Source: Niveispirillum irakense DSM 11586
Lineage (GTDB): Bacteria > Pseudomonadota > Alphaproteobacteria > Azospirillales > Azospirillaceae
DNA: 64,000 nt
NCBI RefSeq assembly: GCF_000429645.1
Contig: NZ_AUCG01000002.1
Span: forward strand, 62,001-126,000
Reading direction: 5' to 3'
Below the pieces are notes generated by a model. It saw nothing but the letters and a program-made list of their open reading frames with translations. It had not been told where the DNA came from and made no database searches. Shown here one piece after another: positions 1 to 64,000 of the stretch. The first letter of the stretch is position 1. Every line of letters starts with the position of its first letter. The position numbers and the translations under genes are program-made.

Positions 1-669
1 TATATCGACCTGTACCAGCTTCACTGGCCCGACCGCACGGCTGACCGGTTCGGCCGTACCATCGCCAACCCCGTCGCCGCGGTGGACGAGGTGGCGATTG
101 AGGAGACGCTGGGCGTGTTCGATGATCTGGTGCGCCAGGGCAAGATCCGCCATGTCGGCATTTCCAATGAAACCGCCTGGGGCACCATGCGCTATGTGCT
201 GGCGGCGGAGAAAATGGGGCTGACGCGCATCGTCTCCATCCAGAATCCCTATAGCCTGCTGAATCGCAGCTTTGAGATGGGGCTGGCCGAGGTGGCGCTG
301 CGGGAGGATGTGGGGCTGCTGGCCTATTCCCCGCTGGCCGCCGGTACGCTGACCGGCAAATATCTGGATGGCGCGATGCCGGCCGGTGCCCGCCGCGCCA
401 TTGACGGGCGGAAATCCCGCTATGACACGCCGCGCGCCGATCCGGCGGTGAGGGCCTATCTGGATATTGCCCGCCGCCATGGGCTGGACCCGGCGCAGAT
501 GGCCATCGCCTTCACCATCGCCCGGCCCTTCACCACCAGTTCCATCATCGGCGCCACCAGCCTGGAACAGCTCCGCATCGCCATCGGTGCCGCCGATCTG
601 GTGCTGTCGGATGATGTGATGGCGGAACTGGATGCGGTCCACGCCGCCAATCCCAACCCCTGCCTGTAA
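1..669 (+). CDS. Aldo/keto reductase, C-terminal part (5' end outside window)
   Basis: The reading frame is open from the first base, so the gene begins upstream. The visible 222 residues start with YIDLYQLHWPDR, the strand and loop of an aldo/keto reductase that carries the active-site His-Trp segment. They continue with GKIRHVGISNE, SIQNPYSLLNR and LAYSPLAAGTLTGKY, all typical of the NADPH-binding half of the (beta/alpha)8 barrel. The catalytic Asp, Tyr and Lys lie in the missing part. The closest recognisable subgroup is the Tas-like reductases of about 345 residues, which reduce aldehydes or ketones in the cytoplasm; the true substrate cannot be read from sequence. The stop is followed after 18 bases by the thpR start, so the two are probably co-transcribed. 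Confidence 0.9.
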   Translation, partial: YIDLYQLHWPDRTADRFGRTIANPVAAVDEVAIEETLGVFDDLVRQGKIRHVGISNETAWGTMRYVLAAEKMGLTRIVSIQNPYSLLNRSFEMGLAEVALREDVGLLAYSPLAAGTLTGKYLDGAMPAGARRAIDGRKSRYDTPRADPAVRAYLDIARRHGLDPAQMAIAFTIARPFTTSSIIGATSLEQLRIAIGAADLVLSDDVMAELDAVHAANPNPCL

Positions 670-687
670 CCAGGGAGGGTAAAGGGG

Positions 688-1239
688 GTGCTGCGGCTTT
701 TCATCGGTATCGGCCTGCCGGAAGGCGTGCGTGACGGGCTCTCCCGTTGCGCATCCGGCCTGCCCGGCGCCCGCTGGGTGGCGCCGGAGAATTACCATCT
801 GACGCTGCGTTTCATCGGGGAGGTGGATGAAGGTGTGGCAGAAGATGTGAACGAGGCTCTCGATCTCGTCGTTGCCCCGCCCTTCACCCTGACGCTGGAC
901 GGGCTGGGCAGTTTCGGCAAGGGGCATAAGGCCCGCGCGCTCTGGGCCGGGGTGGCCCCGTCCGATCCGCTATTGCACCTGCAGGCCAAGGTGGAATCGG
1001 CCCTGGTGCGCGCGGGCCTGGCCCCGGAGGAGCGCAAATACAGCCCCCATGTCACCCTGGCCTATCTGGGCGGGGAAACGCCGGCGGAGAAGCTGGGCCG
1101 CTATATGGAGGCGAATGGGCTGCTGCGGGAAGGGCCGTTCCCGGTCGATCATTTCACGCTGTATGAAAGCGTGCTGGGCAAGACCGGCCCCACCTATCAC
1201 CCGTTGCAGGATTACCCGCTGGGCGGCTGGCAACCGTGA
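688..1239 (+). CDS. thpR: RNA 2',3'-cyclic phosphodiesterase (2'-5' RNA ligase family)
   Basis: 183 residues, the usual family length. Both HxTx signatures are present: YHLTLRF (His37, Thr39) and PHVTLAYL (His121, Thr123). They form the 2H-phosphoesterase active site that opens 2',3'-cyclic phosphates on RNA ends and can run the reverse ligation. The start is GTG at 688; it is supported by a good ribosome site (GGGAGG) seven to eight bases upstream, and no ATG lies near. It follows the aldo/keto reductase by 18 bases on the same strand and converges with fnrN. Family assignment is firm; the physiological RNA substrate of ThpR proteins is not settled. Confidence 0.9.
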   Translation: MLRLFIGIGLPEGVRDGLSRCASGLPGARWVAPENYHLTLRFIGEVDEGVAEDVNEALDLVVAPPFTLTLDGLGSFGKGHKARALWAGVAPSDPLLHLQAKVESALVRAGLAPEERKYSPHVTLAYLGGETPAEKLGRYMEANGLLREGPFPVDHFTLYESVLGKTGPTYHPLQDYPLGGWQP

Positions 1240-1257
1240 CCTTTCACGCGGCAGGGA

Positions 1258-2016
1258 TCAGGCGGCGCCGTCCGCCAGATCCTGCAGCCCGTCGCGGTCA
1301 TTGATGCGGACCTTGCCGCCTTCCAGCAGGGCAATGACATTGCTGGTCTTCAACTGGGTGAAGGTGCGGCTGACCGTTTCCGTGGTCAGGCCCAGATAAT
1401 CGGCAATGTCCGACCGGCTCATCGGCACATGGACGGGATTGTCCTTGAAGCCGCGCCGCACGGCCCGCTGCGACAGCAGCAGCAGGAAGGAGGCGATGCG
1501 CTCCTTCGCGTTCTTGCGGCCCAGCAGCAGCATCTGGTCCTGGGCGGCGGCCAGCTCGTTCGACGCCATGGCGAACAGCCGGCGCTGCATCTTGGGATAT
1601 TCTTCCAGCAGCGCTTCCAGCCGGCGGCGGGGGAAGCGGCAAAGCGTGGCGGATGTTACCGCCTCTGCCGAATAGGCATAAGTGTCGTTCACCGACAGGC
1701 CCAGGAAATCACCCGGCAGCAGGAAACCGGTAATCTGGCGCCGCCCGTCAGGCAACAGCTTGTACAGCTTCATGGTGCCAGAGGTGACGTTGAACAGCAT
1801 GTCGGCCCCATCCCCTTCAGAGAAGAGGGTGTGGCCGGTATCCACCTTCATGTTGGTCAGGATTTCTGCCAGACGGCGCAGTTCTTCCGCCTCCAGTGCC
1901 GAACAGACGGAAAGGGAACGTACCGGGCAGGCACCGCACGGGTTCATGTCCGCCTGTGCCACCTGCGCCGCAAGGCTGGCCGGTGCGCCGGCCTTGTGAT
2001 CCAGAGCTGTCGTCAT
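1258..2016 (-). CDS. fnrN: Crp/Fnr-family oxygen-responsive regulator (FnrN/FnrL type)
   Basis: 252 residues from the chosen ATG at 2016; an upstream ATG at 2058 would add 14 residues, and neither start has a strong ribosome site. The N-terminus carries NPCGACPVRSLSVC (Cys27, Cys30, Cys38) and a fourth cysteine, Cys126 in ATLCRF. This is the set that ligates the oxygen-labile 4Fe-4S cluster in Fnr. A cyclic-nucleotide-like beta roll (about 50-150) is followed by a winged helix with ADYLGLTTETVSR, which contains the E-SR contact residues for TTGAT half sites. A matching box lies upstream at 2165-2178. It probably activates microaerobic genes and may control itself. It converges with thpR and is divergent from the GNAT-like gene. 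Confidence 0.93.
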   Translation of the reverse strand: MTTALDHKAGAPASLAAQVAQADMNPCGACPVRSLSVCSALEAEELRRLAEILTNMKVDTGHTLFSEGDGADMLFNVTSGTMKLYKLLPDGRRQITGFLLPGDFLGLSVNDTYAYSAEAVTSATLCRFPRRRLEALLEEYPKMQRRLFAMASNELAAAQDQMLLLGRKNAKERIASFLLLLSQRAVRRGFKDNPVHVPMSRSDIADYLGLTTETVSRTFTQLKTSNVIALLEGGKVRINDRDGLQDLADGAA

Positions 2017-2164
2017 TACCGCAGGCCCCCTGCCCATTCGTTCCACCGGCTGCGCCATCCGCCACCGGGCGGGTGATCCACTCTATCGATGATGCGCTCA
2101 CCGATCAACGCGGCCCCACAACCATTCAGGTGTTTACCTATACCCTTTTGATTATGAGGCAGCG

Positions 2165-2178
2165 TTGACCTGGATCAA
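2165..2178. promoter_or_regulatory. FNR/FixK-type box
   Basis: TTGACCTGGATCAA matches the TTGAT-N4-ATCAA consensus with one permitted change (TTGAC). It lies in the divergent region between fnrN and the GNAT-like gene. Its centre, 2171.5, would give an activated start near 2213 if used at -41.5 on the plus strand. That favours translation of the rightward gene from the ATG at 2262 rather than the GTG at 2208. It is about 150 bases upstream of the fnrN start, so autoregulation is also possible. Confidence 0.75.
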
Positions 2179-2207
2179 AGCGCCGATGTGTCGCTGCTGG
2201 CAGAAAG

Positions 2208-2717
2208 GTGACGCAGGATGTTTTCCCCCCCGCCATCCGACCAGCCGAAGACCGGACCCAAATGCTGCTTGATCGTTTCACCGTCACGCCATTGGATCGC
2301 CGTCGTGTCGATCAGGCCTTCCCCCTGATCCAGGCGGGCCGGTCCGGCATCACCCGCGAGGAATGGCACGCCTATGCCGACTGCATGGTCGCAGCGGCTG
2401 ATGGCGGTATCCGGCTGGCGCAGGCCGATCATGGCTATATCCATGGGCTTTATGCGTTCCAGGTCCTGCCCAGCCCCCGCCATGGCAAAGTTTTGCAGGT
2501 GGATATGTTCCTGGCGCTCGACATGTTCGAGCAGGAGGAGGCGATCGACCTGCTGCTGCGCGACATGGATAGTGAGGCTCTGGCGCGGGGCTGCGGGGCC
2601 GTACATCTGCATCTGCCGCAGGCCGAAAGGCCGGCGGCCCCGTCGCGCGCGCTGGAACGCGCCATCAGCCATGGCCATCATCGGGAAGATCTGCGCCTGT
2701 GCCGCGTGCTGGTCTGA
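2208..2717 (+). CDS. GNAT-like protein of unknown substrate
   Basis: 169 residues from GTG 2208, or 151 from ATG 2262; the start is uncertain because neither has a clear ribosome site. No named family was recognised outright. The central part follows the acetyltransferase (GNAT) fold: a strand with RLAQADHGYIHGLYAFQVLP, then a strand VLQVDMFLALDM, a helix with EEAIDLLLRDMDSEAL, and a strand CGAVHLHLP. The acyl-CoA loop R/Q-x-x-G-x-G/A is not evident, so activity is doubtful. It lies divergent from fnrN behind an FNR-type box, so oxygen-dependent expression is a fair inference. The function is unknown. Confidence 0.6.
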   Translation: MTQDVFPPAIRPAEDRTQMLLDRFTVTPLDRRRVDQAFPLIQAGRSGITREEWHAYADCMVAAADGGIRLAQADHGYIHGLYAFQVLPSPRHGKVLQVDMFLALDMFEQEEAIDLLLRDMDSEALARGCGAVHLHLPQAERPAAPSRALERAISHGHHREDLRLCRVLV

Positions 2718-2779
2718 CGCGCAAAGCCTGAACGGGTGCCGCCCTTGGCGCTTTCAGGGCGGCATTGTATTTTCCGGGC

Positions 2780-4018
2780 ATGACTGAGAATGCTGCCGCG
2801 ACGGCCCCCGACACCACCCCTGTTGCCAAACCTGCCGCCCTGCCGGTGATCCGCCTGCAGGCGGGCCGGCACAAGCGCGCCCAGCATGGCCATCCCTGGA
2901 TCTATTCCAACGAAGTGGACATGGATAAGGCCGCCAAGGCGCTGCCGGCTGGCTCTGTTGTGCGCGTCACCGATGCTGGCGGGGCCACGCTGGGCATCGC
3001 CACCTTCAACCCGCATACGCTGATCGCCTCGCGCTTCCTGTCGCGCGATGCCGCCACGGTGATTGATACCGGCTTCTTCGTGAACCGCATCCGCCGGGCG
3101 CTGGAAATCCGGGAACGGCTGTTCGACCGGCCCTTCTATCGCCTGATCCATGCCGAAAGTGACGGGCTGCCGGCGCTGATCATCGACCGCTATGGCGATG
3201 TGGTGGTGGTGCAGGCCAACACTGTGGCCATGGATCGTCGTCTGCCGATGATCCTGGCGGCCTTGGACGAGGTGCTGAACCCCCGCGCCATCGTGTTGCG
3301 CAATGACAGCGCCGCCCGCACCTATGAAGGCCTGCCGGAGGAAGTGCGGGTGGCCAAGGGCTCTGTGGAGGGAATGACCCCGCTGGAAGAAAACGGCGCC
3401 ACCTTCTTCGCTGACCTGTCGGAAGGCCAGAAGACTGGCTGGTTCTTTGACCAGCGCGACAATCGCGCCTTCATCGCCAACCTGTCCAAGGGCAAGACGG
3501 TCGTCGATTTCTATACCTATGCCGGTGGTTTCGGCGTGCTGGCGGCCAAGCGCGGCGCCAGCCATGTCACCCTGGTGGACCGCTCGGCCCTGTCACTCTC
3601 CATCGCAGCCAAGGCGGCGGAGGCCAATGGTGTGGCCGACCGGGTGGACACGGCCAAGGGCGATGCCTTCAACCTGATGGACCAGTGGGTGGCAGAGGGG
3701 CGGACATTTGAGGTGGTGATCGCCGACCCGCCGGCCTTCGTGAAGTCCCGCAAGGATTTGGCCGTGGGCAGCCGCGCCTATCGCCGCATGACCAAGGCGG
3801 CGGCCCGGCTGGTGGCGCCGGGCGGCATGCTGCTGGTGGCAAGCTGTTCTCACAACATGGAACCGCCCTTGTTCCACCAGGAAGTGGCACGCGGGCTGGG
3901 CGAAGCCGGCCGCCAGGGCCGTATCCTGCGCTTTGCCGGCGCCGGGCCGGACCATCCGGTGCATCCGTTGCTGCCGGAAACCCAGTATCTGAAGGCCATG
4001 GCCTTCGCGCTGGATTGA
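2780..4018 (+). CDS. rlmI: Class I SAM-dependent 23S rRNA (cytosine) methyltransferase, RlmI type
   Basis: 412 residues from the ATG at 2780; an upstream in-frame TTG (2765) has no ribosome site. An N-terminal PUA-like RNA-binding region (about 20-100) contains HKRAQHGHPWIYSNEV. A central RlmI-type segment has YRLIHAESDGLPALIIDRYG and SEGQKTGWFFDQRDNR. The Rossmann methyltransferase domain has VVDFYTYAGGFGVLAA as the SAM loop, and VIADPPAFVKS and LLVASCSHN as the catalytic motifs. The cysteine after the SAM domain fits m5C chemistry. The RlmI family modifies C1962 of 23S rRNA in E. coli; specificity here is inferred. It converges with hipA, 19 bases away. Confidence 0.88.
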   Translation: MTENAAATAPDTTPVAKPAALPVIRLQAGRHKRAQHGHPWIYSNEVDMDKAAKALPAGSVVRVTDAGGATLGIATFNPHTLIASRFLSRDAATVIDTGFFVNRIRRALEIRERLFDRPFYRLIHAESDGLPALIIDRYGDVVVVQANTVAMDRRLPMILAALDEVLNPRAIVLRNDSAARTYEGLPEEVRVAKGSVEGMTPLEENGATFFADLSEGQKTGWFFDQRDNRAFIANLSKGKTVVDFYTYAGGFGVLAAKRGASHVTLVDRSALSLSIAAKAAEANGVADRVDTAKGDAFNLMDQWVAEGRTFEVVIADPPAFVKSRKDLAVGSRAYRRMTKAAARLVAPGGMLLVASCSHNMEPPLFHQEVARGLGEAGRQGRILRFAGAGPDHPVHPLLPETQYLKAMAFALD

Positions 4019-4037
4019 TGCCCTGAAGGTGGCTGGC

Positions 4038-5348
4038 TCAGCTTCCCTGAAGCCAGCCACCGCCGCGCAGGGCGAAGGGGCGGGTATCCACTGTCACCGG
4101 CTTGCCGATAATCTCGCCTAGTTGCATCGCGCGCTGACCGATGCAGGATAGGATGTGCCCAAAAGGGGCTTTCTCACTGAAGGGGGGCTCCTGACACAGC
4201 GCGCGTGCCTGAAGCACGATGGTGCTGGCCATACGATAGGCTTCGCTCAGAAACGCACGGCGACCGGCGGCTGTCGAAGGGGCCAATCCTTCAATATCGG
4301 CCAGCGTGATGTCGGATGCTCGCCGCGCCGCGCCGATGGCCATAGCGAAATCCTCAGTTAAGGTCGGGTAGATCCGGGTACAGACCAGATCATAGGCTGG
4401 AGCCAGGATCGGCGCCCGGCTTGGCTCTTCATAAAGAAGGCTGCTATTCTTGGCATGGGCATCGGCATTGCCGATCAGGAAATTGAACAGCACCCGGCGG
4501 CGGAATTCCTGTTCGGCCAGGGCCGGAACCCGGACGCGCTTGAGCAGAGCTAGGCAGTCCGGCAGCGCCGGTCCGATTTGAGCGCCCTGGTCATCGAACT
4601 GATATTTGCGCTCCGGCGGATGTCCCAGCGCCTGGCACATATCCTCCTGATGCTGTTCCGTGACATGGTGATGCCCGTCCACCACCCGGTCATAGCGGGT
4701 CACCAGCAGACAGGGAATGCCGCCGAAGGCGCGTAGTGCCACGGGTGCCACATCCAGCCCCATCCGCTCGGCCAGCCGCATGCAGAAAGCCTCGTTGCGG
4801 ACAATATCGGCATAGTCACTGTTGGCGGCGATCTTGACGATATGGGTGGAAGGCGAACCACCCAAGGGCCTGAAGATGCAATCGTCGAAAATGGTCACCG
4901 CTGTCTTGGCCTGGGCGCCGGCCAGGGACAGCCGCACCCGGCCATCACTGGAGAAATTGGGGTCGGTCGGCAGCCGGCGCGCCAGTTGGGCGAGATCGGC
5001 ATCATCCATCAGCTCATAATCGGCGGCGATGGTGGGGGCGGCACCGGGCGGCAGCAGCCGCACGGCACCAGCGCATTCCCCGCCATAGGCTTCCAGCAGG
5101 CGGAATGTCTCATAGGGCTGCAGCCGCTTATTGGCCGCCGCATGGCGCAGAGCTTCGCCCTCCGGCAGCAGGCCGGCGAAGAAGGGGCGGCAGGCCTCAT
5201 CGGCATAGGGTTCGGCGCGCACCGGCAGGCTGAGCGACAAGGGCGGCACATCCGACCCGGCATAGGCAAAACGCAGCCGGCCCTGATCCTCCACGGTCAA
5301 CGTGCCCACGGGTCGGTCACCGAGGAAAATGTCCAGCCGGTCCATCAC
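4038..5348 (-). CDS. hipA: HipA-type serine/threonine kinase toxin
   Basis: 436 residues, close to E. coli HipA (440). The glycine loop SLAGAQAKTAV (141-151) includes Ser141, the counterpart of the auto-phosphorylated Ser150. The catalytic loop GNADAHAKN (293-301) gives Asp296, and PAYDL (317-321) gives the metal-binding Asp320. HipA toxins phosphorylate glutamyl-tRNA synthetase or other targets and arrest growth; the target here is not readable. The ATG overlaps the hipB stop by four bases (ATGA), so translation is coupled. All kinase residues look intact, so the toxin is presumably functional. It converges with the rlmI-like gene. Confidence 0.92.
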   Translation of the reverse strand: MMDRLDIFLGDRPVGTLTVEDQGRLRFAYAGSDVPPLSLSLPVRAEPYADEACRPFFAGLLPEGEALRHAAANKRLQPYETFRLLEAYGGECAGAVRLLPPGAAPTIAADYELMDDADLAQLARRLPTDPNFSSDGRVRLSLAGAQAKTAVTIFDDCIFRPLGGSPSTHIVKIAANSDYADIVRNEAFCMRLAERMGLDVAPVALRAFGGIPCLLVTRYDRVVDGHHHVTEQHQEDMCQALGHPPERKYQFDDQGAQIGPALPDCLALLKRVRVPALAEQEFRRRVLFNFLIGNADAHAKNSSLLYEEPSRAPILAPAYDLVCTRIYPTLTEDFAMAIGAARRASDITLADIEGLAPSTAAGRRAFLSEAYRMASTIVLQARALCQEPPFSEKAPFGHILSCIGQRAMQLGEIIGKPVTVDTRPFALRGGGWLQGS

Positions 5349-5590
5349 CGTACCCGCGCTTCCAGATCGATGCCCAGGGCCGTCAGCAGTTCAAGGGTTT
5401 TGCCGATCTCCGCCGTGGGCTTGCCGTTCTCAATGCCATTGACAAATTCCAGGCTCAGCCCCGCCAGGGCCGCCAATTGCCGCTGGGTCAGTTTCAGTGC
5501 CTTGCGGCGCGCGCGGATGGCGTCCCCGATATCGGCGGTGCTGGCAATCCGCGTCGATGGTTGACCAGCCCCTTGGGCGAAGAAGAACAT
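5345..5590 (-). CDS. hipB: HipB-like HTH antitoxin
   Basis: 81 residues from ATG 5590, chosen because GGAAGG precedes it by four bases. An upstream ATG at 5602 (85 residues) lies inside an operator palindrome and has no ribosome site. The Cro/C1-type helix-turn-helix is clear: LTQRQLAALAGLS followed by the recognition helix LEFVNGIENGK. HipB proteins bind the toxin and repress the operon. The DNA just upstream contains three matching dyads at 5604, 5654 and 5704, which are the likely operators. The gene lies downstream of ftsK on the same strand but has its own control region. Confidence 0.9.
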   Translation of the reverse strand: MFFFAQGAGQPSTRIASTADIGDAIRARRKALKLTQRQLAALAGLSLEFVNGIENGKPTAEIGKTLELLTALGIDLEARVR

Positions 5591-5600
5591 GGAGCCTTCC

Positions 5601-5719
5601 ATGATCGGTTATCACCGATCATGGAGTTCATTGGCCGGCTTTGGCAATGAAAATTCGGTGTACGCCGAACTTTTGGCGCAACCCGCCTGTCCAGCGACAG
5701 ACGATCAGCGTACGCCGAT
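5601..5719. promoter_or_regulatory. hipBA operator region with three evenly spaced dyads
   Basis: Three 16-bp sites fit ATCGG-N6-CCGAT. They are ATCGG-TTATCA-CCGAT at 5604-5619 (the core of a perfect 22-base palindrome, 5601-5622), TTCGG-TGTACG-CCGAA at 5654-5669 and ATCAG-CGTACG-CCGAT at 5704-5719. Their starts are exactly 50 bases apart. The first abuts the hipB start and the third overlaps the last base of ftsK coding sequence. HipB proteins are known to autoregulate by binding several spaced palindromes; assignment to this HipB is inference. Confidence 0.75.
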
Positions 5720-8385
5720 CAATTCACCCGTTCATTATCGTCGATATTGCGGGCCAGCACTTCGCGCTTGCCGGCATGGTTGGCCTTGCTGACCACGCCT
5801 TCCTTTTCCATCCGCTCAATCAGGCGGGCAGCGGAATTGTAGCCGATGCGCAGATGGCGCTGGATGAAGCTGGTGGAAGCCTTGCCTTCCCGTGCCACCA
5901 CGGCCACCGCCTGATCATAAAGATCATCGCCGGATGTGCCAGCGCCACCGCCGCCGCCGTCACCGCCGCTGGCTGTGGCGGGGTCGAACTCCTCTTCCTC
6001 TTCCGTCACGGCATCGACATAGGACGGTTCACCCTGCGCCTTCAGGAAGCGGACGACCTGTTCCACCTCGTCATCGCGCACGAAGGGACCGTGGACGCGG
6101 GTGATGCGGCCGCCGCCGGCCATGTAGAGCATATCGCCCTGGCCCAGAAGCTGCTCGGCCCCCTGTTCGCCCAGGATGGTGCGGCTGTCGATCTTGCTGG
6201 TGACCTGGAAGCTGATGCGGGTGGGGAAATTGGCCTTGATCGTGCCGGTGATCACGTCCACCGACGGGCGCTGCGTCGCCATGATCAGGTGGATGCCGGC
6301 GGCACGCGCCATCTGGGCCAAGCGCTGGATGGCCGCCTCGATATCCTTGCCGGCCACCAGCATCAGATCTGCCATTTCGTCCACGATCACGACGATATAG
6401 GGCAGTTCCGACAGGTCCATCGGCTGCTCTTCCTCGATCGGCTTGCCCGTATCGGGGTCATAGCCGGTCTGGACGCGGCGGGTCAGGATTTCGCCGTTGT
6501 CGCGCGCTTCCTTCAGGCGGGCGTTGTAGCCATCGATATTGCGCACGCCCAGCTTGGACATGTTGCGATACCGGTCCTCCATCTCCCGCACTGCCCATTT
6601 AAGCGCCACAACCGCTTTTTTCGGATCGGTGACGACGGGGGCCAGCAGATGCGGGATGCCTTCATAGATCGACAGTTCCAGCATCTTGGGATCGACCATG
6701 ATGAAGCGGCACTTGTCCGGCGGCATCCGGTACAGAAGCGACAGGATCATGGTGTTGATGGCGACGGACTTGCCCGAACCGGTGGTGCCGGCCACCAGAA
6801 GGTGGGGCATGCGGGCCAGATCGGCGATGATCGGCCCGCCGCCAATATCCTTGCCCAGAACCAGCGGCAGCTTCTGCTGGCTCTTCTCATAGGCGTCCGA
6901 CATCAGCAATTCGCGCAGGTAAACGGTTTCGCGACGCTGGTTCGGCATTTCAATGCCGATGGCGTTGCGGCCTGCCACCACAGCCACACGCACGGAAACC
7001 GCGCTCATGGACCGCGCGATATCGTCAGCCAGGCCGATGACGCGGGCGGATTTCAGGCCGGGGGCGGGTTCCAGCTCATACAGGGTGACGACGGGGCCGG
7101 GGCTGACCTTCACGATCTGGCCACGGATGCCGTAATCCTCCAGCACGCCTTCCAGCATCTCCGCATTGCGCTGAAGCGAGGCTTCATCCATGGCGGGGCC
7201 GGCGCCGGGCGGCGGTAGTTGCATGATCTCCACGGGCGGAAGCTCATGTTCGCTGCGCACTTCCGGTTCCAGATGCAGGGCAGGCTGGCGGGCCTTCTCC
7301 ATCTTGCGGGCGACATCGGGCAGGATCGGCTTGGGCCCGCGTTCCACCACGGGGGCGGGACGGCGGCGGTCATCCCCGGCGGCAACCGGGGCGGGGCGGG
7401 GAACATCCACCTGCAGCATCGGCTGCGGCGACGGCGCCATGGCAGGATCGCCGGCGGGGGGAACGGAAAGGCTTGGTGCGGTGCGGGGCGCGGCCTGAGC
7501 GCCGGCAGCGGCCCCGGCAGCCGCCCGACGGGTGGGCAGGCGGGTGCGCAGCGCCTCGGCCTGGCGCCGCAGCCTTGCCATCAGCCCTTCGCTGGGGATC
7601 GCCGCCGGTCCGCCGGCAGGGGCAGTTTCCATGGCGGGGGACCAGCGGCCGCCCCCCATGGCCACCTGCTGCTGCTGGCGCGTGGTGGCGGTGGCCGACC
7701 GCTGGGCGGCGCGGTTGGCAAACCACAGGCGGGCGGTGCGGATATTCTCCCGCAGGTCACGCAGCGGGATGGCCAGTGCGGCCAGCAACGCCAGCAGGAA
7801 GGGCCCCAGCAGCACAAGCGTCAGCAGGGGCAGGGCCGCCTTACCGGCAAAATCGCCAAACAGCTTGGCCAGGGGGTTGACCAGCATCAGCCCGGCGCTG
7901 CCGCCATTCGTTGAATTGCCGGTGACGGCGATCAGCAGCATGGCCGCCAGCAGCACGGCCACCAGGGCCGCCGGCACCCGCCACGGCCAGTTGGGGATGG
8001 GCCGGTGACGGAACAGGGAAAGGCCCCAGCCGGCCAGGACCAGCACGATGACAAAGGCGCCCATGCCCAAAGTCTGCCACAGCACATCGGACAGATAAGC
8101 GCCGGGCAGGCCCATCATGTTGCGGATGGCCACCGTCTCGTCCGGTACCGCCGTGCTCCAGGACGGGTCGCGGGAATGATAGCTGGCCAAGGCTGCGGTC
8201 AGGGCCAGGGCCAGCCCGACCACGCCCAGCCCGGCAATCTCACGAAGCCGGCGCTTCAGGAAGATCGCGGTCCCTTCCGGCAATAGCCGAGTCTTGCGCC
8301 GGCCGCCCCCCGTGGCGGGTGCTGGCGCGCCAGATGCCGGCCGGCGACCGGATGGGGCGGGGCGGGGGGAGGGACGGCTCGGCAT
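5719..8385 (-). CDS. ftsK: DNA translocase FtsK
   Basis: 888 residues. The N-terminus after a basic, proline-rich stretch holds about four membrane segments ([72 protein letters not shown]). A Pro/Ala-rich linker leads to the RecA-like motor with Walker A GTTGSGKS near residue 535 and Walker [14 protein letters not shown]. The final 65 residues form the gamma winged helix that reads KOPS sequences ([13 protein letters not shown]). It pumps chromosome termini at the closing septum and triggers XerCD. It starts 42 bases after the aminotransferase, so glnZ-aminotransferase-ftsK are in line. Downstream lies hipBA rather than the lolA gene often found after alphaproteobacterial ftsK. Confidence 0.96.
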
Positions 8386-8427
8386 GGCACTCTCTTGAAA
8401 CGCGAGACGACAACAGATTGGGGCGGA

Positions 8428-9681
8428 TCAGGCCAGGACGCGGCCCAGCCGTTCCAGGGCCAGCCCTGTGCTGGGCGTATCATGCACCAGGGCGACGCGG
8501 ATATAGCGGTCACCATGGTTGTAACCATCTTCGTTCGGCTGGGTCAGATAGGCGCCGGGCAGCACGCGGATGGCCGCTTCCTGCCACAGGCGCTTTGCCG
8601 CTTCTTCCCCATTGGCGCAGACAGAACTGACATCCAGCCACAGGAAAAACCCGCCCTGGGGGCGATAAAAGCCCAGCCGGTTGCCCAAGGCCGCTTCCGC
8701 CGCATCAATATTGGCGCGGTAGAATTGCCGGTTGGCCTCCACATGCGCTTCGTCCTGCCACAGGGCGATGGACGCGGCCATGATGGGCAATGGCATGCCG
8801 GCCAGGGAATAGTTGCGCAGGCGGGTGAACAGTTTCACCAGATCGGGATCGCCCGCAACGAAGCCGGAACGAAGCCCGGCGGCGCTGGATCGCTTCGATA
8901 GCGAATGGAATGCCAGCAGGTTGTTCAGGCTACCACCCATGGCGAGCGCGGCCTGCATGGCCCCCGCCGGCGGCGCCTTGTCCCACAGCTCGGCATAACA
9001 TTCATCGACGGCCAGCACGAAACCATATTGCCGGGCCAGTGCCAGGGCGCGCTTCAGATAATCCAGGCTGGCCACGGCCCCTTGCGGATTGGCGGGGGTG
9101 CAGAGATAGAACAGGGCCGTGCGCGCCCATGTCTGCTCATCCACCGCATCCAGATCGGGCAGGAACCCGGTCTCCCGCGTCGCATCCAGCAGAATCGGTT
9201 CCGCGCCCGCCATCACGGCTGCCCCCTGATAGACGGCATAGAAGGGGTTGGGCAGCAGCACAGCCGGCTTTCTTCCATCCTTCTTCGCCGGGACCACCAG
9301 TTGCGCCAGCAGATAGAGGGCTTCCCGCGTGCCACTGACCGGCAGGATGCAGCGATCCGCGTCAACCATCGCATCCGGCAGCCCATAGCGGCGCCCAAGC
9401 CACCCGGCCACGGCCTGACGGAAATCGGCCGTACCTGCCACGGGGGGATATTTGCCCCAGGATGTGGCATGGGCTGCCATCGTCTCCAGCATCAGCGCGG
9501 GAGGCTGGTTCTGCGGCTCGCCCACGGTCAGGATGGTGGGGGTGGCATTGGCGCGGGGCGACACATCGGCCAGCAGGGCCGCCAGCCGGGGGAAGGGATA
9601 ATCGCTGAGGTTTCCCAACCGATCATTGCTGGGGAACGGGGAGGGGGCGGGGGAGAGGCCGCCTGCGACCGCTACACTCAT
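8428..9681 (-). CDS. PLP-dependent class I/II aminotransferase
   Basis: 417 residues from ATG 9681, preceded by AGGA at five bases; an in-frame start at 9768 adds a low-complexity, proline-rich leader and is less likely. The fold type I signatures are present: GEPQNQPPALM near the N-terminus, VSGTREALYLLAQL, PNPFYAVYQGAA, CTPANPQGAVASL, AVDECYAELW, and SLSKRSSAAGLRSGF with the PLP-binding lysine. Related enzymes are annotated as N-succinyl-diaminopimelate or aspartate aminotransferases; the substrate cannot be fixed. It is downstream of glnZ in the same orientation, an arrangement described for Azospirillum brasilense (glnZ-aat). Confidence 0.88.
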   Translation of the reverse strand: MSVAVAGGLSPAPSPFPSNDRLGNLSDYPFPRLAALLADVSPRANATPTILTVGEPQNQPPALMLETMAAHATSWGKYPPVAGTADFRQAVAGWLGRRYGLPDAMVDADRCILPVSGTREALYLLAQLVVPAKKDGRKPAVLLPNPFYAVYQGAAVMAGAEPILLDATRETGFLPDLDAVDEQTWARTALFYLCTPANPQGAVASLDYLKRALALARQYGFVLAVDECYAELWDKAPPAGAMQAALAMGGSLNNLLAFHSLSKRSSAAGLRSGFVAGDPDLVKLFTRLRNYSLAGMPLPIMAASIALWQDEAHVEANRQFYRANIDAAEAALGNRLGFYRPQGGFFLWLDVSSVCANGEEAAKRLWQEAAIRVLPGAYLTQPNEDGYNHGDRYIRVALVHDTPSTGLALERLGRVLA

Positions 9682-9822
9682 AGATATCCTGCTGGCGCTG
9701 AAACGGGGCGGCGACGGCTCTCTGCCGCGCCTGTTGCCGGATTGTACTCCGTCCGCCACCCGCGGCACAAGCAGGGGCCAAACCGGACCTTAAGCGCCAA
9801 GAAATGGTTTATTCCAAAGGCT

Positions 9823-9944
9823 TGTGGATAATTTCTGAGAAAGCCGTTGAAAACTTTTGCAAATAGTTGATCTGATTACGTGATTTTGGAGAACGAATCA
9901 GGAAAACAGGGGCGGAAATCTCTGCTCTGGCTCGTTTATCCACA
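9823..9944. promoter_or_regulatory. Two perfect DnaA boxes, inverted
   Basis: TGTGGATAA at 9823-9831 and TTATCCACA at 9936-9944 are exact copies of the DnaA 9-mer in opposite orientation, 105 bases between facing ends. The stretch between them is AT-rich. A one-mismatch box, TTGTCCACA, lies at 10482-10490 beyond glnZ. They could mark a replication origin, a DnaA-titration site or DnaA-linked transcription control; the sequence alone does not choose. Confidence 0.6.
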
Positions 9945-9978
9945 AGCGGATTACCCCTTTTGCCACAAGGCAGAACGC

Positions 9979-10017
9979 AAAGGCCCGGCACATCGCGGGG
10001 GATGTGCCGGGCCTTTT
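9979..10017. terminator. Strong hairpin downstream of glnZ
   Basis: A perfect 16-bp stem: AAAGGCCCGGCACATC (9979-9994), a six-base loop, and its complement (10001-10016). Read on the minus strand after glnZ, the 3' arm ends in TTT followed by GCG, so it is a plausible but weak-tailed terminator. On the plus strand the tail is TTTT. Confidence 0.7.
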
Positions 10018-10066
10018 ACGTCGGGTTACGTTGGCGGGGCGACTGCCCTGCCTGTCCGTCCCGCGC

Positions 10067-10564
<498 letters not shown>

Positions 10565-10646
10565 TCAGGCGCAACCATGGGCAGATGTTGGTCAAAAATT
10601 GTGCAATTCATGCCCGAAACCGCCTGCGACTGAAGGTATGCTGGAC

Positions 10647-11921
10647 ATGCCGCCAAGAACGCCCAATTCTTCATCCATGGAAACGCAGATCCCCCCCTCC
10701 CTGATCCCGGACCATGCGGGCGATGTGATCATCGTCGGCGGTGGTCTTGCCGGTCTCAGCCTCGCCTGTGCCCTGGGCACGGCGGGCGTCGCCACCCTGG
10801 TCGTTGATCGCGACCCGCCGGAACAGCAGCTTGAACCGGAATTTGATGGCCGGACAACGGCCATTTCCTATGGTTCCGCCATGGTGCTGGAAGGGGCGGG
10901 CATCTGGCGCCATCTGGACGGCCAGGTGGGCCCGATGCTGGATATCCGCGTCACCGACCAGAACAGCCCGCTCTTCATGCATTATGATCACCGCGATGTC
11001 GGTGATCAGCCCTTTGGCTGGATCATCGAGAATCGGCATCTGCGTCAGGCCCTGTTCCGCCGGCTGGCGGAATTGGACAGCGTTACCCACATCACACCCG
11101 TGGCGGTGAAGGGGATGGCGCGCGATGGCAGCGGTGTACTGGTGACGCTGGAGGATGGCCGCCGCCTGTCGGGCCGGCTGGTCGTGGGCGCGGATGGGAA
11201 GAAGAGTTTCTGCCGCGAGCATGCCGGCATCCGGCAGATCGCCTGGACCTATCAGCAGCACGCCATCGTCTGCAGTATTGAGCATGAGAAGCCGCATGGC
11301 GAGGTAGCGGTGGAACTGTTCCTGCCCGCTGGCCCGTTCGCCATGCTGCCGCTGGCCGGTGGCCACCGCACCAGCATCGTGTGGAGTGAGCGGTCGGACA
11401 TGGTGGATTTCTATATGGGCCTGCCGCCGGAGCGGTTCCAGGCCGAGCTTCAGTCCCGGGTGGGTGACTGGCTGGGCAGGGTGACGCCGATCGCCGGTCG
11501 CTGGGCCTATCCGCTGGGTCTCAGCCATGCCGAACGCTATGTCGATCAGCGCCTTGCCCTGGTCAGCGAAAGCGCCCATGGCATGCACCCGATTGCCGGC
11601 CAGGGGCTGAATGTCGGTATCCGCGATGTCGCGGCCCTGGCCGAGGTGGTGGTGGATGCGCTGCGCCTGGGGCTGGACCCTGGCGCGCCGGATGTGCTGG
11701 AACGGTATCAGCGCTGGCGCCGCTTCGACACGGTGGCCCTGCTGGCGGCGACCGACACGCTGACCCGTCTGTTCAGCAACAATATCGGCCCGCTGGCGCT
11801 GGCCCGGCGTCTGGGCCTTGCCACCGTCAACCGCCTGCCGCCGATGAAAAAGCTGTTCATGCGCCACGCCATGGGCATTGTGGGCGAACTGCCGCGTCTG
11901 GTGCGGGGAGAGGCGCTGTAA
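10647..11921 (+). CDS. FAD-dependent aromatic hydroxylase, UbiH/COQ6 family
   Basis: 424 residues from ATG 10647, which has GAAGG about ten bases upstream; ATG 10677 (414 residues) is an alternative, and the longer frame back to 10509 lacks support. The dinucleotide fold DVIIVGGGLAGLSLACALG binds FAD. The middle DG motif is LVVGADGKKSFCRE. The C-terminal motif is VSESAHGMHPIAGQGLNVG, in which the usual GDAAH is SESAH but the HPxxGQGxN flavin loop is intact. The family hydroxylates the ubiquinone ring (UbiH, UbiF, UbiI, UbiL); the ring position is not predictable. It is divergent from glnZ. A multi-hairpin element begins two bases after its stop. Confidence 0.87.
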   Translation: MPPRTPNSSSMETQIPPSLIPDHAGDVIIVGGGLAGLSLACALGTAGVATLVVDRDPPEQQLEPEFDGRTTAISYGSAMVLEGAGIWRHLDGQVGPMLDIRVTDQNSPLFMHYDHRDVGDQPFGWIIENRHLRQALFRRLAELDSVTHITPVAVKGMARDGSGVLVTLEDGRRLSGRLVVGADGKKSFCREHAGIRQIAWTYQQHAIVCSIEHEKPHGEVAVELFLPAGPFAMLPLAGGHRTSIVWSERSDMVDFYMGLPPERFQAELQSRVGDWLGRVTPIAGRWAYPLGLSHAERYVDQRLALVSESAHGMHPIAGQGLNVGIRDVAALAEVVVDALRLGLDPGAPDVLERYQRWRRFDTVALLAATDTLTRLFSNNIGPLALARRLGLATVNRLPPMKKLFMRHAMGIVGELPRLVRGEAL

Positions 11922-12074
11922 TACCAATCCGCCGAGGGTTTGACCCTTGGCGGATTGGAGGTCGGCGACCGCCGACCCGCGCCACATGGCGCATAGCCAA
12001 GGGCGCGGATGCGCCCGCCCGGCGCCTGAGGGAGCGCAAATTTCCCTGGATCGGTCACGATCCAGGGAAATTAG
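11922..12074 (+). repeat. Multi-hairpin element, copy 1 (3' of the UbiH-family gene)
   Basis: It begins two bases after the stop codon. In order it contains a 15-bp stem (11924-11938 with 11944-11958), GGTCGGCG-AC-CGCCGACC (11960-11977), GCGCCA-CA-TGGCGC (11979-11992), GGGCGC-GGAT-GCGCCC within an exact 39-base match to copy 2 (11995-12033), and a perfect 15-bp stem with loop GTCA (12039-12072). No T-run follows any stem, so it is not an ordinary terminator. The second copy lies between scoA and scoB. Confidence 0.85.
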
Positions 12075-12105
12075 TATAAAAGCGCCTCCCCCCACGGGGG
12101 ATATG

Positions 12106-12138
12106 AAAAAGGCGGGCCGGTCATCCGGTCCGCCTTTT
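12106..12138 (-). terminator. Rho-independent terminator of accA
   Basis: Read on the minus strand just past the accA stop, a GC-rich stem (GGCGGACCGG with CCGGCCCGCC, one wobble or mismatch) around a four-base loop is followed by TTTTT. It has the right place and form for accA termination. Confidence 0.8.
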
Positions 12139-12169
12139 GCATTTGTCGGCTTCAGGAGAGAGAAAGGCC

Positions 12170-13123
12170 TCAGCTCAGGCCCTTCTGCCCCATATCCAGG
12201 AATTTCTGGCGGCGGTTATGGCGCAGCGTGCCACCATCCTGCCCGCGCAGACCTTCCAGCGCGTCTTCAATCGCGTTGCCCAGGGCGTGCATCGTCTCTT
12301 CCCGACGGCGATGGGCGCCACCGATCGGTTCCTGCACCACACGGTCAATGACGGCCAGATCCTTCAGATCCTGTGCCGTCAGGCGCAGGGCCTGGGCGGC
12401 ATCGGCGGCATTGGACGCTGAGCGCCACAGGATGCCGGCGCAGCCTTCCGGCGAGATCACCGAATAGATCGAATGTTCCAGCATCAGCACGCGGTCAGCG
12501 GCGGCAATCGCAATCGCCCCGCCCGACCCGCCTTCACCGATGATGGTGGACACCATCGGCACCTTCAGGCGCAGACAGGTCTCAATCGACTTGGCGATGG
12601 CTTCAGCCTGGCCGCGCTCTTCCGCCGACACGCCGGGGAAGGCACCAGCCGTATCGACCAGCGAGATCACCGGCAGGTGGAACCGGTCGGCCATCTGCAT
12701 CAGGCGCTGGGCCTTGCGATAACCCTCGGGCTTGGCCATGCCGAAATTGTGCCGTACGCGGCTTTCGGTATCGTTGCCCTTTTCCTGGCCGATCACGACC
12801 ACGGAACGGCCGCGGAAACGGCCCAGCCCGCCGACAATCGCCCGATCCTCGCCAAACAGCCGGTCACCGGCCAGGGGCGTGAAATCAGTGATCAGCGAAT
12901 GGATGTAATCCAGGCAATGCGGCCGGTTCGGGTGGCGAGCCACCTGCACCTTCTGCGCCGGGGTCAGCTTGGCGTAGGTGGAGCGCAACAGCTTGTCCAC
13001 CTTGTCCTGCAGCTTCTTGACCTCGTCGGCGATGTTGAGATCGCCGCCATCGGCCAGATGGCGCAGTTCCTCGATCTTGGATTCCAGTTCCGCGATCGGC
13101 TTTTCAAATTCAAGGAAGTGCAT
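12170..13123 (-). CDS. accA: Acetyl-CoA carboxylase carboxyltransferase subunit alpha
   Basis: 317 residues from the ATG at 13123 ([20 protein letters not shown]), the family's normal start and length. Upstream in-frame starts only add low-complexity sequence. The crotonase-like carboxyltransferase core is intact: [73 protein letters not shown] and [10 protein letters not shown]. With AccD it transfers carboxyl from biotin on AccB to acetyl-CoA, giving malonyl-CoA for fatty-acid synthesis in the cytoplasm. accB, accC and accD are not in the window. It ends at a strong terminator and is separated from scoB by 180 bases with no visible gene. Confidence 0.96.
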
Positions 13124-13303
13124 CGGGGTGATGGATTCTGCCCTTTGATGAAGCCGGCTGCTTAACATAAGTGCGACCGGGGGGCCACCCTGTTCCTGCG
13201 CAGGGCAGCGGTGTAGCACCGTATGCAGCCTGACTGGCGGTAAGTCGGGTGGAGGGCGGGGGCATGGCTTGGCGCCGCCCCGCAGCCCTCCACCCGAAGC
13301 GGA

Positions 13304-13963
13304 TCAGAGGGCGACCGTGAAGTCAGCCTCTGTCTTGCTCTTGATCTCTTCCACCGTCACGCCGGGGGCCAGTTCCACCAGCTTCATGCCGCCATCGCCA
13401 TGCTTGTCGATGGCAAAGACGCCCAGATCCGTAACCACCAGATCCACCACCCGCGTGCCGGTCAGGGGCAGGGAACAGGCCTTCAGCAGCTTGGGTTCCA
13501 GGGCACCGGTCTTTTTGTCGATGGCGCAATGCTCCATCACGACCACGACCTTTTTGACACCGGCGACCAGATCCATGGCGCCGCCCATGCCTTTGACCAT
13601 CTTGCCGGGGATCATCCAGTTGGCCAGATCGCCATTGGCGGCCACCTGCATGGCGCCCAGCACGGACAGGTCGATATGCCCGCCGCGGATCATGGCGAAG
13701 CTGTCGGCACTGCTGAAATAGCTGCTATAGGGCAGTTCGGTGATGGTCTGCTTGCCGGCATTGATCAGGTCGGGGTCTTCCTCTCCCTCGAAGGGGAAGG
13801 GGCCCATGCCCAGCATGCCGTTTTCAGACTGCAGGGTCACCTGCATGCCCTCGGGGATGTAATTCGCCACCAGGGTCGGGATGCCGATGCCCAGATTCAC
13901 ATAAAAGCCGTCGCGCAGTTCACGCGCTGCACGGGCGGCCATCTCGTCACGGGTCCAAGCCAT
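13304..13963 (-). CDS. scoB: 3-oxoacid CoA-transferase subunit B
   Basis: 219 residues, full length. It carries the subunit B active site [10 protein letters not shown] with the glutamate that forms the CoA thioester, plus [17 protein letters not shown] and [19 protein letters not shown]. With ScoA it moves CoA from succinyl-CoA to acetoacetate, allowing ketone-body or polyhydroxybutyrate use. The start at 13963 has AAGGAG eight bases upstream. It follows scoA by 120 bases, and that spacer is filled by copy 2 of the multi-hairpin element, leaving only the ribosome site between element and gene. Confidence 0.95.
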
Positions 13964-13979
13964 TTTACTGTCTCCTTGT

Positions 13980-14083
13980 TCCCTCAGGCGCCGGGCGGGC
14001 GCATCCGCGCCCTTGGCTTGCGCGCGATGCCGCGCGGGCCGGCGGTCGCCGGCCTCCCGACGCCCGCCGGGGCGGGCATCGGG
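13980..14083 (-). repeat. Multi-hairpin element, copy 2 (between scoA and scoB)
   Basis: On the minus strand it begins at the base after the scoA stop. It has a 13-bp stem with one mismatch (14071-14083 with 14056-14068), GGCCGGCG-AC-CGCCGGCC (14037-14054), CGCGCG-GCAT-CGCGCG (14021-14036), and the 39 bases identical to copy 1 (13980-14018). It lacks the last hairpin of copy 1. Compared with copy 1, hairpins 2 and 3 differ in sequence yet remain paired. Confidence 0.85.
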
Positions 14084-14785
14084 TTAATCGCGCTTGCGCG
14101 TGGTGCGTTGCTCAATGCGCTTCTCGTGGTTGCCCTCGATGATGCGCTGCACGAAAATGCCGGGTGTATGGACATGGTCGGGGTCAATGGTGCCCACATT
14201 GACCAGTTGCTCCACCTCCGCCACCGTCACCTTGCCGGCCATGGCCATCATCGGATTGAAGTTCCGTGCGGTCTTCCGGTAGATCAGGTTGCCTTGCGTG
14301 TCGCCCTTCCAGGCCTTCACGATGGACAGGTCGGCGCGCAGCCAGCTTTCCATCACATAGGTCTCACCGTCGAATTCCCGCAATTCCTTGCCTTCCGCCA
14401 CCAGCGTGCCCACGCCGGTCTTGGTGAAGAAGGCGGGGATGCCGGCCCCGCCGGCGCGGATGCGCTCAGCCAGGGTGCCCTGCGGGTTGAATTCCAACGC
14501 CAGCTCGCCCGACAGATATTGCTGCGCGAACAGCTTGTTCTCCCCCACATAGGAGGAGACCATTTTCGCGATCTGCTTGGTTTCCAGCAACTGGCCCAGG
14601 CCGAAGCCATCCACGCCGGCATTGTTGGAAATCACCGTCAGGCCCTTGACGCCGCTTTCCTTGATCGCGGCAATCAGGTTTTCCGGGATGCCGCACAGGC
14701 CGAAGCCCCCGGCCATGATGGTCATGTCGTCGCGCAGCAGCCCTGCCAGGGCCGATACGGCATCGGTATAGACTTTCTTGCTCAT
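14084..14785 (-). CDS. scoA: 3-oxoacid CoA-transferase subunit A
   Basis: 233 residues, complete. The CoA-transferase signature is present: DGMTIMAGGFGLCG-like DDMTIMAGGFGLCGIPENLI, then SNNAGVDGFGLGQLL and GAGIPAFFTKTGVGT. It pairs with ScoB, encoded next on the same strand. The start is MSKKVYTDAV at 14785. A promoter with a dyad in its spacer lies about 50 bases upstream (14835-14863). It is divergent from the marC-family gene. Confidence 0.95.
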   Translation of the reverse strand: MSKKVYTDAVSALAGLLRDDMTIMAGGFGLCGIPENLIAAIKESGVKGLTVISNNAGVDGFGLGQLLETKQIAKMVSSYVGENKLFAQQYLSGELALEFNPQGTLAERIRAGGAGIPAFFTKTGVGTLVAEGKELREFDGETYVMESWLRADLSIVKAWKGDTQGNLIYRKTARNFNPMMAMAGKVTVAEVEQLVNVGTIDPDHVHTPGIFVQRIIEGNHEKRIEQRTTRKRD

Positions 14786-14834
14786 GATGGTTGCCCGTCG
14801 GCCTCCTCCGGTCCAGGGGTCGGAACGTAATTGT

Positions 14835-14863
14835 TTTTATGGTTCCGCACTATGGCAGTGCAA
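14835..14863 (-). promoter_or_regulatory. Candidate scoAB promoter with operator-like dyad
   Basis: Read on the minus strand: -35 TTGCAC (14863-14858), a 17-base spacer, and -10 ATAAAA (14840-14835). The dyad GCACT-GCCAT-AGTGC (14861-14847) sits over the -35 and spacer. A second pair, CGGAAC/GTTCCG, brackets the -10 region (14821-14847). The arrangement suits a repressor, perhaps one responding to acyl-CoA or acetoacetate. Inference only. Confidence 0.4.
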
Positions 14864-15027
14864 CATACGCTCACCTATCGGACAGCGCAAATAGGCAAGA
14901 CGGCGGCGGCTCCGCCCCATTCCCGGCCATATCAGCCCTTCCATCCAAGCGTTTTACAGGTGATGGGCGACAGCTTATCCCTCGGGGCCATCCCCTTTTC
15001 CCCTCTCTGATTGTTGCGGACGCCGTC

Positions 15028-15657
15028 ATGACGGACCTGGTCCTTTCCACCTTCATTGCCTTTTTTGTCACCATCGACCCGATCGGGCTGGGGCCGATGT
15101 TTGCCGGCCTGACGGCGGGCATGGATGCCAAGCTGCGCCGCCGCACCGCCATCAAGGGCGTGACCATCGGTGCGGGCCTGCTGTTCGGTTTCGCCTTCGT
15201 GGGGGAACTGCTGCTGAATTCCCTGGGGATCAGCACCGGCGCCTTCCGCATCGCCGGCGGCATCCTGCTGCTGCTGGTCGCGATCGAGATGGTGTTTGCC
15301 CGCGAAAGCGGCCTGCGCACCGCAACGGAGGATGAAAAGCAGGAAGCCCGCCACCGGGCCGATATCTCCGTCTTTCCGCTGGCCATCCCGCTGATCGCGG
15401 GGCCGGGGGCCATGACATCGGTGGTGCTGCTGATGGGGCGGACAGGTGGCGACCTGCCGGGCCAGATGGTTGTGCTGGGCGTGCTGGCCGGTGTGCTGCT
15501 GGCGACGCTGGTGGTGCTGCTGTTCGCGGGTGAGGTATCAAAGCTGCTGGGCGTGACCGGCATCAATGTGATCAACCGCGTGCTGGGCATCCTGCTCACC
15601 GCACTTGCCTGCCAGTTCGTGATCGACGGCATCATTGAAAGCGGCGTGCTGCGGTAA
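15028..15657 (+). CDS. MarC-family integral membrane protein
   Basis: 209 residues from ATG 15028 (MTDLVLSTFIAFFVTIDPIG). The longer frame back to 14791 adds non-membrane sequence with no family match. Six hydrophobic segments are visible, with family motifs IDPIGLGPMFAGL at the first helix, AFRIAGGILLLLVAIEM, and PLAIPLIAGPGAMTSVVLLM. MarC proteins are inner-membrane proteins of unresolved function. They were once linked to multiple antibiotic resistance, a link not upheld. Convergent with the large histidine kinase gene, 12 bases apart. Confidence 0.9.
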   Translation: MTDLVLSTFIAFFVTIDPIGLGPMFAGLTAGMDAKLRRRTAIKGVTIGAGLLFGFAFVGELLLNSLGISTGAFRIAGGILLLLVAIEMVFARESGLRTATEDEKQEARHRADISVFPLAIPLIAGPGAMTSVVLLMGRTGGDLPGQMVVLGVLAGVLLATLVVLLFAGEVSKLLGVTGINVINRVLGILLTALACQFVIDGIIESGVLR

Positions 15658-15669
15658 AAGCCTTTCCAC

Positions 15670-18600
15670 CTACCTGGCAGGCGGGGGCTGGACCGGCAGG
15701 CGGATCAGGAACCGCGTGCCCTTCCCCGGTTCGCTTTCCAGCATGATCGTGCCCCCCAGGGGGCCGGTCACCAGATCATGCACAATATGCAGGCCCATGC
15801 CGGTCCCGCCGGCATCGCGGCGGGTGGTGAAGAACGGGTCGAACGCCCGCTCCCGCACATCTGCGGCCATGCCGGTCCCATTATCGGCCAGGACCAGGGT
15901 GATATATCCCTCATGTTCCGGCTGGGCCTCGATGGTGATGGCCGGCTGGGGCACGCCGGCCAGACCATGGATCACGGCATTCTGCACCAGATTGCTGACA
16001 ATCTGGGCCAGGGCGCCGGGCAGGGTGGTGACCATGATGCCGGGCGGTCCCATGATCTGTGTCGCCACGCCGCGCTGGCGCAGCATCGGGGTCAGGCTTT
16101 TCAGGATATCGGCCAGATACTCCACCAGATCCAGGCGTCGTGCCGCCTCGCTGCTGCGGTCGGCGGATACCTGGCGGAAACTGCGGACCAGCCCGGCGGC
16201 CCGTTCCAGATTGCCGGTCAGGATGCGCAGACCATCCTCCAGTTTTTCCAGGAACTGCTCCAGCGCCGTGCGTTTCAGCCGGTTCTCCGTAAAGGAGTCG
16301 GCAATCTCGTCCCGCTCATTCTGCAAATGAGTGGACAGGGTCAGGGCGATGCCCAGGGGGGTGTTGATCTCATGCGTGATGCCGGCCACCAACTGGCCCA
16401 GGGAGGCGTGGTTTTCCTGTTGCAGCAACTGGTCGCGGGTGGCGCGTAATTCCGACAAGGCATTGTCCAGCCGCGTATAGGCGGCGGCATTGGCCAGCGC
16501 GATGGCGCCATAGGCAGACAGGGTGCGGAAGATCAGCTTTTCACGCTCGCCATAGGCATTATCCTGCTGCGTCTGCACCGTCATGACGCCCAGCAGATTA
16601 GATCCGGCCAGCAGCGGCGCCAGCAGCAGCGTGCGCATGAACAGGGTGCCGGGAATATGGGAGGGGGCGCTGGTTTCATGCGCCCCGCGCAGCACCAGCA
16701 ATTCCTGCCGCTCCCGCGCACAGCGGGCCACCAGCGATATGGGATCGGACAGATGGCGCCAGATGGTCGGCAGGGCGCGTGCGCCTTCCAGGCCATGGCA
16801 CAGCTCCAGATTCTCTCCCGATGCATCCAGCAGATAGATTGAAAAGGCATCGGCCGGCATCAGGCTGCCGGTATGGCGATGCAGGGCCTCGAAAACGGTT
16901 TCCGTATCCAGGCTGGCCGTAATTTCCTGGCCAATACGCCCCAGCAATTCCAGCGTGTCTGTCGCCTCCTGCAGCGCGGTGGCGCGGTCGGTCTCGAAGG
17001 CGGCCAACTGGCGGTGATAGGCCCCTTCCGCGCGCAGACGCTCCGTCTCGAACTGGGCCTGCATGCTTAACAGCCGGTCATTGACCTCCCGGCTGTGGAT
17101 CAGGCTGCGGGCCTTTCCGGCCTGGCGTTCATAATCCAGGGCGGCGCGCAGATCGCCCACGGCCTCATGGGCGCTGGCCAGATCGGTCAGCAGGTCGCCC
17201 GATATCGTATAGCCATCGATCGACCGGCCCAGGGCCAGGGCGCGGTGCAGGAAATGCAGCGGGGCTGTCTCTCCCGGTGAAAGCGTGGGACCGGGCAGGT
17301 CGGGGAAATGGCCATGCAGCAGCGCCAGGCTGCGCAATACCTCGATTTCCCGCCACCGGTCCCCCCGGCTGGCCACCAGATCAGCGGCGGCGGCCAGGGC
17401 ACTCGCCGCCTCTTCCCCACGTCCCAATTCCAGCAAGGCGCGACCCCGGCCGCATTGGGCCTCCGTCAGCAGGTCACCCTGTTCCAGATCGGTGGCGATA
17501 TCGGCCAGTTCGTCAAACCAGCGCAGGGCACTGGCGGCATTGCCGGTATCCAGATCCAGGTGCCCCATATGCTCGCAGGCGATGGCATGGTTACGCGACC
17601 GGCCGAAGGGGCGCAGCCATTCCATCGCTTCCAGCAGCAGATGCCGCGCCCGGTCGGGCTGGTGCAGGCGGCGCAGCGTGTTGCCCATGCCCCGCAGGCA
17701 CAGGCCCACCGCCGCCGGCCAGCCGGTGCCGCGTGCCATGGCATGCGCCCGCTCCCGCCACAGGAACTCGCTGACGTAATCATTCAGGTTGGCATGGGCG
17801 GCGCCGAGATTGCCCACAAGCAGGACGGCCAGCCGTATTTGACCGGCCAGGACAGCCTGATCACATCCCCGCTGATAATGGACCAGGGCACCGGTGAAAT
17901 CGCCTTTGCTGAAGTATAGTCCGCCCTCAACATAGGCCATCACCGCATGCAGGCCCGGATGGGTGATGCCGGATGCGGTCGCGCGCAGGTCTTCCCATTG
18001 GCGGGCCACCGCCCCGGCATCGGTAAAGGTCTGGTCGCGGGCCATCCAGGCGGCTGCCAGATGCTGGCGAATCACATCCCCGGTGCGCTGGTAAAGCGCC
18101 AACGCCTCCCGATGGCATTCCAGCCGGCGGCGGGTCTGTCCCTGGTCCAGGGCCAATAGGGCTTCCACCATCCGGGCGTCGCCCTCGCCCAACGGATCGC
18201 CGATGCGGCGGAACGTGTCTCGCGCACCGGCCAGCAGGGCCTCTGCCTGCTCCAGTTCTGCGAAAAGGGTTTTGCCTTCCGCCTTGGTCAACAGCAGTCG
18301 TGCCGTCAGCCGGCGCAACTCCCGCTCCTGGCCGCCCCCGGCATGGGGCAGGAGAGCCATGGCTTCGGCCACCATCTCCAAAGCCCGTCGCGTATCCCGC
18401 TGGCGGAGATACCAGGCGAGGCTGGTCAGCAGCAGCAGCCGGTCGACCGGGTCCCTGGTCGCGGCAAGCGCCTGCTCCGCGCTGTCAACCTGGTCGGCCA
18501 AACCATACAGATCCAGGTCGCCACTGCGCGTTACATCAAAGGAACGCACATTGCTGTCGGTCGCATCGCCCTGGGGCGCTGCCCGGCCGTCCTCAGCCAT
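15670..18600 (-). CDS. TPR-GAF sensor histidine kinase, soluble, no adjacent response regulator
   Basis: 976 residues from ATG 18600, chosen for AAGGA seven bases upstream. Residues about 30-480 are alpha-helical repeats of TPR type (for example ALVHYQRGCDQAVLAGQ and AASALRWFDELADIATDL). A coiled-coil stretch follows (about 480-540), then a GAF-like domain (about 555-705) with ADAFSIYLLDASGENLEL. The HisKA helix has THEINTPLGIALTLSTHL with phospho-acceptor His743. The ATPase domain has LVQNAVIHG (N box), LADNGTGMAADVRERAF (G1) and TGMGLHIVHDLV (G2). There are no membrane helices, so it senses a cytoplasmic cue. The TPR plus GAF layout resembles large ATPase-linked sensors, but no kinase or ATPase domain precedes the repeats. 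The partner regulator is unknown. Confidence 0.9.
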   Translation of the reverse strand: MAEDGRAAPQGDATDSNVRSFDVTRSGDLDLYGLADQVDSAEQALAATRDPVDRLLLLTSLAWYLRQRDTRRALEMVAEAMALLPHAGGGQERELRRLTARLLLTKAEGKTLFAELEQAEALLAGARDTFRRIGDPLGEGDARMVEALLALDQGQTRRRLECHREALALYQRTGDVIRQHLAAAWMARDQTFTDAGAVARQWEDLRATASGITHPGLHAVMAYVEGGLYFSKGDFTGALVHYQRGCDQAVLAGQIRLAVLLVGNLGAAHANLNDYVSEFLWRERAHAMARGTGWPAAVGLCLRGMGNTLRRLHQPDRARHLLLEAMEWLRPFGRSRNHAIACEHMGHLDLDTGNAASALRWFDELADIATDLEQGDLLTEAQCGRGRALLELGRGEEAASALAAAADLVASRGDRWREIEVLRSLALLHGHFPDLPGPTLSPGETAPLHFLHRALALGRSIDGYTISGDLLTDLASAHEAVGDLRAALDYERQAGKARSLIHSREVNDRLLSMQAQFETERLRAEGAYHRQLAAFETDRATALQEATDTLELLGRIGQEITASLDTETVFEALHRHTGSLMPADAFSIYLLDASGENLELCHGLEGARALPTIWRHLSDPISLVARCARERQELLVLRGAHETSAPSHIPGTLFMRTLLLAPLLAGSNLLGVMTVQTQQDNAYGEREKLIFRTLSAYGAIALANAAAYTRLDNALSELRATRDQLLQQENHASLGQLVAGITHEINTPLGIALTLSTHLQNERDEIADSFTENRLKRTALEQFLEKLEDGLRILTGNLERAAGLVRSFRQVSADRSSEAARRLDLVEYLADILKSLTPMLRQRGVATQIMGPPGIMVTTLPGALAQIVSNLVQNAVIHGLAGVPQPAITIEAQPEHEGYITLVLADNGTGMAADVRERAFDPFFTTRRDAGGTGMGLHIVHDLVTGPLGGTIMLESEPGKGTRFLIRLPVQPPPAR

Positions 18601-18732
18601 TGTCGCGTCCTTGCCTGCCATCCACCATCTGGACCCCGCAGCACCGATCAGCGCTGCGGCGCAGCGCGGACCTTCACCAATATTGCACACCCGGAACAGA
18701 GTACAACTTATATTGGGGTTGCCGCGATGTGA

Positions 18733-19131
18733 TCAGGTGCTGGATCGGCTCAGACCCCGCTCACCCAGGGCGTTGAGATAAGCTTGCCATTTTTCGCCCC
18801 GGTCGCGCCCCAGTTCATAAAGATAGGTCCAGGTATAAAGGCCAGTATCGTGACCATCATCAAAGCGCAACCGCACGGCATAATTGCCCACCGGTTCCAC
18901 CCCGATGATCGCTACTGCGGCCTTTCCGGCAACGATACGCTTCTGCCCCGGCCCATGGCCCTGCACCTCAGCAGACGGGCTCTCCACCCGGAGATATTCT
19001 GCCGACAGTGCAAACTCCATTCCGTCATCGAAACGGATGTGCAGAAGTTGCTCCACCCGTTGCAGGCGGATCGCCTCAGGCCACCGGCCAGTGCCGGTGG
19101 GTTCGGATACGAAACGTTCTTCGCTGGCCAT
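18733..19131 (-). CDS. DUF971 (GBBH-like N-terminal domain) protein
   Basis: 132 residues. It has the DUF971 pattern: WPEAIRLQRVEQLLHIRFDDG, FALSAEYLRVESPSAEV, VGNYAVRLRFDDGHDTGLY and TWTYLYELG. The same fold forms the N-terminal domain of gamma-butyrobetaine hydroxylase and occurs in some Fe-S scaffold-related proteins. Its stand-alone role is unknown. Its ATG shares one base with the stop of the Trm112 gene (TGATG), so the two are translationally coupled. It is the last gene of the cnoX - LON - Trm112 - DUF971 run. Confidence 0.88.
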   Translation of the reverse strand: MASEERFVSEPTGTGRWPEAIRLQRVEQLLHIRFDDGMEFALSAEYLRVESPSAEVQGHGPGQKRIVAGKAAVAIIGVEPVGNYAVRLRFDDGHDTGLYTWTYLYELGRDRGEKWQAYLNALGERGLSRSST

Positions 19132-19361
19132 CAGCCGGCCTGATTGTCGATCTGTCGCGCCTCATCCACCAGCATGATGGGAATGCCATCGCGGATCGGA
19201 TAGGCAAGGCTGGCACTCTCGCTGATCAATTCCTGGGCGGCGGCATCATAGCGCAGCGGCCCCTTGGTCAGCGGGCAGACCAGGATTTCCAGCAGGCGGG
19301 GATCGACCCGCGCGGCTGTCGGCGCGTCGGGGGCGGGGGTCGTTTCCGTCACATCGGCCAT
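19131..19361 (-). CDS. Trm112-family small protein
   Basis: 76 residues from ATG 19361, which has GGAAGGAG five bases upstream; that rules out the in-frame TTG at 19376. The Trm112 core is [20 protein letters not shown] with a C-terminal [16 protein letters not shown]. Only one of the metal-binding cysteines seen in enterobacterial YcaR (CPxC) remains, the second being Thr. Trm112 proteins activate methyltransferases; bacterial partners are poorly defined. It is coupled to the DUF971 gene by a one-base overlap. Confidence 0.9.
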
Positions 19362-19400
19362 GTCGGCTCCTTCCAAATCAATACCGGCGGGCAGGGCCGG

Positions 19401-20075
19401 TCAGTGGCGCATATTATCGCCATCATTGCCCTTGTCGTGGACTGCCATTTCGATCAAGGCAAGCAGCATTTGCGCACGCCGATACTGACCGTCGGCTTCC
19501 AGCAGGGCCTGTTTCTCCGTGGCGTCGAACGGGCAGATCATGGAAAGCGAGGTGATCAGCCGGTCATCGGGAGCCTGCTGGATGGCGTCCCAGTTCGCGT
19601 CAATTCCCTGCTGCTGGAAGTAGGCACGCAAGGCCGGGCCCAGCCGGTCGCGGTCCAGCAGCGTGCCCTCCTCCGGTGTCACCGGTTCCAGATCGGTGCG
19701 GAAGGGTGACCAGTCAGGCACGACTCGGCGATATCCGCGCAGCGGGGGCAGTTCTGACGCGACATTAAAGCGGCAGATCCCGGTCAGCGTGATCAGCAGC
19801 CTTCCATCATCGGTTTCGCTGAAACTGGTGATGCGTCCGGCACAGCCGGTACGGTACAGCGGCGGAGTTTCCCCCTCCGCCACCGGTGCCAGGGGCTGGA
19901 TCATCCCGATCAGCCGGGGAGCGGCCAGCGCGTCCTGCACCATGTTCAGGTAGCGCGGCTCGAAAATGTTCAGCGGCAGGCGCCCTTCGGGCAACAGCAG
20001 CACCCCGGTCAGGGGAAAGACCGGGATGCTGTCGGGCAATTGCCCGAAGGCCAGATCGAAGGAACGGCCGCTCAT
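19401..20075 (-). CDS. LON substrate-binding-domain protein
   Basis: 224 residues from ATG 20075, whose first bases overlap the cnoX stop (ATGA). It matches the LON N-terminal domain alone: IPVFPLTGVLLLPEGRLPLNIFEPRY, RLIGMIQP, GCAGRITSFSETDDGRLLITLTGICRF and a C-terminal helical bundle. There is no AAA or protease part, so it is not Lon itself. Such proteins may bind unfolded or hydrophobic peptides. Coupling to CnoX, a holdase-like thioredoxin protein, supports a proteostasis role, but this is inference. Confidence 0.9.
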   Translation of the reverse strand: MSGRSFDLAFGQLPDSIPVFPLTGVLLLPEGRLPLNIFEPRYLNMVQDALAAPRLIGMIQPLAPVAEGETPPLYRTGCAGRITSFSETDDGRLLITLTGICRFNVASELPPLRGYRRVVPDWSPFRTDLEPVTPEEGTLLDRDRLGPALRAYFQQQGIDANWDAIQQAPDDRLITSLSMICPFDATEKQALLEADGQYRRAQMLLALIEMAVHDKGNDGDNMRH

Positions 20076-20995
20076 GCGAACAGCAGGGAGGAAAGCTTGC
20101 GCCGGCCAGACACGGTCAGCTTGTCGGTATGGCCAAATGCCTCGAACAGTTTCAGCAACTGGGTGCGGGCGGCGCGCTCGTTCCATTCCCGGTCGCGGCG
20201 CACGATTTCCAGCAGGCTGTCCACCGCCTCCTCGTTGCGGCCGGCGGCATAAAGCGCCAGGGCATAATCATAGCGGGCCTGGTGATTGGCGGGATCGGCA
20301 TCCACGGCGGCTTTGAGCTCGGTCAGCGGGCCAGCTTCCTCAGCCTGACGGGCCAGTTCGAGCTGAGTGCGAATCGCGGCCAGTTCTGGCGACTTGGCCA
20401 TGGATGCCGGCGCGTTTTCCAGCATCTCGGTCACGCCCTCGTGCTGTCCCACCGCCATCAGGCAGCGGATCAGACCGGCATAGGCCGCGGCATTCTCCGG
20501 CTCTTCGGCCAGGATATTATTATAGATATCGGCGGCTCCGTGCAGGTCACCCTCATCCAGCAGGGCCTTGGCTTCTGCCAGGATGGCCGCAATATCAATG
20601 GCGCCTTCGCCGCCGGACAGCTTCACCAGACGTTCGATGAAGCTCTTGATCTGGCTTTCCGGCAGCGCGCCCTGGAACCCATCCACCGGGCGGCCCTGGA
20701 AGAAGGCATACACGGTGGGGATGGACTGCACCCGCAACTGGCCGGCAACGGCGGGATTCTCGTCGGTGTCGATCTTCACCAGCTTGACGGCACCCTTGGC
20801 GGCCAGCACGGCCTTTTCCAGGATGGGGCCCAGCGTTTTGCACGGACCGCACCAGGTCGCCCAGAAATCGACGATGATGGGCACTTCCCGCGATGCCTCG
20901 ATGACATCGGCCATGAAGCCGGCATCGCTGCCATCCTTGATCAGGTCGGCGGCGGTGGGCTTGGGTCCGGCATTGTTCAGCGCGTTGGGCAACAT
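20072..20995 (-). CDS. cnoX: Thioredoxin-TPR co-chaperone CnoX (YbbN)
   Basis: 307 residues. The thioredoxin domain (about 20-130) has the active site VDFWATWCGPCKTLGP and the cis-proline SIPTVYAFF. The C-terminal half is tetratricopeptide-like (EPENAAAYAGLIRCLMA, DPANHQARYDYALALYA). E. coli CnoX has a degenerate SxxC, whereas alphaproteobacterial forms keep CxxC, as here, and so should be redox-active. It holds unfolding proteins and delivers them to GroEL/DnaK. The start has AGGAAG upstream. It is first in the run with the LON, Trm112 and DUF971 genes. Confidence 0.92.
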   Translation of the reverse strand: MLPNALNNAGPKPTAADLIKDGSDAGFMADVIEASREVPIIVDFWATWCGPCKTLGPILEKAVLAAKGAVKLVKIDTDENPAVAGQLRVQSIPTVYAFFQGRPVDGFQGALPESQIKSFIERLVKLSGGEGAIDIAAILAEAKALLDEGDLHGAADIYNNILAEEPENAAAYAGLIRCLMAVGQHEGVTEMLENAPASMAKSPELAAIRTQLELARQAEEAGPLTELKAAVDADPANHQARYDYALALYAAGRNEEAVDSLLEIVRRDREWNERAARTQLLKLFEAFGHTDKLTVSGRRKLSSLLFA

Positions 20996-21181
20996 GGGGG
21001 CTTCCTGGATCGATCCGTCTGGCGGTTGCCGCTATGGCCGGCGGGCAGGGTGCTGCCGGCTTCGCGGGGTTCATGATCGTTATATAGAGCGCAGATGCCC
21101 CCCCCGCAAAGGGGCGCCGTACCGGATTGGCCATGCCATGGTGGTCGATCAAAAAAAGATGAAGGACGGCGAAAAATTCTC

Positions 21182-21209
21182 TTGCACCTAAAAAGTTCCT
21201 GGCTATATT
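21182..21209 (+). promoter_or_regulatory. Promoter of the tRNA-Gly pair
   Basis: TTGCAC (21182-21187), a 16-base spacer, and TATATT (21204-21209). The -10 matches five of six bases. It lies 45 bases before the first tRNA, in line with stable-RNA transcription. Confidence 0.5.
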
Positions 21210-21253
21210 CCGCGCTCACCGCCGGGGACGACCCGGACGGCTTCGGAAATTGG

Positions 21254-21328
21254 GCGGGCGTAGCTCAGGGGTAGAGCACAACCTTGCCAAGGTTGGGGTC
21301 GAGGGTTCGAATCCCTTCGCCCGCTCCA
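21254..21328 (+). tRNA. tRNA-Gly (GCC), copy 1
   Basis: 75 bases including an encoded CCA. Acceptor GCGGGCG pairs with CGCCCGC. The D-loop is TAGCTCAGGGGTAGAGC, the anticodon arm AACCTTGCCAAGGTT has GCC in the loop, and the T-arm GAGGGTTCGAATCCCTT is normal. Confidence 0.97.
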
Positions 21329-21369
21329 TGATCCGAAAATACAGGTCTTTCAATGACCAAACTGGCGAT

Positions 21370-21444
21370 GCGGGCGTAGCTCAGGGGTAGAGCACAACCT
21401 TGCCAAGGTTGGGGTCGAGGGTTCGAATCCCTTCGCCCGCTCCA
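21370..21444 (+). tRNA. tRNA-Gly (GCC), copy 2
   Basis: Base-for-base identical to the copy at 21254, 41 bases downstream of it, also with encoded CCA. The pair is probably cut from one transcript ending at the hairpin at 21470. Confidence 0.97.
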
Positions 21445-21469
21445 GTTTGAACCATTGACCTGCTATCCG

Positions 21470-21496
21470 AAAAAGCGCCCGCTGGGGCGCTTTTTT
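21470..21496 (+). terminator. Rho-independent terminator after the tRNA pair
   Basis: AAAAAGCGCCC, loop GCTG, GGGCGCTTTTTT: a perfect 11-bp stem ending in six T, 25 bases after the second tRNA. Confidence 0.9.
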
Positions 21497-21696
21497 CGTT
21501 TCTGCTTCCCAAAGACCGTTTCCATCGCCTGAACGCATGGCCCGATGATCATCCGGCCCATCCAGGAAATGCCGTCAGCCGTGCGGAATGCCAAAGCCTG
21601 ACCCGATGGCCCGTTGGTTTTGACTCACCATTCGTTTACCTTGCTCCCTCATTGTGACGGCATCGATCTGGATGTCTCTCTCCTCCGGGGTAGCGC

Positions 21697-22557
21697 ATGT
21701 TCGCCATCATCGGCCTCGTCGGCGTGTTTTTCTGTGTGTTCGGTGGCTATGTCATCTTCGGTGGTAAGCTCGGCATCATTATTGAGGCCTTGCCGAAGGA
21801 GATCATGATCATCGGTGGTTCCGGTGTCTCCTCCTTCCTCATCACCAACAGTGCCCACACGGTCAAGGCGTGCGGCAAGGATGTGAAGAAGATCTTCGGT
21901 GGCTCGCGATTCCATAAAAAGGAATATATCGAGCTGCTGTCGCTGCTGTACCAGATATTGAAAACCATGAAGAGCAAGGGTGTGCTGGCGATTGAACAGC
22001 ACATCGAAAAGCCCATGGAGAGTAATATCTTCAACGCCTATCCGGCGGTGATGAAAACCAATCTGACCATCAAGTTCATCGCCGATTACCTGCGCATGTT
22101 CTCCATCGGTGTCGATAACCCGCACGAGATGGAAAGCCTGATGGAGCAGGAAATCGACAAGATGAAGCATGAGGATATGCATTCCTCCCACGCCATCCAG
22201 GGTCTGGCAGACGCGCTGCCGGCACTGGGTATCGTGGCGGCGGTGCTGGGCGTGATCAAGACCATGGCGTCGATCTCCGAACCGCCGGAAGTGCTGGGCA
22301 AGCTGATCGGTGGCGCGCTGGTCGGCACCTTCATGGGTATCTTCCTCGCCTATTGTCTGGCCGCTCCCATCGCCGGGCGCCTGAAGGGCATCGCGGAGGA
22401 GGAGAGCCAGTTCTATGGCGTGATCAAGACCGCCATCGTTGCCCATCTCGGCGGCTATGCGCCCCAGGTCTCCATCGAAGCGGCCCGAAAAAAGGTGCCG
22501 ACGGAGTACATGCCTGATTTCAACGAGTTGGAAGAACTCTTGTCCCAGATCAGCTAA
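21697..22557 (+). CDS. motA: Flagellar motor stator protein MotA
   Basis: 286 residues, the usual MotA length. There are four membrane helices: the first pair near residues 1-50 (MFAIIGLVGVFFCVFGGYVI, IMIIGGSGVSSFLITNS) and the second pair near 170-225 with the conserved ALPALGIVAAVLGVIKTM and GALVGTFMGIFLAYCLAAP. The cytoplasmic loop interacts with FliG. With MotB it forms the proton channel of the stator. motB is not adjacent on either side: a terminator-like hairpin and an unrelated acyl-CoA ligase follow. This suggests motB is elsewhere. Confidence 0.95.
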   Translation: MFAIIGLVGVFFCVFGGYVIFGGKLGIIIEALPKEIMIIGGSGVSSFLITNSAHTVKACGKDVKKIFGGSRFHKKEYIELLSLLYQILKTMKSKGVLAIEQHIEKPMESNIFNAYPAVMKTNLTIKFIADYLRMFSIGVDNPHEMESLMEQEIDKMKHEDMHSSHAIQGLADALPALGIVAAVLGVIKTMASISEPPEVLGKLIGGALVGTFMGIFLAYCLAAPIAGRLKGIAEEESQFYGVIKTAIVAHLGGYAPQVSIEAARKKVPTEYMPDFNELEELLSQIS

Positions 22558-22591
22558 GCCCCGGCGGGGTTTCGGCGTTGGAAATAAGCCA

Positions 22592-22624
22592 GGGGGTGGC
22601 CAGTCGGGCTGCCCCCTTTTTCTT
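22592..22624 (+). terminator. Terminator after motA
   Basis: GGGGG pairs with CCCCC around an imperfect inner stem, ending in TTTTT, about 35 bases after the motA stop. This supports motA being the end of its transcript. Confidence 0.65.
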
Positions 22625-22738
22625 GAGGCCGATGCTGGCGGCTAAAAATTTAAACGCCTGTTCAATTCCGTCTGGCAATCGTCCCCCACTGCCCCCACTC
22701 TCTTCCCAAAGCCAAAAATACCAGGGAGGAGGATCAGT

Positions 22739-24394
22739 ATGCTGCAGGGACTGATGATGGACCGCCCGTTGCTGACCACGGGCCTGTTGCGCCACGCGGC
22801 GCTGAATTATGGCGAGCGGCCGATCAGCTCGCGTTTCGCGGCGGAGCCGGCCCATCGCTATACATGGCGCGATGCCTGGAACCGGGCGGGCCAACTGGCC
22901 CATGCGCTGCTGGCGCTGGGCATCAGGCCGGGTGACCGGGTAGGCACCCTGGCCTGGAACGACCATCGCCACATGGAACTTTATTATGCCGTGCCCGGCA
23001 TCGGCGCCGTCTGCCACACGATCAATCCCCGCCTGTTCCCCGACCAGATCACCTATATCGTCAACCATGCCGCCGATCGCTGGCTGTTCGTGGACCCGAT
23101 GTTCCTGCCGCTGGTGGAACAGCTCTGGCCCCGGCTGGAAGGGGTGGAAGGCGTGGTGGTGCTGACCGCACCAAGCCTGATGCCGAAAAGCACCGTCATT
23201 CCCCGCCTGCTCTGTTTTGAGGATTTGCTGCACGGCCAGCCGGTCGATTTCGACTGGCCGGAATTTGATGAGAATACGGCCTGCGGCCTTTGCTACACGT
23301 CCGGCACCACGGGCAATCCCAAGGGTGTGCTGTATAGCCACCGCTCCGCCGTGCTGCATGCCTATGGCGTGGCCTGCGCGCCGGGGCTGGATTTCCGGTC
23401 GGGGGACAATCTGCTGGTGGTGGTGCCGCTGTTCCACGCCAATGCCTGGGGGTTCCCCTATGCCGGGGCGATCATCGGCGCCACGCTGGTGCTGCCGGGG
23501 CCGAAGCTGGATGGGCGCAGCGTCTATGAGCTGATGGAGGCGGAAAAGATCACCGTTTCCAGCGGCGTGCCCACGGTCTGGCTGGGGCTGCTGGCCCATA
23601 TGCGGGCCACGGGCGCGCGGTTTTCCACCCTGCGTATGGTGACGGTGGGCGGCTCTGCCCTGCCGCGTGCCATGCTGGAAGAGTTTGAGCAGACCCATGG
23701 CGTGAATTGCTGCCAGGGCTGGGGGATGACGGAACTGTCACCCGTCGGCTCCATTGGCGGCCTGTCCCCGACAGAGGCGGCCTTGCCGCTGGCCCAACAG
23801 CATGATGCCAAGATGCGGGCGGGCCGGCCGATCTATGGCGTGGAAATGCGCATCATCGGTGCCGACGGGCAGGAATGCCCGCGCGATGGCAGCACCTATG
23901 GCGAACTGGTGGTGCGCGGTCCCTGGGTTGCCCGCGCCTATTACAATGACGAGGCTGCCAATCGCAGCGCCTTCACCGCGGATGGCTGGTTCCGTACTGG
24001 CGATGTCGCGGTGATCGGGCCGGACGGGGCCATGGCCATCGTGGACCGGGCCAAGGATGTCATCAAATCCGGCGGCGAATGGATCAGTTCCATCGATCTT
24101 GAAAACGCCGCCATGGGCCATCCCGGCGTGCAGGAGGCGGCGGTGATTGGCGTGCCCCACCCCAAATGGGTGGAACGACCGCTGCTGCTGGTGGTGAAGC
24201 GGCCCGGCACCGACCTGGACCGGGAGACGCTGCTGCGTTTCCTGGAAGGGGAGGTGGCCCGCTGGTGGCTGCCGGACGATATCCTGTTCGTGGACACACT
24301 GCCCCACACGGCGACCGGTAAATTATTGAAGACCGAATTGCGCAAACGCTATCTGGACCATCCGCTGCCCGGCGCCCCGGCAGCGGCGGAATAG
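22739..24394 (+). CDS. Medium/long-chain fatty-acid-CoA ligase (AMP-binding, DmdB-like)
   Basis: 551 residues, with GGGAGGAGG upstream of the ATG. The adenylate-forming core is complete: [18 protein letters not shown] (the P-loop, near 185), [43 protein letters not shown] and the hinge [14 protein letters not shown]. The C-terminal lysine is in [16 protein letters not shown]. The N-terminal [11 protein letters not shown] is typical of the group annotated as 3-(methylthio)propionyl-CoA or medium-chain acyl-CoA ligases. It activates a carboxylic acid for beta-oxidation, fitting with etfBA and hbd in the window. It stands alone. Confidence 0.93.
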
Positions 24395-24422
24395 GCGGGG
24401 CAGGGCAGGGAAAGGGGCCGGT

Positions 24423-24440
24423 CTGTGAAATGCTTCACAG
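24423..24440. promoter_or_regulatory. Perfect 18-base inverted repeat upstream of the GNAT gene
   Basis: CTGTGAA-ATGC-TTCACAG: seven-base arms with a four-base centre, between the acyl-CoA ligase stop and the GNAT start. It could be an operator or a small terminator; it has no T-run. Confidence 0.35.
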
Positions 24441-24510
24441 GCTGGTGGATAGGGGGTGGGGTACCCATTTGCCCACCCCTTCTTCCGTTCGGATTACGGC
24501 GCCGACGCCC

Positions 24511-25035
24511 ATGATGATCCCTGATTTCCCGGCTCACTTCACCAGCCACCTGTCCCGCCTTGGTGCCCGCCCGGCCCTGCCCGGTGATCGGCCGCTGCTG
24601 CGCCGGATTATCACGTTGGATACAGAAAATATGCTGGAGGACGTTCCTGCTGATGCAAGGCGCATGATTGTTGCTGTTCAGGCGGAAGGGCGCCTGAATC
24701 TGGCGCGGCGCGGGTATCCGGCAGCGACCTGCCTGCTGCTGGAGGCTGGGGAGGAAGTGGTTGGATTGGTGATGGTGGATTTGCGGCGCGGCCTTGCGCT
24801 GCTGCTGGAACTGATCATCCTGCCGCCCTGGCGGGGCCAGGGATATGGCCGGGAGGCCCTGGCCGGTCTATGTGCCCAGGCGGATGCTGGCGGGTGGGTA
24901 TTGGAAGCCAGTGTTTTTTACGATAGCCCCGTTCGCCGTTTTTTTCACAAAGCCGGCTTCGTGCCGTCGCGTGAGGAGGGGCTGGAACTGGTGCTGCTGC
25001 GCCATCCGGCAGGGCGGAAAGGGGCCGCCGGTTGA
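24511..25035 (+). CDS. GNAT-family N-acetyltransferase
   Basis: 174 residues from ATG 24511. The frame is open upstream to 24430, but no start there is better supported, and no clear ribosome site is seen. The GNAT fold is convincing: ARPALPGDRPLLRRII, LLLEAGEEVVGLVMVDL, then LLLELIILPPWRGQGYGREAL with the acetyl-CoA loop RGQGYG, and the terminal VFYDSPVRRFFHKAGFVPS. The acceptor substrate is unknown. Neighbours give no clue. Confidence 0.8.
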   Translation: MMIPDFPAHFTSHLSRLGARPALPGDRPLLRRIITLDTENMLEDVPADARRMIVAVQAEGRLNLARRGYPAATCLLLEAGEEVVGLVMVDLRRGLALLLELIILPPWRGQGYGREALAGLCAQADAGGWVLEASVFYDSPVRRFFHKAGFVPSREEGLELVLLRHPAGRKGAAG

Positions 25036-25497
25036 GGCAGGACATTCCGTCGGGCTGACCCCGCAGCATGGTCGTTTTTAAAACCCTGAAATCTCGTTTC
25101 AAAAAGCCACTGAAGCATTGCATTCATGTGGATAAAATCCACGCTCGCCATGCGCGGATGGCAGGTCTGCCCGAATTGAGGATTGACCCGGGGCGTGCAA
25201 AGGGCCAATTAGCGCGCCATGCAAGAAAAGACGTAACCCGCCCTCAAAGCCCGACCGGCGCTTGCGGGGCTGCCATGGCGCTCCATCCGTTTTGGATCGG
25301 ATGCGGCGAATGCCATTGGCCGATCCCGCCCCGTCCGGTCCCAGGTGACCGGGGCCAGGCCTGATATTCAGGCCCTCATGGGAGATTTTCTCGGCATGAC
25401 GCTTTTACACCATGGCCCGGCCATGGTGCTGCCGCCCGCGATTCCGGCGCCCCGGGCCCGGAACCGCTGACAGGCCCAACCAGAAGGAGACGAGACC
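25036..25497. other. 462-base non-coding stretch rich in inverted repeats, upstream of the PfpI-like gene
   Basis: No convincing gene. It contains a perfect DnaA-box 9-mer TGTGGATAA (25127-25135) in an AT-rich patch, CATCCG/CGGATG, GGCCTGA-TAT-TCAGGCC (25358-25374) and CACCATGGCC-C-GGCCATGGTG (25408-25428). The last is a ten-base-arm palindrome about 70 bases before the start codon. These could be operators or leader-RNA hairpins for the PfpI-like gene. Confidence 0.6.
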
Positions 25498-26067
25498 TTG
25501 ACCGAACAACTGCTTGCCGGAAAGAACATTGCCATCCTCGTGGCCAATGGCTTTGAGGAACTGGAAATGACCGAACCGCAGCGCGCTCTGCTGAAGCAGG
25601 GGGCGAAGCCGAAGATCATTTCCCCGGAGCAGGGCCTGGTCAACGGGTGGCACGGCGCCGCCTGGGGCCATTATTTCCCGACCGATCGCCATGTCGGCGA
25701 TGTGCTGGCCGCTGATTTCGATCTGCTGGTCCTGCCGGGCGGTGACCGTTCGGTGGCCAAGCTGGCCTCCAACCCGCACACCCGCCGCATCATCGGCAGC
25801 TTCATGGATGCCGGCAAGGGCGTTGCCGCCTTTGGCCGCGGTGTGGAGCTTCTGGCCGTGGCCGACCGGGTGAAGACCCGTGACCTGACCGGTCCGGAAA
25901 GCATCAAGGATACGATGGAAGCCGCTGGCGCCAAGTGGTCCGAGGATGCGATCGTCACGGATCGTTTCCTGGTCACTGCCCAGTCGAACGAAGACATGAG
26001 CGAGATCATCGATGCCATGATCCGCACCTTCGTGGCAGCGGTTGAACAGCGCAAGCAGGCCGCCTGA
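25498..26067 (+). CDS. DJ-1/PfpI-family protein lacking the nucleophilic cysteine
   Basis: 189 residues. The start is TTG at 25498, set by AAGGAG eight to nine bases upstream; no ATG fits. The fold is clear: IAILVANGFEELEMTEPQRAL, the acidic residue in GFEE, DLLVLPGGDRS, and a nucleophile-elbow region KGVAAFGRGVELL. In active family members that region reads AxCHG; here Cys is Gly and His is Arg, so protease, glyoxalase or deglycase chemistry by the usual route is not possible. The protein contains no cysteine at all. It may be a binding or stress protein. A strong terminator follows. Confidence 0.88.
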   Translation: MTEQLLAGKNIAILVANGFEELEMTEPQRALLKQGAKPKIISPEQGLVNGWHGAAWGHYFPTDRHVGDVLAADFDLLVLPGGDRSVAKLASNPHTRRIIGSFMDAGKGVAAFGRGVELLAVADRVKTRDLTGPESIKDTMEAAGAKWSEDAIVTDRFLVTAQSNEDMSEIIDAMIRTFVAAVEQRKQAA

Positions 26068-26116
26068 TCAAGGTCTCGTCTGCCCGCCGGCCCCAGGGCC
26101 GGTGGGGCACTGTTAC

Positions 26117-26151
26117 AGGGGCGCCCCGGCACGGTCGGGCGCCCCTTTTTT
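26117..26151 (+). terminator. Rho-independent terminator of the PfpI-like gene
   Basis: AGGGGCGCCC (26117-26126) pairs with GGGCGCCCCT (26137-26146), followed by T6. Confidence 0.9.
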
Positions 26152-26233
26152 CCGTCTTTATCCCTTTGGTGGCATCCTTTGGCGGGGTGCGGGCGTTAAG
26201 ATGGCACCTGCCATCGATACCGGAACCGGATGA

Positions 26234-27103
26234 ATGACGCTGCCCCCGCCACCGTCCCGTATTGCCCCCGCCATGGCCCTGTTGCGGCGCCTGCGTCGCC
26301 GCCCCGGCATGCCGGATTTCCACCGGGTGGCAGCCGCCATCCCCGATGAACGGCACGACAGGCTGCCCGATGGGTTCAGCCCGCTGCACATCGCAAGCTG
26401 GAATGTCCATTCCTGTGTCGGCATTGATGCCCGTTTCGCACCCGACCGGATCGCGGCGGTCATTCGCTCCCTGGAAGTGGATGTAATCGGCCTGCAGGAA
26501 GTGGGCTGGCACCATCGGGGCGAGGTGGGGCTGGACCAGTTCGCCTTTCTGGCGGCGCAGACGGGCATGACAGCATTGGCCGGCCCGACCAAACATCACC
26601 GCACGGCCCATTATGGCAATGCCCTGCTGACCCGGCTGCCCGTGCTGGGGCACGACCTGATTGACCTGTCGGAGAAGCTGCGGGAGCCGCGCGGCGCGCT
26701 GGCGGCGCATCTGGAGGTGCGACCGGGGGTGGAGGCACGGGTCATCGTCGCCCATTTCGGGCTGGACCCGTGGGAGCGCAATGCCCAGGTCGCCCGAATC
26801 CTGGCTTACCTTGACGGGGCACGGCCCCTGCCCACCATTTTCATGGGCGATCTGAATGAATGGCTGCCGTCGGCGCGGTGTCTGCGCCGTCTGTCCGCGC
26901 GCTTTCCGGACTGCGCCGCCCCCCGCAGCTTCCACGCGAAGCTGCCAACCTTGCGGCTGGACCGGATTTTTGTCTCCGGAGAGGCTTGTCTGGCCCGCTA
27001 TGGGGTGGTGCGGACCAAGGTGACACGGCTGGCGTCAGACCATCTGCCGGTCACAGCCTTGATCGGCGTTCCCCCTGTCCAGGGGGGAACGGGCAGCCCC
27101 TGA
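26234..27103 (+). CDS. Endonuclease/exonuclease/phosphatase-family protein
   Basis: 289 residues from ATG 26234 (ATG 26273 also possible). EEP-fold motifs are in order: IASWNVHSC (metal-binding Asn), VDVIGLQEVGW (catalytic Glu), ARVIVAHFGL, PTIFMGDLNEW (Asp and Asn), LRLDRIFVS, and ASDHLPVTALI (catalytic Asp-His). The family covers AP endonucleases, sphingomyelinases and phosphodiesterases; this short form without a signal peptide is probably a cytoplasmic nuclease or phosphodiesterase. Convergent with the zeta-subunit gene. Confidence 0.88.
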   Translation: MTLPPPPSRIAPAMALLRRLRRRPGMPDFHRVAAAIPDERHDRLPDGFSPLHIASWNVHSCVGIDARFAPDRIAAVIRSLEVDVIGLQEVGWHHRGEVGLDQFAFLAAQTGMTALAGPTKHHRTAHYGNALLTRLPVLGHDLIDLSEKLREPRGALAAHLEVRPGVEARVIVAHFGLDPWERNAQVARILAYLDGARPLPTIFMGDLNEWLPSARCLRRLSARFPDCAAPRSFHAKLPTLRLDRIFVSGEACLARYGVVRTKVTRLASDHLPVTALIGVPPVQGGTGSP

Positions 27104-27149
27104 CGGATAGGCCGCCCGTTCTCACCGGTGGTCTGCACCACCGGCAATA

Positions 27150-27470
27150 TCAGCCCTGCTGGATCTGCTGCCGGGCGGTTTCCAGCATCACATCCATCTG
27201 CTTTTCCAGACGATGTTCGGAGATGTCCACGCCCTTGGCTTTGAAATCAGCCAGGATCTTGCGGACGATATCCTTGTGGCCCGGCTCCTCGAAATCCACG
27301 GCGACCATCTGCTTGCCATAGGCTTCGGCATCGTCGCCCGTGATGCCCATCTGTTCGGCAGCCCAGATGCCGATCAGCTTGGCGCGGCGGGCCTGGATGC
27401 GGAACATCACTTCTTCGTCATGCTTGAACTTGTTCTCGAACGCCTGTTCGCGGTCATCGAACGTGGTCAT
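27150..27470 (-). CDS. F1-ATPase inhibitor subunit zeta (DUF1476)
   Basis: 106 residues from ATG 27470, preceded by AGGA at six bases. The signature MTTFDDREQAFENKFKHDEE is the inhibitory N-terminus described for the Paracoccus zeta subunit. A helical bundle follows (RRAKLIGIWAAEQMG, YGKQMVAVDFEEPGHKDIV). It blocks ATP hydrolysis by the F1F0 ATP synthase and is restricted to alphaproteobacteria, which helps place the organism. No ATP synthase genes are in the window. Confidence 0.95.
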   Translation of the reverse strand: MTTFDDREQAFENKFKHDEEVMFRIQARRAKLIGIWAAEQMGITGDDAEAYGKQMVAVDFEEPGHKDIVRKILADFKAKGVDISEHRLEKQMDVMLETARQQIQQG

Positions 27471-27628
27471 CGCGAATCCTCTAAATTCTGTACGGGCTGA
27501 GCATATATATACCCATCCCCTGACATCCACCATGGGCGCCTTGGGTGCAACAGTTTATGTGACCCTTTGCACTCGGCGGGTAGTTAATTTTTCTTACAAA
27601 TCATTTACTTGCAGGAAGGTTTTCCGTC

Positions 27629-28381
27629 ATGTGCTCCGTCATTATCCTCCGCCGACCCGGCCATGACTGGCCTTTGCTGCTGGCCGGCAACCGGGATGAG
27701 ATGGTGAACCGTCCCTGGAAGCCGCCGGCCCGCCACTGGCCCGACCGACCGGAAGTGCGCGCCGGCCTGGATGAGACGGCGGGCGGTTCCTGGCTGGGGG
27801 TGAATGATCATGGCGTGGTCGCGGTGATCTTGAACCGCCAGGACACGCTGGGGCCGATGCCGGGCAAACGGTCGCGTGGGGAACTGGTGCTGGACGCGCT
27901 GGATCATGCCGATGCGCGCGACGCGGTGGACGCGCTGGCCGATCTGGATGGAAGGGCCTATCGCCCCTTCAATCTGGTGATCGCGGATAACCGCGATGCG
28001 TTCTGGCTGTGCCTGCCGGCCGATGGCGCCCGTATCCAGGTGAAGCCGATCCCCAACGGCCTGTCCATGCTGACAGCGTCTGACCTGAATGATGACAGTT
28101 CGCCCCGGCAGAAATTCTATCGCCCCCTGTTCCAGGCGGCAGCCGTGCCCGATCCCGACAAGGGCGACTGGGCGGGGTGGGAACAGTTGCTGGGCAGCCG
28201 CATCTGGGATGGGGATATCGGCCCGCGCGGTGCCATGTGCGTGGTAACGCCGATCGGATTTGAAACCGGCAGTTCCGCCACCGTCGCCCTGCCGGCGGCG
28301 GCACGGCTGGGCACGCCCCCGGTTTTTCGCTTCGCCCCCGGCCGCCCGGACCGCACGGCCTTTGCCGATGTGGCCCCCTGA
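27629..28381 (+). CDS. NRDE-family (TANGO2-like) protein
   Basis: 250 residues with GGAAGG before the ATG. It begins MCSVII, with Cys2 exposed after methionine removal as in Ntn-hydrolase folds, and has the namesake motif LLAGNRDEMVNRPW, followed by AGLDETAGGSWLGVNDHG. The family includes eukaryotic TANGO2, linked to heme or lipid handling; bacterial function is unknown. It is divergent from the zeta-subunit gene across an AT-rich promoter region. Confidence 0.92.
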   Translation: MCSVIILRRPGHDWPLLLAGNRDEMVNRPWKPPARHWPDRPEVRAGLDETAGGSWLGVNDHGVVAVILNRQDTLGPMPGKRSRGELVLDALDHADARDAVDALADLDGRAYRPFNLVIADNRDAFWLCLPADGARIQVKPIPNGLSMLTASDLNDDSSPRQKFYRPLFQAAAVPDPDKGDWAGWEQLLGSRIWDGDIGPRGAMCVVTPIGFETGSSATVALPAAARLGTPPVFRFAPGRPDRTAFADVAP

Positions 28382-28459
28382 GACCTGTCGGGGAAGGGGA
28401 ACAGCCTTGTCAGACCGGTGTCGATACCCTGCACTGAGGCGCCCGCATCGCTGCTTCCA

Positions 28460-28488
28460 TTGTGCTGACGGTCGTTGCTTGCTATAGG
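28460..28488 (+). promoter_or_regulatory. Candidate purC promoter
   Basis: TTGTGC (28460-28465), 17-base spacer, TATAGG (28483-28488). Transcription from about 28495 would give an 80-base leader containing a large hairpin. Confidence 0.45.
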
Positions 28489-28497
28489 GAGGGCTTC

Positions 28498-28547
28498 GGA
28501 CCCTCCGCGGGGTGGCATAACCCCGCTGCGGGTCCGTTCCCCTTTTT
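28498..28547 (+). other. Leader hairpin with T-tract ahead of purC
   Basis: GGACCC (28498-28503) pairs with GGGTCC (28530-28535) and GCGGGGT (28507-28513) with ACCCCGC (28520-28526), with a three-by-three internal loop. TTTTT follows seven bases later (28543-28547). It may terminate the NRDE-gene transcript or act as a purC leader structure; the distance to the T-run makes simple termination weak. Confidence 0.5.
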
Positions 28548-28574
28548 GCTGGAACGATTGCTGGACACCAACCC

Positions 28575-29339
<765 letters not shown>

Positions 29340-29372
29340 CGCTTGCAAGGCCGCACGGTCTGGTGAGAGATG

Positions 29373-29409
29373 AAAAGGCTGGAACGGTGCTGCCGTTCCA
29401 GCCTTTTTT
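29373..29409 (+). terminator. Rho-independent terminator of purC
   Basis: AAAAGGCTGGAACGG (29373-29387), loop TGCTG, perfect complement to 29407, with a run of six T. Confidence 0.92.
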
Positions 29410-29541
29410 ATTCCGGGCGGGCTGACCTGTGCGGGAGCAAACCTTCCCTGCGTCCAGCCGGTAGGTTTCTGCATCGCCAAGCCGGGCGGTTTTTGCTATC
29501 CCACCGCCATTGATTTCTGCCTCAAGACAGCGGGTGCCCCT

Positions 29542-29784
29542 ATGAAGGCCAAAGTCATCGTCACCCTGAAAAACGGCGTACTGGATCCCCAGGGCAAGGC
29601 CATCGGCCATGCGCTGACCAATCTGGGCTTCGACGGCGTCGGTGAAGTGCGCCAGGGCAAGCTGATCGAGCTGGAAGTGGCGGAAACCGATCCGGTCAAG
29701 GCCAAGGCCCAGATCGAGGAAATGTGCCGCAAGCTGCTGGCCAATACCGTGATCGAGAATTACTCGATCGAACTGGTGGCCTGA
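29542..29784 (+). CDS. purS: Phosphoribosylformylglycinamidine synthase subunit PurS
   Basis: 80 residues, the normal length. MKAKVIVTLKNGVLDPQGKA, GFDGVGEVRQGKLIELEV and CRKLLANTVIENYSIEL are diagnostic. PurS bridges PurQ (glutaminase) and PurL (synthase) in the FGAM synthase complex. In related genomes purQ normally follows at once; here two exported proteins of unknown role follow 19 bases later, and purQ and purL are not in the window. Confidence 0.95.
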   Translation: MKAKVIVTLKNGVLDPQGKAIGHALTNLGFDGVGEVRQGKLIELEVAETDPVKAKAQIEEMCRKLLANTVIENYSIELVA

Positions 29785-29803
29785 TCACAGGTCGGACGGA
29801 GCA

Positions 29804-30355
29804 ATGGCAAGGCGGCTTCTGATTGGCATGATGGTGGCGGCGGCTGGACTGCCCTTTTCCACCACCGTATGGGCACAGGACGATGCGCGCACCGTTCTGG
29901 CCTGTGGCGATCTGACCGATGCCCAGGCCCGCCTGGCCTGTTTCGACCGGATGCTGCCGGCGTTGCGCCGGCATTTCGGCCCCGATACGGCTGTGGGGAC
30001 AGCGGCTGCTGTTTCCCCGCCGGCTGTGGCGGCCGTGGCGCCCCCTGTTGCCCCAGCAGCCCCTCCGCCGAAGGAAAGTTTTGGCGGGCCGCAATTCAAC
30101 CGGCCTGCGCCGGAAGCGCCCCCGCGTGAGGATGTCGATTTCATCGATGCGGTTGTGACAGCCCATCGGGTCAATCCGCGCGGTTTGACGATTCTCACCC
30201 TCGATAATGGTCAGGTCTGGATCCAGACCGAAACGCCGACCTTGCTCATCAAAGGTGAGGGACGGCGTATTCGCATTGAGAAAGCCGCCCTTGGCGGGTA
30301 CAGACTGACAGGTGAAGGCCTTGGTCGGGCCTATTGGGTGAAACGCGCCCAGTAA
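29804..30355 (+). CDS. Exported protein, first of a tandem paralogous pair
   Basis: 183 residues with GGAG two bases before the ATG. Residues 1-24 form a signal peptide (RRLLIGMMVAAAGLPF, cleavage after VWA). The mature part begins with a small cysteine module, LACGDLTDAQARLACFDRM, then a Pro/Ala linker and a C-terminal beta domain with LTLDNGQVWIQTETPTLLI, IRIEKAALGGYRL and WVKR. The CFDR module occurs in secreted proteins, including type VI-associated VasI/TagO relatives, but no secretion genes are near. The role is unknown. It lies directly behind purS and may be co-transcribed. Confidence 0.8.
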   Translation: MARRLLIGMMVAAAGLPFSTTVWAQDDARTVLACGDLTDAQARLACFDRMLPALRRHFGPDTAVGTAAAVSPPAVAAVAPPVAPAAPPPKESFGGPQFNRPAPEAPPREDVDFIDAVVTAHRVNPRGLTILTLDNGQVWIQTETPTLLIKGEGRRIRIEKAALGGYRLTGEGLGRAYWVKRAQ

Positions 30356-30380
30356 GGGGTATTGCCCTCCCGACCGGCCA

Positions 30381-30908
30381 ATGCTGTTCGGGATGGATCT
30401 GATGCGCCTTGCCCTTGCTGCCCCGCTTTCCTGCGGTCTGCTGTTTCTCGCTTTTGCCGGACAGGTTTCCGCTGGCCCGGCTGACGTGTTGAAATGCACG
30501 GAAATTGCCGAGGCTTCCGCCCGGCTGGCCTGTTTTGACCGTACTGCCCCCAGCCTGCGCGATGCGCCCAAGCCGCCGGCCCCGCCGGCCCCGCCGGTGG
30601 CCGCTGTGCCGCCCGTGCCGCCGGAACAGCGTTTCGGTGCCGAGCGGCTGGAGAAGAAGGACCAGCCCGCCGCCTTGCGGGAGGAGCCGGAAGCCATCAC
30701 GGCGGTTTTGAAGGAAGCCCGCGAGGGTGAACCCAACCGCTGGGTCTTCCTGCTGGATAATGGGCAGGTTTGGCGCCAGGTGGTGGCGCGTGGCCTGAAG
30801 GGCGTCAAGCCGGGTAGCAAGGTGACGGTGGAAAAGGCCGTTCTCGGCTCCTATTCCATGACGATTGAGGGGGTGCCCGGTCTGATCAAGGTCAGCCGCG
30901 TGAAATAG
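30381..30908 (+). CDS. Exported protein, second of the tandem paralogous pair
   Basis: 175 residues from ATG 30381; ATG 30402 would give a more standard signal peptide (MRLALAAPLSCGLLFLAFAG). It mirrors the upstream gene: LKCTEIAEASARLACFDRT, a Pro/Ala linker, then FLLDNGQVWRQVV, VTVEKAVLGSYSM and IKVSR. The order and spacing of motifs show a local duplication followed by divergence. The two cysteines of the N-terminal module are kept and probably form a disulfide in the periplasm. The function is unknown. Confidence 0.8.
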   Translation: MLFGMDLMRLALAAPLSCGLLFLAFAGQVSAGPADVLKCTEIAEASARLACFDRTAPSLRDAPKPPAPPAPPVAAVPPVPPEQRFGAERLEKKDQPAALREEPEAITAVLKEAREGEPNRWVFLLDNGQVWRQVVARGLKGVKPGSKVTVEKAVLGSYSMTIEGVPGLIKVSRVK

Positions 30909-30928
30909 TCGGGGGCGCTTCGCGTCCC

Positions 30929-30984
30929 CTTGCGTATCCCCGATACATGTCCCATATCGACGACCGGCTTATTCAAGCCGGTCG
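30929..30984 (+). promoter_or_regulatory. Heat-shock (RpoH)-type promoter of htpG with dyad at the start point
   Basis: CTTGCGT (30929-30935), a 15-base spacer, and CCCATAT (30951-30957), which matches the sigma-32 -10 consensus CCCATNT exactly and the CTTG core of the -35. A perfect 10-bp inverted repeat, CGACCGGCTT-ATTC-AAGCCGGTCG (30961-30984), covers the expected start near 30964. It could be a repressor site or an RNA hairpin at the 5' end of the message. Confidence 0.7.
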
Positions 30985-31013
30985 AATGCCGATATTTGCA
31001 AATGGTGAGAGAG

Positions 31014-32888
31014 ATGAGCGAGGAACGGCTCAGTTTCCAAGCCGAGGTCAGCCGCCTGCTGGATATCGTGGCGCACAGCCTCTACTCGGACAAGGAAGTC
31101 TTCCTGCGGGAACTGATCTCCAACGCATCTGACGCGTGTGACAAGCTGCGCTATGCCGCGCAGACTGATGCCGCGCTGATGCAGGGCGATCCGGACCTGA
31201 AAATCCGCCTGTCCGTGGACAAGGATGCCGGCACCCTGACCATCGCCGATAATGGCATCGGGATGAACCGTCAGGATCTGGTGGACAATCTGGGCACCAT
31301 CGCCCGGTCCGGCACGTCCGCCTTTGTCAAGAACCTGTCGGGCGATGACAAGAAGGATGTCAGCCTGATCGGCCAGTTTGGCGTCGGTTTCTATTCCGCC
31401 TTCATGATCGCCGATACGGTGGCGGTTTATTCCACCCGCGCCGGGGAGGCCCATGGCTGGCTGTGGACCAGCGATGGCAAGGGTAGCTTCACCGTGGCCG
31501 AGAGCGCCGATGCGCCGGCGCGGGGCACCCGGATCGTGCTGCATGTGAAGGCGGACGAGAAGGATTTCCTGGAGGATCACCGGCTGCGGTCGGTGGTGAA
31601 GAAATATTCCGACCATATTGCCGTGCCCATCCTGCTGGGGGATGAGACGGAGTCGGTCAATGCCGCCAACGCGCTGTGGACCCGCTCCAAGTCGGACGTG
31701 ACGCCGGAGCAGTATAAGGAATTCTACCACCATGTCGGGCACAGCTTTGACGAGCCGTGGCTGACCTTGCATTGGCGCGCCGAGGGCGTGATCGAATATA
31801 CCGGCCTGCTGTTCGTGCCGCAGCAGCGCCCGTTCGACCTGTTCGACCCGCGCCGTGCGCATCATGTGAAGCTCTATGTCCGCCGCGTCTTCATCACGGA
31901 CGAGGCGGAAGGGCTGGTGCCCCCCTATCTGCGCTTCCTGCGCGGCGTGGTGGATAGCGAAGATCTGCCGCTGAATGTCAGCCGCGAGATGCTTCAGCAC
32001 AATCCGGTGCTGGCCAAGCTGAAGGCCGGCATCGTCAAGCGCGTGCTGGGTGACCTGAACAAGAAGGCCGCCGATCCCGAACAGGCCGCCGATTATGCCC
32101 GCTTCTGGGAAGCCTTTGGCCCTGTGCTGAAGGAAGGGCTGTACGAGGACTTCACCCACCGCGACGATCTGCTGAAGTTGCTGCGTTTCCGCACCACCGC
32201 CAGCAATGGCGACCTGGTGAGCCTGGAAACCTATATCGGGCGGATGAAGGAAGGGCAGGACGCGCTCTACTACATCACCGGTGAGGATGCGGCGGCCCTG
32301 GCCAAAAGCCCGCAGATCGAAGGATTCCGCGCCAAGGGCGTGGAAGTGATCCTGCTGACCGATCCGGTGGACGAGTTCTGGCTGGGCTCCGTGCGCGAAG
32401 CCCAGGGCAAGGTGTTCAAATCCGTCACCCGCGGCGGGTCGGACCTGTCCAAGATCAAGGGCACGGACGCTGAGGAAAAGAAGGACGATGCCGAGAAGCC
32501 GGCGGAAGGCGATCTCGCCTCCCTCACCGCGCTTTTGAAGCTGACGCTGGGCGATGCGGTGAAGGATGTCCGCAAGTCTGAACGGCTGACCGACAGCGCC
32601 GTCTGTCTGGTCGCCGATGATGGCGACATGGATATCCACCTGCAGCGCCTGCTGAAGCAGCATGGGCAGTTGGGCGATGCCGGTGCCACCCGTGTGCTGG
32701 AGATCAACCCCACCCATCCGCTGATCCGCCGTCTGGCGGAAAAGGCGAGCCAGGACGGGGCGGCCACAGCGCTGGAGGATGCAGCCTTCCTGTTGCTGGA
32801 CCAGGCCCGCATCGTGGAAGGGGAAACCCTGCCCGACCCGGTGGCCTTTGCCCGCCGCATGGCCGCCTTTGTGGAGCGGGGATTGTAA
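31014..32888 (+). CDS. htpG: Hsp90-family chaperone HtpG
   Basis: 624 residues from ATG 31014 (MSEERLSFQAEVSRLLDIV); a longer frame to 30930 runs through the promoter and is rejected. The GHKL ATPase domain is intact: FLRELISNASDACDKLRY, IADNGIGMNRQDL, GTIARSGTSAF and GQFGVGFYSAFMIAD. The middle domain has the catalytic arginine region LPLNVSREMLQHN. It is an ATP-driven dimeric chaperone for heat-damaged proteins. It is a single-gene unit behind a heat-shock-like promoter, and is followed by a BIME-like repeat. Confidence 0.97.
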   Translation: MSEERLSFQAEVSRLLDIVAHSLYSDKEVFLRELISNASDACDKLRYAAQTDAALMQGDPDLKIRLSVDKDAGTLTIADNGIGMNRQDLVDNLGTIARSGTSAFVKNLSGDDKKDVSLIGQFGVGFYSAFMIADTVAVYSTRAGEAHGWLWTSDGKGSFTVAESADAPARGTRIVLHVKADEKDFLEDHRLRSVVKKYSDHIAVPILLGDETESVNAANALWTRSKSDVTPEQYKEFYHHVGHSFDEPWLTLHWRAEGVIEYTGLLFVPQQRPFDLFDPRRAHHVKLYVRRVFITDEAEGLVPPYLRFLRGVVDSEDLPLNVSREMLQHNPVLAKLKAGIVKRVLGDLNKKAADPEQAADYARFWEAFGPVLKEGLYEDFTHRDDLLKLLRFRTTASNGDLVSLETYIGRMKEGQDALYYITGEDAAALAKSPQIEGFRAKGVEVILLTDPVDEFWLGSVREAQGKVFKSVTRGGSDLSKIKGTDAEEKKDDAEKPAEGDLASLTALLKLTLGDAVKDVRKSERLTDSAVCLVADDGDMDIHLQRLLKQHGQLGDAGATRVLEINPTHPLIRRLAEKASQDGAATALEDAAFLLLDQARIVEGETLPDPVAFARRMAAFVERGL

Positions 32889-32916
32889 GGTTTAGATCGC
32901 CCTCACATTGTTGTGC

Positions 32917-33003
32917 CTCCCCCGCGAAAGCGGGGGTCTAGGGGCCAAGGGCACCAATGCGTGGTTCTTGGTGGCCCCTGGATCCCCGCTTTCGCGGGGA
33001 AGG
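32917..33003. repeat. BIME-like paired palindrome, element 1 (after htpG)
   Basis: The left arm CCCCCGC-GAAA-GCGGGGG (32919-32936) and the right arm TCCCCGC-TTTC-GCGGGGA (32983-33000) are themselves hairpins and are inverted copies of each other. The inner sequence (GGGGCCAAG with CTTGGTGGCCCC) also pairs imperfectly, so the whole can fold into one long stem. The loop variant is AAA. It may also act as the htpG transcript end. Confidence 0.85.
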
Positions 33004-33089
33004 CAGCCCTATCCACAAGGAATAAGTCAGTCCCTTCACGGGAACGGCGATAAAAGAGGCTTCACCTTAAACCGTGCACCCTCCAGGCC

Positions 33090-33947
33090 CTACACCGCCC
33101 CCCGCAGTCCCCGGCACAGGGCGATGTAATCCGGATGGTCCGGGGTCAGCCAGCCATGGCGGATCAGGAAGTCGATCACCACCAGATTGACGTTGAACTT
33201 CCAGTCATCGCTGTCCCGCACGCTGGCGGCCACCTCATCCAGCGGCCAGAGCTCGAATCGTTCCACCTCGCCATCGGTATTGCGGGGGATGAAATCCTCG
33301 TCCAGTTCCAGGTCGTAGGTGAACAGATAGTCGGGCTTCAGGCCGCTTTTCTTCTCCATCACATAATGGATGATCCCGACCGGGCGGGCCTGACGCGCCA
33401 GTTCGGGCGGCAGATCGGCTTCTTCCCGCGCTTCCTTCAGCAGATTGTCAGTCAGGCTCAAGCCCGCCGGCTGCCCGCCGGCGACCAGATTGTCGTACTG
33501 GCCGGGGGCGATGCCGCGATCCATGGCGCGTTTGCCGACCCAGAGATGGATACCATCCCGGCGGCGCACGAAACCGTTAATATGCAGCCCATAGGCATTG
33601 ATGCCGAAAAAGGGGACGGCGGCACGGTCGATCCGCAGCAGCGGTTCCGCCCCCCAGCTTGTCAGCACCGGATACATCTCCCGCCGCAGGGGTGGCAGCG
33701 CGCCAGCGGCCACCAGCCCTTCCAGCATCTGGGCCAGGGCGATGGTGCGGGCGTCCGGATCGGTTAGCGTCGGATCAAGTGTCAGATCCTCCCCTTCCGC
33801 CAGGAACGGGTGACCCAGGGCCAGCAACCGGTCGCGGAAGGCCGGCCGGACCCAGCCGACATCATGCCCCGCGACCCGGAAGCGCCGGAACCCGGAAAGG
33901 TCATGACGGTTGCAGGCCTGGATGTGGCGCAGGAAACCTGTAGGCAT
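33090..33947 (-). CDS. Nudix hydrolase with N-terminal DUF4743 domain
   Basis: 285 residues, with GGGAGAG upstream of the ATG. The N-terminal 110 residues match DUF4743 (FLRHIQACNRHDL, FRVAGHDVGWVRPAF). The Nudix box GGQPAGLSLTDNLLKEAREE has the metal-binding EAREEAD but Lys for the first Arg of REUxEE. VPFFGINAYGLHINGF and MEKKSGLKPDYLFTYDLEL fit the thiamine-pyrophosphokinase-linked Nudix group found in bacteria, fungi and plants. It probably hydrolyses a thiamine diphosphate analogue or a nucleoside diphosphate derivative. It is 14 bases from the pump gene on the same strand. Confidence 0.88.
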   Translation of the reverse strand: MPTGFLRHIQACNRHDLSGFRRFRVAGHDVGWVRPAFRDRLLALGHPFLAEGEDLTLDPTLTDPDARTIALAQMLEGLVAAGALPPLRREMYPVLTSWGAEPLLRIDRAAVPFFGINAYGLHINGFVRRRDGIHLWVGKRAMDRGIAPGQYDNLVAGGQPAGLSLTDNLLKEAREEADLPPELARQARPVGIIHYVMEKKSGLKPDYLFTYDLELDEDFIPRNTDGEVERFELWPLDEVAASVRDSDDWKFNVNLVVIDFLIRHGWLTPDHPDYIALCRGLRGAV

Positions 33948-33961
33948 CGCACTCTCCCTTA

Positions 33962-35236
33962 TCAGGCGCTTTCCGCCGGGATGGGGGCCGAAACGGGGGT
34001 GGGTGTCGGGGTTCGGCGCAGGGCCCAGGCGGCAATAAACACCGCCAGGACCAGCATGGCCCCGCCAAAATAGAAGGGCATGCCGGGGATGGGCACTGTC
34101 GCACCCGTTGCCGTGAAGCGAGCGAACAGTTCCGCCCCGATCAGGGGCGCGAAGATGAAGGTCAGGCTCTGCACGCTGGCCAGCGCGCCCTGGACCGATC
34201 CCTGTTCATCGGCGCCCACGGTGCGGGACACCACGCTCTGGATGGCGGGGGAGCTGATGCCGCTCATCGCATGGACCAGGATGAAACTGTAGAAGAACAG
34301 GCCGCCCGTGGCGCTGCCATAGCCGATATAGGCGATGGCCTCCAGCGACAGGCCCAGCAGGATGGTTTTCGGTTCCCCCAGCCCGCGCACGATGCGGGAG
34401 ATCAGCACCCCCTGCACAATGGCGGTGGCCAGCCCGACGGCGGCCAGCGACAGGCCGTTATCCAACTCCCCCCAGCCATAGCGCTTGGTGGTGTACAGCA
34501 CCCAGACGGTCTGCAGGATACCCATGGCCAGCACGGCACAGGTGCGCGAAGCGGCCAGCCCCAGCACGGCGGGATGGCGGGCCAGCGCCTTCAGGCTGCC
34601 GATGGGGTTGGCACGCCGCCAACTGAAGGGGCGGCGGTTGGCGGGGGCCAGCGACTCGGGCAGGACGAACAGGCCGTAGAGGAAATTCAGCCCCGCCAGC
34701 CCGGCCGCGACCATGAAGGGCAGGCGCAGATGGATTTCCCCCAGCAATCCGCCCAGGGCCGGCCCGGCGATGAAGCCGATGCCGAAGGCCGCCCCCACCA
34801 TGCCGAAATTCCGCGCCCGGTTCTCCGGCCCGGAAATGTCGGCGATATAGGCATTGGCGGCGGTGATATTGGCTGCCGTCAGCCCGGCGATCAGGCGCGC
34901 CGCCAGCAGCCAGCCCAGCCCCGGCGCAAAGGCCATGAAAAGCTGGTCGATCCCGGCCCCGGCCACCGATGCCAGGATCACTTTGCGCCGGCCGAACCGG
35001 TCCGACAGCGCCCCCAGCACGGGTGCAAACAGGAACTGCATGATGGAGAAGCTGGCCACCATCAGCCCCAGCCACCAGGCCGCCGATGCATCGTCGGCGG
35101 AAAAATGCTGCACCAGGGCCGGCATCACCGGGATCACCAGCCCGAAGGTCAGCACATCCAGGAAAATGGTGACCAGGATGAAAGGGATACCGGCCTGACG
35201 GCGCGGGCTTCTGGCATCGGTGGCAGGGTGGGACAT
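33962..35236 (-). CDS. TetA-type MFS efflux transporter (TCR/Tet family)
   Basis: 424 residues from ATG 35236 (MSHPATDAR); a longer frame to 35344 adds a non-membrane leader. Twelve hydrophobic segments are visible. The MFS motif A after helix 2, [18 protein letters not shown], and the drug-proton antiporter segment [14 protein letters not shown] are clear. TetA features such as [21 protein letters not shown] are present. It exports an unknown drug or metabolite; true tetracycline resistance cannot be inferred. It has no TetR-type neighbour. Confidence 0.9.
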
Positions 35237-35405
35237 GCTGGTTTCCGGCTGTATCGGCTGCGGCGGACATATAGCAGAAGCCCAAGGGGCCGTCGCGCCA
35301 CGGCTGCGCCCCATCCAGGCTGCGGGCACGCTTAAATGCGGCATGCGGACGCTTTATCGCGGTCCCCCCTGGGCGACGGGCCGGGGACGCGCTATATCAG
35401 GGCCC

Positions 35406-35597
35406 ATGAGCGGAATATTGATCATCCTCATGGTTGCGGCGATGCTGGCCACGCTTGGCGTGCTGGTGGTCGGCCTGTTTGCCATGGCCCGTGGTGGCGA
35501 GTTCAATGCCAAGCATGGCAATCGCCTGATGTGGTGGCGCGTGCGCCTGCAGGTGGCGGCCCTGGTGCTGTTCGCCCTGGCCTTCATGGCCTCGTGA
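35406..35597 (+). CDS. HIG1-domain twin-transmembrane protein
   Basis: 63 residues from ATG 35406. Two membrane helices (ILIILMVAAMLATLGVLVVGL and VRLQVAALVLFALAF) flank a short basic loop, ARGGEFNAKHGNRLMWWR. That is the pattern of HIG1-domain proteins, which in mitochondria and alphaproteobacteria associate with cytochrome oxidase supercomplexes. Its stop is 13 bases before the adenosyltransferase gene, so the two are probably co-transcribed; this small gene is commonly found next to the adenosyltransferase-etf cluster in relatives (from memory). Confidence 0.85.
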   Translation: MSGILIILMVAAMLATLGVLVVGLFAMARGGEFNAKHGNRLMWWRVRLQVAALVLFALAFMAS

Positions 35598-35610
35598 CGG
35601 GACCGCACCC

Positions 35611-36201
35611 ATGGTGAAGCTGAACCGTATCTACACCCGTGGCGGTGACAAAGGGGCCACATCCCTGGGCGATGGCAGCCGCGTGCCCAAGCATGATCCG
35701 CGCGTGGCCGCCTATGGCACGGTGGACGAGGCGAATGCCGTGCTGGGGTTGGCGCGCCTTCATACCTGTGTGCCGGGGGCGGGGGCGCTGTTGGCCGATG
35801 CCGACGCCATGCTGGCCCGCATCCAGAATGATCTGTTCGACTTAGGTGCCGATCTCTGCACCCCGGAACAGGAAAACCCGCCCTATCCGCCGCTGCGCAT
35901 CATTGATGCCCAGGTGGACAGGCTGGAGGCGGAAATTGACCGCATGAATGCGGAACTGGCGCCGCTGAACAGCTTCATCCTGCCTGGTGGCAGCCCGGCT
36001 TCCGCCTATCTGCATCAGGCGCGCACCGTCATCCGCCGTGCAGAACGGGAAATGACCCTGGCGGCGCAGACAATCAGCATCGGCGCACCGGCGCTGAAAT
36101 ATGCCAATCGCCTGTCCGATCACCTGTTCGTGATGGCGCGCTATCTGAACGATAAGGGCGCTGCCGACATCCTCTGGGTACCGGGCCTGACCCGCGGCTG
36201 A
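35611..36201 (+). CDS. pduO: Cob(I)alamin adenosyltransferase, PduO type
   Basis: 196 residues. The PduO ATP site is at the N-terminus: KLNRIYTRGGDKGATSLGDGSRV. VAAYGTVDEANAVLGLA, FILPGGSPASAYLHQARTVIRRAERE and YANRLSDHLFVMARYLN complete the trimeric four-helix fold. It makes adenosylcobalamin, the cofactor of acyl-CoA mutases. It lies before etfBA-hbd, in keeping with a role in acyl-CoA breakdown. The stop is followed by a 16-base perfect palindrome (36204-36219). Confidence 0.95.
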   Translation: MVKLNRIYTRGGDKGATSLGDGSRVPKHDPRVAAYGTVDEANAVLGLARLHTCVPGAGALLADADAMLARIQNDLFDLGADLCTPEQENPPYPPLRIIDAQVDRLEAEIDRMNAELAPLNSFILPGGSPASAYLHQARTVIRRAEREMTLAAQTISIGAPALKYANRLSDHLFVMARYLNDKGAADILWVPGLTRG

Positions 36202-36387
36202 GTGTCACCATGTGGTGACGCGGGGGAGGCTTGCATTTTCGCGCGGCGTGATTATCATTTTACCATTACGTAATCGTAAGCCGAATGGGCCGATGCGACC
36301 GATTATTTCGTGTCCCGGCAGGAGAGGTGAACGAAGGAAAGGAACGGGTTTTTGGGTCTTTCGTCGACGCTGTGACTGTGATTTGGC

Positions 36388-36423
36388 GTGAAATGGAAAG
36401 GAAATTTCGTAAATCCATTTCAC
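36388..36423. promoter_or_regulatory. Composite dyad upstream of the etfBA promoter
   Basis: GTGAAATGGA (36388-36397) and TCCATTTCAC (36414-36423) are perfect ten-base inverted arms. A further palindrome, GAAATTTC (36401-36408), lies between them. It sits about 11 bases upstream of the -35 box, as expected for a bound regulator. Confidence 0.55.
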
Positions 36424-36434
36424 CGCGCATTCTA

Positions 36435-36464
36435 TTGACAGGTGCAGTGCAGCAATCCTATTTT
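36435..36464 (+). promoter_or_regulatory. etfBA promoter
   Basis: A perfect -35 TTGACA (36435-36440), an 18-base spacer, and TATTTT (36459-36464), giving a leader of about 125 bases before etfB. Confidence 0.6.
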
Positions 36465-36594
36465 CCAGGCCGATTTTTTACGGGCTGGACGACGGGCGGC
36501 GAATGCCCAATCCTGTGCCTCAACGCAAGGCTGAAAGCCGGAGATGGGGCGGGTGTCCTCACCCGTTACCTGATGCAAAGCTAGGGGATCGCCA

Positions 36595-37344
36595 ATGAAA
36601 GTCCTTGTCGCTGTCAAGCGCGTGGTTGACTACAACGTTAAGGTCCGTGTGAAGGCGGATGGTAGCGGTGTCGAGCTTGCGAACGTGAAGATGTCGATGA
36701 ACCCGTTCGACGAGATCGCCGTGGAAGAGGCGGTGCGTCTGAAGGAAGCGGGCAAGGCGACGGAAATCATCGTCGTCTCCATCGGGCCGACGGCAGCGCA
36801 GGAGACGATCCGCACCGGTCTCGCCATGGGTGGTGACCGGGGCGTGCTGGTCCAGACCGATGCCGAGGTGCAGCCGCTGGCCGTCGCCAAGCTGCTGAAG
36901 GCCGTCGTCGCGAAGGAAAGCCCCGATCTGGTGATCCTGGGCAAGCAGGCCATTGATGATGACAGCAACCAGACCGGTCAGGCGCTGGCGGCGCTGCTGG
37001 GCTGGGGCCAGGGGACGTTCGCGTCCAAGGTGGTTCCGGGCGACGGCAAGATGGCCGTGACGCGCGAGATCGACGGCGGCCTGGAGACGGTGGACCTGAA
37101 GCTGCCGGCGGTGGTGACCACCGACCTGCGCCTGAACGAGCCGCGCTATGCCTCCCTGCCCAACATCATGAAGGCGAAGAAGAAGCCGATTGAGGTGCTG
37201 GACCCGGCGGGCCTGGGGGTGGACATCACCCCGCGCCTGACCACGCTGAAGGTGGCCGAGCCGCCCAAGCGCAAGGGCGGCGTGAAGGTTGCCAGCGTGG
37301 CCGAACTGGTCGCGAAGCTGCGCGACGAAGCGCGCGTGATCTGA
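36595..37344 (+). CDS. etfB: Electron transfer flavoprotein subunit beta
   Basis: 249 residues, the normal length, with GGGGA before the ATG. It opens [20 protein letters not shown] and carries the signature [19 protein letters not shown] (as [15 protein letters not shown]), the AMP-binding [18 protein letters not shown], and the recognition loop [17 protein letters not shown]. With EtfA it carries electrons from acyl-CoA dehydrogenases to ETF-ubiquinone oxidoreductase. It is followed by etfA after 156 bases containing a BIME-like repeat. Confidence 0.97.
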
Positions 37345-37365
37345 GCAAGGCTGCCCCTCGCTGCT

Positions 37366-37447
37366 TTCCCCGCGTAAGCGGGGATCCAGGGGGGATGATC
37401 GCAACGTCGGCGCCTGTGGCCCTGGATCCCCGCTTACGCGGGGGCGG
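37366..37447. repeat. BIME-like paired palindrome, element 2 (between etfB and etfA)
   Basis: The left arm CCCCGC-GTAA-GCGGGGATCCAG and the right arm CTGGATCCCCGC-TTAC-GCGGGG are inverted copies about 30 bases apart. The loop variant TAA is shared by both arms and differs from elements 1 and 3. It lies inside the etfBA unit, 21 bases after the etfB stop. Confidence 0.88.
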
Positions 37448-37500
37448 CAGGTTGAGCAGGGGACAAGGTGGCGCCCCCTTAGAATTCCGATGAGGATGTC

Positions 37501-38439
37501 ATGAGCATTCTGGTAATCGCCGAACCCTCCACCGGCGCTGTGAAGAAGCCGACCCTGACGACGCTGGGTGCGGCGGCGAAGATCGGTGGGGAAACCCATG
37601 TGCTGGTCGTCGGTCAGGGCGTGGCGGATGCCGCCAAGGCCGCTGCTGCTGCTGCCGGCGTGACCAAGGCCCTGGTCGCCGATGGGGCTGAATATGCCCA
37701 GGGGCTGGCCGAGAATCTGGCCCCGCTGGTGGTGGCAGCCGTGAAGGCAGGTGGCTATGGCCATGTGCTGTTCCCGGCCACGACCTTTGGCAAAAATCTG
37801 GCGCCGCGCGTGGCGGCCTTGCTGGATGTGCAGCAGATCAGCGAGATCAGCGGCGTCGTGTCTGCCGACACGTTCGAACGGCCGATCTATGCCGGCAACG
37901 CGATTGCCACGGTGCAGTCGGCGGATGCGATCAAGGTCATCACCGTGCGCGGCACCGCGTTTGAGGCGGCGGGCGAGACCGGCGGGGCCGGTGCGGTGGA
38001 AAGCCTGTCGGGCACCGGCGATGCCGGCTTGTCCAGCTTTGTCGGCGCGGAACTGACCAAGTCAGAACGCCCGGAACTGACCTCGGCCCGCGTGATCGTG
38101 TCGGGTGGCCGTGGCATGCAGTCGGGCGACAATTTCCCGATGCTGGACGCGCTGGCCGACAAGCTGGGCGCCGCCGTGGGTGCATCGCGCGCGGCAGTGG
38201 ATGCCGGTTTCGTGCCCAACGATTATCAGGTCGGCCAGACCGGTAAGATCGTGGCCCCGGAACTCTACATCGCCGTCGGTATCTCTGGTGCAATCCAGCA
38301 TCTGGCCGGCATGAAGGACAGCAAGGTCATCGTCGCCATCAACAAGGACGAAGAGGCCCCGATGTTCCAGGTGGCCGATTACGGCATCGTGGGCGATCTG
38401 TTCAAGATCGTCCCGGAACTGACTGAGGCACTGGGTTAA
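37501..38439 (+). CDS. etfA: Electron transfer flavoprotein subunit alpha
   Basis: 312 residues, with GAGGA upstream. The C-terminal FAD domain has [61 protein letters not shown] and [20 protein letters not shown], all diagnostic. It binds the functional FAD of the ETF heterodimer. It is separated from etfB by the repeat, so expression may differ from that of etfB. Confidence 0.97.
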
Positions 38440-38450
38440 GCCGAAAAGGC

Positions 38451-38480
38451 GGGGAGGGCGCTTTTGTCCTCCCCTGTCCT
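38451..38480 (+). terminator. Hairpin after etfA
   Basis: GGGGAGG (38451-38457) pairs with CCTCCCC (38468-38474); no long T-run follows. A weak or partial terminator between etfA and hbd. Confidence 0.35.
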
Positions 38481-38570
38481 TTCGTCGCGGGGGGCAGGCT
38501 GGTCTTTCCGTGGCACATTGGTGCCAGGAACCGGTTTCCATAATTTCAACCCGATAACGGGGATGGCGTG

Positions 38571-39443
38571 ATGATCGAGAAGGTGGGTGTGATCGGCGCC
38601 GGACAGATGGGCAGCGGCATCGCCCATGTCTGTGCGGTGTCAGGGCTTCAGGTCGTGCTGTCGGATCTTTCCGCCGACCAGCTTGCCAAGGCTGTGGCCG
38701 GGATTGCCAAAAATCTCGACCGGCAGGTGAGCAAGGGCAAACTGTCGGCTGAGGATAAGGATGCGGCCATGGCCCGCATCACCACCAGCACCGATCTCGC
38801 GATCTTCAACGATAGCGATCTGGTGATCGAGGCGGCGACCGAAAGCGAAGAGGTCAAGCGCCAGATCCTGAAGGCGCTGGTGCCCAACCTGAAGCCGTCG
38901 GCCATCATCGCCACCAACACCTCTTCCATTTCCATCACCCGTCTGGCTGCCGCGACCGATCGGCCGGCCCAGTTCATCGGCATGCATTTCATGAATCCGG
39001 TGCCGGTGATGCAGTTGGTGGAACTGATCCGGGGCATTGCCACGGATGATGACACGTTCCAGGCCATCAAGGCCCTGACCGTCAAGCTGGGCAAGACGGC
39101 GGCGATTGCGGAGGATTTCCCCGCCTTCATCGTCAACCGCATCCTGCTGCCGATGATCAACGAGGCCGTCTATACGCTGTATGAAGGCGTCGGGTCGGTG
39201 GAAGCCATCGACACCGCCATGAAGCTGGGGGCCAACCACCCGATGGGGCCGCTGGAACTGGCGGATTTCATCGGTCTGGATACCTGCCTGTCCATCATGC
39301 AGGTGCTGTATGAGGGGCTGGCGGACAGCAAGTACCGCCCGTGCCCGCTGCTGGTGAAATATGTTGAGGCCGGGTGGCTGGGCCGCAAGGTCGGTCGCGG
39401 CTTCTATGATTATTCCGGCCCCACCCCGCGTCCGACGCGGTAA
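38571..39443 (+). CDS. hbd: 3-hydroxybutyryl-CoA dehydrogenase
   Basis: 290 residues from ATG 38571 (the preceding GTG at 38568 is in frame; the ribosome site GGGGA suits the ATG). The NAD fold is GVIGAGQMGSGIAHV. The catalytic HADH motifs are NTSSISITRLAAATDRPAQF, GMHFMNPVPVMQLVELI (His-Glu dyad region) and PAFIVNRILLPMINEAVY. It oxidises (S)-3-hydroxybutyryl-CoA, or reduces acetoacetyl-CoA. The position after pduO-etfBA points to acyl-CoA oxidation. A hairpin follows. Confidence 0.95.
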   Translation: MIEKVGVIGAGQMGSGIAHVCAVSGLQVVLSDLSADQLAKAVAGIAKNLDRQVSKGKLSAEDKDAAMARITTSTDLAIFNDSDLVIEAATESEEVKRQILKALVPNLKPSAIIATNTSSISITRLAAATDRPAQFIGMHFMNPVPVMQLVELIRGIATDDDTFQAIKALTVKLGKTAAIAEDFPAFIVNRILLPMINEAVYTLYEGVGSVEAIDTAMKLGANHPMGPLELADFIGLDTCLSIMQVLYEGLADSKYRPCPLLVKYVEAGWLGRKVGRGFYDYSGPTPRPTR

Positions 39444-39453
39444 GCCCGTGAAA

Positions 39454-39479
39454 GCCACCGGCGACTGTAAGCCGGTGGC
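39454..39479 (+). terminator. Hairpin after hbd
   Basis: GCCACCGGC, loop of eight, GCCGGTGGC: a perfect 9-bp stem 10 bases after the stop, but without a T-run. Confidence 0.45.
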
Positions 39480-39597
39480 GCCCCTCCCCTATCCTGGCAA
39501 CTGCCAGTTGTTGCTTTGCAACGAAATTGGCGGCGAACCGTTAAGTCTTTGATGATAGGCTGTTGACGGGTGCCGAGGGTGCCGGGAGGGGTTTTCC

Positions 39598-41337
39598 GTG
39601 AATTTGCGTTCCATCCGCTGTCGCTTTGGCCGCCCTTTGATCAGGCTGGCCGTTCTGCCCCTGGCAGCCCTTGTTCTTCTCTCCCCCCTTTCCGCTCGTG
39701 CTGATGCGCCCAGCGTAACGGCAGCCATCCAGTCCCGCCTGGTCAGCGGCGTCGGCTTGCCCAAGGGTGACCGCGACGGCCAGGATCTGGAAATTATTGG
39801 CCGGTTCTATGAAACCCATGCCATGGCGCCGCTCTGGATCAGCGGGGGGCGCCCCAATGAAAAGGCCCAGTCCTTGCTTGCCGTGCTGGGCGCGGCGGAT
39901 GCGGATGGGCTGGACCCACGGGATTATGGTGTTCCCCGGATCGCCCCGCTGCTGGAACGGGGCGACAGCGCCGACGCGCTGGCTGAGCTGGAATTGCTGC
40001 TGACGCAAAGCGCGCTTTCCTTCGGGCGCGACCTTGCCACCGGCCGGCTGGAGCCGAGCCGTGTTGATTCCGAGCTTTATGTGGAAAAGCCGGTATTGGA
40101 TTCCGCCCTGCTGCTTCAGCAATTGGCGAACAATGCTGATCCGGCGGCCGTGCTGCTGCCGCTGGCCCCGTCGCGGCCGGAATATCTGGCGCTGCGCGAA
40201 GCGCTGGTCCTGTATCGCGGGCTGGCCAAAAATGGTGGCTGGCAGCCGGTGCCCGAGGCCGAACAGTCGCTGCGTCCGGGGGAAAAGGATGCCCGCCTGC
40301 CGGCCCTGCGCTCCCGCCTGCGCATCACCGGCGAATTGCTGATGACGGCCCCGATCCCGGAAGATCCGGAGCTTTACGACGAGGCGGCGGCTGTTGCGGT
40401 GAAGCTGTTCCAGGCCCGTCATGGGTTGGAACCGGATGGGGTTGTCGGCAAGCAGACGATCCTGGCGCTGAATGTCCCCGCCGAACAGCGGGCCGGCCAG
40501 ATCATGATGAATATGGAGCGCTGGCGCTGGATGCCGCGTGACCTGGGGCAGAGCTATCTGCTGGTCAATCTGGCGGCCTTCGGCCTTTCCATGTTCGATC
40601 ATGGCAAGGTGGTGCATGAGGCGCGGGTCGTGGTGGGCACCACCTCCACCCGCACACCCGTCTTCTCCCGCAACATGACCTATATGGAAGTGAACCCCTA
40701 CTGGCATGTGCCGTACAAGATCGTGCGGGATGAGATCATGCCCAAGGTGCGCCAGGATCCGGATTATCTGGCCAAGCATGGCTATGAATTGCTGCCCGGC
40801 AACGGCGTGCGGCAGAAGCCTGGCCCGCAGAACAGCCTGGGCCGCATCAAGATGATGTTCCCGAACGAGTTCGACATCTATCTGCATGACACGCCGTCCA
40901 AGGCCCTGTTCAACCGGGCGCGGCGCAGCTTCAGCCATGGCTGCATCCGGGTGGAACATCCGTTCGATGTGGCGGAAACCATCCTGCGCCTGACGGGTAC
41001 GACGGATTGGGATCGCCCGAAGCTGGATGCGGCACTGGAAAGCGGCCAGCGTACGGTGGTGCGGCTGAAGCGACCGATCCCGGTCTATATCTCCTATTTC
41101 ACGGCCTTCGTCGCAGCCGACGGCAAGGTGAATTTCCGCAGCGATATCTATGGGCGCGACCGGAAGCTGGCCAATGCCATGCATGCCGCGGGCATGCGCT
41201 GGGATGGCGTCGCGGCGGAAGCCCGCACAGCCAGCACGGCGGCCGGCGGGGCCGCGCCGATGATTTCCCCCTCCGCCCCGGCGCCGAATGGTGGCAATGG
41301 AACCCCGGCGGCGGGATCGGGGAATCCTACCCCTTGA
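39598..41337 (+). CDS. Periplasmic L,D-transpeptidase (YcbB/LdtD-like)
   Basis: 579 residues from GTG 39598, supported by GGGAGGGG six bases upstream. A signal peptide (about 1-36) ends in SARADA. An N-terminal scaffold domain (about 40-250) is followed by a peptidoglycan-binding domain with AVKLFQARHGLEPDGVVGKQ and the YkuD domain. The latter's catalytic motif reads HDTPSKALFNRARRSFSHGC, continuing IRVEHP; the Cys of SHGCIR is the nucleophile. It makes 3-3 cross-links in murein or attaches protein to it. It is followed 200 bases later by the DUF882 peptidase gene, another wall enzyme. Confidence 0.93.
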   Translation: MNLRSIRCRFGRPLIRLAVLPLAALVLLSPLSARADAPSVTAAIQSRLVSGVGLPKGDRDGQDLEIIGRFYETHAMAPLWISGGRPNEKAQSLLAVLGAADADGLDPRDYGVPRIAPLLERGDSADALAELELLLTQSALSFGRDLATGRLEPSRVDSELYVEKPVLDSALLLQQLANNADPAAVLLPLAPSRPEYLALREALVLYRGLAKNGGWQPVPEAEQSLRPGEKDARLPALRSRLRITGELLMTAPIPEDPELYDEAAAVAVKLFQARHGLEPDGVVGKQTILALNVPAEQRAGQIMMNMERWRWMPRDLGQSYLLVNLAAFGLSMFDHGKVVHEARVVVGTTSTRTPVFSRNMTYMEVNPYWHVPYKIVRDEIMPKVRQDPDYLAKHGYELLPGNGVRQKPGPQNSLGRIKMMFPNEFDIYLHDTPSKALFNRARRSFSHGCIRVEHPFDVAETILRLTGTTDWDRPKLDAALESGQRTVVRLKRPIPVYISYFTAFVAADGKVNFRSDIYGRDRKLANAMHAAGMRWDGVAAEARTASTAAGGAAPMISPSAPAPNGGNGTPAAGSGNPTP

Positions 41338-41537
41338 TCGTGCTTGTTTTTCCTAATTGTTCCCTTGGAAAAATGACCTAGGCCATTCGTCCATTTGTTG
41401 CTTGCATCCCCGGTTTCGATCTGCCATGACTGCAATCGTGTCCTGCGGCGCACGCGGGCTACCCCAAAAGATTGCGGAATGGAGTGTCTCCCGTGCAACG
41501 GTCGCGGGAGGTGGCAGAGACGGAAGGGATACGCACG

Positions 41538-42200
41538 ATGGTGGCACGGCCGACGACGACCGACCTGATCCTTGGCAACGCCACCGCTGACTCTCCTACC
41601 CCGTCCCCTTCTTCCCCATTGGTTCAGACTGTTGATGGTGAACGGCGCGGCTTCCTGCGCCGGATCGGCGGGCTGGTCCTGGGGGCCGGTGCCGCCATCG
41701 CCATGCCGACCATCCTGACCAACCCGGCCGATGCGGCCCCGCTCTCCTCCCCCCGCCGCAGCCTGTCCTTTGTGTCGCCGCACACGTCGGAAAAGCTCAA
41801 GGTCACGTATTTTGCCGATGGTCGCTATCTGCCGACCGCGCTGTCGGATGTGAATGAGATGCTGCGCGACTGGCGCACGGGTGAACAGGGCAAGATGGAC
41901 CCCAAGCTGCTGGACCTGCTCTATCAGCTTCGCCTGCGCCTGCGGACGGAAGAGCCGTTCCAGGTGATTTCCGGCTATCGCTGCCCCAAGACCAACGCGA
42001 TGCTGGCCTCCAAGTCCGATGGTGTGGCGAAGAAGAGCCTGCACATGCAGGGCAAGGCCATTGACATCAATGTGACGGGCCGCCAGCTTGCCAAGATCCG
42101 TCAGGCCGCTGTCGATCTGAAGCTGGGCGGCGTGGGCATCTACAGCAAGTCCAACTTCGTGCATGTGGATACCGGTTCGGTCCGCTACTGGGGCGCATGA
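41538..42200 (+). CDS. DUF882/YcbK-type murein peptidase, Tat-exported
   Basis: 220 residues from ATG 41538, which has GGAAGGG about nine bases upstream; an earlier in-frame start at 41472 is less supported. A Tat signal, RRGFLRRIGGLVLGAG, is present near residues 36-51. The M15-like domain carries VISGYRCPKTNAML, SLHMQGKAIDINV (metal-binding His and Asp) and GVGIYSKSNFVHVDTG (third His). This matches YcbK/MepK proteins that cut 3-3 cross-links, so it fits with the L,D-transpeptidase just upstream. The role is by family analogy. Confidence 0.9.
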   Translation: MVARPTTTDLILGNATADSPTPSPSSPLVQTVDGERRGFLRRIGGLVLGAGAAIAMPTILTNPADAAPLSSPRRSLSFVSPHTSEKLKVTYFADGRYLPTALSDVNEMLRDWRTGEQGKMDPKLLDLLYQLRLRLRTEEPFQVISGYRCPKTNAMLASKSDGVAKKSLHMQGKAIDINVTGRQLAKIRQAAVDLKLGGVGIYSKSNFVHVDTGSVRYWGA

Positions 42201-42334
42201 CGCCACCATGATGGCCCCCTGACGACGGGCGCCAGGGCGGGTCTTTGCGGCCTCCCCCCTATTGTTTCTCCCCCACTGGACAATTCCGCGCTTTTGCGGC
42301 ACGCCTCTCCAGCACTGCTGGTAATGGAGAGGCG

Positions 42335-43429
42335 ATGTTCGCGCTATTGCTGCGCTTGATGCGCAAGCCCGGTCTGGCTGCTGGCGACGAACTGGTGAAG
42401 GCCCGCCTATGGCGGCTGGGCGGTTGGGTTGCGGTGGTCTGTGCGGCCCATGTCGCCGCCATGATGCTGCTTGAGGGCATGGGCCTTGGCGATGCCTTGT
42501 GGCTGACGGCCACCACCATCGTCACCGTCGGCTATGGCGACCTTTCTGCGAAAACCGATATCGGCCGGATCGCTACCGTTCTGCTGCTCTATGTCGGCGG
42601 CATTTTCGTCGTTGCCAGCCTGGTTTCGGCTCTGGCCGAATGGTATGGCCGCAAATATGAACGCAAGGCCACGGGGGCCTGGGAGTGGAACTTGTCCAAC
42701 CATCTGCTTCTCATCGGGGAACCCAGCGGCGATGTCGTGCAGCATGTCGGCCGGCTGGTCGATCAGGTGCGCGCGCATGAGGATTGGGCCGGCGTGCCGG
42801 TCCAGATGCTGACCCGCGCCTTCGCGGATGGACGTCTGCCGGTGGCGCTTGCCGATCGCGGGATCGTGCATGTCACCGGATCGCCGGTCGATTCGCAGGC
42901 ACTTGCCCGGTCTACGCCGGAAAAGGCGCGCTGCATCCTGGTTTTCTCCAACTCCGAAACGGACCGCGAGGCAACGGCGCGGGTATTGGATACAGTGCTG
43001 CGTCTGCGCGAACGGGCGCCCACCGTTCCGCTGGTGGCGGAATGTGTGGATATTGGCGACCATGAAAGGCTGACCCGTCTGGGTCAGGCCCAGCCGATCC
43101 GCGTCATGCACGGCTATCCGGAGGTGGCGGCCCGCGCCATTGTCAGCCCCGGCTCCGAAGCGCTGATTGAGCAGCTTTTCACCGCCGAAGGCGATGAATG
43201 CCGCCGCATCGACCTGCCGCGTGTGTGGGAGGGTGAATGGCTGGACCTGTTGGTCACGCTGGCGAAGGCTGGTATCGGCACACCCATTGGGTGCCGCTGC
43301 GTCGAGACGGGCGCCATCCTGTCCAATCCGCTGGGCCGCCGGGTGAAAACCGATGCCCTGTTCCTGATCGTTGGCGATGCGCGCCAGGCCAGGGCGGCGG
43401 CGGATACGGCGAAGCTGCTTTTCACCTGA
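42335..43429 (+). CDS. Two-TM potassium channel with cytoplasmic Rossmann-like domain
   Basis: 364 residues from ATG 42335, with GGAGAGG four bases upstream. The outer helix is WRLGGWVAVVCAAHVAAMML. The pore helix and selectivity filter are LTATTIVTVGYGDLSAKTD, and the inner helix is IATVLLLYVGGIFVVASLV. The C-terminal 230 residues resemble an RCK/TrkA regulator (ARSTPEKARCILVFSNSETD, PLVAECVDIGDHERL), but the usual GxGxxG nucleotide loop is replaced by LIGEPSGDVV. It is probably a K+ channel gated by an unknown ligand. It converges with addB 23 bases away. Confidence 0.9.
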   Translation: MFALLLRLMRKPGLAAGDELVKARLWRLGGWVAVVCAAHVAAMMLLEGMGLGDALWLTATTIVTVGYGDLSAKTDIGRIATVLLLYVGGIFVVASLVSALAEWYGRKYERKATGAWEWNLSNHLLLIGEPSGDVVQHVGRLVDQVRAHEDWAGVPVQMLTRAFADGRLPVALADRGIVHVTGSPVDSQALARSTPEKARCILVFSNSETDREATARVLDTVLRLRERAPTVPLVAECVDIGDHERLTRLGQAQPIRVMHGYPEVAARAIVSPGSEALIEQLFTAEGDECRRIDLPRVWEGEWLDLLVTLAKAGIGTPIGCRCVETGAILSNPLGRRVKTDALFLIVGDARQARAAADTAKLLFT

Positions 43430-43452
43430 CGGGCAAGCGGGGGAACCGCCCC

Positions 43453-46434
43453 TTACCCTTCCTCCCCCCCGCCGGCTGACCATTCCGCGATACGGGCCAG
43501 ATGGGCGTAATCGGTGAAGCGGGGAGCCCAGGCGGGGCGGGGCTGGCTGCGATAGGGCATGGTCGGATCGTCAAAGGCTGCGATCAGCGCCAGCAGCCCG
43601 TCGCGGGCATCAGCGGCCAGTTCCGCCGTATCATCACGCAGGCGCAGGATGGTGCCGGCCGGGTCACCCCCGGTCAGACGCCAGAATTCCAAGCCATCCA
43701 CTGCTGCCGGGCCGATGCCGGTAAAGCCGCCGGCCTCGGCAATCAAGGCTTCCAGCGGTAATTGCGGTGCCTTGCCCAGCCGCACCTCCTTGCCGGTGGG
43801 TGGCTGGCCGGTTTTGTAATCCACCAGCACCACGCCGCCCGTGGCGGTGCGGTCAATGCGGTCGGCCTTGGCGGTCAGGATGAAATCGCCGCCGGGGGCG
43901 GGCAGGGTGATGCTGCCCGTCACCTCGGTCGCCAGCGGCTTTGTTTCAGGGCGGCGGGCCGATTCGGCTTCCAGGAACCAGGCGGCCACCCGTTCAAACC
44001 GGGGCCACCAGAAGGCTTGCACCCCCGGCTGGTCCAGCAGGTCGCCAAAGGCCTGCCGGCCACAGGCCAGCAGTTCTGACAGGGCGTTGGGTGGCAGGTG
44101 ATTGGGATGGCGCTGGATGAACAGTTCCAGCGCCTTGTGCAGGATTTCCCCCCGTTCCGCCGCGCCCGGATCGGCATCGATCGGCTCCAGCGCTTCCAGG
44201 TCCAGGATTTTGCGGGCATAGATGGCGTAGGGGTCGCGCATCCAGGTTTCGATCTGCGTCACGGACAGCCGGCGGGGCCGGGCGGTCACGGGCGGGGTGG
44301 GGGCCGGGGCCGGGCAGGGGCGTACCCGCGCCGGCCGGTCCAGGGCCTGATGGATGGCGCGGTAGCGTTCCGCCGCTACGGCAATCTCCCCCCGCCGGCC
44401 CGCCTTGGCCAACACCGTGTCCAGCCGCAGCAACCAGCGCGACGGCACGGTCGGCGTGCCATCCACCCGTTCCGACCGGGAAAGGTAAAGCGTGCGCGCA
44501 CCGGTGGCCTGGGCAAAGTCATGCGCCGCCTGTCCCACCTGCTGTTCCGGCGATGGCAGGCCGAAGCGGGTGCGCATGGGGCGCGACATCCAGGGGTCGG
44601 GCGGCGGGGCGGGGGGCCATGTCCCCTCGTTCAGCCCGGCCAGCACCATCACGTCAAACTGCTGCAGCCGCGCTTCCATCAAGCCCAGGATATGCAGGCG
44701 CGGATGCAGGCCAAAGGCCGGGCGCACCGGCCTGCCTGACACCAGCACCTCCATCAGGCCGGCATAATCGCGCCCGCCCATCAGGGGATATCCGGCAGCG
44801 GCATCGCGCAATTCATCAATGAAATCCGCCGCCGCCTCGCCATCCTTGTCGCGCCATAACCGCTCGTCGCCGGGTTCTTCTTCCAGGGCGGCCATGGCTT
44901 CCGCCGCACCGACATGCAGGCGCAGCCAGTCGATCAGTTCCCGGCTTTCCCCATCCTGCACGGCGGCGACAAAGGCGCCCAGCCGTGCATCCAGCCGGTC
45001 CACCAGGGCCAGCAGGTCGGCCTTCAGGGCGGGATTGTCCAACTGGCGGCGGGAGGCATTTTCCAGCGCCCGGCGCAGCCCGTCCAGCCCGGCGGCGGGG
45101 CGGGGGCCGCGCAGCACGGCCTTTTCCAACTGGCGGCCCAGCCGGCGCAGGGCACCCGCCGCCAGCCCACCCCCGGCCAGCGGATGTTTCAGCAGCGACA
45201 GCAGCGGGATAGGGGCACCCTGCACGGCGAAATCCGCGATCACGCGCAGGAAGCTGCCCACCGGCGTCTGGGCCAGGGGGCGGCCAGCACTGTCATCCAC
45301 GCTGATGTTCCAGCGCCGCAATTCCGTCGCCACCCTTCGGGCCAGATTGCGGTCGGGCGTTATCAGGGCGGCGGTGCGTTCCGGCACCTCCAGCGCTTCG
45401 CGCAGGATCAGGGCGATGATGCCAGCCTCCTCCTGCGGGGTGGTGGCGTCAATCCGGTGCAGCCCGTCCAGCGCGGCGGGGTCGATGGCTTCCATGTCGC
45501 GCCAGGCTTCCGTCGTGCCGGCGGGGCGCATGGCCTCTGCAATCAGGCGGGTACGGGCGGCGGGGCTGGCGGGGCGGATCGTGCCCGGCACCGGCCAGGG
45601 CTTCACGGCCTCGCGTTCCACCCCCAGCCGGCCCAGCAACTGTTTCAGCGCGAATTGGGGATGCGCCTCGTCCAAGGCGGCCCAAGTATCGGCGTCAATA
45701 TCCTGGTCCAGGCCGGGCAGAACCACAGCCCCCTGTGGCAGCCGGGCGATGGTGGCCAGCAGGTCGGCGGCGGCGGGGATGGTGCCGGTGGAGCCGGCGG
45801 CGATCACCGGATGGTCGGGCGGGTTCAGTTCCAGCGCCTTGGCAAAGGCGGCCAGCCGGTTGTTGCGCTCCGTCGCCGGGTCCACCAGTCCCAGTTCACC
45901 CAGAATGGCCGGCCACTGGTCGATGATGATGGACAGGAAGGACAGGGTGACCTGCCAATGTTCGGCATAATCCTCCGGCACCAGGGTGCGCAGCCGGTCG
46001 AAATCCAGCCCTTCCGTCTGGGCCTGGTCCAGCAGACGCGCCAGCTCCCGCCCCAGCCGGGCGGCCTGGGCCTTGGTCTTGGCGAAATTGTCGCCGGCGG
46101 CCAGCACGGCGCGCGACAGCAGCAATTGCCGGCGTAAGGCCCCGATGGCTGGCGGCAGGTCCAGACCGCCCGCCACGCCGGCCAGCCCTTCCAGCATCAA
46201 CGCCACTTCATCGGCATCCACATCGCCCAGCGGTGCCATCCGTGGCAGCAGCACGGGCCGCCCGCCGGACAGGCGCAAAAACGCCTCCCGCAGCGACCGC
46301 CCGGCGCGCGCCGTGGGCAGCAGGATGGTGAAGCGGCTCAGCGCCAGCGCATCCCCGCCCGCCCGCACCCAAAGCCCGGCGGCCAGCGCATCAACGAAGG
46401 ACAGGTTTGGCGGCAGGGTGAAGATGGTGGGCAT
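43453..46434 (-). CDS. addB: AddB, double-strand break repair helicase-nuclease subunit
   Basis: 993 residues, typical of the alphaproteobacterial AddB. The N-terminal FTLPPNLSFVDALAAGL and ILLPTARAGRSLREAFL replace a working Walker A. Mid-protein motifs include TPDRNLARRVATELRRW and VMVLAGLNEGTWPPAPPPDP. The C-terminal RecB-family nuclease has RLSVTQIETWMRDPYAIYAR, ERGEILHKALELF and GVVLVDYKTGQPP with the catalytic Asp-Tyr-Lys. With AddA it resects broken ends for RecA. addA, which normally follows in this group, is absent: a convergent channel gene begins 23 bases beyond the stop. The start lies beyond a BIME-like repeat from murU. Confidence 0.95.
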   Translation of the reverse strand: MPTIFTLPPNLSFVDALAAGLWVRAGGDALALSRFTILLPTARAGRSLREAFLRLSGGRPVLLPRMAPLGDVDADEVALMLEGLAGVAGGLDLPPAIGALRRQLLLSRAVLAAGDNFAKTKAQAARLGRELARLLDQAQTEGLDFDRLRTLVPEDYAEHWQVTLSFLSIIIDQWPAILGELGLVDPATERNNRLAAFAKALELNPPDHPVIAAGSTGTIPAAADLLATIARLPQGAVVLPGLDQDIDADTWAALDEAHPQFALKQLLGRLGVEREAVKPWPVPGTIRPASPAARTRLIAEAMRPAGTTEAWRDMEAIDPAALDGLHRIDATTPQEEAGIIALILREALEVPERTAALITPDRNLARRVATELRRWNISVDDSAGRPLAQTPVGSFLRVIADFAVQGAPIPLLSLLKHPLAGGGLAAGALRRLGRQLEKAVLRGPRPAAGLDGLRRALENASRRQLDNPALKADLLALVDRLDARLGAFVAAVQDGESRELIDWLRLHVGAAEAMAALEEEPGDERLWRDKDGEAAADFIDELRDAAAGYPLMGGRDYAGLMEVLVSGRPVRPAFGLHPRLHILGLMEARLQQFDVMVLAGLNEGTWPPAPPPDPWMSRPMRTRFGLPSPEQQVGQAAHDFAQATGARTLYLSRSERVDGTPTVPSRWLLRLDTVLAKAGRRGEIAVAAERYRAIHQALDRPARVRPCPAPAPTPPVTARPRRLSVTQIETWMRDPYAIYARKILDLEALEPIDADPGAAERGEILHKALELFIQRHPNHLPPNALSELLACGRQAFGDLLDQPGVQAFWWPRFERVAAWFLEAESARRPETKPLATEVTGSITLPAPGGDFILTAKADRIDRTATGGVVLVDYKTGQPPTGKEVRLGKAPQLPLEALIAEAGGFTGIGPAAVDGLEFWRLTGGDPAGTILRLRDDTAELAADARDGLLALIAAFDDPTMPYRSQPRPAWAPRFTDYAHLARIAEWSAGGGEEG

Positions 46435-46494
46435 GGGGACCGGGGGCTTGGGGAAAAGGTGTCAGATGAAGCATGGCGCCACCGCAATTCTTCC

Positions 46495-46595
46495 GTCCTT
46501 CCCGCGAAGGCGGGAAACCATGCGACGTGGCAGCCTTCACACTATTTCCCAGTGGGAAGCGTTTGCTGGATTCCCGCCTTCGCGGGAATGACGGT
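46495..46595. repeat. BIME-like paired palindrome, element 3 (between murU and addB)
   Basis: The left arm TTCCCGC-GAAG-GCGGGAA and the right arm TTCCCGC-CTTC-GCGGGAA (46567-46589 region, extended by CTGGA on its left and TGACGGT on its right) are inverted copies about 50 bases apart. The loop variant AAG is shared by both arms. This arm sequence is the widely dispersed CCCGCGAAGGCGGGAATCCAG repeat of many proteobacteria. Confidence 0.88.
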
Positions 46596-46652
46596 GACAG
46601 AGTGGAAATGCCGGTGACAAAATATCTTTATTGCCGATGGAAGCGATGCCCC

Positions 46653-47393
46653 TTACGGCACCACTTCCCGGCCCGCCGGGTCGCGTAAGTGCGCATCCAC
46701 CAGCGGCACGGCGTCGGGCGTGCCGACATGGTACCAGTTGCCATCATGGCGCAGCCCGTACAGCCGGCCGGCGGCTTCCGCCTCCCGCCAGATCACGCTT
46801 TGGGAAAAGGCACCGGCGGGGCGGTCATGGAACAGTTCCGGCTTCATGATGGCCACGCCCGCCATCACGAACGGGCTGACCTCACCCTCCACGCGGGAGG
46901 AAAGCAACCCGTCCGGGTCCATATGGAAATCGCCGCGCCCGTCATAGCCGATGGCGGTGGCCGTTGGCGTTACCAGCAGCAGGCAATCCATCTTCGCCGG
47001 GTCCCAGGCCTGGGCCAGCCGCGTCAGCGCGGGCACCGGCCCGTCCAGCCAGACAATATCGGCATTGATGGTGAAGAAGGGGGCATCGCCCAACAGCGGC
47101 AGGGCGTTGCGGATGCCGCCGCCGGTTTCCAGCACCTCTTTCTCGTGCGAACAGGTGATGCGGGGGGCGGGGGCGGTGCGGGCGGCCAGATGGGCGTTGA
47201 TCTTGTCGGCCAGCCAGTGGGTGTTCACCACCGCCTCTTCCACGCCGGCCTGGGCCAGCCGGTCCAGCACATGGTCCAGCATCGGCTGCCCACCAACCGC
47301 GATCAGCGGTTTCGGCACGGTCAGCGTGATCGGCCGCATCCGCATTCCCAGTCCGGCGGCCAGCACCATGGCCCGCTTCGGCATGTCACCCAT
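46653..47393 (-). CDS. murU: N-acetylmuramate alpha-1-phosphate uridylyltransferase
   Basis: 246 residues; ATG 47393 has GGGAG eight bases upstream, ATG 47384 is also possible. The sugar-nucleotidyltransferase start AMVLAAGLGMRMRPIT and the KPLI and GGGIRNALPLLG segments are intact, with the metal-binding ADIVW. MurU follows AmgK in the recycling route that bypasses de novo MurNAc synthesis and confers intrinsic fosfomycin tolerance in Pseudomonas. Position right after amgK supports this over other nucleotidyltransferases. Confidence 0.92.
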   Translation of the reverse strand: MGDMPKRAMVLAAGLGMRMRPITLTVPKPLIAVGGQPMLDHVLDRLAQAGVEEAVVNTHWLADKINAHLAARTAPAPRITCSHEKEVLETGGGIRNALPLLGDAPFFTINADIVWLDGPVPALTRLAQAWDPAKMDCLLLVTPTATAIGYDGRGDFHMDPDGLLSSRVEGEVSPFVMAGVAIMKPELFHDRPAGAFSQSVIWREAEAAGRLYGLRHDGNWYHVGTPDAVPLVDAHLRDPAGREVVP

Positions 47394-47414
47394 TCATCAT
47401 TCTCCCAAGGGGCG

Positions 47415-48446
47415 TCAGGCCCCCTCTTTCGCCAAATTCAGAATATGCCCCACCGCGCCATCCGGGGGCAAATGGTCGGCCATGAAGGCGGCGACAGGGG
47501 CCAGCAATGGATGGCGGATCGCGTGGGCAAACTGCCCCCAGACACGGGGCAGGAAGGCCAGTTGGCGACGGCTGCCGCCCTGGGCGCAAAGCTGCGCCAC
47601 CCGGCCCAGGATGCGGGCATGGCGCATCGCCCCCATCACAGCATAGCTGGCGTTGAACGCATCCGGTTCAACCCCTGGCCGGGCTGCCAGATAGCGCTGG
47701 CGCATCGCGGCCTGGATATCCGGCGGCACATCGCGCCGTGCATCTTCCAGCAGGGACAGCAGGTCATAGCTGACCGGGCCGATGCCGGCATCCTGCACAT
47801 CCAGCAGGCCGCAGGCTTTCACCCCGTCGCGGTCTGGCAGCCACATCAGGTTGCCGGGATGGTAATCCCGCAGCAGCAGGCTGACCGGCAGCAGGCCCAG
47901 CACGCTTTCCAGCACCGCCCGCCACGCCCCATCCAGGGCCGTTCGGGACAGGGCCGTCAGCGGCTGGCCCGCGGCGGTGAAATAGGCATCGCCAAACAGG
48001 CCGACCTGGGCGCTGAACAGGGCCAGATCATAGCGGGGCAGGCCCGCCGCCCCCGGCTGGTCCAGCCGGAAATGGTCATGCAGGTGGATCAGCACATCGG
48101 TTGCCACCTGGTAGAGCGGCCAGGGATCGGCTCCGTTTTCCAGCAGCCGGGCAAAACTGTCATCGCCATAATCTTCCAGCAGCAGCAGCCCCTGATCGGG
48201 TGCTGCGGCGTGGATGGTGGGCGCAGACAGGCCGCAGCCGCGCAGCAGATCACAGACCTGGATGAAGGGCGGCACCTGCGCCGCACCCGCCCCTTCCGCA
48301 TCCATCAGGATGGCGCTGGGCGGCGGACCTGCGGCTTGGGTCAGCCTTTCATACCGCCGGGTGGACCAGTCGGCCCCCATGGCAACCCGTTCGGCCTCCT
48401 GCCAGCCGGCATCGGCCAGAAAGCGGATGATGTCTCCTTCCCGCAT
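47415..48446 (-). CDS. amgK: Anomeric MurNAc/GlcNAc kinase AmgK
   Basis: 343 residues from ATG 48446, whose first base is the last base of the tsaE stop (TGATG), so translation is coupled; longer frames run inside tsaE. It is an aminoglycoside-phosphotransferase-like kinase: GADWSTRRYERLT, GLLLLEDYGDDSFARLL, the catalytic loop LLLRDYHPGNLMWL (Asp, Asn) and GLLDVQDAGIGPVSYDL (metal-binding Asp). It phosphorylates MurNAc and GlcNAc at C1; MurU then makes UDP-MurNAc. Confidence 0.92.
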   Translation of the reverse strand: MREGDIIRFLADAGWQEAERVAMGADWSTRRYERLTQAAGPPPSAILMDAEGAGAAQVPPFIQVCDLLRGCGLSAPTIHAAAPDQGLLLLEDYGDDSFARLLENGADPWPLYQVATDVLIHLHDHFRLDQPGAAGLPRYDLALFSAQVGLFGDAYFTAAGQPLTALSRTALDGAWRAVLESVLGLLPVSLLLRDYHPGNLMWLPDRDGVKACGLLDVQDAGIGPVSYDLLSLLEDARRDVPPDIQAAMRQRYLAARPGVEPDAFNASYAVMGAMRHARILGRVAQLCAQGGSRRQLAFLPRVWGQFAHAIRHPLLAPVAAFMADHLPPDGAVGHILNLAKEGA

Positions 48447-48904
48447 CACGCCACCTCCGCCAGCCGTGCCGCCCATTTGCCCCGCCCCGTCAGGGTAGCG
48501 CGGCGGCTGTCCGGGCCGGTGATGGTGATGTCGATATCCAGCCGGTCGGGCGGCATCAGTGGTCCCAGCCGGTCCGGCCATTCCACCAGCGCGCAATCCT
48601 GCACCGCCTCCTCCCAGCCCAGTTCCACCACTTCCGCCGGGTCGGTCAGCCGATACAGGTCAAAATGCCAGAGCGGCGGAGACAGGTGATCATACTGCTG
48701 CACCAGGGTGAAGGTGGGGCTGGGCACTTCCTCTGCCGGGTCATCGGCCAGATGGCGGATCAAGGCCCGGCAGAAGGCGCTTTTGCCGGCGCCCAGATCG
48801 CCGCGCAGGGCCAGCATGTCGCCGGCCCGCAGCCAGCCGGCTACCTTCGCGGCCAGGGCCGCCGTGGCATCTTCATCGGCAAGATCAAAAACAAGGCTGG
48901 TCAT
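48446..48904 (-). CDS. tsaE: tRNA t6A threonylcarbamoyl biosynthesis ATPase TsaE
   Basis: 152 residues. The Walker A is LRGDLGAGKSAFCRALI. SPTFTLVQQYDHLSPPLWHFDLYRL and LGWEEAVQDCALVEWPDRL are the TsaE signature. With TsaB and TsaD it installs threonylcarbamoyl on A37 of ANN-decoding tRNAs. It starts 13 bases after the AAA ATPase stop and overlaps amgK, forming an operon AAA-tsaE-amgK-murU-addB. Confidence 0.96.
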   Translation of the reverse strand: MTSLVFDLADEDATAALAAKVAGWLRAGDMLALRGDLGAGKSAFCRALIRHLADDPAEEVPSPTFTLVQQYDHLSPPLWHFDLYRLTDPAEVVELGWEEAVQDCALVEWPDRLGPLMPPDRLDIDITITGPDSRRATLTGRGKWAARLAEVA

Positions 48905-48917
48905 CTGATACAGGCCC

Positions 48918-50096
48918 TTAAAACGGAAACGCCATGATGCGTTTCATGAAACCGTCGAACAAGGGAACCGTGAAGGCCGTATCACCATGGGACGGGCTGT
49001 AGAGCATCCCCTTGGCGATCAGGCTGTTGCGGGTGGGGGCCACCGTGGTGACGGGCCGGCCCAGTTTTTCGGCGATATCGCCGGACCGGTGCGGCCCCGC
49101 CCCCAGTTCCGCCATGGCGCGCAGATAGCGTTTTTCCGCAGGCGTCAGCCGGTCGAACCGGACACGGAAAAAGCTGGCATCCAGTTCGGCCAGGGCGGCG
49201 GCGGTTGCCGCCTCGGCATCCTGTTGGGTGATGGGGCTGGATCTCGCCAGATCCCAGCTATGTTTGCCCCATTCCTGCAGGAAATAGGGATAACCGTGGG
49301 TCTGTTGGATGATCTCTGCCACCGCCCCCTCGGCAAAGGCCACATTTTCCCGCTCCGCCGGGCGACACAGGGCCAGCCTGGCCGCTTCTTCATCCAACTG
49401 GTCAATCGGCACATATTCAAACAGCCGCTCCGCATAGGAACGGGCGCGCCCGGCCAGCCCCAGCAACTGGGGCAGACCAGCGGCAAACAAAGCCACGGGC
49501 AACTGGTTCTGATTGGCCCGGTGCAGGGCCGCGATCAGCGATCCCAATTGCTCTTCCCGAATATACTGCAATTCATCAATCAGGATGATGATGGCGGTCT
49601 TCTGCGCCTTGGCCGCGCGGCCCACCGTATCCAGCAGATCGACCAGATCGGTTTCCAGATCGCCCGTGCCGCCGGGGCCATCATCCCCGCCATCCAGTCC
49701 GATCTCGATATCCTCGTATTTGATCTTCAGCGCCCGCGCCAAACCGCTGACGGTGCGCAGAACCCCACTGAAGCCGGCCTTCATGGCCTCCATCCGGCTC
49801 AGCTTGATCAGGGTGGAGCGCAGCGAGGGCAACAAGGCGGCGGGAAGCGACTTGCCCTCCGGTGCCTCTATATGGACGGTTGCTATTTCCTGCGCCTCGG
49901 CATCCAATCGCACCTTGTTCAGCAGCACCGTTTTGCCGACGCCGCGCAAGCCATAGAAAATCATGCTGCGCGAAGGACGCCCGGCCTTGATACGGTTCAG
50001 CGCGATAGAGGCCCGTTCGACAATATCATCCCGCCCCGCCAGTTCAGGCGGCGGATAGCCGGCACCGGGTGCGTAAGGATTGATCCGCGGGTCCAT
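48918..50096 (-). CDS. AAA/STAND-like ATPase with C-terminal winged helix (Orc1/Cdc6-like architecture)
   Basis: 392 residues. The start is MDPRINPYAPGAGYPPPELAGRDD, and a typical ELAGRDDIVER box precedes Walker A YGLRGVGKTVLLN. Walker B is IIILIDELQYI, and sensor-like ALFAAGLPQLLG follows. A lid helical region has EYVPIDQLDEEAARLAL and GYPYFLQEWGKH. The C-terminus (about 325-392) is a winged helix: HRSGDIAEKLGRPVTTVAPTRNSLIAKG. Such proteins are widespread stand-alone ATPases of unknown role and resemble ATPases of defence or DNA-transaction systems. Its promoter DNA is very AT-rich with repeated motifs, unlike its neighbours. It is first in the tsaE operon. Confidence 0.8.
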   Translation of the reverse strand: MDPRINPYAPGAGYPPPELAGRDDIVERASIALNRIKAGRPSRSMIFYGLRGVGKTVLLNKVRLDAEAQEIATVHIEAPEGKSLPAALLPSLRSTLIKLSRMEAMKAGFSGVLRTVSGLARALKIKYEDIEIGLDGGDDGPGGTGDLETDLVDLLDTVGRAAKAQKTAIIILIDELQYIREEQLGSLIAALHRANQNQLPVALFAAGLPQLLGLAGRARSYAERLFEYVPIDQLDEEAARLALCRPAERENVAFAEGAVAEIIQQTHGYPYFLQEWGKHSWDLARSSPITQQDAEAATAAALAELDASFFRVRFDRLTPAEKRYLRAMAELGAGPHRSGDIAEKLGRPVTTVAPTRNSLIAKGMLYSPSHGDTAFTVPLFDGFMKRIMAFPF

Positions 50097-50109
50097 ATCA
50101 AGCGACCTT

Positions 50110-50215
50110 ACCTTAGTTTATGAGTTTTATATAAATCATCGAAAGATTGGCATAAAGGCCATTCTGAGGAAAGTTATGTCAGTTTAACAAAATTTCATAA
50201 ATTGGCATAAACTTC
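50110..50215. promoter_or_regulatory. AT-rich divergent promoter region with repeated ATTGGCATAAA
   Basis: ATTGGCATAAA occurs twice in direct orientation (50146-50156 and 50201-50211, 55 bases apart). GTTTATG (50116-50122) is the inverse of CATAAAC (50206-50212). The region is about one-third G+C in a GC-rich genome. It may hold the AAA-ATPase operon promoter and sites for that protein's winged helix or another regulator. Confidence 0.45.
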
Positions 50216-50305
50216 CTTGATGCTCATCGCCGGGGCTTGCGATTCCCGGCGAAACGGGGCACCTAGACCGGCGATCTGTCACCGGTTGCCGGAAAGTGTG
50301 CGCCA

Positions 50306-51328
50306 ATGTCCCAGTCCCCGAACCGCCATTCCACCGATGTCGTCATTATCGGCGCCGGCCCTGTGGGGCTGTTTGCTGTGTTTGAATGCGGCATGCTGAA
50401 AATGCGCACCCATGTGGTGGATGCGCTGGACATGCTGGGCGGGCAATGCACGGCGCTTTACCCGGAAAAGCCGATTTACGACATTCCGGCCCATCCTTCC
50501 ATTGATGGCGCCGATCTGATCGACCGGTTGACCGAACAGGCCGCCCCTTTCAACCCCACCTATCATCTGGGCCAGCAGGTCACGACCCTGACCCGCGAAG
50601 GCGAGGGCTGGGTGGTTGGCACCGACAAGGGCACCGTGATCGAGTGCAAAGCCGTGATCATCGCGGCCGGCGTCGGTGCCTTCGGCCCCAACAAGCCGCC
50701 GCTGGACGGGCTGGAACAGTATGAAGGCAGCGGCGTCTTCTACATGGTCAAGCGCCGTGCCGATTTCGCCGGCAAGCGCGTGGTGATTGCCGGCGGCGGC
50801 GACAGCGCCGTTGACTGGGCCAATTCCCTGTCCGAAGTGGCAGAAAAGGTGATGGTGGTCCATCGCCGGCCCAAGTTCCGTGCCGCACCCGAAAGCGTGT
50901 CGCGCATGGATGCGCTGATTGCGTCGGGCAAGATTGAACTGGTGGTGCCCTATCAGCTTTCCGGCCTGGAAGGGATCGGCGGCAAGCTGACCGGCGTGCG
51001 CGTGGCCGATCTGGATGATCAGGAAAAGGTGCTGGATGCCGATGTGCTGCTGCCCTTCTTCGGGCTGGCCATGAATCTGGGCCCCATCGCCGATTGGGGC
51101 CTGGATATGGAAAAGGGCCATATCGCGGTCGATCAGCGCACCCTGGCCACGTCGGCCCCCGGCATCCATGCCATTGGTGACATCGCCACCTATAAGGGCA
51201 AGCTGAAGCTGATCCTGTGCGGCTTCTCCGAGGCGGCCATGGCGGCGCATGCCATCCATCCGCTGGTTCATCCGGATGTGGCGCTGCATTTCGAATATTC
51301 CACCAGCAAGGGCGTTCCGGGGGCCTGA
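50306..51328 (+). CDS. Thioredoxin-reductase-like ferredoxin-NADP+ reductase
   Basis: 340 residues. The FAD loop is DVVIIGAGPVGLFAVFECGM. LGGQCTALYPEKPIYDIP and YMVKRRADFAGKRVVIAGGG (NADP fold) follow. The protein lacks the CxxC of thioredoxin reductase, and the C-terminal FAD motif is GIHAIGDIATYKGKLKLI. This is the YumC/type 2 FNR pattern found in Bacillus and many alphaproteobacteria. It passes electrons between NADPH and ferredoxin. It is divergent from the AAA ATPase gene. Confidence 0.92.
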   Translation: MSQSPNRHSTDVVIIGAGPVGLFAVFECGMLKMRTHVVDALDMLGGQCTALYPEKPIYDIPAHPSIDGADLIDRLTEQAAPFNPTYHLGQQVTTLTREGEGWVVGTDKGTVIECKAVIIAAGVGAFGPNKPPLDGLEQYEGSGVFYMVKRRADFAGKRVVIAGGGDSAVDWANSLSEVAEKVMVVHRRPKFRAAPESVSRMDALIASGKIELVVPYQLSGLEGIGGKLTGVRVADLDDQEKVLDADVLLPFFGLAMNLGPIADWGLDMEKGHIAVDQRTLATSAPGIHAIGDIATYKGKLKLILCGFSEAAMAAHAIHPLVHPDVALHFEYSTSKGVPGA

Positions 51329-51329
51329 G

Positions 51330-51539
51330 CTAAAACCGGCCAGGGCGGCGGCGTTTCAGCGCCGCCCGCACGGCGCGTTTCTGGTCTGCCGTCATGGTCC
51401 CCCAGCCGGTGATCTCCGCCAGGGTGCGCAGGCAGCCGGTGCAGTAACGGCCGGTCCGGTCCAGGCCGCATTTGCGCACGCACGGGCTTGGCACATAATC
51501 ATCCGGGTCGGGCCCATCCCGATCATTTACCTCGCTCAC
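51330..51539 (-). CDS. DUF1289 small cysteine protein
   Basis: 69 residues from GTG 51539, which overlaps the stop of the flavoprotein gene by four bases (GTGA). The four-cysteine motif SPCVRKCGLDRTGRYCTGC, followed by LRTLAEITGWGTM, is the DUF1289 hallmark and probably binds a metal or Fe-S cluster. The function is unknown. It is co-transcribed with the renalase-like flavoprotein. Confidence 0.85.
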   Translation of the reverse strand: MSEVNDRDGPDPDDYVPSPCVRKCGLDRTGRYCTGCLRTLAEITGWGTMTADQKRAVRAALKRRRPGRF

Positions 51540-52549
51540 GCTGCCCCCATGGCGCCGGCCAGCCGGTGGCCGCTGATGAAGGCGGCCTCGGCCCGGGTTG
51601 CAAGGCACCAGTCGCCGCACAGCCCCACCCCGTTGGGCGCATCCCAGATAAAGCCGGTTTCCAGCGGTGCCAGCGGCAGCGCTTCCGGCCAGAAATGCAG
51701 GCGGGCTGCCGTGGCTGGAGCCTCCATGCCGGTCAGGGCGGTGAAGGCCGCCCGCAGCCTTTCCATCACCAGGGCGGGATCATCCTGCCGGTGCCGTATT
51801 GACCAGTCGGCAGCCGTGTGGGCAACCCAGCCACCGGGTGTGCGGCCCGGCTTGCTGCCATCATGGGCGATCCAGGAAAAAGGCCGGTCCTCGCCCCCGG
51901 CGCCAGCGATGAAGGCGGCGTCCCAGCCGGGCTTCCGCCCCTCCGGCAGGGTCAGCAGCAGGGCCCAGCAGGGGGCCATGGTGACAGACCCCACCCGGCT
52001 TGCCAGATCGGGCAGCCGGTCCCGCAGCAAGGATGCTGCGGCGTGCGGCGGCATGGCCAGCACCAGCCGGTTATAGGGTCCGGCCACGGTGCCATCCGTC
52101 AGCCGCAGCATCCAGGCGCCGGCCTCTCCCCCGATGGCGCTCACCCCTGTTTCATAATGCGGGCGGACGGTCAGCGGCAGCGCCGCTGCCAACCCGCCCG
52201 CCAGCCCCGCCATGGACGGCATGCCGACAAACCGCTCCACCGGATGCGGCTGGGCGGAACCATCGGTTTCCAGCCGGACGATATGGGCGTTCCAGCGCGC
52301 GGCCCGGCCCCGGTCCAGCAGGCCTGCCATGACCATACGCAGGGCAGGGTCACGGACGGTGACGAACTGCCCGCCATGGTCGAACTGCCGGCCGGTTTCC
52401 GTGATCTCCAGCGTCGCCAGCCGACCGCCGGGACCGGCCTCCGCTTCAAGCAAATCAACGGAAAGTCCGGACCGCCCCAGCCGGGCAGCAGCCCCCAGGC
52501 CAGCGAGGCCGGCACCGATAATGGCGGTATTGGCGGCGAAATCCGGCAT
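51536..52549 (-). CDS. Renalase-like FAD-dependent oxidoreductase
   Basis: 337 residues. The N-terminal FAD fold is TAIIGAGLAGLGAAARL, followed by GPGGRLATLE and the FDHGGQFVTVRDP segment typical of the renalase and NAD(P)H-amine-oxidase-like branch. The C-terminal FAD motif is GVGLCGDWCLATRAEAAFISG. Bacterial renalases oxidise isomeric forms of NAD(P)H; that activity is possible but not proven here. It overlaps the DUF1289 gene downstream. Confidence 0.85.
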   Translation of the reverse strand: MPDFAANTAIIGAGLAGLGAAARLGRSGLSVDLLEAEAGPGGRLATLEITETGRQFDHGGQFVTVRDPALRMVMAGLLDRGRAARWNAHIVRLETDGSAQPHPVERFVGMPSMAGLAGGLAAALPLTVRPHYETGVSAIGGEAGAWMLRLTDGTVAGPYNRLVLAMPPHAAASLLRDRLPDLASRVGSVTMAPCWALLLTLPEGRKPGWDAAFIAGAGGEDRPFSWIAHDGSKPGRTPGGWVAHTAADWSIRHRQDDPALVMERLRAAFTALTGMEAPATAARLHFWPEALPLAPLETGFIWDAPNGVGLCGDWCLATRAEAAFISGHRLAGAMGAA

Positions 52550-52719
52550 GGCTGCCTTCCTGTCGGATAGCGGGGACTAGACGAAAGAACATGGGGTGAA
52601 ATGGATGTCATTAACGACTTGCCAAGGGAATGACTCTTATCGTGCCCGCACGACATGCTGGTGCATGGTTTTTTCAATTTCTTTAACCCCCTCGGGATCA
52701 GCCATTGACGGACAGGACC

Positions 52720-54222
<1,503 letters not shown>

Positions 54223-54314
54223 AGCGATCCCGTGATCGGGCGCCACGCCGATTGACCCGGCCGCCTGCCCGCCGCACAGTGCGGAAGGGTTAACCGGATC
54301 GGGATGAAGCCGGG

Positions 54315-56699
54315 GTGAAGGAAAAGGAACTGCGCATCGCCCTGGTCTGCTATGGCGGCGTCAGCCTCGCCGTCTATATGCACGGGGTGACCAAGGAATT
54401 ATGGAAGCTGGTCCGGGCCAGCCACGCCCTGCACGCGCCCCCCCATGGCCCCGCCCCTGTGCTGGAAGATACCGAGCAGGTTTATCATGCCCTGCTGTCC
54501 GACCTTCTGCCCGACCTGTCGTTGCGGGTGCTGATCGATGTGGCGGCGGGCGCCAGTGCCGGGGGCATCAATGCCGTGCTGCTGGCCCGCGCCCTGGCCC
54601 ATGATCTGGACCTGGAACCTTTGACCCGGCTCTGGCTGGAAAATGCCGATGTCACCCGGCTGCTGACCCCTGGCCACCGCGCTGGCAAGTACAGCAAATG
54701 GTTCATGCGCCCACTGCTCTGGCTCTGGTTCCGGCGCTATACTGATCTGGCGCCTGATCAGGAGACGCGGGACAAGCTGTCACTCTTCACCCGGTCGCGT
54801 TGGTTCTCCCCGCCTTTTGATGGCGACCGGCTGATGGGTTTCCTGCTGGATGCGGCCTATGCGATGGGTGACAGCAATACCCGCCCGGAAGCCAGCCTGA
54901 TGCCGCGCGGCCTGCCTTTGTCACTGCATGTCACGGCGACGGATTTCCATGGCTATACCACCCGTATCCCCGCCCATGACCCGCCGGAGGTGACGGAGCG
55001 GGAACATCGCCATCGTTTCAGCTTCCATTATCGCCGCCGGGGCGAAGGGGTGGTGGAAAGCGATTTCCGCGATGGCGATGTGCCGGGGTTGGCCTTTGCC
55101 GCGCGGGCCTCTGCCTCCTTTCCCGGTGCCTTTCCACCGGCCCAGTTGCGCCAGATCGACCGGTTGCTGAACGAGCGCGGGCAAAGCTGGGACGGACGCG
55201 CCCATTTTTTCGAGCGTAATTTTGCGGAATATCGCCGCCATGGCGCCGATCCGGAGCAGGCCAGCTTCATTGATGGATCGGTGCTGAACAACAAACCCTT
55301 CGCCGCTGCCATCGCCGCCATTGCCGGGCGCCCCGCCTATCGCGAGGTGGATCGCCGTGTCCTTTACATCGACCCCAAGCCCGCCCCGCATAACCGGCCG
55401 GGCACACGTGAAGCGCCGGGCTTTTTCCGCACCATCCGGGGGGCCTTGTCCGATATCCCCCGCAACGAGCCGGTGCGCGATGAGTTACTGACCCTGGCTG
55501 CCCGCAACGACCGTATCCGCCGCCTGCGCGGCATGCTGGAAGCCGCCCGCCCGCGCGTGACCGATCAGGTCGCGCAGGTGGTGGGAGGGGATCTGCCGCC
55601 GGCCCCCAGCATCGAACAGATCCGGCATTGGCGGGACGCGGCCAGCGTGCGCGCGGCGGCACAGGCCGGCTTCGCCTATGAAGGCTATCTGCGTCTGAAG
55701 ATCGAGAACACGCTGGAAGGGCTGGCCCGGCTGCTGGCCCCCTGCCTCGGCCGGTCCGATCAGGTAGCCCAGGCGACCATGCTGGAAGCGCTGCAGGGCT
55801 GGGCGCGGCAACGCGGCGTGCTGCCTGATCGGATCGACCTGCCGCCCGGCGGGGAGGGTGAAACGGGACCGGCGGCGCCGGCCTGGGTGCAGTTCCTGCG
55901 GGATTTCGACATTGCTTTCCGGGATCGCCGCCTGCGTTTCCTGATCCGGGAACTGAACGCGATCTATCCCCTGGCCGGGCAGGGGGAACATGCCGATACC
56001 AAACCCGCCGACCTGGATGAGATGAAGCTGGGGCTTTACAACGCGCTGGAGCGGCTGCCCCGCGTGGCGGATGGGCTGGACATGTTCAATGCCGGCCAGC
56101 GCAGCGCGCTGAACCGGCTGTTGCGCGGCAATGGCGGTAATGCCCCACCGGAACCGGCGGCCCTGGATCAAGCCTTGCCGCAGATTGCCGCCGCCTGGGG
56201 GCTGGAGGCGCAATCGGCGGAAGTGGATGAGATTTTCGCCCTGGTCGGGTTGAATTATCTGGGCCCGGCGGCGCGACGCCACATTTTTGAATCCTATCTG
56301 GGCTTTGCCTTCTGGGATGTGCTGACCTTTTCCACCAGCGGCTGGGGCGAGTTGGATGAGTTCTACGCCATCAAGGTGGACCGGATCGGCCCGCCCGATG
56401 CCCGCCTGCTGCGCCGGGCGGGCGCGCCGGTGGAGTTGCGCAGCGCCCGGATGAATGCGTTCGGCGGCTTTTTCAGCCGCAATGACCGGGTGCAGGATTA
56501 TGTGCTGGGCCGGCTGCATGCGGCGGAACGCTGCATCGACCTGCTGGTCGATGCCGGCGGTCTCACCCTGTCGGAAGCGCGCATCAATGCCCACAAGCTG
56601 CGGGCCTTCCACGCTATTCTGCAGGCGGAAGAAGCACGCTTCGGCTGTGACCACCCGGCCATGCGGCAGATCCGGCAATGGGTGGAGGGGTGTGGTTAA
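54315..56699 (+). CDS. Patatin-like protein, long form (DUF3376-type)
   Basis: 794 residues from GTG 54315; an ATG at 54303 is closed by a stop. The glycine-rich oxyanion segment is CYGGVSLAVYMHGV (12-25), the nucleophile elbow GASAGG has Ser81, and the catalytic Asp320 is in FIDGSVLNN. These make an intact Ser-Asp dyad for phospholipid or lipid ester hydrolysis. The C-terminal 400 residues are helical and match no domain that I recognise beyond the long patatin-related family. No signal peptide or clear membrane helix is present. Its end overlaps the trhO end by four bases, convergent. A second patatin-like gene lies 2.75 kb on. Confidence 0.88.
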   Translation: MKEKELRIALVCYGGVSLAVYMHGVTKELWKLVRASHALHAPPHGPAPVLEDTEQVYHALLSDLLPDLSLRVLIDVAAGASAGGINAVLLARALAHDLDLEPLTRLWLENADVTRLLTPGHRAGKYSKWFMRPLLWLWFRRYTDLAPDQETRDKLSLFTRSRWFSPPFDGDRLMGFLLDAAYAMGDSNTRPEASLMPRGLPLSLHVTATDFHGYTTRIPAHDPPEVTEREHRHRFSFHYRRRGEGVVESDFRDGDVPGLAFAARASASFPGAFPPAQLRQIDRLLNERGQSWDGRAHFFERNFAEYRRHGADPEQASFIDGSVLNNKPFAAAIAAIAGRPAYREVDRRVLYIDPKPAPHNRPGTREAPGFFRTIRGALSDIPRNEPVRDELLTLAARNDRIRRLRGMLEAARPRVTDQVAQVVGGDLPPAPSIEQIRHWRDAASVRAAAQAGFAYEGYLRLKIENTLEGLARLLAPCLGRSDQVAQATMLEALQGWARQRGVLPDRIDLPPGGEGETGPAAPAWVQFLRDFDIAFRDRRLRFLIRELNAIYPLAGQGEHADTKPADLDEMKLGLYNALERLPRVADGLDMFNAGQRSALNRLLRGNGGNAPPEPAALDQALPQIAAAWGLEAQSAEVDEIFALVGLNYLGPAARRHIFESYLGFAFWDVLTFSTSGWGELDEFYAIKVDRIGPPDARLLRRAGAPVELRSARMNAFGGFFSRNDRVQDYVLGRLHAAERCIDLLVDAGGLTLSEARINAHKLRAFHAILQAEEARFGCDHPAMRQIRQWVEGCG

Positions 56700-57616
56700 C
56701 CCCGCGGCCCCAGATGATGGGCGCCGCGTTTGGCAGCAAGGTCGATCTGGCGTTGGCGTTCGCGCAGGGCGCGGCGTCTCGGTTCATCCGCACGGTCGAT
56801 GCAGTGATGGCAGCTTACGCCACGCTCATAACCATCAAGGGCGCGGTCTTCCGCTGTCAGCGGGGCGCCACAGCCCAGGCAGCGGTCAATATCATCCACC
56901 GGCTGCAGGCCATGGGTCAGGGCCACCCGCTCGTCAAAGACGAAGCAGCCCCCTTCCCATAGACTATCTTCCGGCCCGATCCGTTCCAGATAGTTCAGGA
57001 TGCCGCCCTTCAGGTGGTAAACCTCGCCAAACCCCTCGGCCAGCATGAAGGCGGTGGCCTTCTCGCAGCGGATGCCGCCGGTGCAGAACATGGCCACCCG
57101 GCGATGCTTGGCCGGGTCCAGCTCCCGGCGCACATAGGCGGGGAATTCGCCAAAGCTGGTGGTGCCGGGATCAACCGCGCCCTGGAAGCTGCCCAGCTTC
57201 ACCTCAAACGAATTGCGGGTGTCGATCACCAGCGTTTGCGGATCGCGGATCAGATCGTTCCACTCCTCCGGCTCCACATAGGTGCCCACCTGGATTGTGG
57301 GGTCGGCGGAAGGCTCGTTGATGGTGACGATTTCCGGCTTCACCCGCACCTTCAGCCGCAGGAAGGGCATGGAAGGCGCTTCTGACCAGCGCGGTTCAAT
57401 CGTGCCGATGCCGGTCAGCCGTCCCAGTTCCGCCACCACATGATGCATGGCGTCATGTTCGGCAGCGACCGTGCCGTTGATCCCTTCACGGGCCAGCAGC
57501 AGCGTGCCCTTCACGCCATGGGCGGCGCAGAGATCATGGATCGGCTGGCGCAGCGCATCCGGATCGGGCAGCGGGTGGAAGCGGTACAGGGCGGCGACGG
57601 CGACGGCGATGGACAT
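56696..57616 (-). CDS. trhO: tRNA uridine(34) hydroxylase TrhO (rhodanese-like)
   Basis: 306 residues. The N-terminal acylphosphatase-like domain has GTLLLAREGINGTVA. The rhodanese domain has VIDTRNSFEVKLGSFQGA and the active loop MFCTGGIRCEKATAFM with the catalytic Cys. The C-terminal zinc-like region has RCLGCGAPL and SCHHCIDR. It forms 5-hydroxyuridine at wobble position 34 using prephenate-independent oxygen chemistry. It lies 51 bases after lysK on the same strand, giving a two-gene tRNA unit. Confidence 0.95.
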   Translation of the reverse strand: MSIAVAVAALYRFHPLPDPDALRQPIHDLCAAHGVKGTLLLAREGINGTVAAEHDAMHHVVAELGRLTGIGTIEPRWSEAPSMPFLRLKVRVKPEIVTINEPSADPTIQVGTYVEPEEWNDLIRDPQTLVIDTRNSFEVKLGSFQGAVDPGTTSFGEFPAYVRRELDPAKHRRVAMFCTGGIRCEKATAFMLAEGFGEVYHLKGGILNYLERIGPEDSLWEGGCFVFDERVALTHGLQPVDDIDRCLGCGAPLTAEDRALDGYERGVSCHHCIDRADEPRRRALRERQRQIDLAAKRGAHHLGPRG

Positions 57617-57667
57617 GGGATAAACCGGGGCAAGATGGCGGGAGCCTTCCGACCCCCGCCGGTATTG

Positions 57668-59254
57668 TTACGCCAGCGTCTTGTCGATCAGGGCGACGGT
57701 TTCCTTCACGCCATACAGCGCGATGAAACTGCCCATGCGGGGACCGGTGGTCTGGCCCAGCAGCACTTCGTACAAGGCCTGGAACCAGGCGCGCAGCTCG
57801 GTAAAGCCGTGCTTCTTGCCCACCTCGAACACCTGATTTTGCAACTGGTCCGCCGGGGTATCGGTGGCCAGGGCGTCCAGCACCGTGCGCAGCTCGGCAA
57901 TCGCCGCCCGCTCCTGTTCGGAAGGCGCGCGGTACTGTTTCGTCGGCTTCACGAAATCCTGGTAATAGGTGACGGCATAGCCGACCAGCTTATCCAGGAA
58001 CGGTGCGGTCTCCGGGCTGGCACCCGGCGCATAGCGACGGATGAAGCCCCACATGACGTCGGCGCTTTCGGCATTCGCCGCGCCGGCCAGGTTCAGCAGC
58101 AGGCCGAAGCTCAGACCCGCGGTGCCCTTCACATCATTCGGCACCACGCCGTTATGGATGTGATGGACAGGGGTTTCCAGCTTCTGCGCCGGTTCCAGGG
58201 CGTCGAACTTGTCGATGAAGGTCAGGTAATCATCCACGGCGCGCGGGATGACATCGAAATAGAGCTTCTTGGCCGCGCGCGGCTTGTTGAACATATAGAG
58301 CGCCAGGCTTTCCGGCGGGGCATAGCGCAGCCATTCTTCCATCGTCAGGCCATTGCCCTTCGACTTGGAAATCTTCTGGCCCTTCTCGTCCAGGAACAGC
58401 TCGTAATTGAAGCCTTCCGGCGGGGTGCCGCCCAGGATCTTCACGATCTTGCCGGCCAGTTCCACCGACGGGATCAGGTCCTTGCCGGCCATTTCATAAT
58501 CGACACCCAGCGCGAACCAGCGCATGGCCCAGTCCGGCTTCCATTGCAGCTTCACATGGCCGCCGGTGACCGGCACCTCGACCTTCTTGCCGTCCTCATC
58601 TTCAAACACGATGGTGCCGGCATCGGCATTGCGCTCCAGCAGCGGCACCTGCAACACCCGGCCCGTGGAGGGGCTGACGGGCAGGAAGGGGCTGTAGGTT
58701 GCCTGCCGTTCCGCGCCCAGCGTGGGCAGCATCACGGCCATCACCTCATCATAGTGGCGCAGCACGGACAGCAGGGCATGGTCGAACCGGCCGGACGAAT
58801 ACCAGTCGGTGGCCGACTGGAATTCATATTCAAAGCCGAACCGGTCCAGGAAGTCCCGCAGCATGGCGTTGTTATGGTGGCCAAAGCTCTCATGTGTGCC
58901 GAACGGGTCCGGCACCTTGGTCAGCGGCTTGCCCAGATGCTGGGCCAGCAGGTCGCGGTTGGGCACATTGTCCGGCACCTTGCGCAAGCCATCCATATCG
59001 TCGGAAAAGGCGAACAGGCGGGTGGGCACGCCAGGGGCCATGCGTTCAAACGCGCGGCGTACCATGGTGGTCCGCGCCACCTCGCCAAAGGTGCCGATAT
59101 GCGGCAGGCCCGATGGGCCATAGCCGGTCTCGAACAGGACATAGCCTTTGGACGGGGCTTTGCCGCCAAGGCGCGCGACCAGTTTGCGTGCCTCCTCAAA
59201 CGGCCAAGCCTTCGCCGCAAACGCCAGTTCCTGTTCGTTCATCGTCATCACCAT
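57668..59254 (-). CDS. lysK: Class I lysyl-tRNA synthetase
   Basis: 528 residues from ATG 59254; ATG 59242 ([15 protein letters not shown]) is equally possible. The HIGH motif is [17 protein letters not shown], and the KMSKS loop is [18 protein letters not shown]. It is the archaeal-type class I enzyme, unrelated to the class II LysS of most bacteria. It is common in alphaproteobacteria, so it supports the taxonomic placement. It charges tRNA-Lys. It is co-oriented with trhO. Confidence 0.96.
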
Positions 59255-59452
59255 GACAAAAGGGGAAATTGCGCCGGCACCCTAGGGCGATGGCCGCTGC
59301 CGGTCAATCACCGCCCCCGCCGGGGCGGGCATGCTTTCTTTGGGATCATTGGCCTGTGCGGCAACTATCGGGAATAGAAAACAGGTTGTACTTATTCCCG
59401 TATTTCAGACAGGATCGGACCATGCCGATGGCAAGCTGAAGGGGGCAAGGCG

Positions 59453-61264
59453 ATGAGCGGTCTGGTCGTGAAGGCGGCAGCCGATGGCACCTACCCGATA
59501 GCGGAATTGTCCCCGCCCGTGCGCCCGCCGCCGGTGCTGCCGGGAGAGCCGTTTGAGCTGGGGCTGACCAGTGCCGGCGCCATTTCCGCCGGGGCCTATA
59601 TTGCCGGGGTGATGGACCTGCTGGTCCAGGCGCTGGATGTGTGGCACGCGGCCAAGGATGATCCCGCCCTGGCAGGATTGGTGCCCGACCATAAGGTTTT
59701 GCTGCGGGTCATTACCGGTGCCTCGGCGGGCGCGATGAATGCGGCCTTGCTGGCTGTGCTGCGCGACCGGCGCTTCACCCACCATGCCACGGACCCCAAT
59801 AATGGCGGCGCCGGATCGCTGGACGCGGCCACCGGCAACCCGATCTTCGACACCTGGGTCAACCGGATCGGCATCGACAAGCTGCTGGCGGACAAGGATC
59901 TGGCAGATAACAAGGCACCTTTGTCGCTGCTGGATGGCACGGCGCTGGATGTCATTGCCGGGCAGGCCCTGTCCGATGCCTGCGCCCTGCCGGTCATCCA
60001 GCGGTCCTGGCTGGCCGACCCGCTGCGGGTGATCCTGACCCAGTCCAACAGCCGGGGCGTGCCCTATTTCGTCCCCTTTGCCGGCAGTGATGCCGGGCAA
60101 GGCATGATGATGCATGCCGATCAGGCCCGCTTTGCCATCGGCGTGCCCGGCGGCCAGCCGGGCCAAGCCCCCTTCCCGGATGAATTGTCGCTGCTGGGGC
60201 CGCCGGCCCCGGCGACGGAATGGGCGCGGCTGACAGCGGCGGCCGTGGCCAGCGGTGCCTTTCCCGTCGGCCTGCCACCCCGGCAGATGGAATCCCGCCC
60301 TGCCGATTATGCCTACAAGGTCTATTTCGCGGGGGAGGATGGAAAACCCGTGGTGGCATCGCCCAAGGGGCCGGACTGGCCCCTGCCATCGGACCCGGCC
60401 TATCGCCAGCCCCAGCCCTATATCGCCATTGATGGCGGGGTGATCGACAATGACCCGTTCGGCGTGGCGCGCGACATCCTGGCCGGGGGCTGTGGTCGCA
60501 ACCCGCGATCGGGGACGGAGGCGACGCGCAGCGTGCTGATGGTCGATCCGTTCCCCGCCGTGCCGGATTATGGCCCCGCCACCCTGGCGGAGATGAGCCT
60601 GCCCAACACCCTCACCAACCTGTTGAGTGTGACCAAGGGGCAGGCCCGCTTCCGGCCCAAGGATCTGATCCTGGCGAATGAGGAGGATGTGTTCAGCCGT
60701 TTCATCGTGGTGCCGAAGAAGGCGCAGCCGGTGAACGGTAAATACAGCCTGGCCTGCGGCTTCCTGGGCGGGTTCGGCGGCTTCATCTCCCGCCGCCAGC
60801 GGGTGCATGATTTCATGCTGGGCCGGCGCAATGCGCAGAAGCTGCTGATGGACCATATGGTGCTGCCGGCGGACAACCCGCTGTTCGATGGCTGGCGGGA
60901 CCAGCCTTTTGCCGCCACTTATTACGCGCGGGAGGTCGATGGCAGCATCGCCCGCGATGACCGGGGCCAGCCTTTCCTGCCCATCATCCCGCTGCTGCGC
61001 GATGGCGGCGGCATCACCCTGCCGCCCGCCTGCAAAATCGCCGAACAGGTGGAACAGGCCTGGCCGACCGGCGCCGTCAATCCCGCCGCTGTCGCCGATC
61101 AGGTGGTGGATCGGACCAAGGCGCTGGCAAAATACTATACCGGTCGGCTGGGTCTGGTGGCCCGCCTGTCGGCACGCGCGGCCCTGTCGCTCTGGGGTTA
61201 TGGGGTGGTGCGGTCCAAGGTGCGGACCCTGCTGACCGCCGCCAAGCAGAAATGGAGTTTGTAG
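59453..61264 (+). CDS. Patatin-like phospholipase, second form
   Basis: 603 residues with GGGGCAAGG before the ATG. The oxyanion region is TSAGAISAGAYIAGV (39-53), the nucleophile elbow TGASAGAMNA has Ser91, and Asp327 is in AIDGGVIDNDPFG. The arrangement parallels the long patatin at 54315, but the proteins are otherwise dissimilar. No signal peptide is seen. The helical C-terminus ends in a hydrophobic-basic stretch (ARAALSLWGYGVVRSKVRTL). It is followed after 107 bases by a membrane-protein gene on the same strand, suggesting action at the membrane. Confidence 0.88.
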   Translation: MSGLVVKAAADGTYPIAELSPPVRPPPVLPGEPFELGLTSAGAISAGAYIAGVMDLLVQALDVWHAAKDDPALAGLVPDHKVLLRVITGASAGAMNAALLAVLRDRRFTHHATDPNNGGAGSLDAATGNPIFDTWVNRIGIDKLLADKDLADNKAPLSLLDGTALDVIAGQALSDACALPVIQRSWLADPLRVILTQSNSRGVPYFVPFAGSDAGQGMMMHADQARFAIGVPGGQPGQAPFPDELSLLGPPAPATEWARLTAAAVASGAFPVGLPPRQMESRPADYAYKVYFAGEDGKPVVASPKGPDWPLPSDPAYRQPQPYIAIDGGVIDNDPFGVARDILAGGCGRNPRSGTEATRSVLMVDPFPAVPDYGPATLAEMSLPNTLTNLLSVTKGQARFRPKDLILANEEDVFSRFIVVPKKAQPVNGKYSLACGFLGGFGGFISRRQRVHDFMLGRRNAQKLLMDHMVLPADNPLFDGWRDQPFAATYYAREVDGSIARDDRGQPFLPIIPLLRDGGGITLPPACKIAEQVEQAWPTGAVNPAAVADQVVDRTKALAKYYTGRLGLVARLSARAALSLWGYGVVRSKVRTLLTAAKQKWSL

Positions 61265-61371
61265 CGGCGGCATAGCCATTCCCGCTGCCGGACCCGCCGG
61301 CTTTTCCCTGGACAGGCGGCGCCGGCCTGTCCAGCCTTGGGGCCTGCCCGATCCCTGACCGGAAGGCCCTG

Positions 61372-62250
61372 ATGAACGATATGATGGCGAGTGCGCCCCC
61401 GAATCCCTGGCGACACCGGCTGTTGACCGGCGCCATCCTGCTGCTGCTGGCCCTGGTGGCGGCATTGGGCTGGGTGGACCGACTGGAAAAGGCGCTGCTG
61501 CCCCAGACCCTGGCGGCGCGGGGCGAGCAGGTGCTGGAGGAGAATTTCACCCGCGCCGCCGCTTTGTTCGCCACGGCACGGGCGGTGGATGCCGCCATCT
61601 CCGTCGCGCAATCCACGCAAGTGTCAGCCGGGGTCGGGCTTCAGGGCGGGGTGTCCCCCGGTCAGGCTTTGGACCCGATCAATGATCTGGTGGAACGGTT
61701 CGGCGCCGTGATGCTGACCGCCACGGTGGCGCTGGGCGGGGCGCAATTGCTGGTGCAGGCGGGTGACGGGTTCGGCCTCACGGTCCTGCTGCCGGCGGGG
61801 CTGGTCCTGGTGGTGCTGGCGCTCTGGGTGCCGGGCGGGGCAGGCCGGGCCGGGCGGCGGGCCGGGATGTTGCTGGTCTGGGCGGCGCTGCTGGCCAAGA
61901 TCGGCCTGCCGCTGACCGTGCTGGGCACGGAAATGGTGGCCGATGCCCTGGTCACCCCCCGGATTGAGGCGGCGGACGCGCGTCTGGCAGCGCTCAACCT
62001 GCCCAGCGTGCCAGAGGCGGGAGAGGGGGAGGGCTGGCTGGATCGGCTGCGGTCCTATGGCGATGCGGCGGCCCAGCTTTCCAAGGCGTTCGCAGTGGCT
62101 GGCGATCTGGCCGATATCGTGATCGACCTGACCATCGCCTATATCGTCAAGATTGTGGTGCTGCCGCTGCTGACCCTGTGGCTGGTGGCGCGGCTGGCTG
62201 ATCTGGCGCTATCGGCAACCCTGCCGCAGCGCTGGGTGGGGCGGGAATGA
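61372..62250 (+). CDS. Multi-pass membrane protein of unknown function
   Basis: 292 residues with GGAAGG five bases before the ATG. Five or so hydrophobic segments are visible: LLTGAILLLLALVAALGWV, AVMLTATVALGGAQLLV, LLPAGLVLVVLALWV, GMLLVWAALLAKIGLPLTVL and AYIVKIVVLPLLTLWLVARL. A helical soluble stretch lies after the first (RGEQVLEENFTRAAALFATA). It was not recognised as any family. It is probably co-transcribed with the patatin-like gene. Its last 104 bases overlap the convergent sterol-desaturase-family gene. Confidence 0.75.
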   Translation: MNDMMASAPPNPWRHRLLTGAILLLLALVAALGWVDRLEKALLPQTLAARGEQVLEENFTRAAALFATARAVDAAISVAQSTQVSAGVGLQGGVSPGQALDPINDLVERFGAVMLTATVALGGAQLLVQAGDGFGLTVLLPAGLVLVVLALWVPGGAGRAGRRAGMLLVWAALLAKIGLPLTVLGTEMVADALVTPRIEAADARLAALNLPSVPEAGEGEGWLDRLRSYGDAAAQLSKAFAVAGDLADIVIDLTIAYIVKIVVLPLLTLWLVARLADLALSATLPQRWVGRE

Positions 62251-63106
62251 CGGGGGCTGACAGCCCGAAGCGGAACCGTTCCCCCCGCCGCGGCAGGATC
62301 AACGTGCCGAACAGCCCGTCCCAGAAGGCAAAGACGGTGGCGAAGTTGCGGTCCACATGCGCCGGATCGGCGGAATGGTGAAGCTGGTGCATATGCGGTG
62401 ACACCAGCACCAGCGACAGAAGGCGCGGATAGCGCAGGGGCACCGGGCTGTGCCGCAGATGGGTGAACAGCGTGCCCCAGACCAGGGTGAAAATATTCAC
62501 GCCCAGCAGGTCCAGCGGCACCACCTTGTTGCCGAACATCGCGGCGGCAAGGCCGAAGCCCAGCCCCTGGGCCACCATATTGACCGACATATGCACCACC
62601 TGCTCCCACGGCCAGAAGCGGAAGGCGGTCAGCGGCGTCAGGACCGATGGCGCATGGTGCATCCGGTGCATCCGCCACAGGAAGGGCACGGCATGGAACA
62701 GCCGGTGGGTCCAGTAAAGGGCGAAATCACCGGCAATGAAGCCCATCGCGGCACAGGCCAGCAAAGCCGGCCAGCCGGGTGCGGCGGCCGTTTCCACCAC
62801 CCCGCCCCCCATCCAGGCGCCGACACGACCGCCGGCTTGGGACAGGGCGATCAGCCACGGCGTCAGCAGGAAGGGTAAAACGGAGCCGGCCAGGAAAAGG
62901 CCGGCATCCACAGGCGCTTCGCGCAGATAGGCCCGCCAATCCACCCGGCCCGGCGGTTCCCGCCATAAGAACCAGCCGGTCGCCCCCGCCGCCAGCAGCA
63001 GGCTGGGCCACCAGAAGACCGAGGCCGGCCCGTCCAGCATATGTGTCAGTGACGCCGCCCAATCGGACAGGGCACCCCCGATCGTGAAACCTTTTTCCGC
63101 TGTCAT
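62147..63106 (-). CDS. Sterol desaturase/fatty acid hydroxylase-family protein
   Basis: 319 residues with GGAG near the ATG. The di-iron histidine motifs are complete: HRLFH, HRMHHAP and HMHQLHHSADP, set among four to five membrane helices, with NFATVFAFWDGLFGTL near the end. The family hydroxylates or desaturates lipids using O2 at the inner membrane; the substrate is unknown. The last 35 or so residues are an Ala/Pro-rich tail encoded in the overlap with the membrane-protein gene, suggesting an extended C-terminus. Confidence 0.9.
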   Translation of the reverse strand: MTAEKGFTIGGALSDWAASLTHMLDGPASVFWWPSLLLAAGATGWFLWREPPGRVDWRAYLREAPVDAGLFLAGSVLPFLLTPWLIALSQAGGRVGAWMGGGVVETAAAPGWPALLACAAMGFIAGDFALYWTHRLFHAVPFLWRMHRMHHAPSVLTPLTAFRFWPWEQVVHMSVNMVAQGLGFGLAAAMFGNKVVPLDLLGVNIFTLVWGTLFTHLRHSPVPLRYPRLLSLVLVSPHMHQLHHSADPAHVDRNFATVFAFWDGLFGTLILPRRGERFRFGLSAPVIPAPPSAAAGLPIAPDQPAAPPATGSAAAAPQS

Positions 63107-63213
63107 GGCTCCAGTGTGGCAAAGCCGGGGGAAGTGGGAAAGGGCAACCTTTCCCCATCGCGTCCTTTTCCCCGTCCGGTGGATGCGTCATCCTGGGACA
63201 AAGGGGAAACGCC

Positions 63214-64000
63214 ATGACCGATGCAGCCGATTATCCGCGCACCGCCCGCGGCAGCAATTTCTTCGACACCGATACCAACCTGATCCGGCTGCTGGAACGC
63301 CGCGCCGGCCCGGTGCTGGAACAGCATGAGGGGCGTCTGTCGGAATTTGGTGCCTGGGTCGGTGATGCGCTGGACCGGCAGGCCGAATATACCGACCGTT
63401 TCGCCCCGCCGCGCCTGGATGCCTATGACCTGGACGGCAACCGCACCGGGCGCATCATCTTCAACCCCGATTATCTGGCCTGCCATGCCGAGGCTTATCG
63501 CCGGGGTGCGGTGGGCCTGCCCTATACGGCGGAAGGGGTGGGGCCAACGGGCGCGCCCAGCCATGCCGTGTGTTTCACCATGGGCTATATGCTGTCCCAG
63601 GCCGATATCTCCATCCATTGCCCCGTCACCATGACCGGGGCGGTGGCGCATGTGCTGGACCGGCTGGCCCCGGCGGATATCCGGGGCCGCTATCTTCCCG
63701 ACATGGTGCGCATGGATGGTCATGCCCTGTCCGGCGGTACCTGGGCCACTGAACAGCATGGCGGGTCCGATGTCGGCGCCACCACCACACGGGCGGAAGC
63801 GCGCAATGATGGTTATCGGCTGCATGGGGTGAAATGGTTCACCAGCAATGCCGGCTCCGGGCTGGCGCTGGCCACGGCGCGGCCCGATGGGGCGGCGCCG
63901 GACGGGCGGGGTCTCGGCTGCTATCTGGTGCCCAGCCATCTGGCTGATGGCACACCCAACCATTACCGCACCCGAAGGCTGAAGGAGAAGGCGGGCACGC
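63214..64000 (+). CDS. Acyl-CoA dehydrogenase (AidB-like), 5' part; gene continues beyond window
   Basis: 262 residues visible from ATG 63214, preceded by AAAGGGG. SNFFDTDTNLIRLLERR and the long N-terminal helical domain resemble the AidB/isovaleryl-like branch. MGYMLSQADISIHCPVTMTG and SGGTWATEQHGGSDVGATTT (FAD site) are typical, followed by LHGVKWFTSNAGSG. It would feed electrons to ETF. The catalytic base and C-terminus are outside the window. Confidence 0.9.
   Translation, partial: MTDAADYPRTARGSNFFDTDTNLIRLLERRAGPVLEQHEGRLSEFGAWVGDALDRQAEYTDRFAPPRLDAYDLDGNRTGRIIFNPDYLACHAEAYRRGAVGLPYTAEGVGPTGAPSHAVCFTMGYMLSQADISIHCPVTMTGAVAHVLDRLAPADIRGRYLPDMVRMDGHALSGGTWATEQHGGSDVGATTTRAEARNDGYRLHGVKWFTSNAGSGLALATARPDGAAPDGRGLGCYLVPSHLADGTPNHYRTRRLKEKAGT

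Follow-up and report, generated by a model that had tools for sequence, protein, structure and literature searches.

The nearest published kinds of repeat to the element described here are YPAL, ERIC, the bcr repeats and Br-REP1, each taken from a part of the source cited. YPAL and ERIC are MITE-like palindromic repeats of Yersinia and other enterobacteria, which form stem-loops, lie between genes and are flanked by a short duplication (PMC2759123, in part); ERIC at gene 3' ends affects transcripts (PMC10969869, in part). The repeats bcr1 to bcr18 of Bacillus cereus occur in UTRs and operon gaps, bcr1-3 being called MITE-like and bcr10 and bcr18 having a conserved secondary structure (PMC3446304, in part). 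Br-REP1 of Bradyrhizobium consists of three palindromes, of which the central one occurs at about 200 sites, and is found in overlapping 3'-UTRs of convergent genes (PMC5082802, in part). The GTAG/CGTC REPs lie mostly between convergent or unidirectional genes and often touch stop codons, and G-T pairs have been noted in them (PMC3733652, in part).

The present element, which when complete measures about 155 bp and has five hairpins, unpaired motifs that are conserved and the ends TACCAA...TTGGTA, resembles YPAL and ERIC in being short and protein-less, in its stable stem-loops, in lying between genes and in its short target duplication, a likeness of description and not of sequence; the duplication is TA in YPAL/ERIC and TNA here (PMC2759123, in part). 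Unlike them, the element has a core of several stems and joints that is conserved, with covariation seen throughout a class. The bcr repeats belong to another phylum and show MITE-like and RNA-like traits in separate families, whereas the element combines both (PMC3446304, in part). Br-REP1 is likewise an alphaproteobacterial palindromic repeat at convergent gene ends, but its central palindrome is, by eye, unlike the element's hairpins, and the part of the paper cited mentions no target duplication for it (PMC5082802). The GTAG/CGTC REPs share the gene context but are single hairpins of 20-40 bp (PMC3733652, in part), and the GTAG class is tied to RAYT, which had no match at E<=1e-5 in 11 genomes of the element's genus. 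Among the papers listed, a search of the open-licence literature found no description of this repeat. It is probably a new, structure-conserved member of the MITE-like palindromic repeats. A single genus supplies several hundred natural variants of its fold, which should suffice to examine if selection on structure in such bacterial repeats acts through their movement or through the host.

Anatomy and spread of the element

The window, a stretch of 64,000 nucleotides from Niveispirillum irakense DSM 11586, holds two inverted copies, with 39-nt arms (11995-12033 and 13980-14018) that are 100% complementary and a second pair of arms (11957-11992 and 14022-14057) that is 86% complementary. With up to three mismatches allowed, the 33-nt core is found at these two places only in the window, against a mean of 0.00 in 100 shuffles, which excludes a chance match. 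Copy 1 is a full element of 155 bp, TACCAA...TTAGTA, on the plus strand (11922..12076), flanked by TAA on both sides: the left TAA (11919..11921, plus strand) is at once the stop codon of a UbiH-family gene and the left copy of the 3-bp TNA target duplication, of which the right TAA (12077..12079, plus strand) is the second copy. Within it, all on the plus strand, follow the outer hairpin 1, which holds most of the left end (11924..11958), hairpin 2, GGTCGGCG-AC-CGCCGACC (11960..11977), hairpin 3 (11979..11992), the joint ATAGCCAA (11993..12000; family motif AAGCCAAG, the last G of which is the first base of hairpin 4), hairpin 4 with a GGAT loop (12001..12016), the conserved stretch GCCCGGCG-CC-TGAGGGA (12017..12033), and the outer hairpin 5 with the apex GATCGGTCACGATC (12039..12072), before the right end. 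Copy 2 (13980..14083, minus strand) lies between scoB and the scoA stop codon TAA, which reads TTA on the plus strand (14084..14086, minus strand). It consists of hairpin 1, with a sequence different from that of copy 1 (14056..14083), hairpin 2 (14037..14054), hairpin 3 (14021..14036), hairpin 4 (13997..14012), the conserved joints and, 16 nt before the scoB ATG, the TGAGGGA motif (13980..13986), all on the minus strand. Hairpin 5 and the TACCAA/TTGGTA ends are absent from it, and TGAGGGA runs straight into the scoB leader. The gene names are backed by NCBIfam families (UbiH/COQ6 subfamily, accA, pcaJ/scoB and pcaI/scoA).

An earlier note on this DNA, made from its letters alone, had described two copies that share 39 identical bases, start at gene stops and differ in hairpin 2 by a base-pair swap (GGTCGGCG/CGCCGACC against GGCCGGCG/CGCCGGCC). 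These observations were borne out, copy 1 beginning right after its TAA and copy 2 right after the scoA stop; the four hairpins that it had assigned to each copy are right for copy 2, which has the first four, but not for copy 1, which has five. It had also held that neither is a normal terminator, and indeed our terminator scan found no intrinsic terminator (hairpin, then T-run) at either window copy, its one site lying away from both at 13188-13173 on the minus strand. Downstream of copy 1 there is an ordinary GC-rich hairpin (12103-12142) with TTTTG in its right arm. The Rfam search of the window returned two tRNAs only, and that of five loci at E<=5 gave two matches below the gathering score, both outside the element; a known RNA family is ruled out, the element having no Rfam match above the gathering score in the window or at the five loci. 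The window also contains two adjacent tRNA-Gly(gcc) genes (21254-21328 and 21370-21444).

BLAST with copy 1 found 47 pieces in its own genome (5.45 Mb), and 14 aligned copies showed a common plan, several being incomplete at one end. From 22 copies we built a covariance model of the core, R1, with 80 positions and 21 pairs. The search of genome and relatives with such a model, which the earlier note had proposed, gave 68 core matches at E<=1 in the own genome, 95 in the congener G005 and at least 149 in the congener G009 (149 of 150 scored candidates), and core matches ranged from 15 to at least 118 in each of 11 genomes of the genus. R1 matched in 23 of 40 genomes, the own one included, and in a class sample of 240 genomes, with at most 19 candidates scored per genome, 16 matched at E<=1e-6, counting the own genome and G005. 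By eye, 17 places from 13 other genomes of the class have AGCCAAG in 15 cases, GCCCGGCG in 14 and TGAGG in all 17; Nitrospirillum viridazoti (L033) has three weaker matches to the core model. Detailed study covered the 50 best of the 68 copies in the own genome and the 80 best of the 95 in G005, and the G009 loci read are the subset of its at least 149 matches brought by several searches. A phage origin is ruled out, copy 1 having no match among 50,697 phage records; plasmid records gave two matches of copy 1, both from Niveispirillum cyanobacteriorum. Tandem pairs, a few to some tens of bases apart, were seen at L371:161-324, L151:1501-1669 and G001:C20:19083-19273. At contig ends of the own genome (C2, C3, C16; L002 / L016 / L021) copies are cut by a shared sequence starting ATACCGTGTTTGCAGTC, which is probably another insertion sequence that broke the assembly.

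Ends, target duplication and possible movers

We consider it probable that this is a mobile element of the MITE-like kind, about 155 bp long and coding for no protein, whose five-hairpin structure includes a structure-constrained core and which would be moved in trans by a putative transposase. The ends and the duplication were compared in 164 copies (50 from the own genome, 80 from G005 and 34 others, with L168 and L234, and L145 and L233, being the same places). Ends TACCAA/TTGGTA within the allowed mismatch were recognised on both sides of 37 copies; since the other 127, including 74 of the 80 in G005, lack one or both of them, only a minority of the copies gives evidence of mobility by such ends. 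Identical 3-mers flank 27 of the 37 two-ended copies (26 of 36 after dropping the repeated locus), and when the comparison was shifted by -6, -3, 3, 6 and 9 bases the identical 3-mers numbered 0, 0, 0, 1 and 0. As the search favoured T..A at the outer positions, it is the middle base that gives independent evidence of duplication: with T.A on both sides in 33 copies, it matches in 27 (15 A, 5 G, 4 T, 3 C). The two-ended copies are 141-187 bp long (n = 37; 34 of them 144-159) and thus have no coding capacity for a transposase. In another family (G034, loci L365 and L366) the flanks are, by eye, TTA/TTA and TAA/TAA.

Empty sites were sought for eight loci of the own genome, which gave 19 alignment rows for four loci; three rows were used; in the unused ones the joints have diverged, or there are gaps or other inserts. 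G001 has the gene end of the L140 locus without the element and with one TAA only, reading GAGTAAGGCTTA, and at the L113 locus both G001 and G009 have one TGA at the aligned target place. Short length without coding capacity, a fixed 3-bp TNA duplication and empty sites in relatives, three of the features by which a MITE is recognised, were thus found, and terminal inverted repeats, another such feature, were seen in 37 of the 164 copies. Copy 1 is absent after the ubiH-like stop in 10 of 10 congeners. By eye, G009 carries at this stop a core-like remnant in reverse orientation, and G006 carries a hairpin and, after it, a stretch resembling the first hairpins of L197, a copy of the own genome; G010 has an opposite-orientation element at the stop where L196 of the own genome sits. 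Only one locus pair, L189/L291, out of 50 own and 80 G005 loci has both flanks in common with the element at the same place; L198/L263 share both flanks with the element elsewhere and inverted, and six pairs are one-sided, none of these being counted as shared.

Hairpin 5 and the core do not always go together. As compared by eye, 25 sites of the own genome with the hairpin-5 pattern comprise 11 beside a strong core match, 7 with a weak or deleted core and 7 with none, and 8 such sites in G005 comprise 4 beside a core and 4 not. Ends with a deleted or weak core, at 7 of the 18 element-linked hairpin-5 sites of the own genome, suggest that the core may be dispensable once inserted. On the idea that the core outlasts the ends because it is needed by the host, these counts point neither way. 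Places in the own genome with mainly outer-hairpin matches turned out to be copies that are reduced or interrupted, and most lie next to gene ends. At L316:2107-2330 (C16 of the own genome) a copy after a stop codon has its core split by a small inverted-repeat element with the ends TAGAGTTTGTCAG/CTGACAAACTCTA. Ten G005 copies (L272, L282, L287, L288, L289, L290, L297, L300, L304 and L308) have TAG before the first hairpin (TAG-AGC type, with variants), some of them with the right end GCTCTA by eye; this looks like a different end type, perhaps with a TA target, under the same core.

What might move the element was sought among transposases. No parent IS was found among the six DDE_Tnp_1 (PF01609) loci of the own genome, none of them being bounded by TACCAA...TTGGTA. 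The IS1031 group of IS5 prefers TNA and makes a 3-bp duplication (PMC12016507, in part); it has the target in common with the element but codes for a transposase, which the element does not, and the end of ISLrh, of this group, is unlike TACCAA (PMC12016507, in part). That an IS1031-group transposase moves the element is a guess, which only the TNA target fits. A REP or REPIN moved by a RAYT (Y1 HUH) transposase would account for the REP-like location and for the GGAG found just before hairpin 2 in many copies, but this we regard as very unlikely indeed: Y1_Tnp (PF01797) is matched in 11 of 40 genomes overall, yet at E<=1e-5 in none of the 11 genomes of the genus, each with its many core matches, which at this sensitivity rules out a REP/REPIN linked to an extant RAYT within the genus. 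Nor is HUH transposition known to produce 3-bp target duplications like those of the element.

Placement at gene ends

The TNA duplication accounts for most of the exact placement at stop codons, because TAA and TGA are themselves TNA and the duplication rebuilds the stop. Exact hits at a neighbour's TAA or TGA stop, on either side, were counted in 31 of the 37 two-ended copies (leaving out L168, a copy that has no left TNA and four where a gene call overlaps): there were 18, against 13.9 expected (simulated P = 0.034) from a random choice among the TNA sites of the 31 rebuilt empty gaps. The coincidence thus comes mostly from the target and from the gaps being short; any preference beyond this is small at most. 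The idea of an insertion mechanism that targets stop codons, put forward in the earlier note, survives in a weaker form, as a TNA target that includes TAA and TGA, the excess over expectation being small. This is a simple rule for harmless landing on stop codons. A transposase cutting at TNA would move the element in trans; TAA and TGA would serve as sites with the stop left intact, and the gaps beyond stops would tolerate insertion, adding to the collection at gene 3' ends. YPAL was reportedly located just after stop codons by De Gregorio in 2006.

Genes were called with a dicodon script, not a standard gene finder, and both neighbours were called for 125 of 130 copies: 48 lie between convergent, 66 between co-directional and 11 between divergent genes. 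Of the remaining gaps of 20 bp or more in this DNA (n = 176), 20 are convergent and 46 divergent, so that convergent gaps are enriched among the copies. In co-directional gaps the hairpin-5 side faces the gene end in 37 copies and the hairpin-1 side in 29 (P = 0.39). Copies prefer gene ends, without a preferred direction.

Such a distribution could also arise if the element served the host, its hairpins capping mRNA 3' ends or blocking read-through between convergent genes in either direction, with the host keeping the copies. The convergent enrichment is what this would lead one to expect, and so are the distances from the core end to the opposing stop in G005, 35 of 55 of which are 17 bp or less, so that the core takes up nearly all of some gaps there; in the own genome only 1 of 30 distances is as short. 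Against it stand the unbiased orientation in co-directional gaps, the G-U pairs, which would be expected on the host-transcribed strand if host mRNA were under selection but fall there in 15 cases and not in 17, and the few sites shared between the own genome and G005. Moreover, REPs have the same gene context (PMC3733652, in part), and it can come from promoter avoidance. A role in host 3' ends is, on balance, rather unlikely as an account of the element. The even orientation and the lack of a host-strand wobble bias do not support a general role at mRNA 3' ends, and the RNA 3' end of the preceding gene, which the earlier note had thought the simplest meaning of the structure, is not supported as a rule.

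Fold, covariation and the scoA-scoB copy

The earlier note had inferred selection on structure and had asked for covariation across many copies; this proved strong. In the G005 set (A3, 82 distinct rows) 98.6% of cells are paired, against 78.3% when shuffled, 16 of the 21 pairs have changed in both partners, and a covariation score of 0.450 compares with 0.107 after shuffling and no more than 0.098 after sliding. Copies of the own and other genomes (A4) are 97.7% paired with a score of 0.458 against 0.117 shuffled, and 18 rows from other families (A6) 96.6% paired with 0.420 against 0.093. The three alignments were fitted to the model's structure, which favours that structure, and as the sequences are related the shuffle results are no probabilities; the margin is large nonetheless. 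A MAFFT alignment of 14 copies, made with no structure fitting, has double changes in 23 of 44 predicted pairs. Covariation beyond the controls, as a structured RNA would show, was thus found in A3, A4 and A6, and it supports the claim of selection on structure. The folded shape of the element probably matters, to judge from these sequences, its core being kept by paired compensating mutations. The unpaired joints AAGCCAAG, GCCCGGCG and TGAGGG are conserved; in most stems, less clearly in hairpin 2 of A6, the outermost and innermost pairs vary little and the middle pairs vary. The outer hairpins vary far more than the core, and some copies have other sequences there or none.

One might suppose that the pairing is kept by mutation alone, template switching in palindromes copying one arm onto the other. 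Stems that are near-perfect in every gene context agree with such a process, which, however, predicts neither the conserved joints nor stems with a variable middle and stable outermost and innermost pairs; we hold it to be quite improbable. The wobble pairs are less telling. On the element's plus strand there are 53 G-U against 27 A-C, in related copies found by a model of that same strand; a strand-symmetric hairpin finder gave 101 G-T against 139 A-C within the core, though it ran into loops, 92 against 49 and 69 against 41 on the two sides beside the core, and 262 against 229 for all hairpins (P = 0.15), with opposite signs by region. A strand preference of the wobble pairs is suggestive only.

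To return to the mobile element that we favour, a MITE needs only its ends, so that this reading does not explain the conservation of the inner core. We infer that this conservation serves mobility, the fold being selected chiefly as a property of the element and not as the 3' end of whichever gene precedes it; the folded single strand, DNA or RNA, would be bound by a mobility or host protein. A bolder version, which we think improbable though less so than template switching, is that the five-hairpin core is itself a working part of the mobility machinery, a folded RNA or DNA strand that the element makes and that an enzyme, encoded by the host or by another element, recognises in trans; the whole would be a class-wide, structure-encoded parasite and not an IS in decay. 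This would account for the conserved joints, the free stems and a core that persists across families under partly different ends.

A few copies, such as that between scoA and scoB, may have become part of their locus, and this one may be an exception to the absence of a general 3'-end role; here the earlier note's idea that the element would set the A:B ratio may apply. It is present in four of the 11 genomes of the genus (G000, G009, G006 and G008), with a second, shortened copy in a paralogous locus of G006 (L210), and G019, of another genus, has one of its five core matches in all in the scoA-scoB gap. In these five copies AAGCCAAG, GCCCGGCG and TGAGGG are invariant, stems 1, 3 and 4 differ, by paired changes in the four copies of the genus, and the scoB leader beyond is unalignable. 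Invariant joints with covarying stems and an unalignable tail are in keeping with an element retained by the host, but the other seven of the 11 genomes (G003, G005, G010, G002, G007, G001 and G004) do without the copy, with gaps of 14-41 bp. The pattern would fit either a constraint acting on the locus or insertion more than once at the same stop. As G001 is about as near the own genome as G009 (91.0% and 89.6% at the scoA end), the absence of the copy in G001 requires loss or exchange. In single-sequence folding the four hairpins stay apart in two of four genomes, and in the other two long-range pairings are preferred for part of the core.

For this copy, related species offer a ready comparison of operons with and without it. 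Among 80 other scoAB loci fetched, 76 were readable, and in 65 the gap does not exceed 45 bp; the core model found nothing at E<=0.5 in these gaps. In a Roseomonas mucosa MAG (L043, about 5816-6000) a scoA-scoB gap of 185 bp holds, by eye, a core-like stretch in the opposite orientation, with a weak model score (E 0.2 in a smaller search), which from its sequence would be a separate landing in the same gap.
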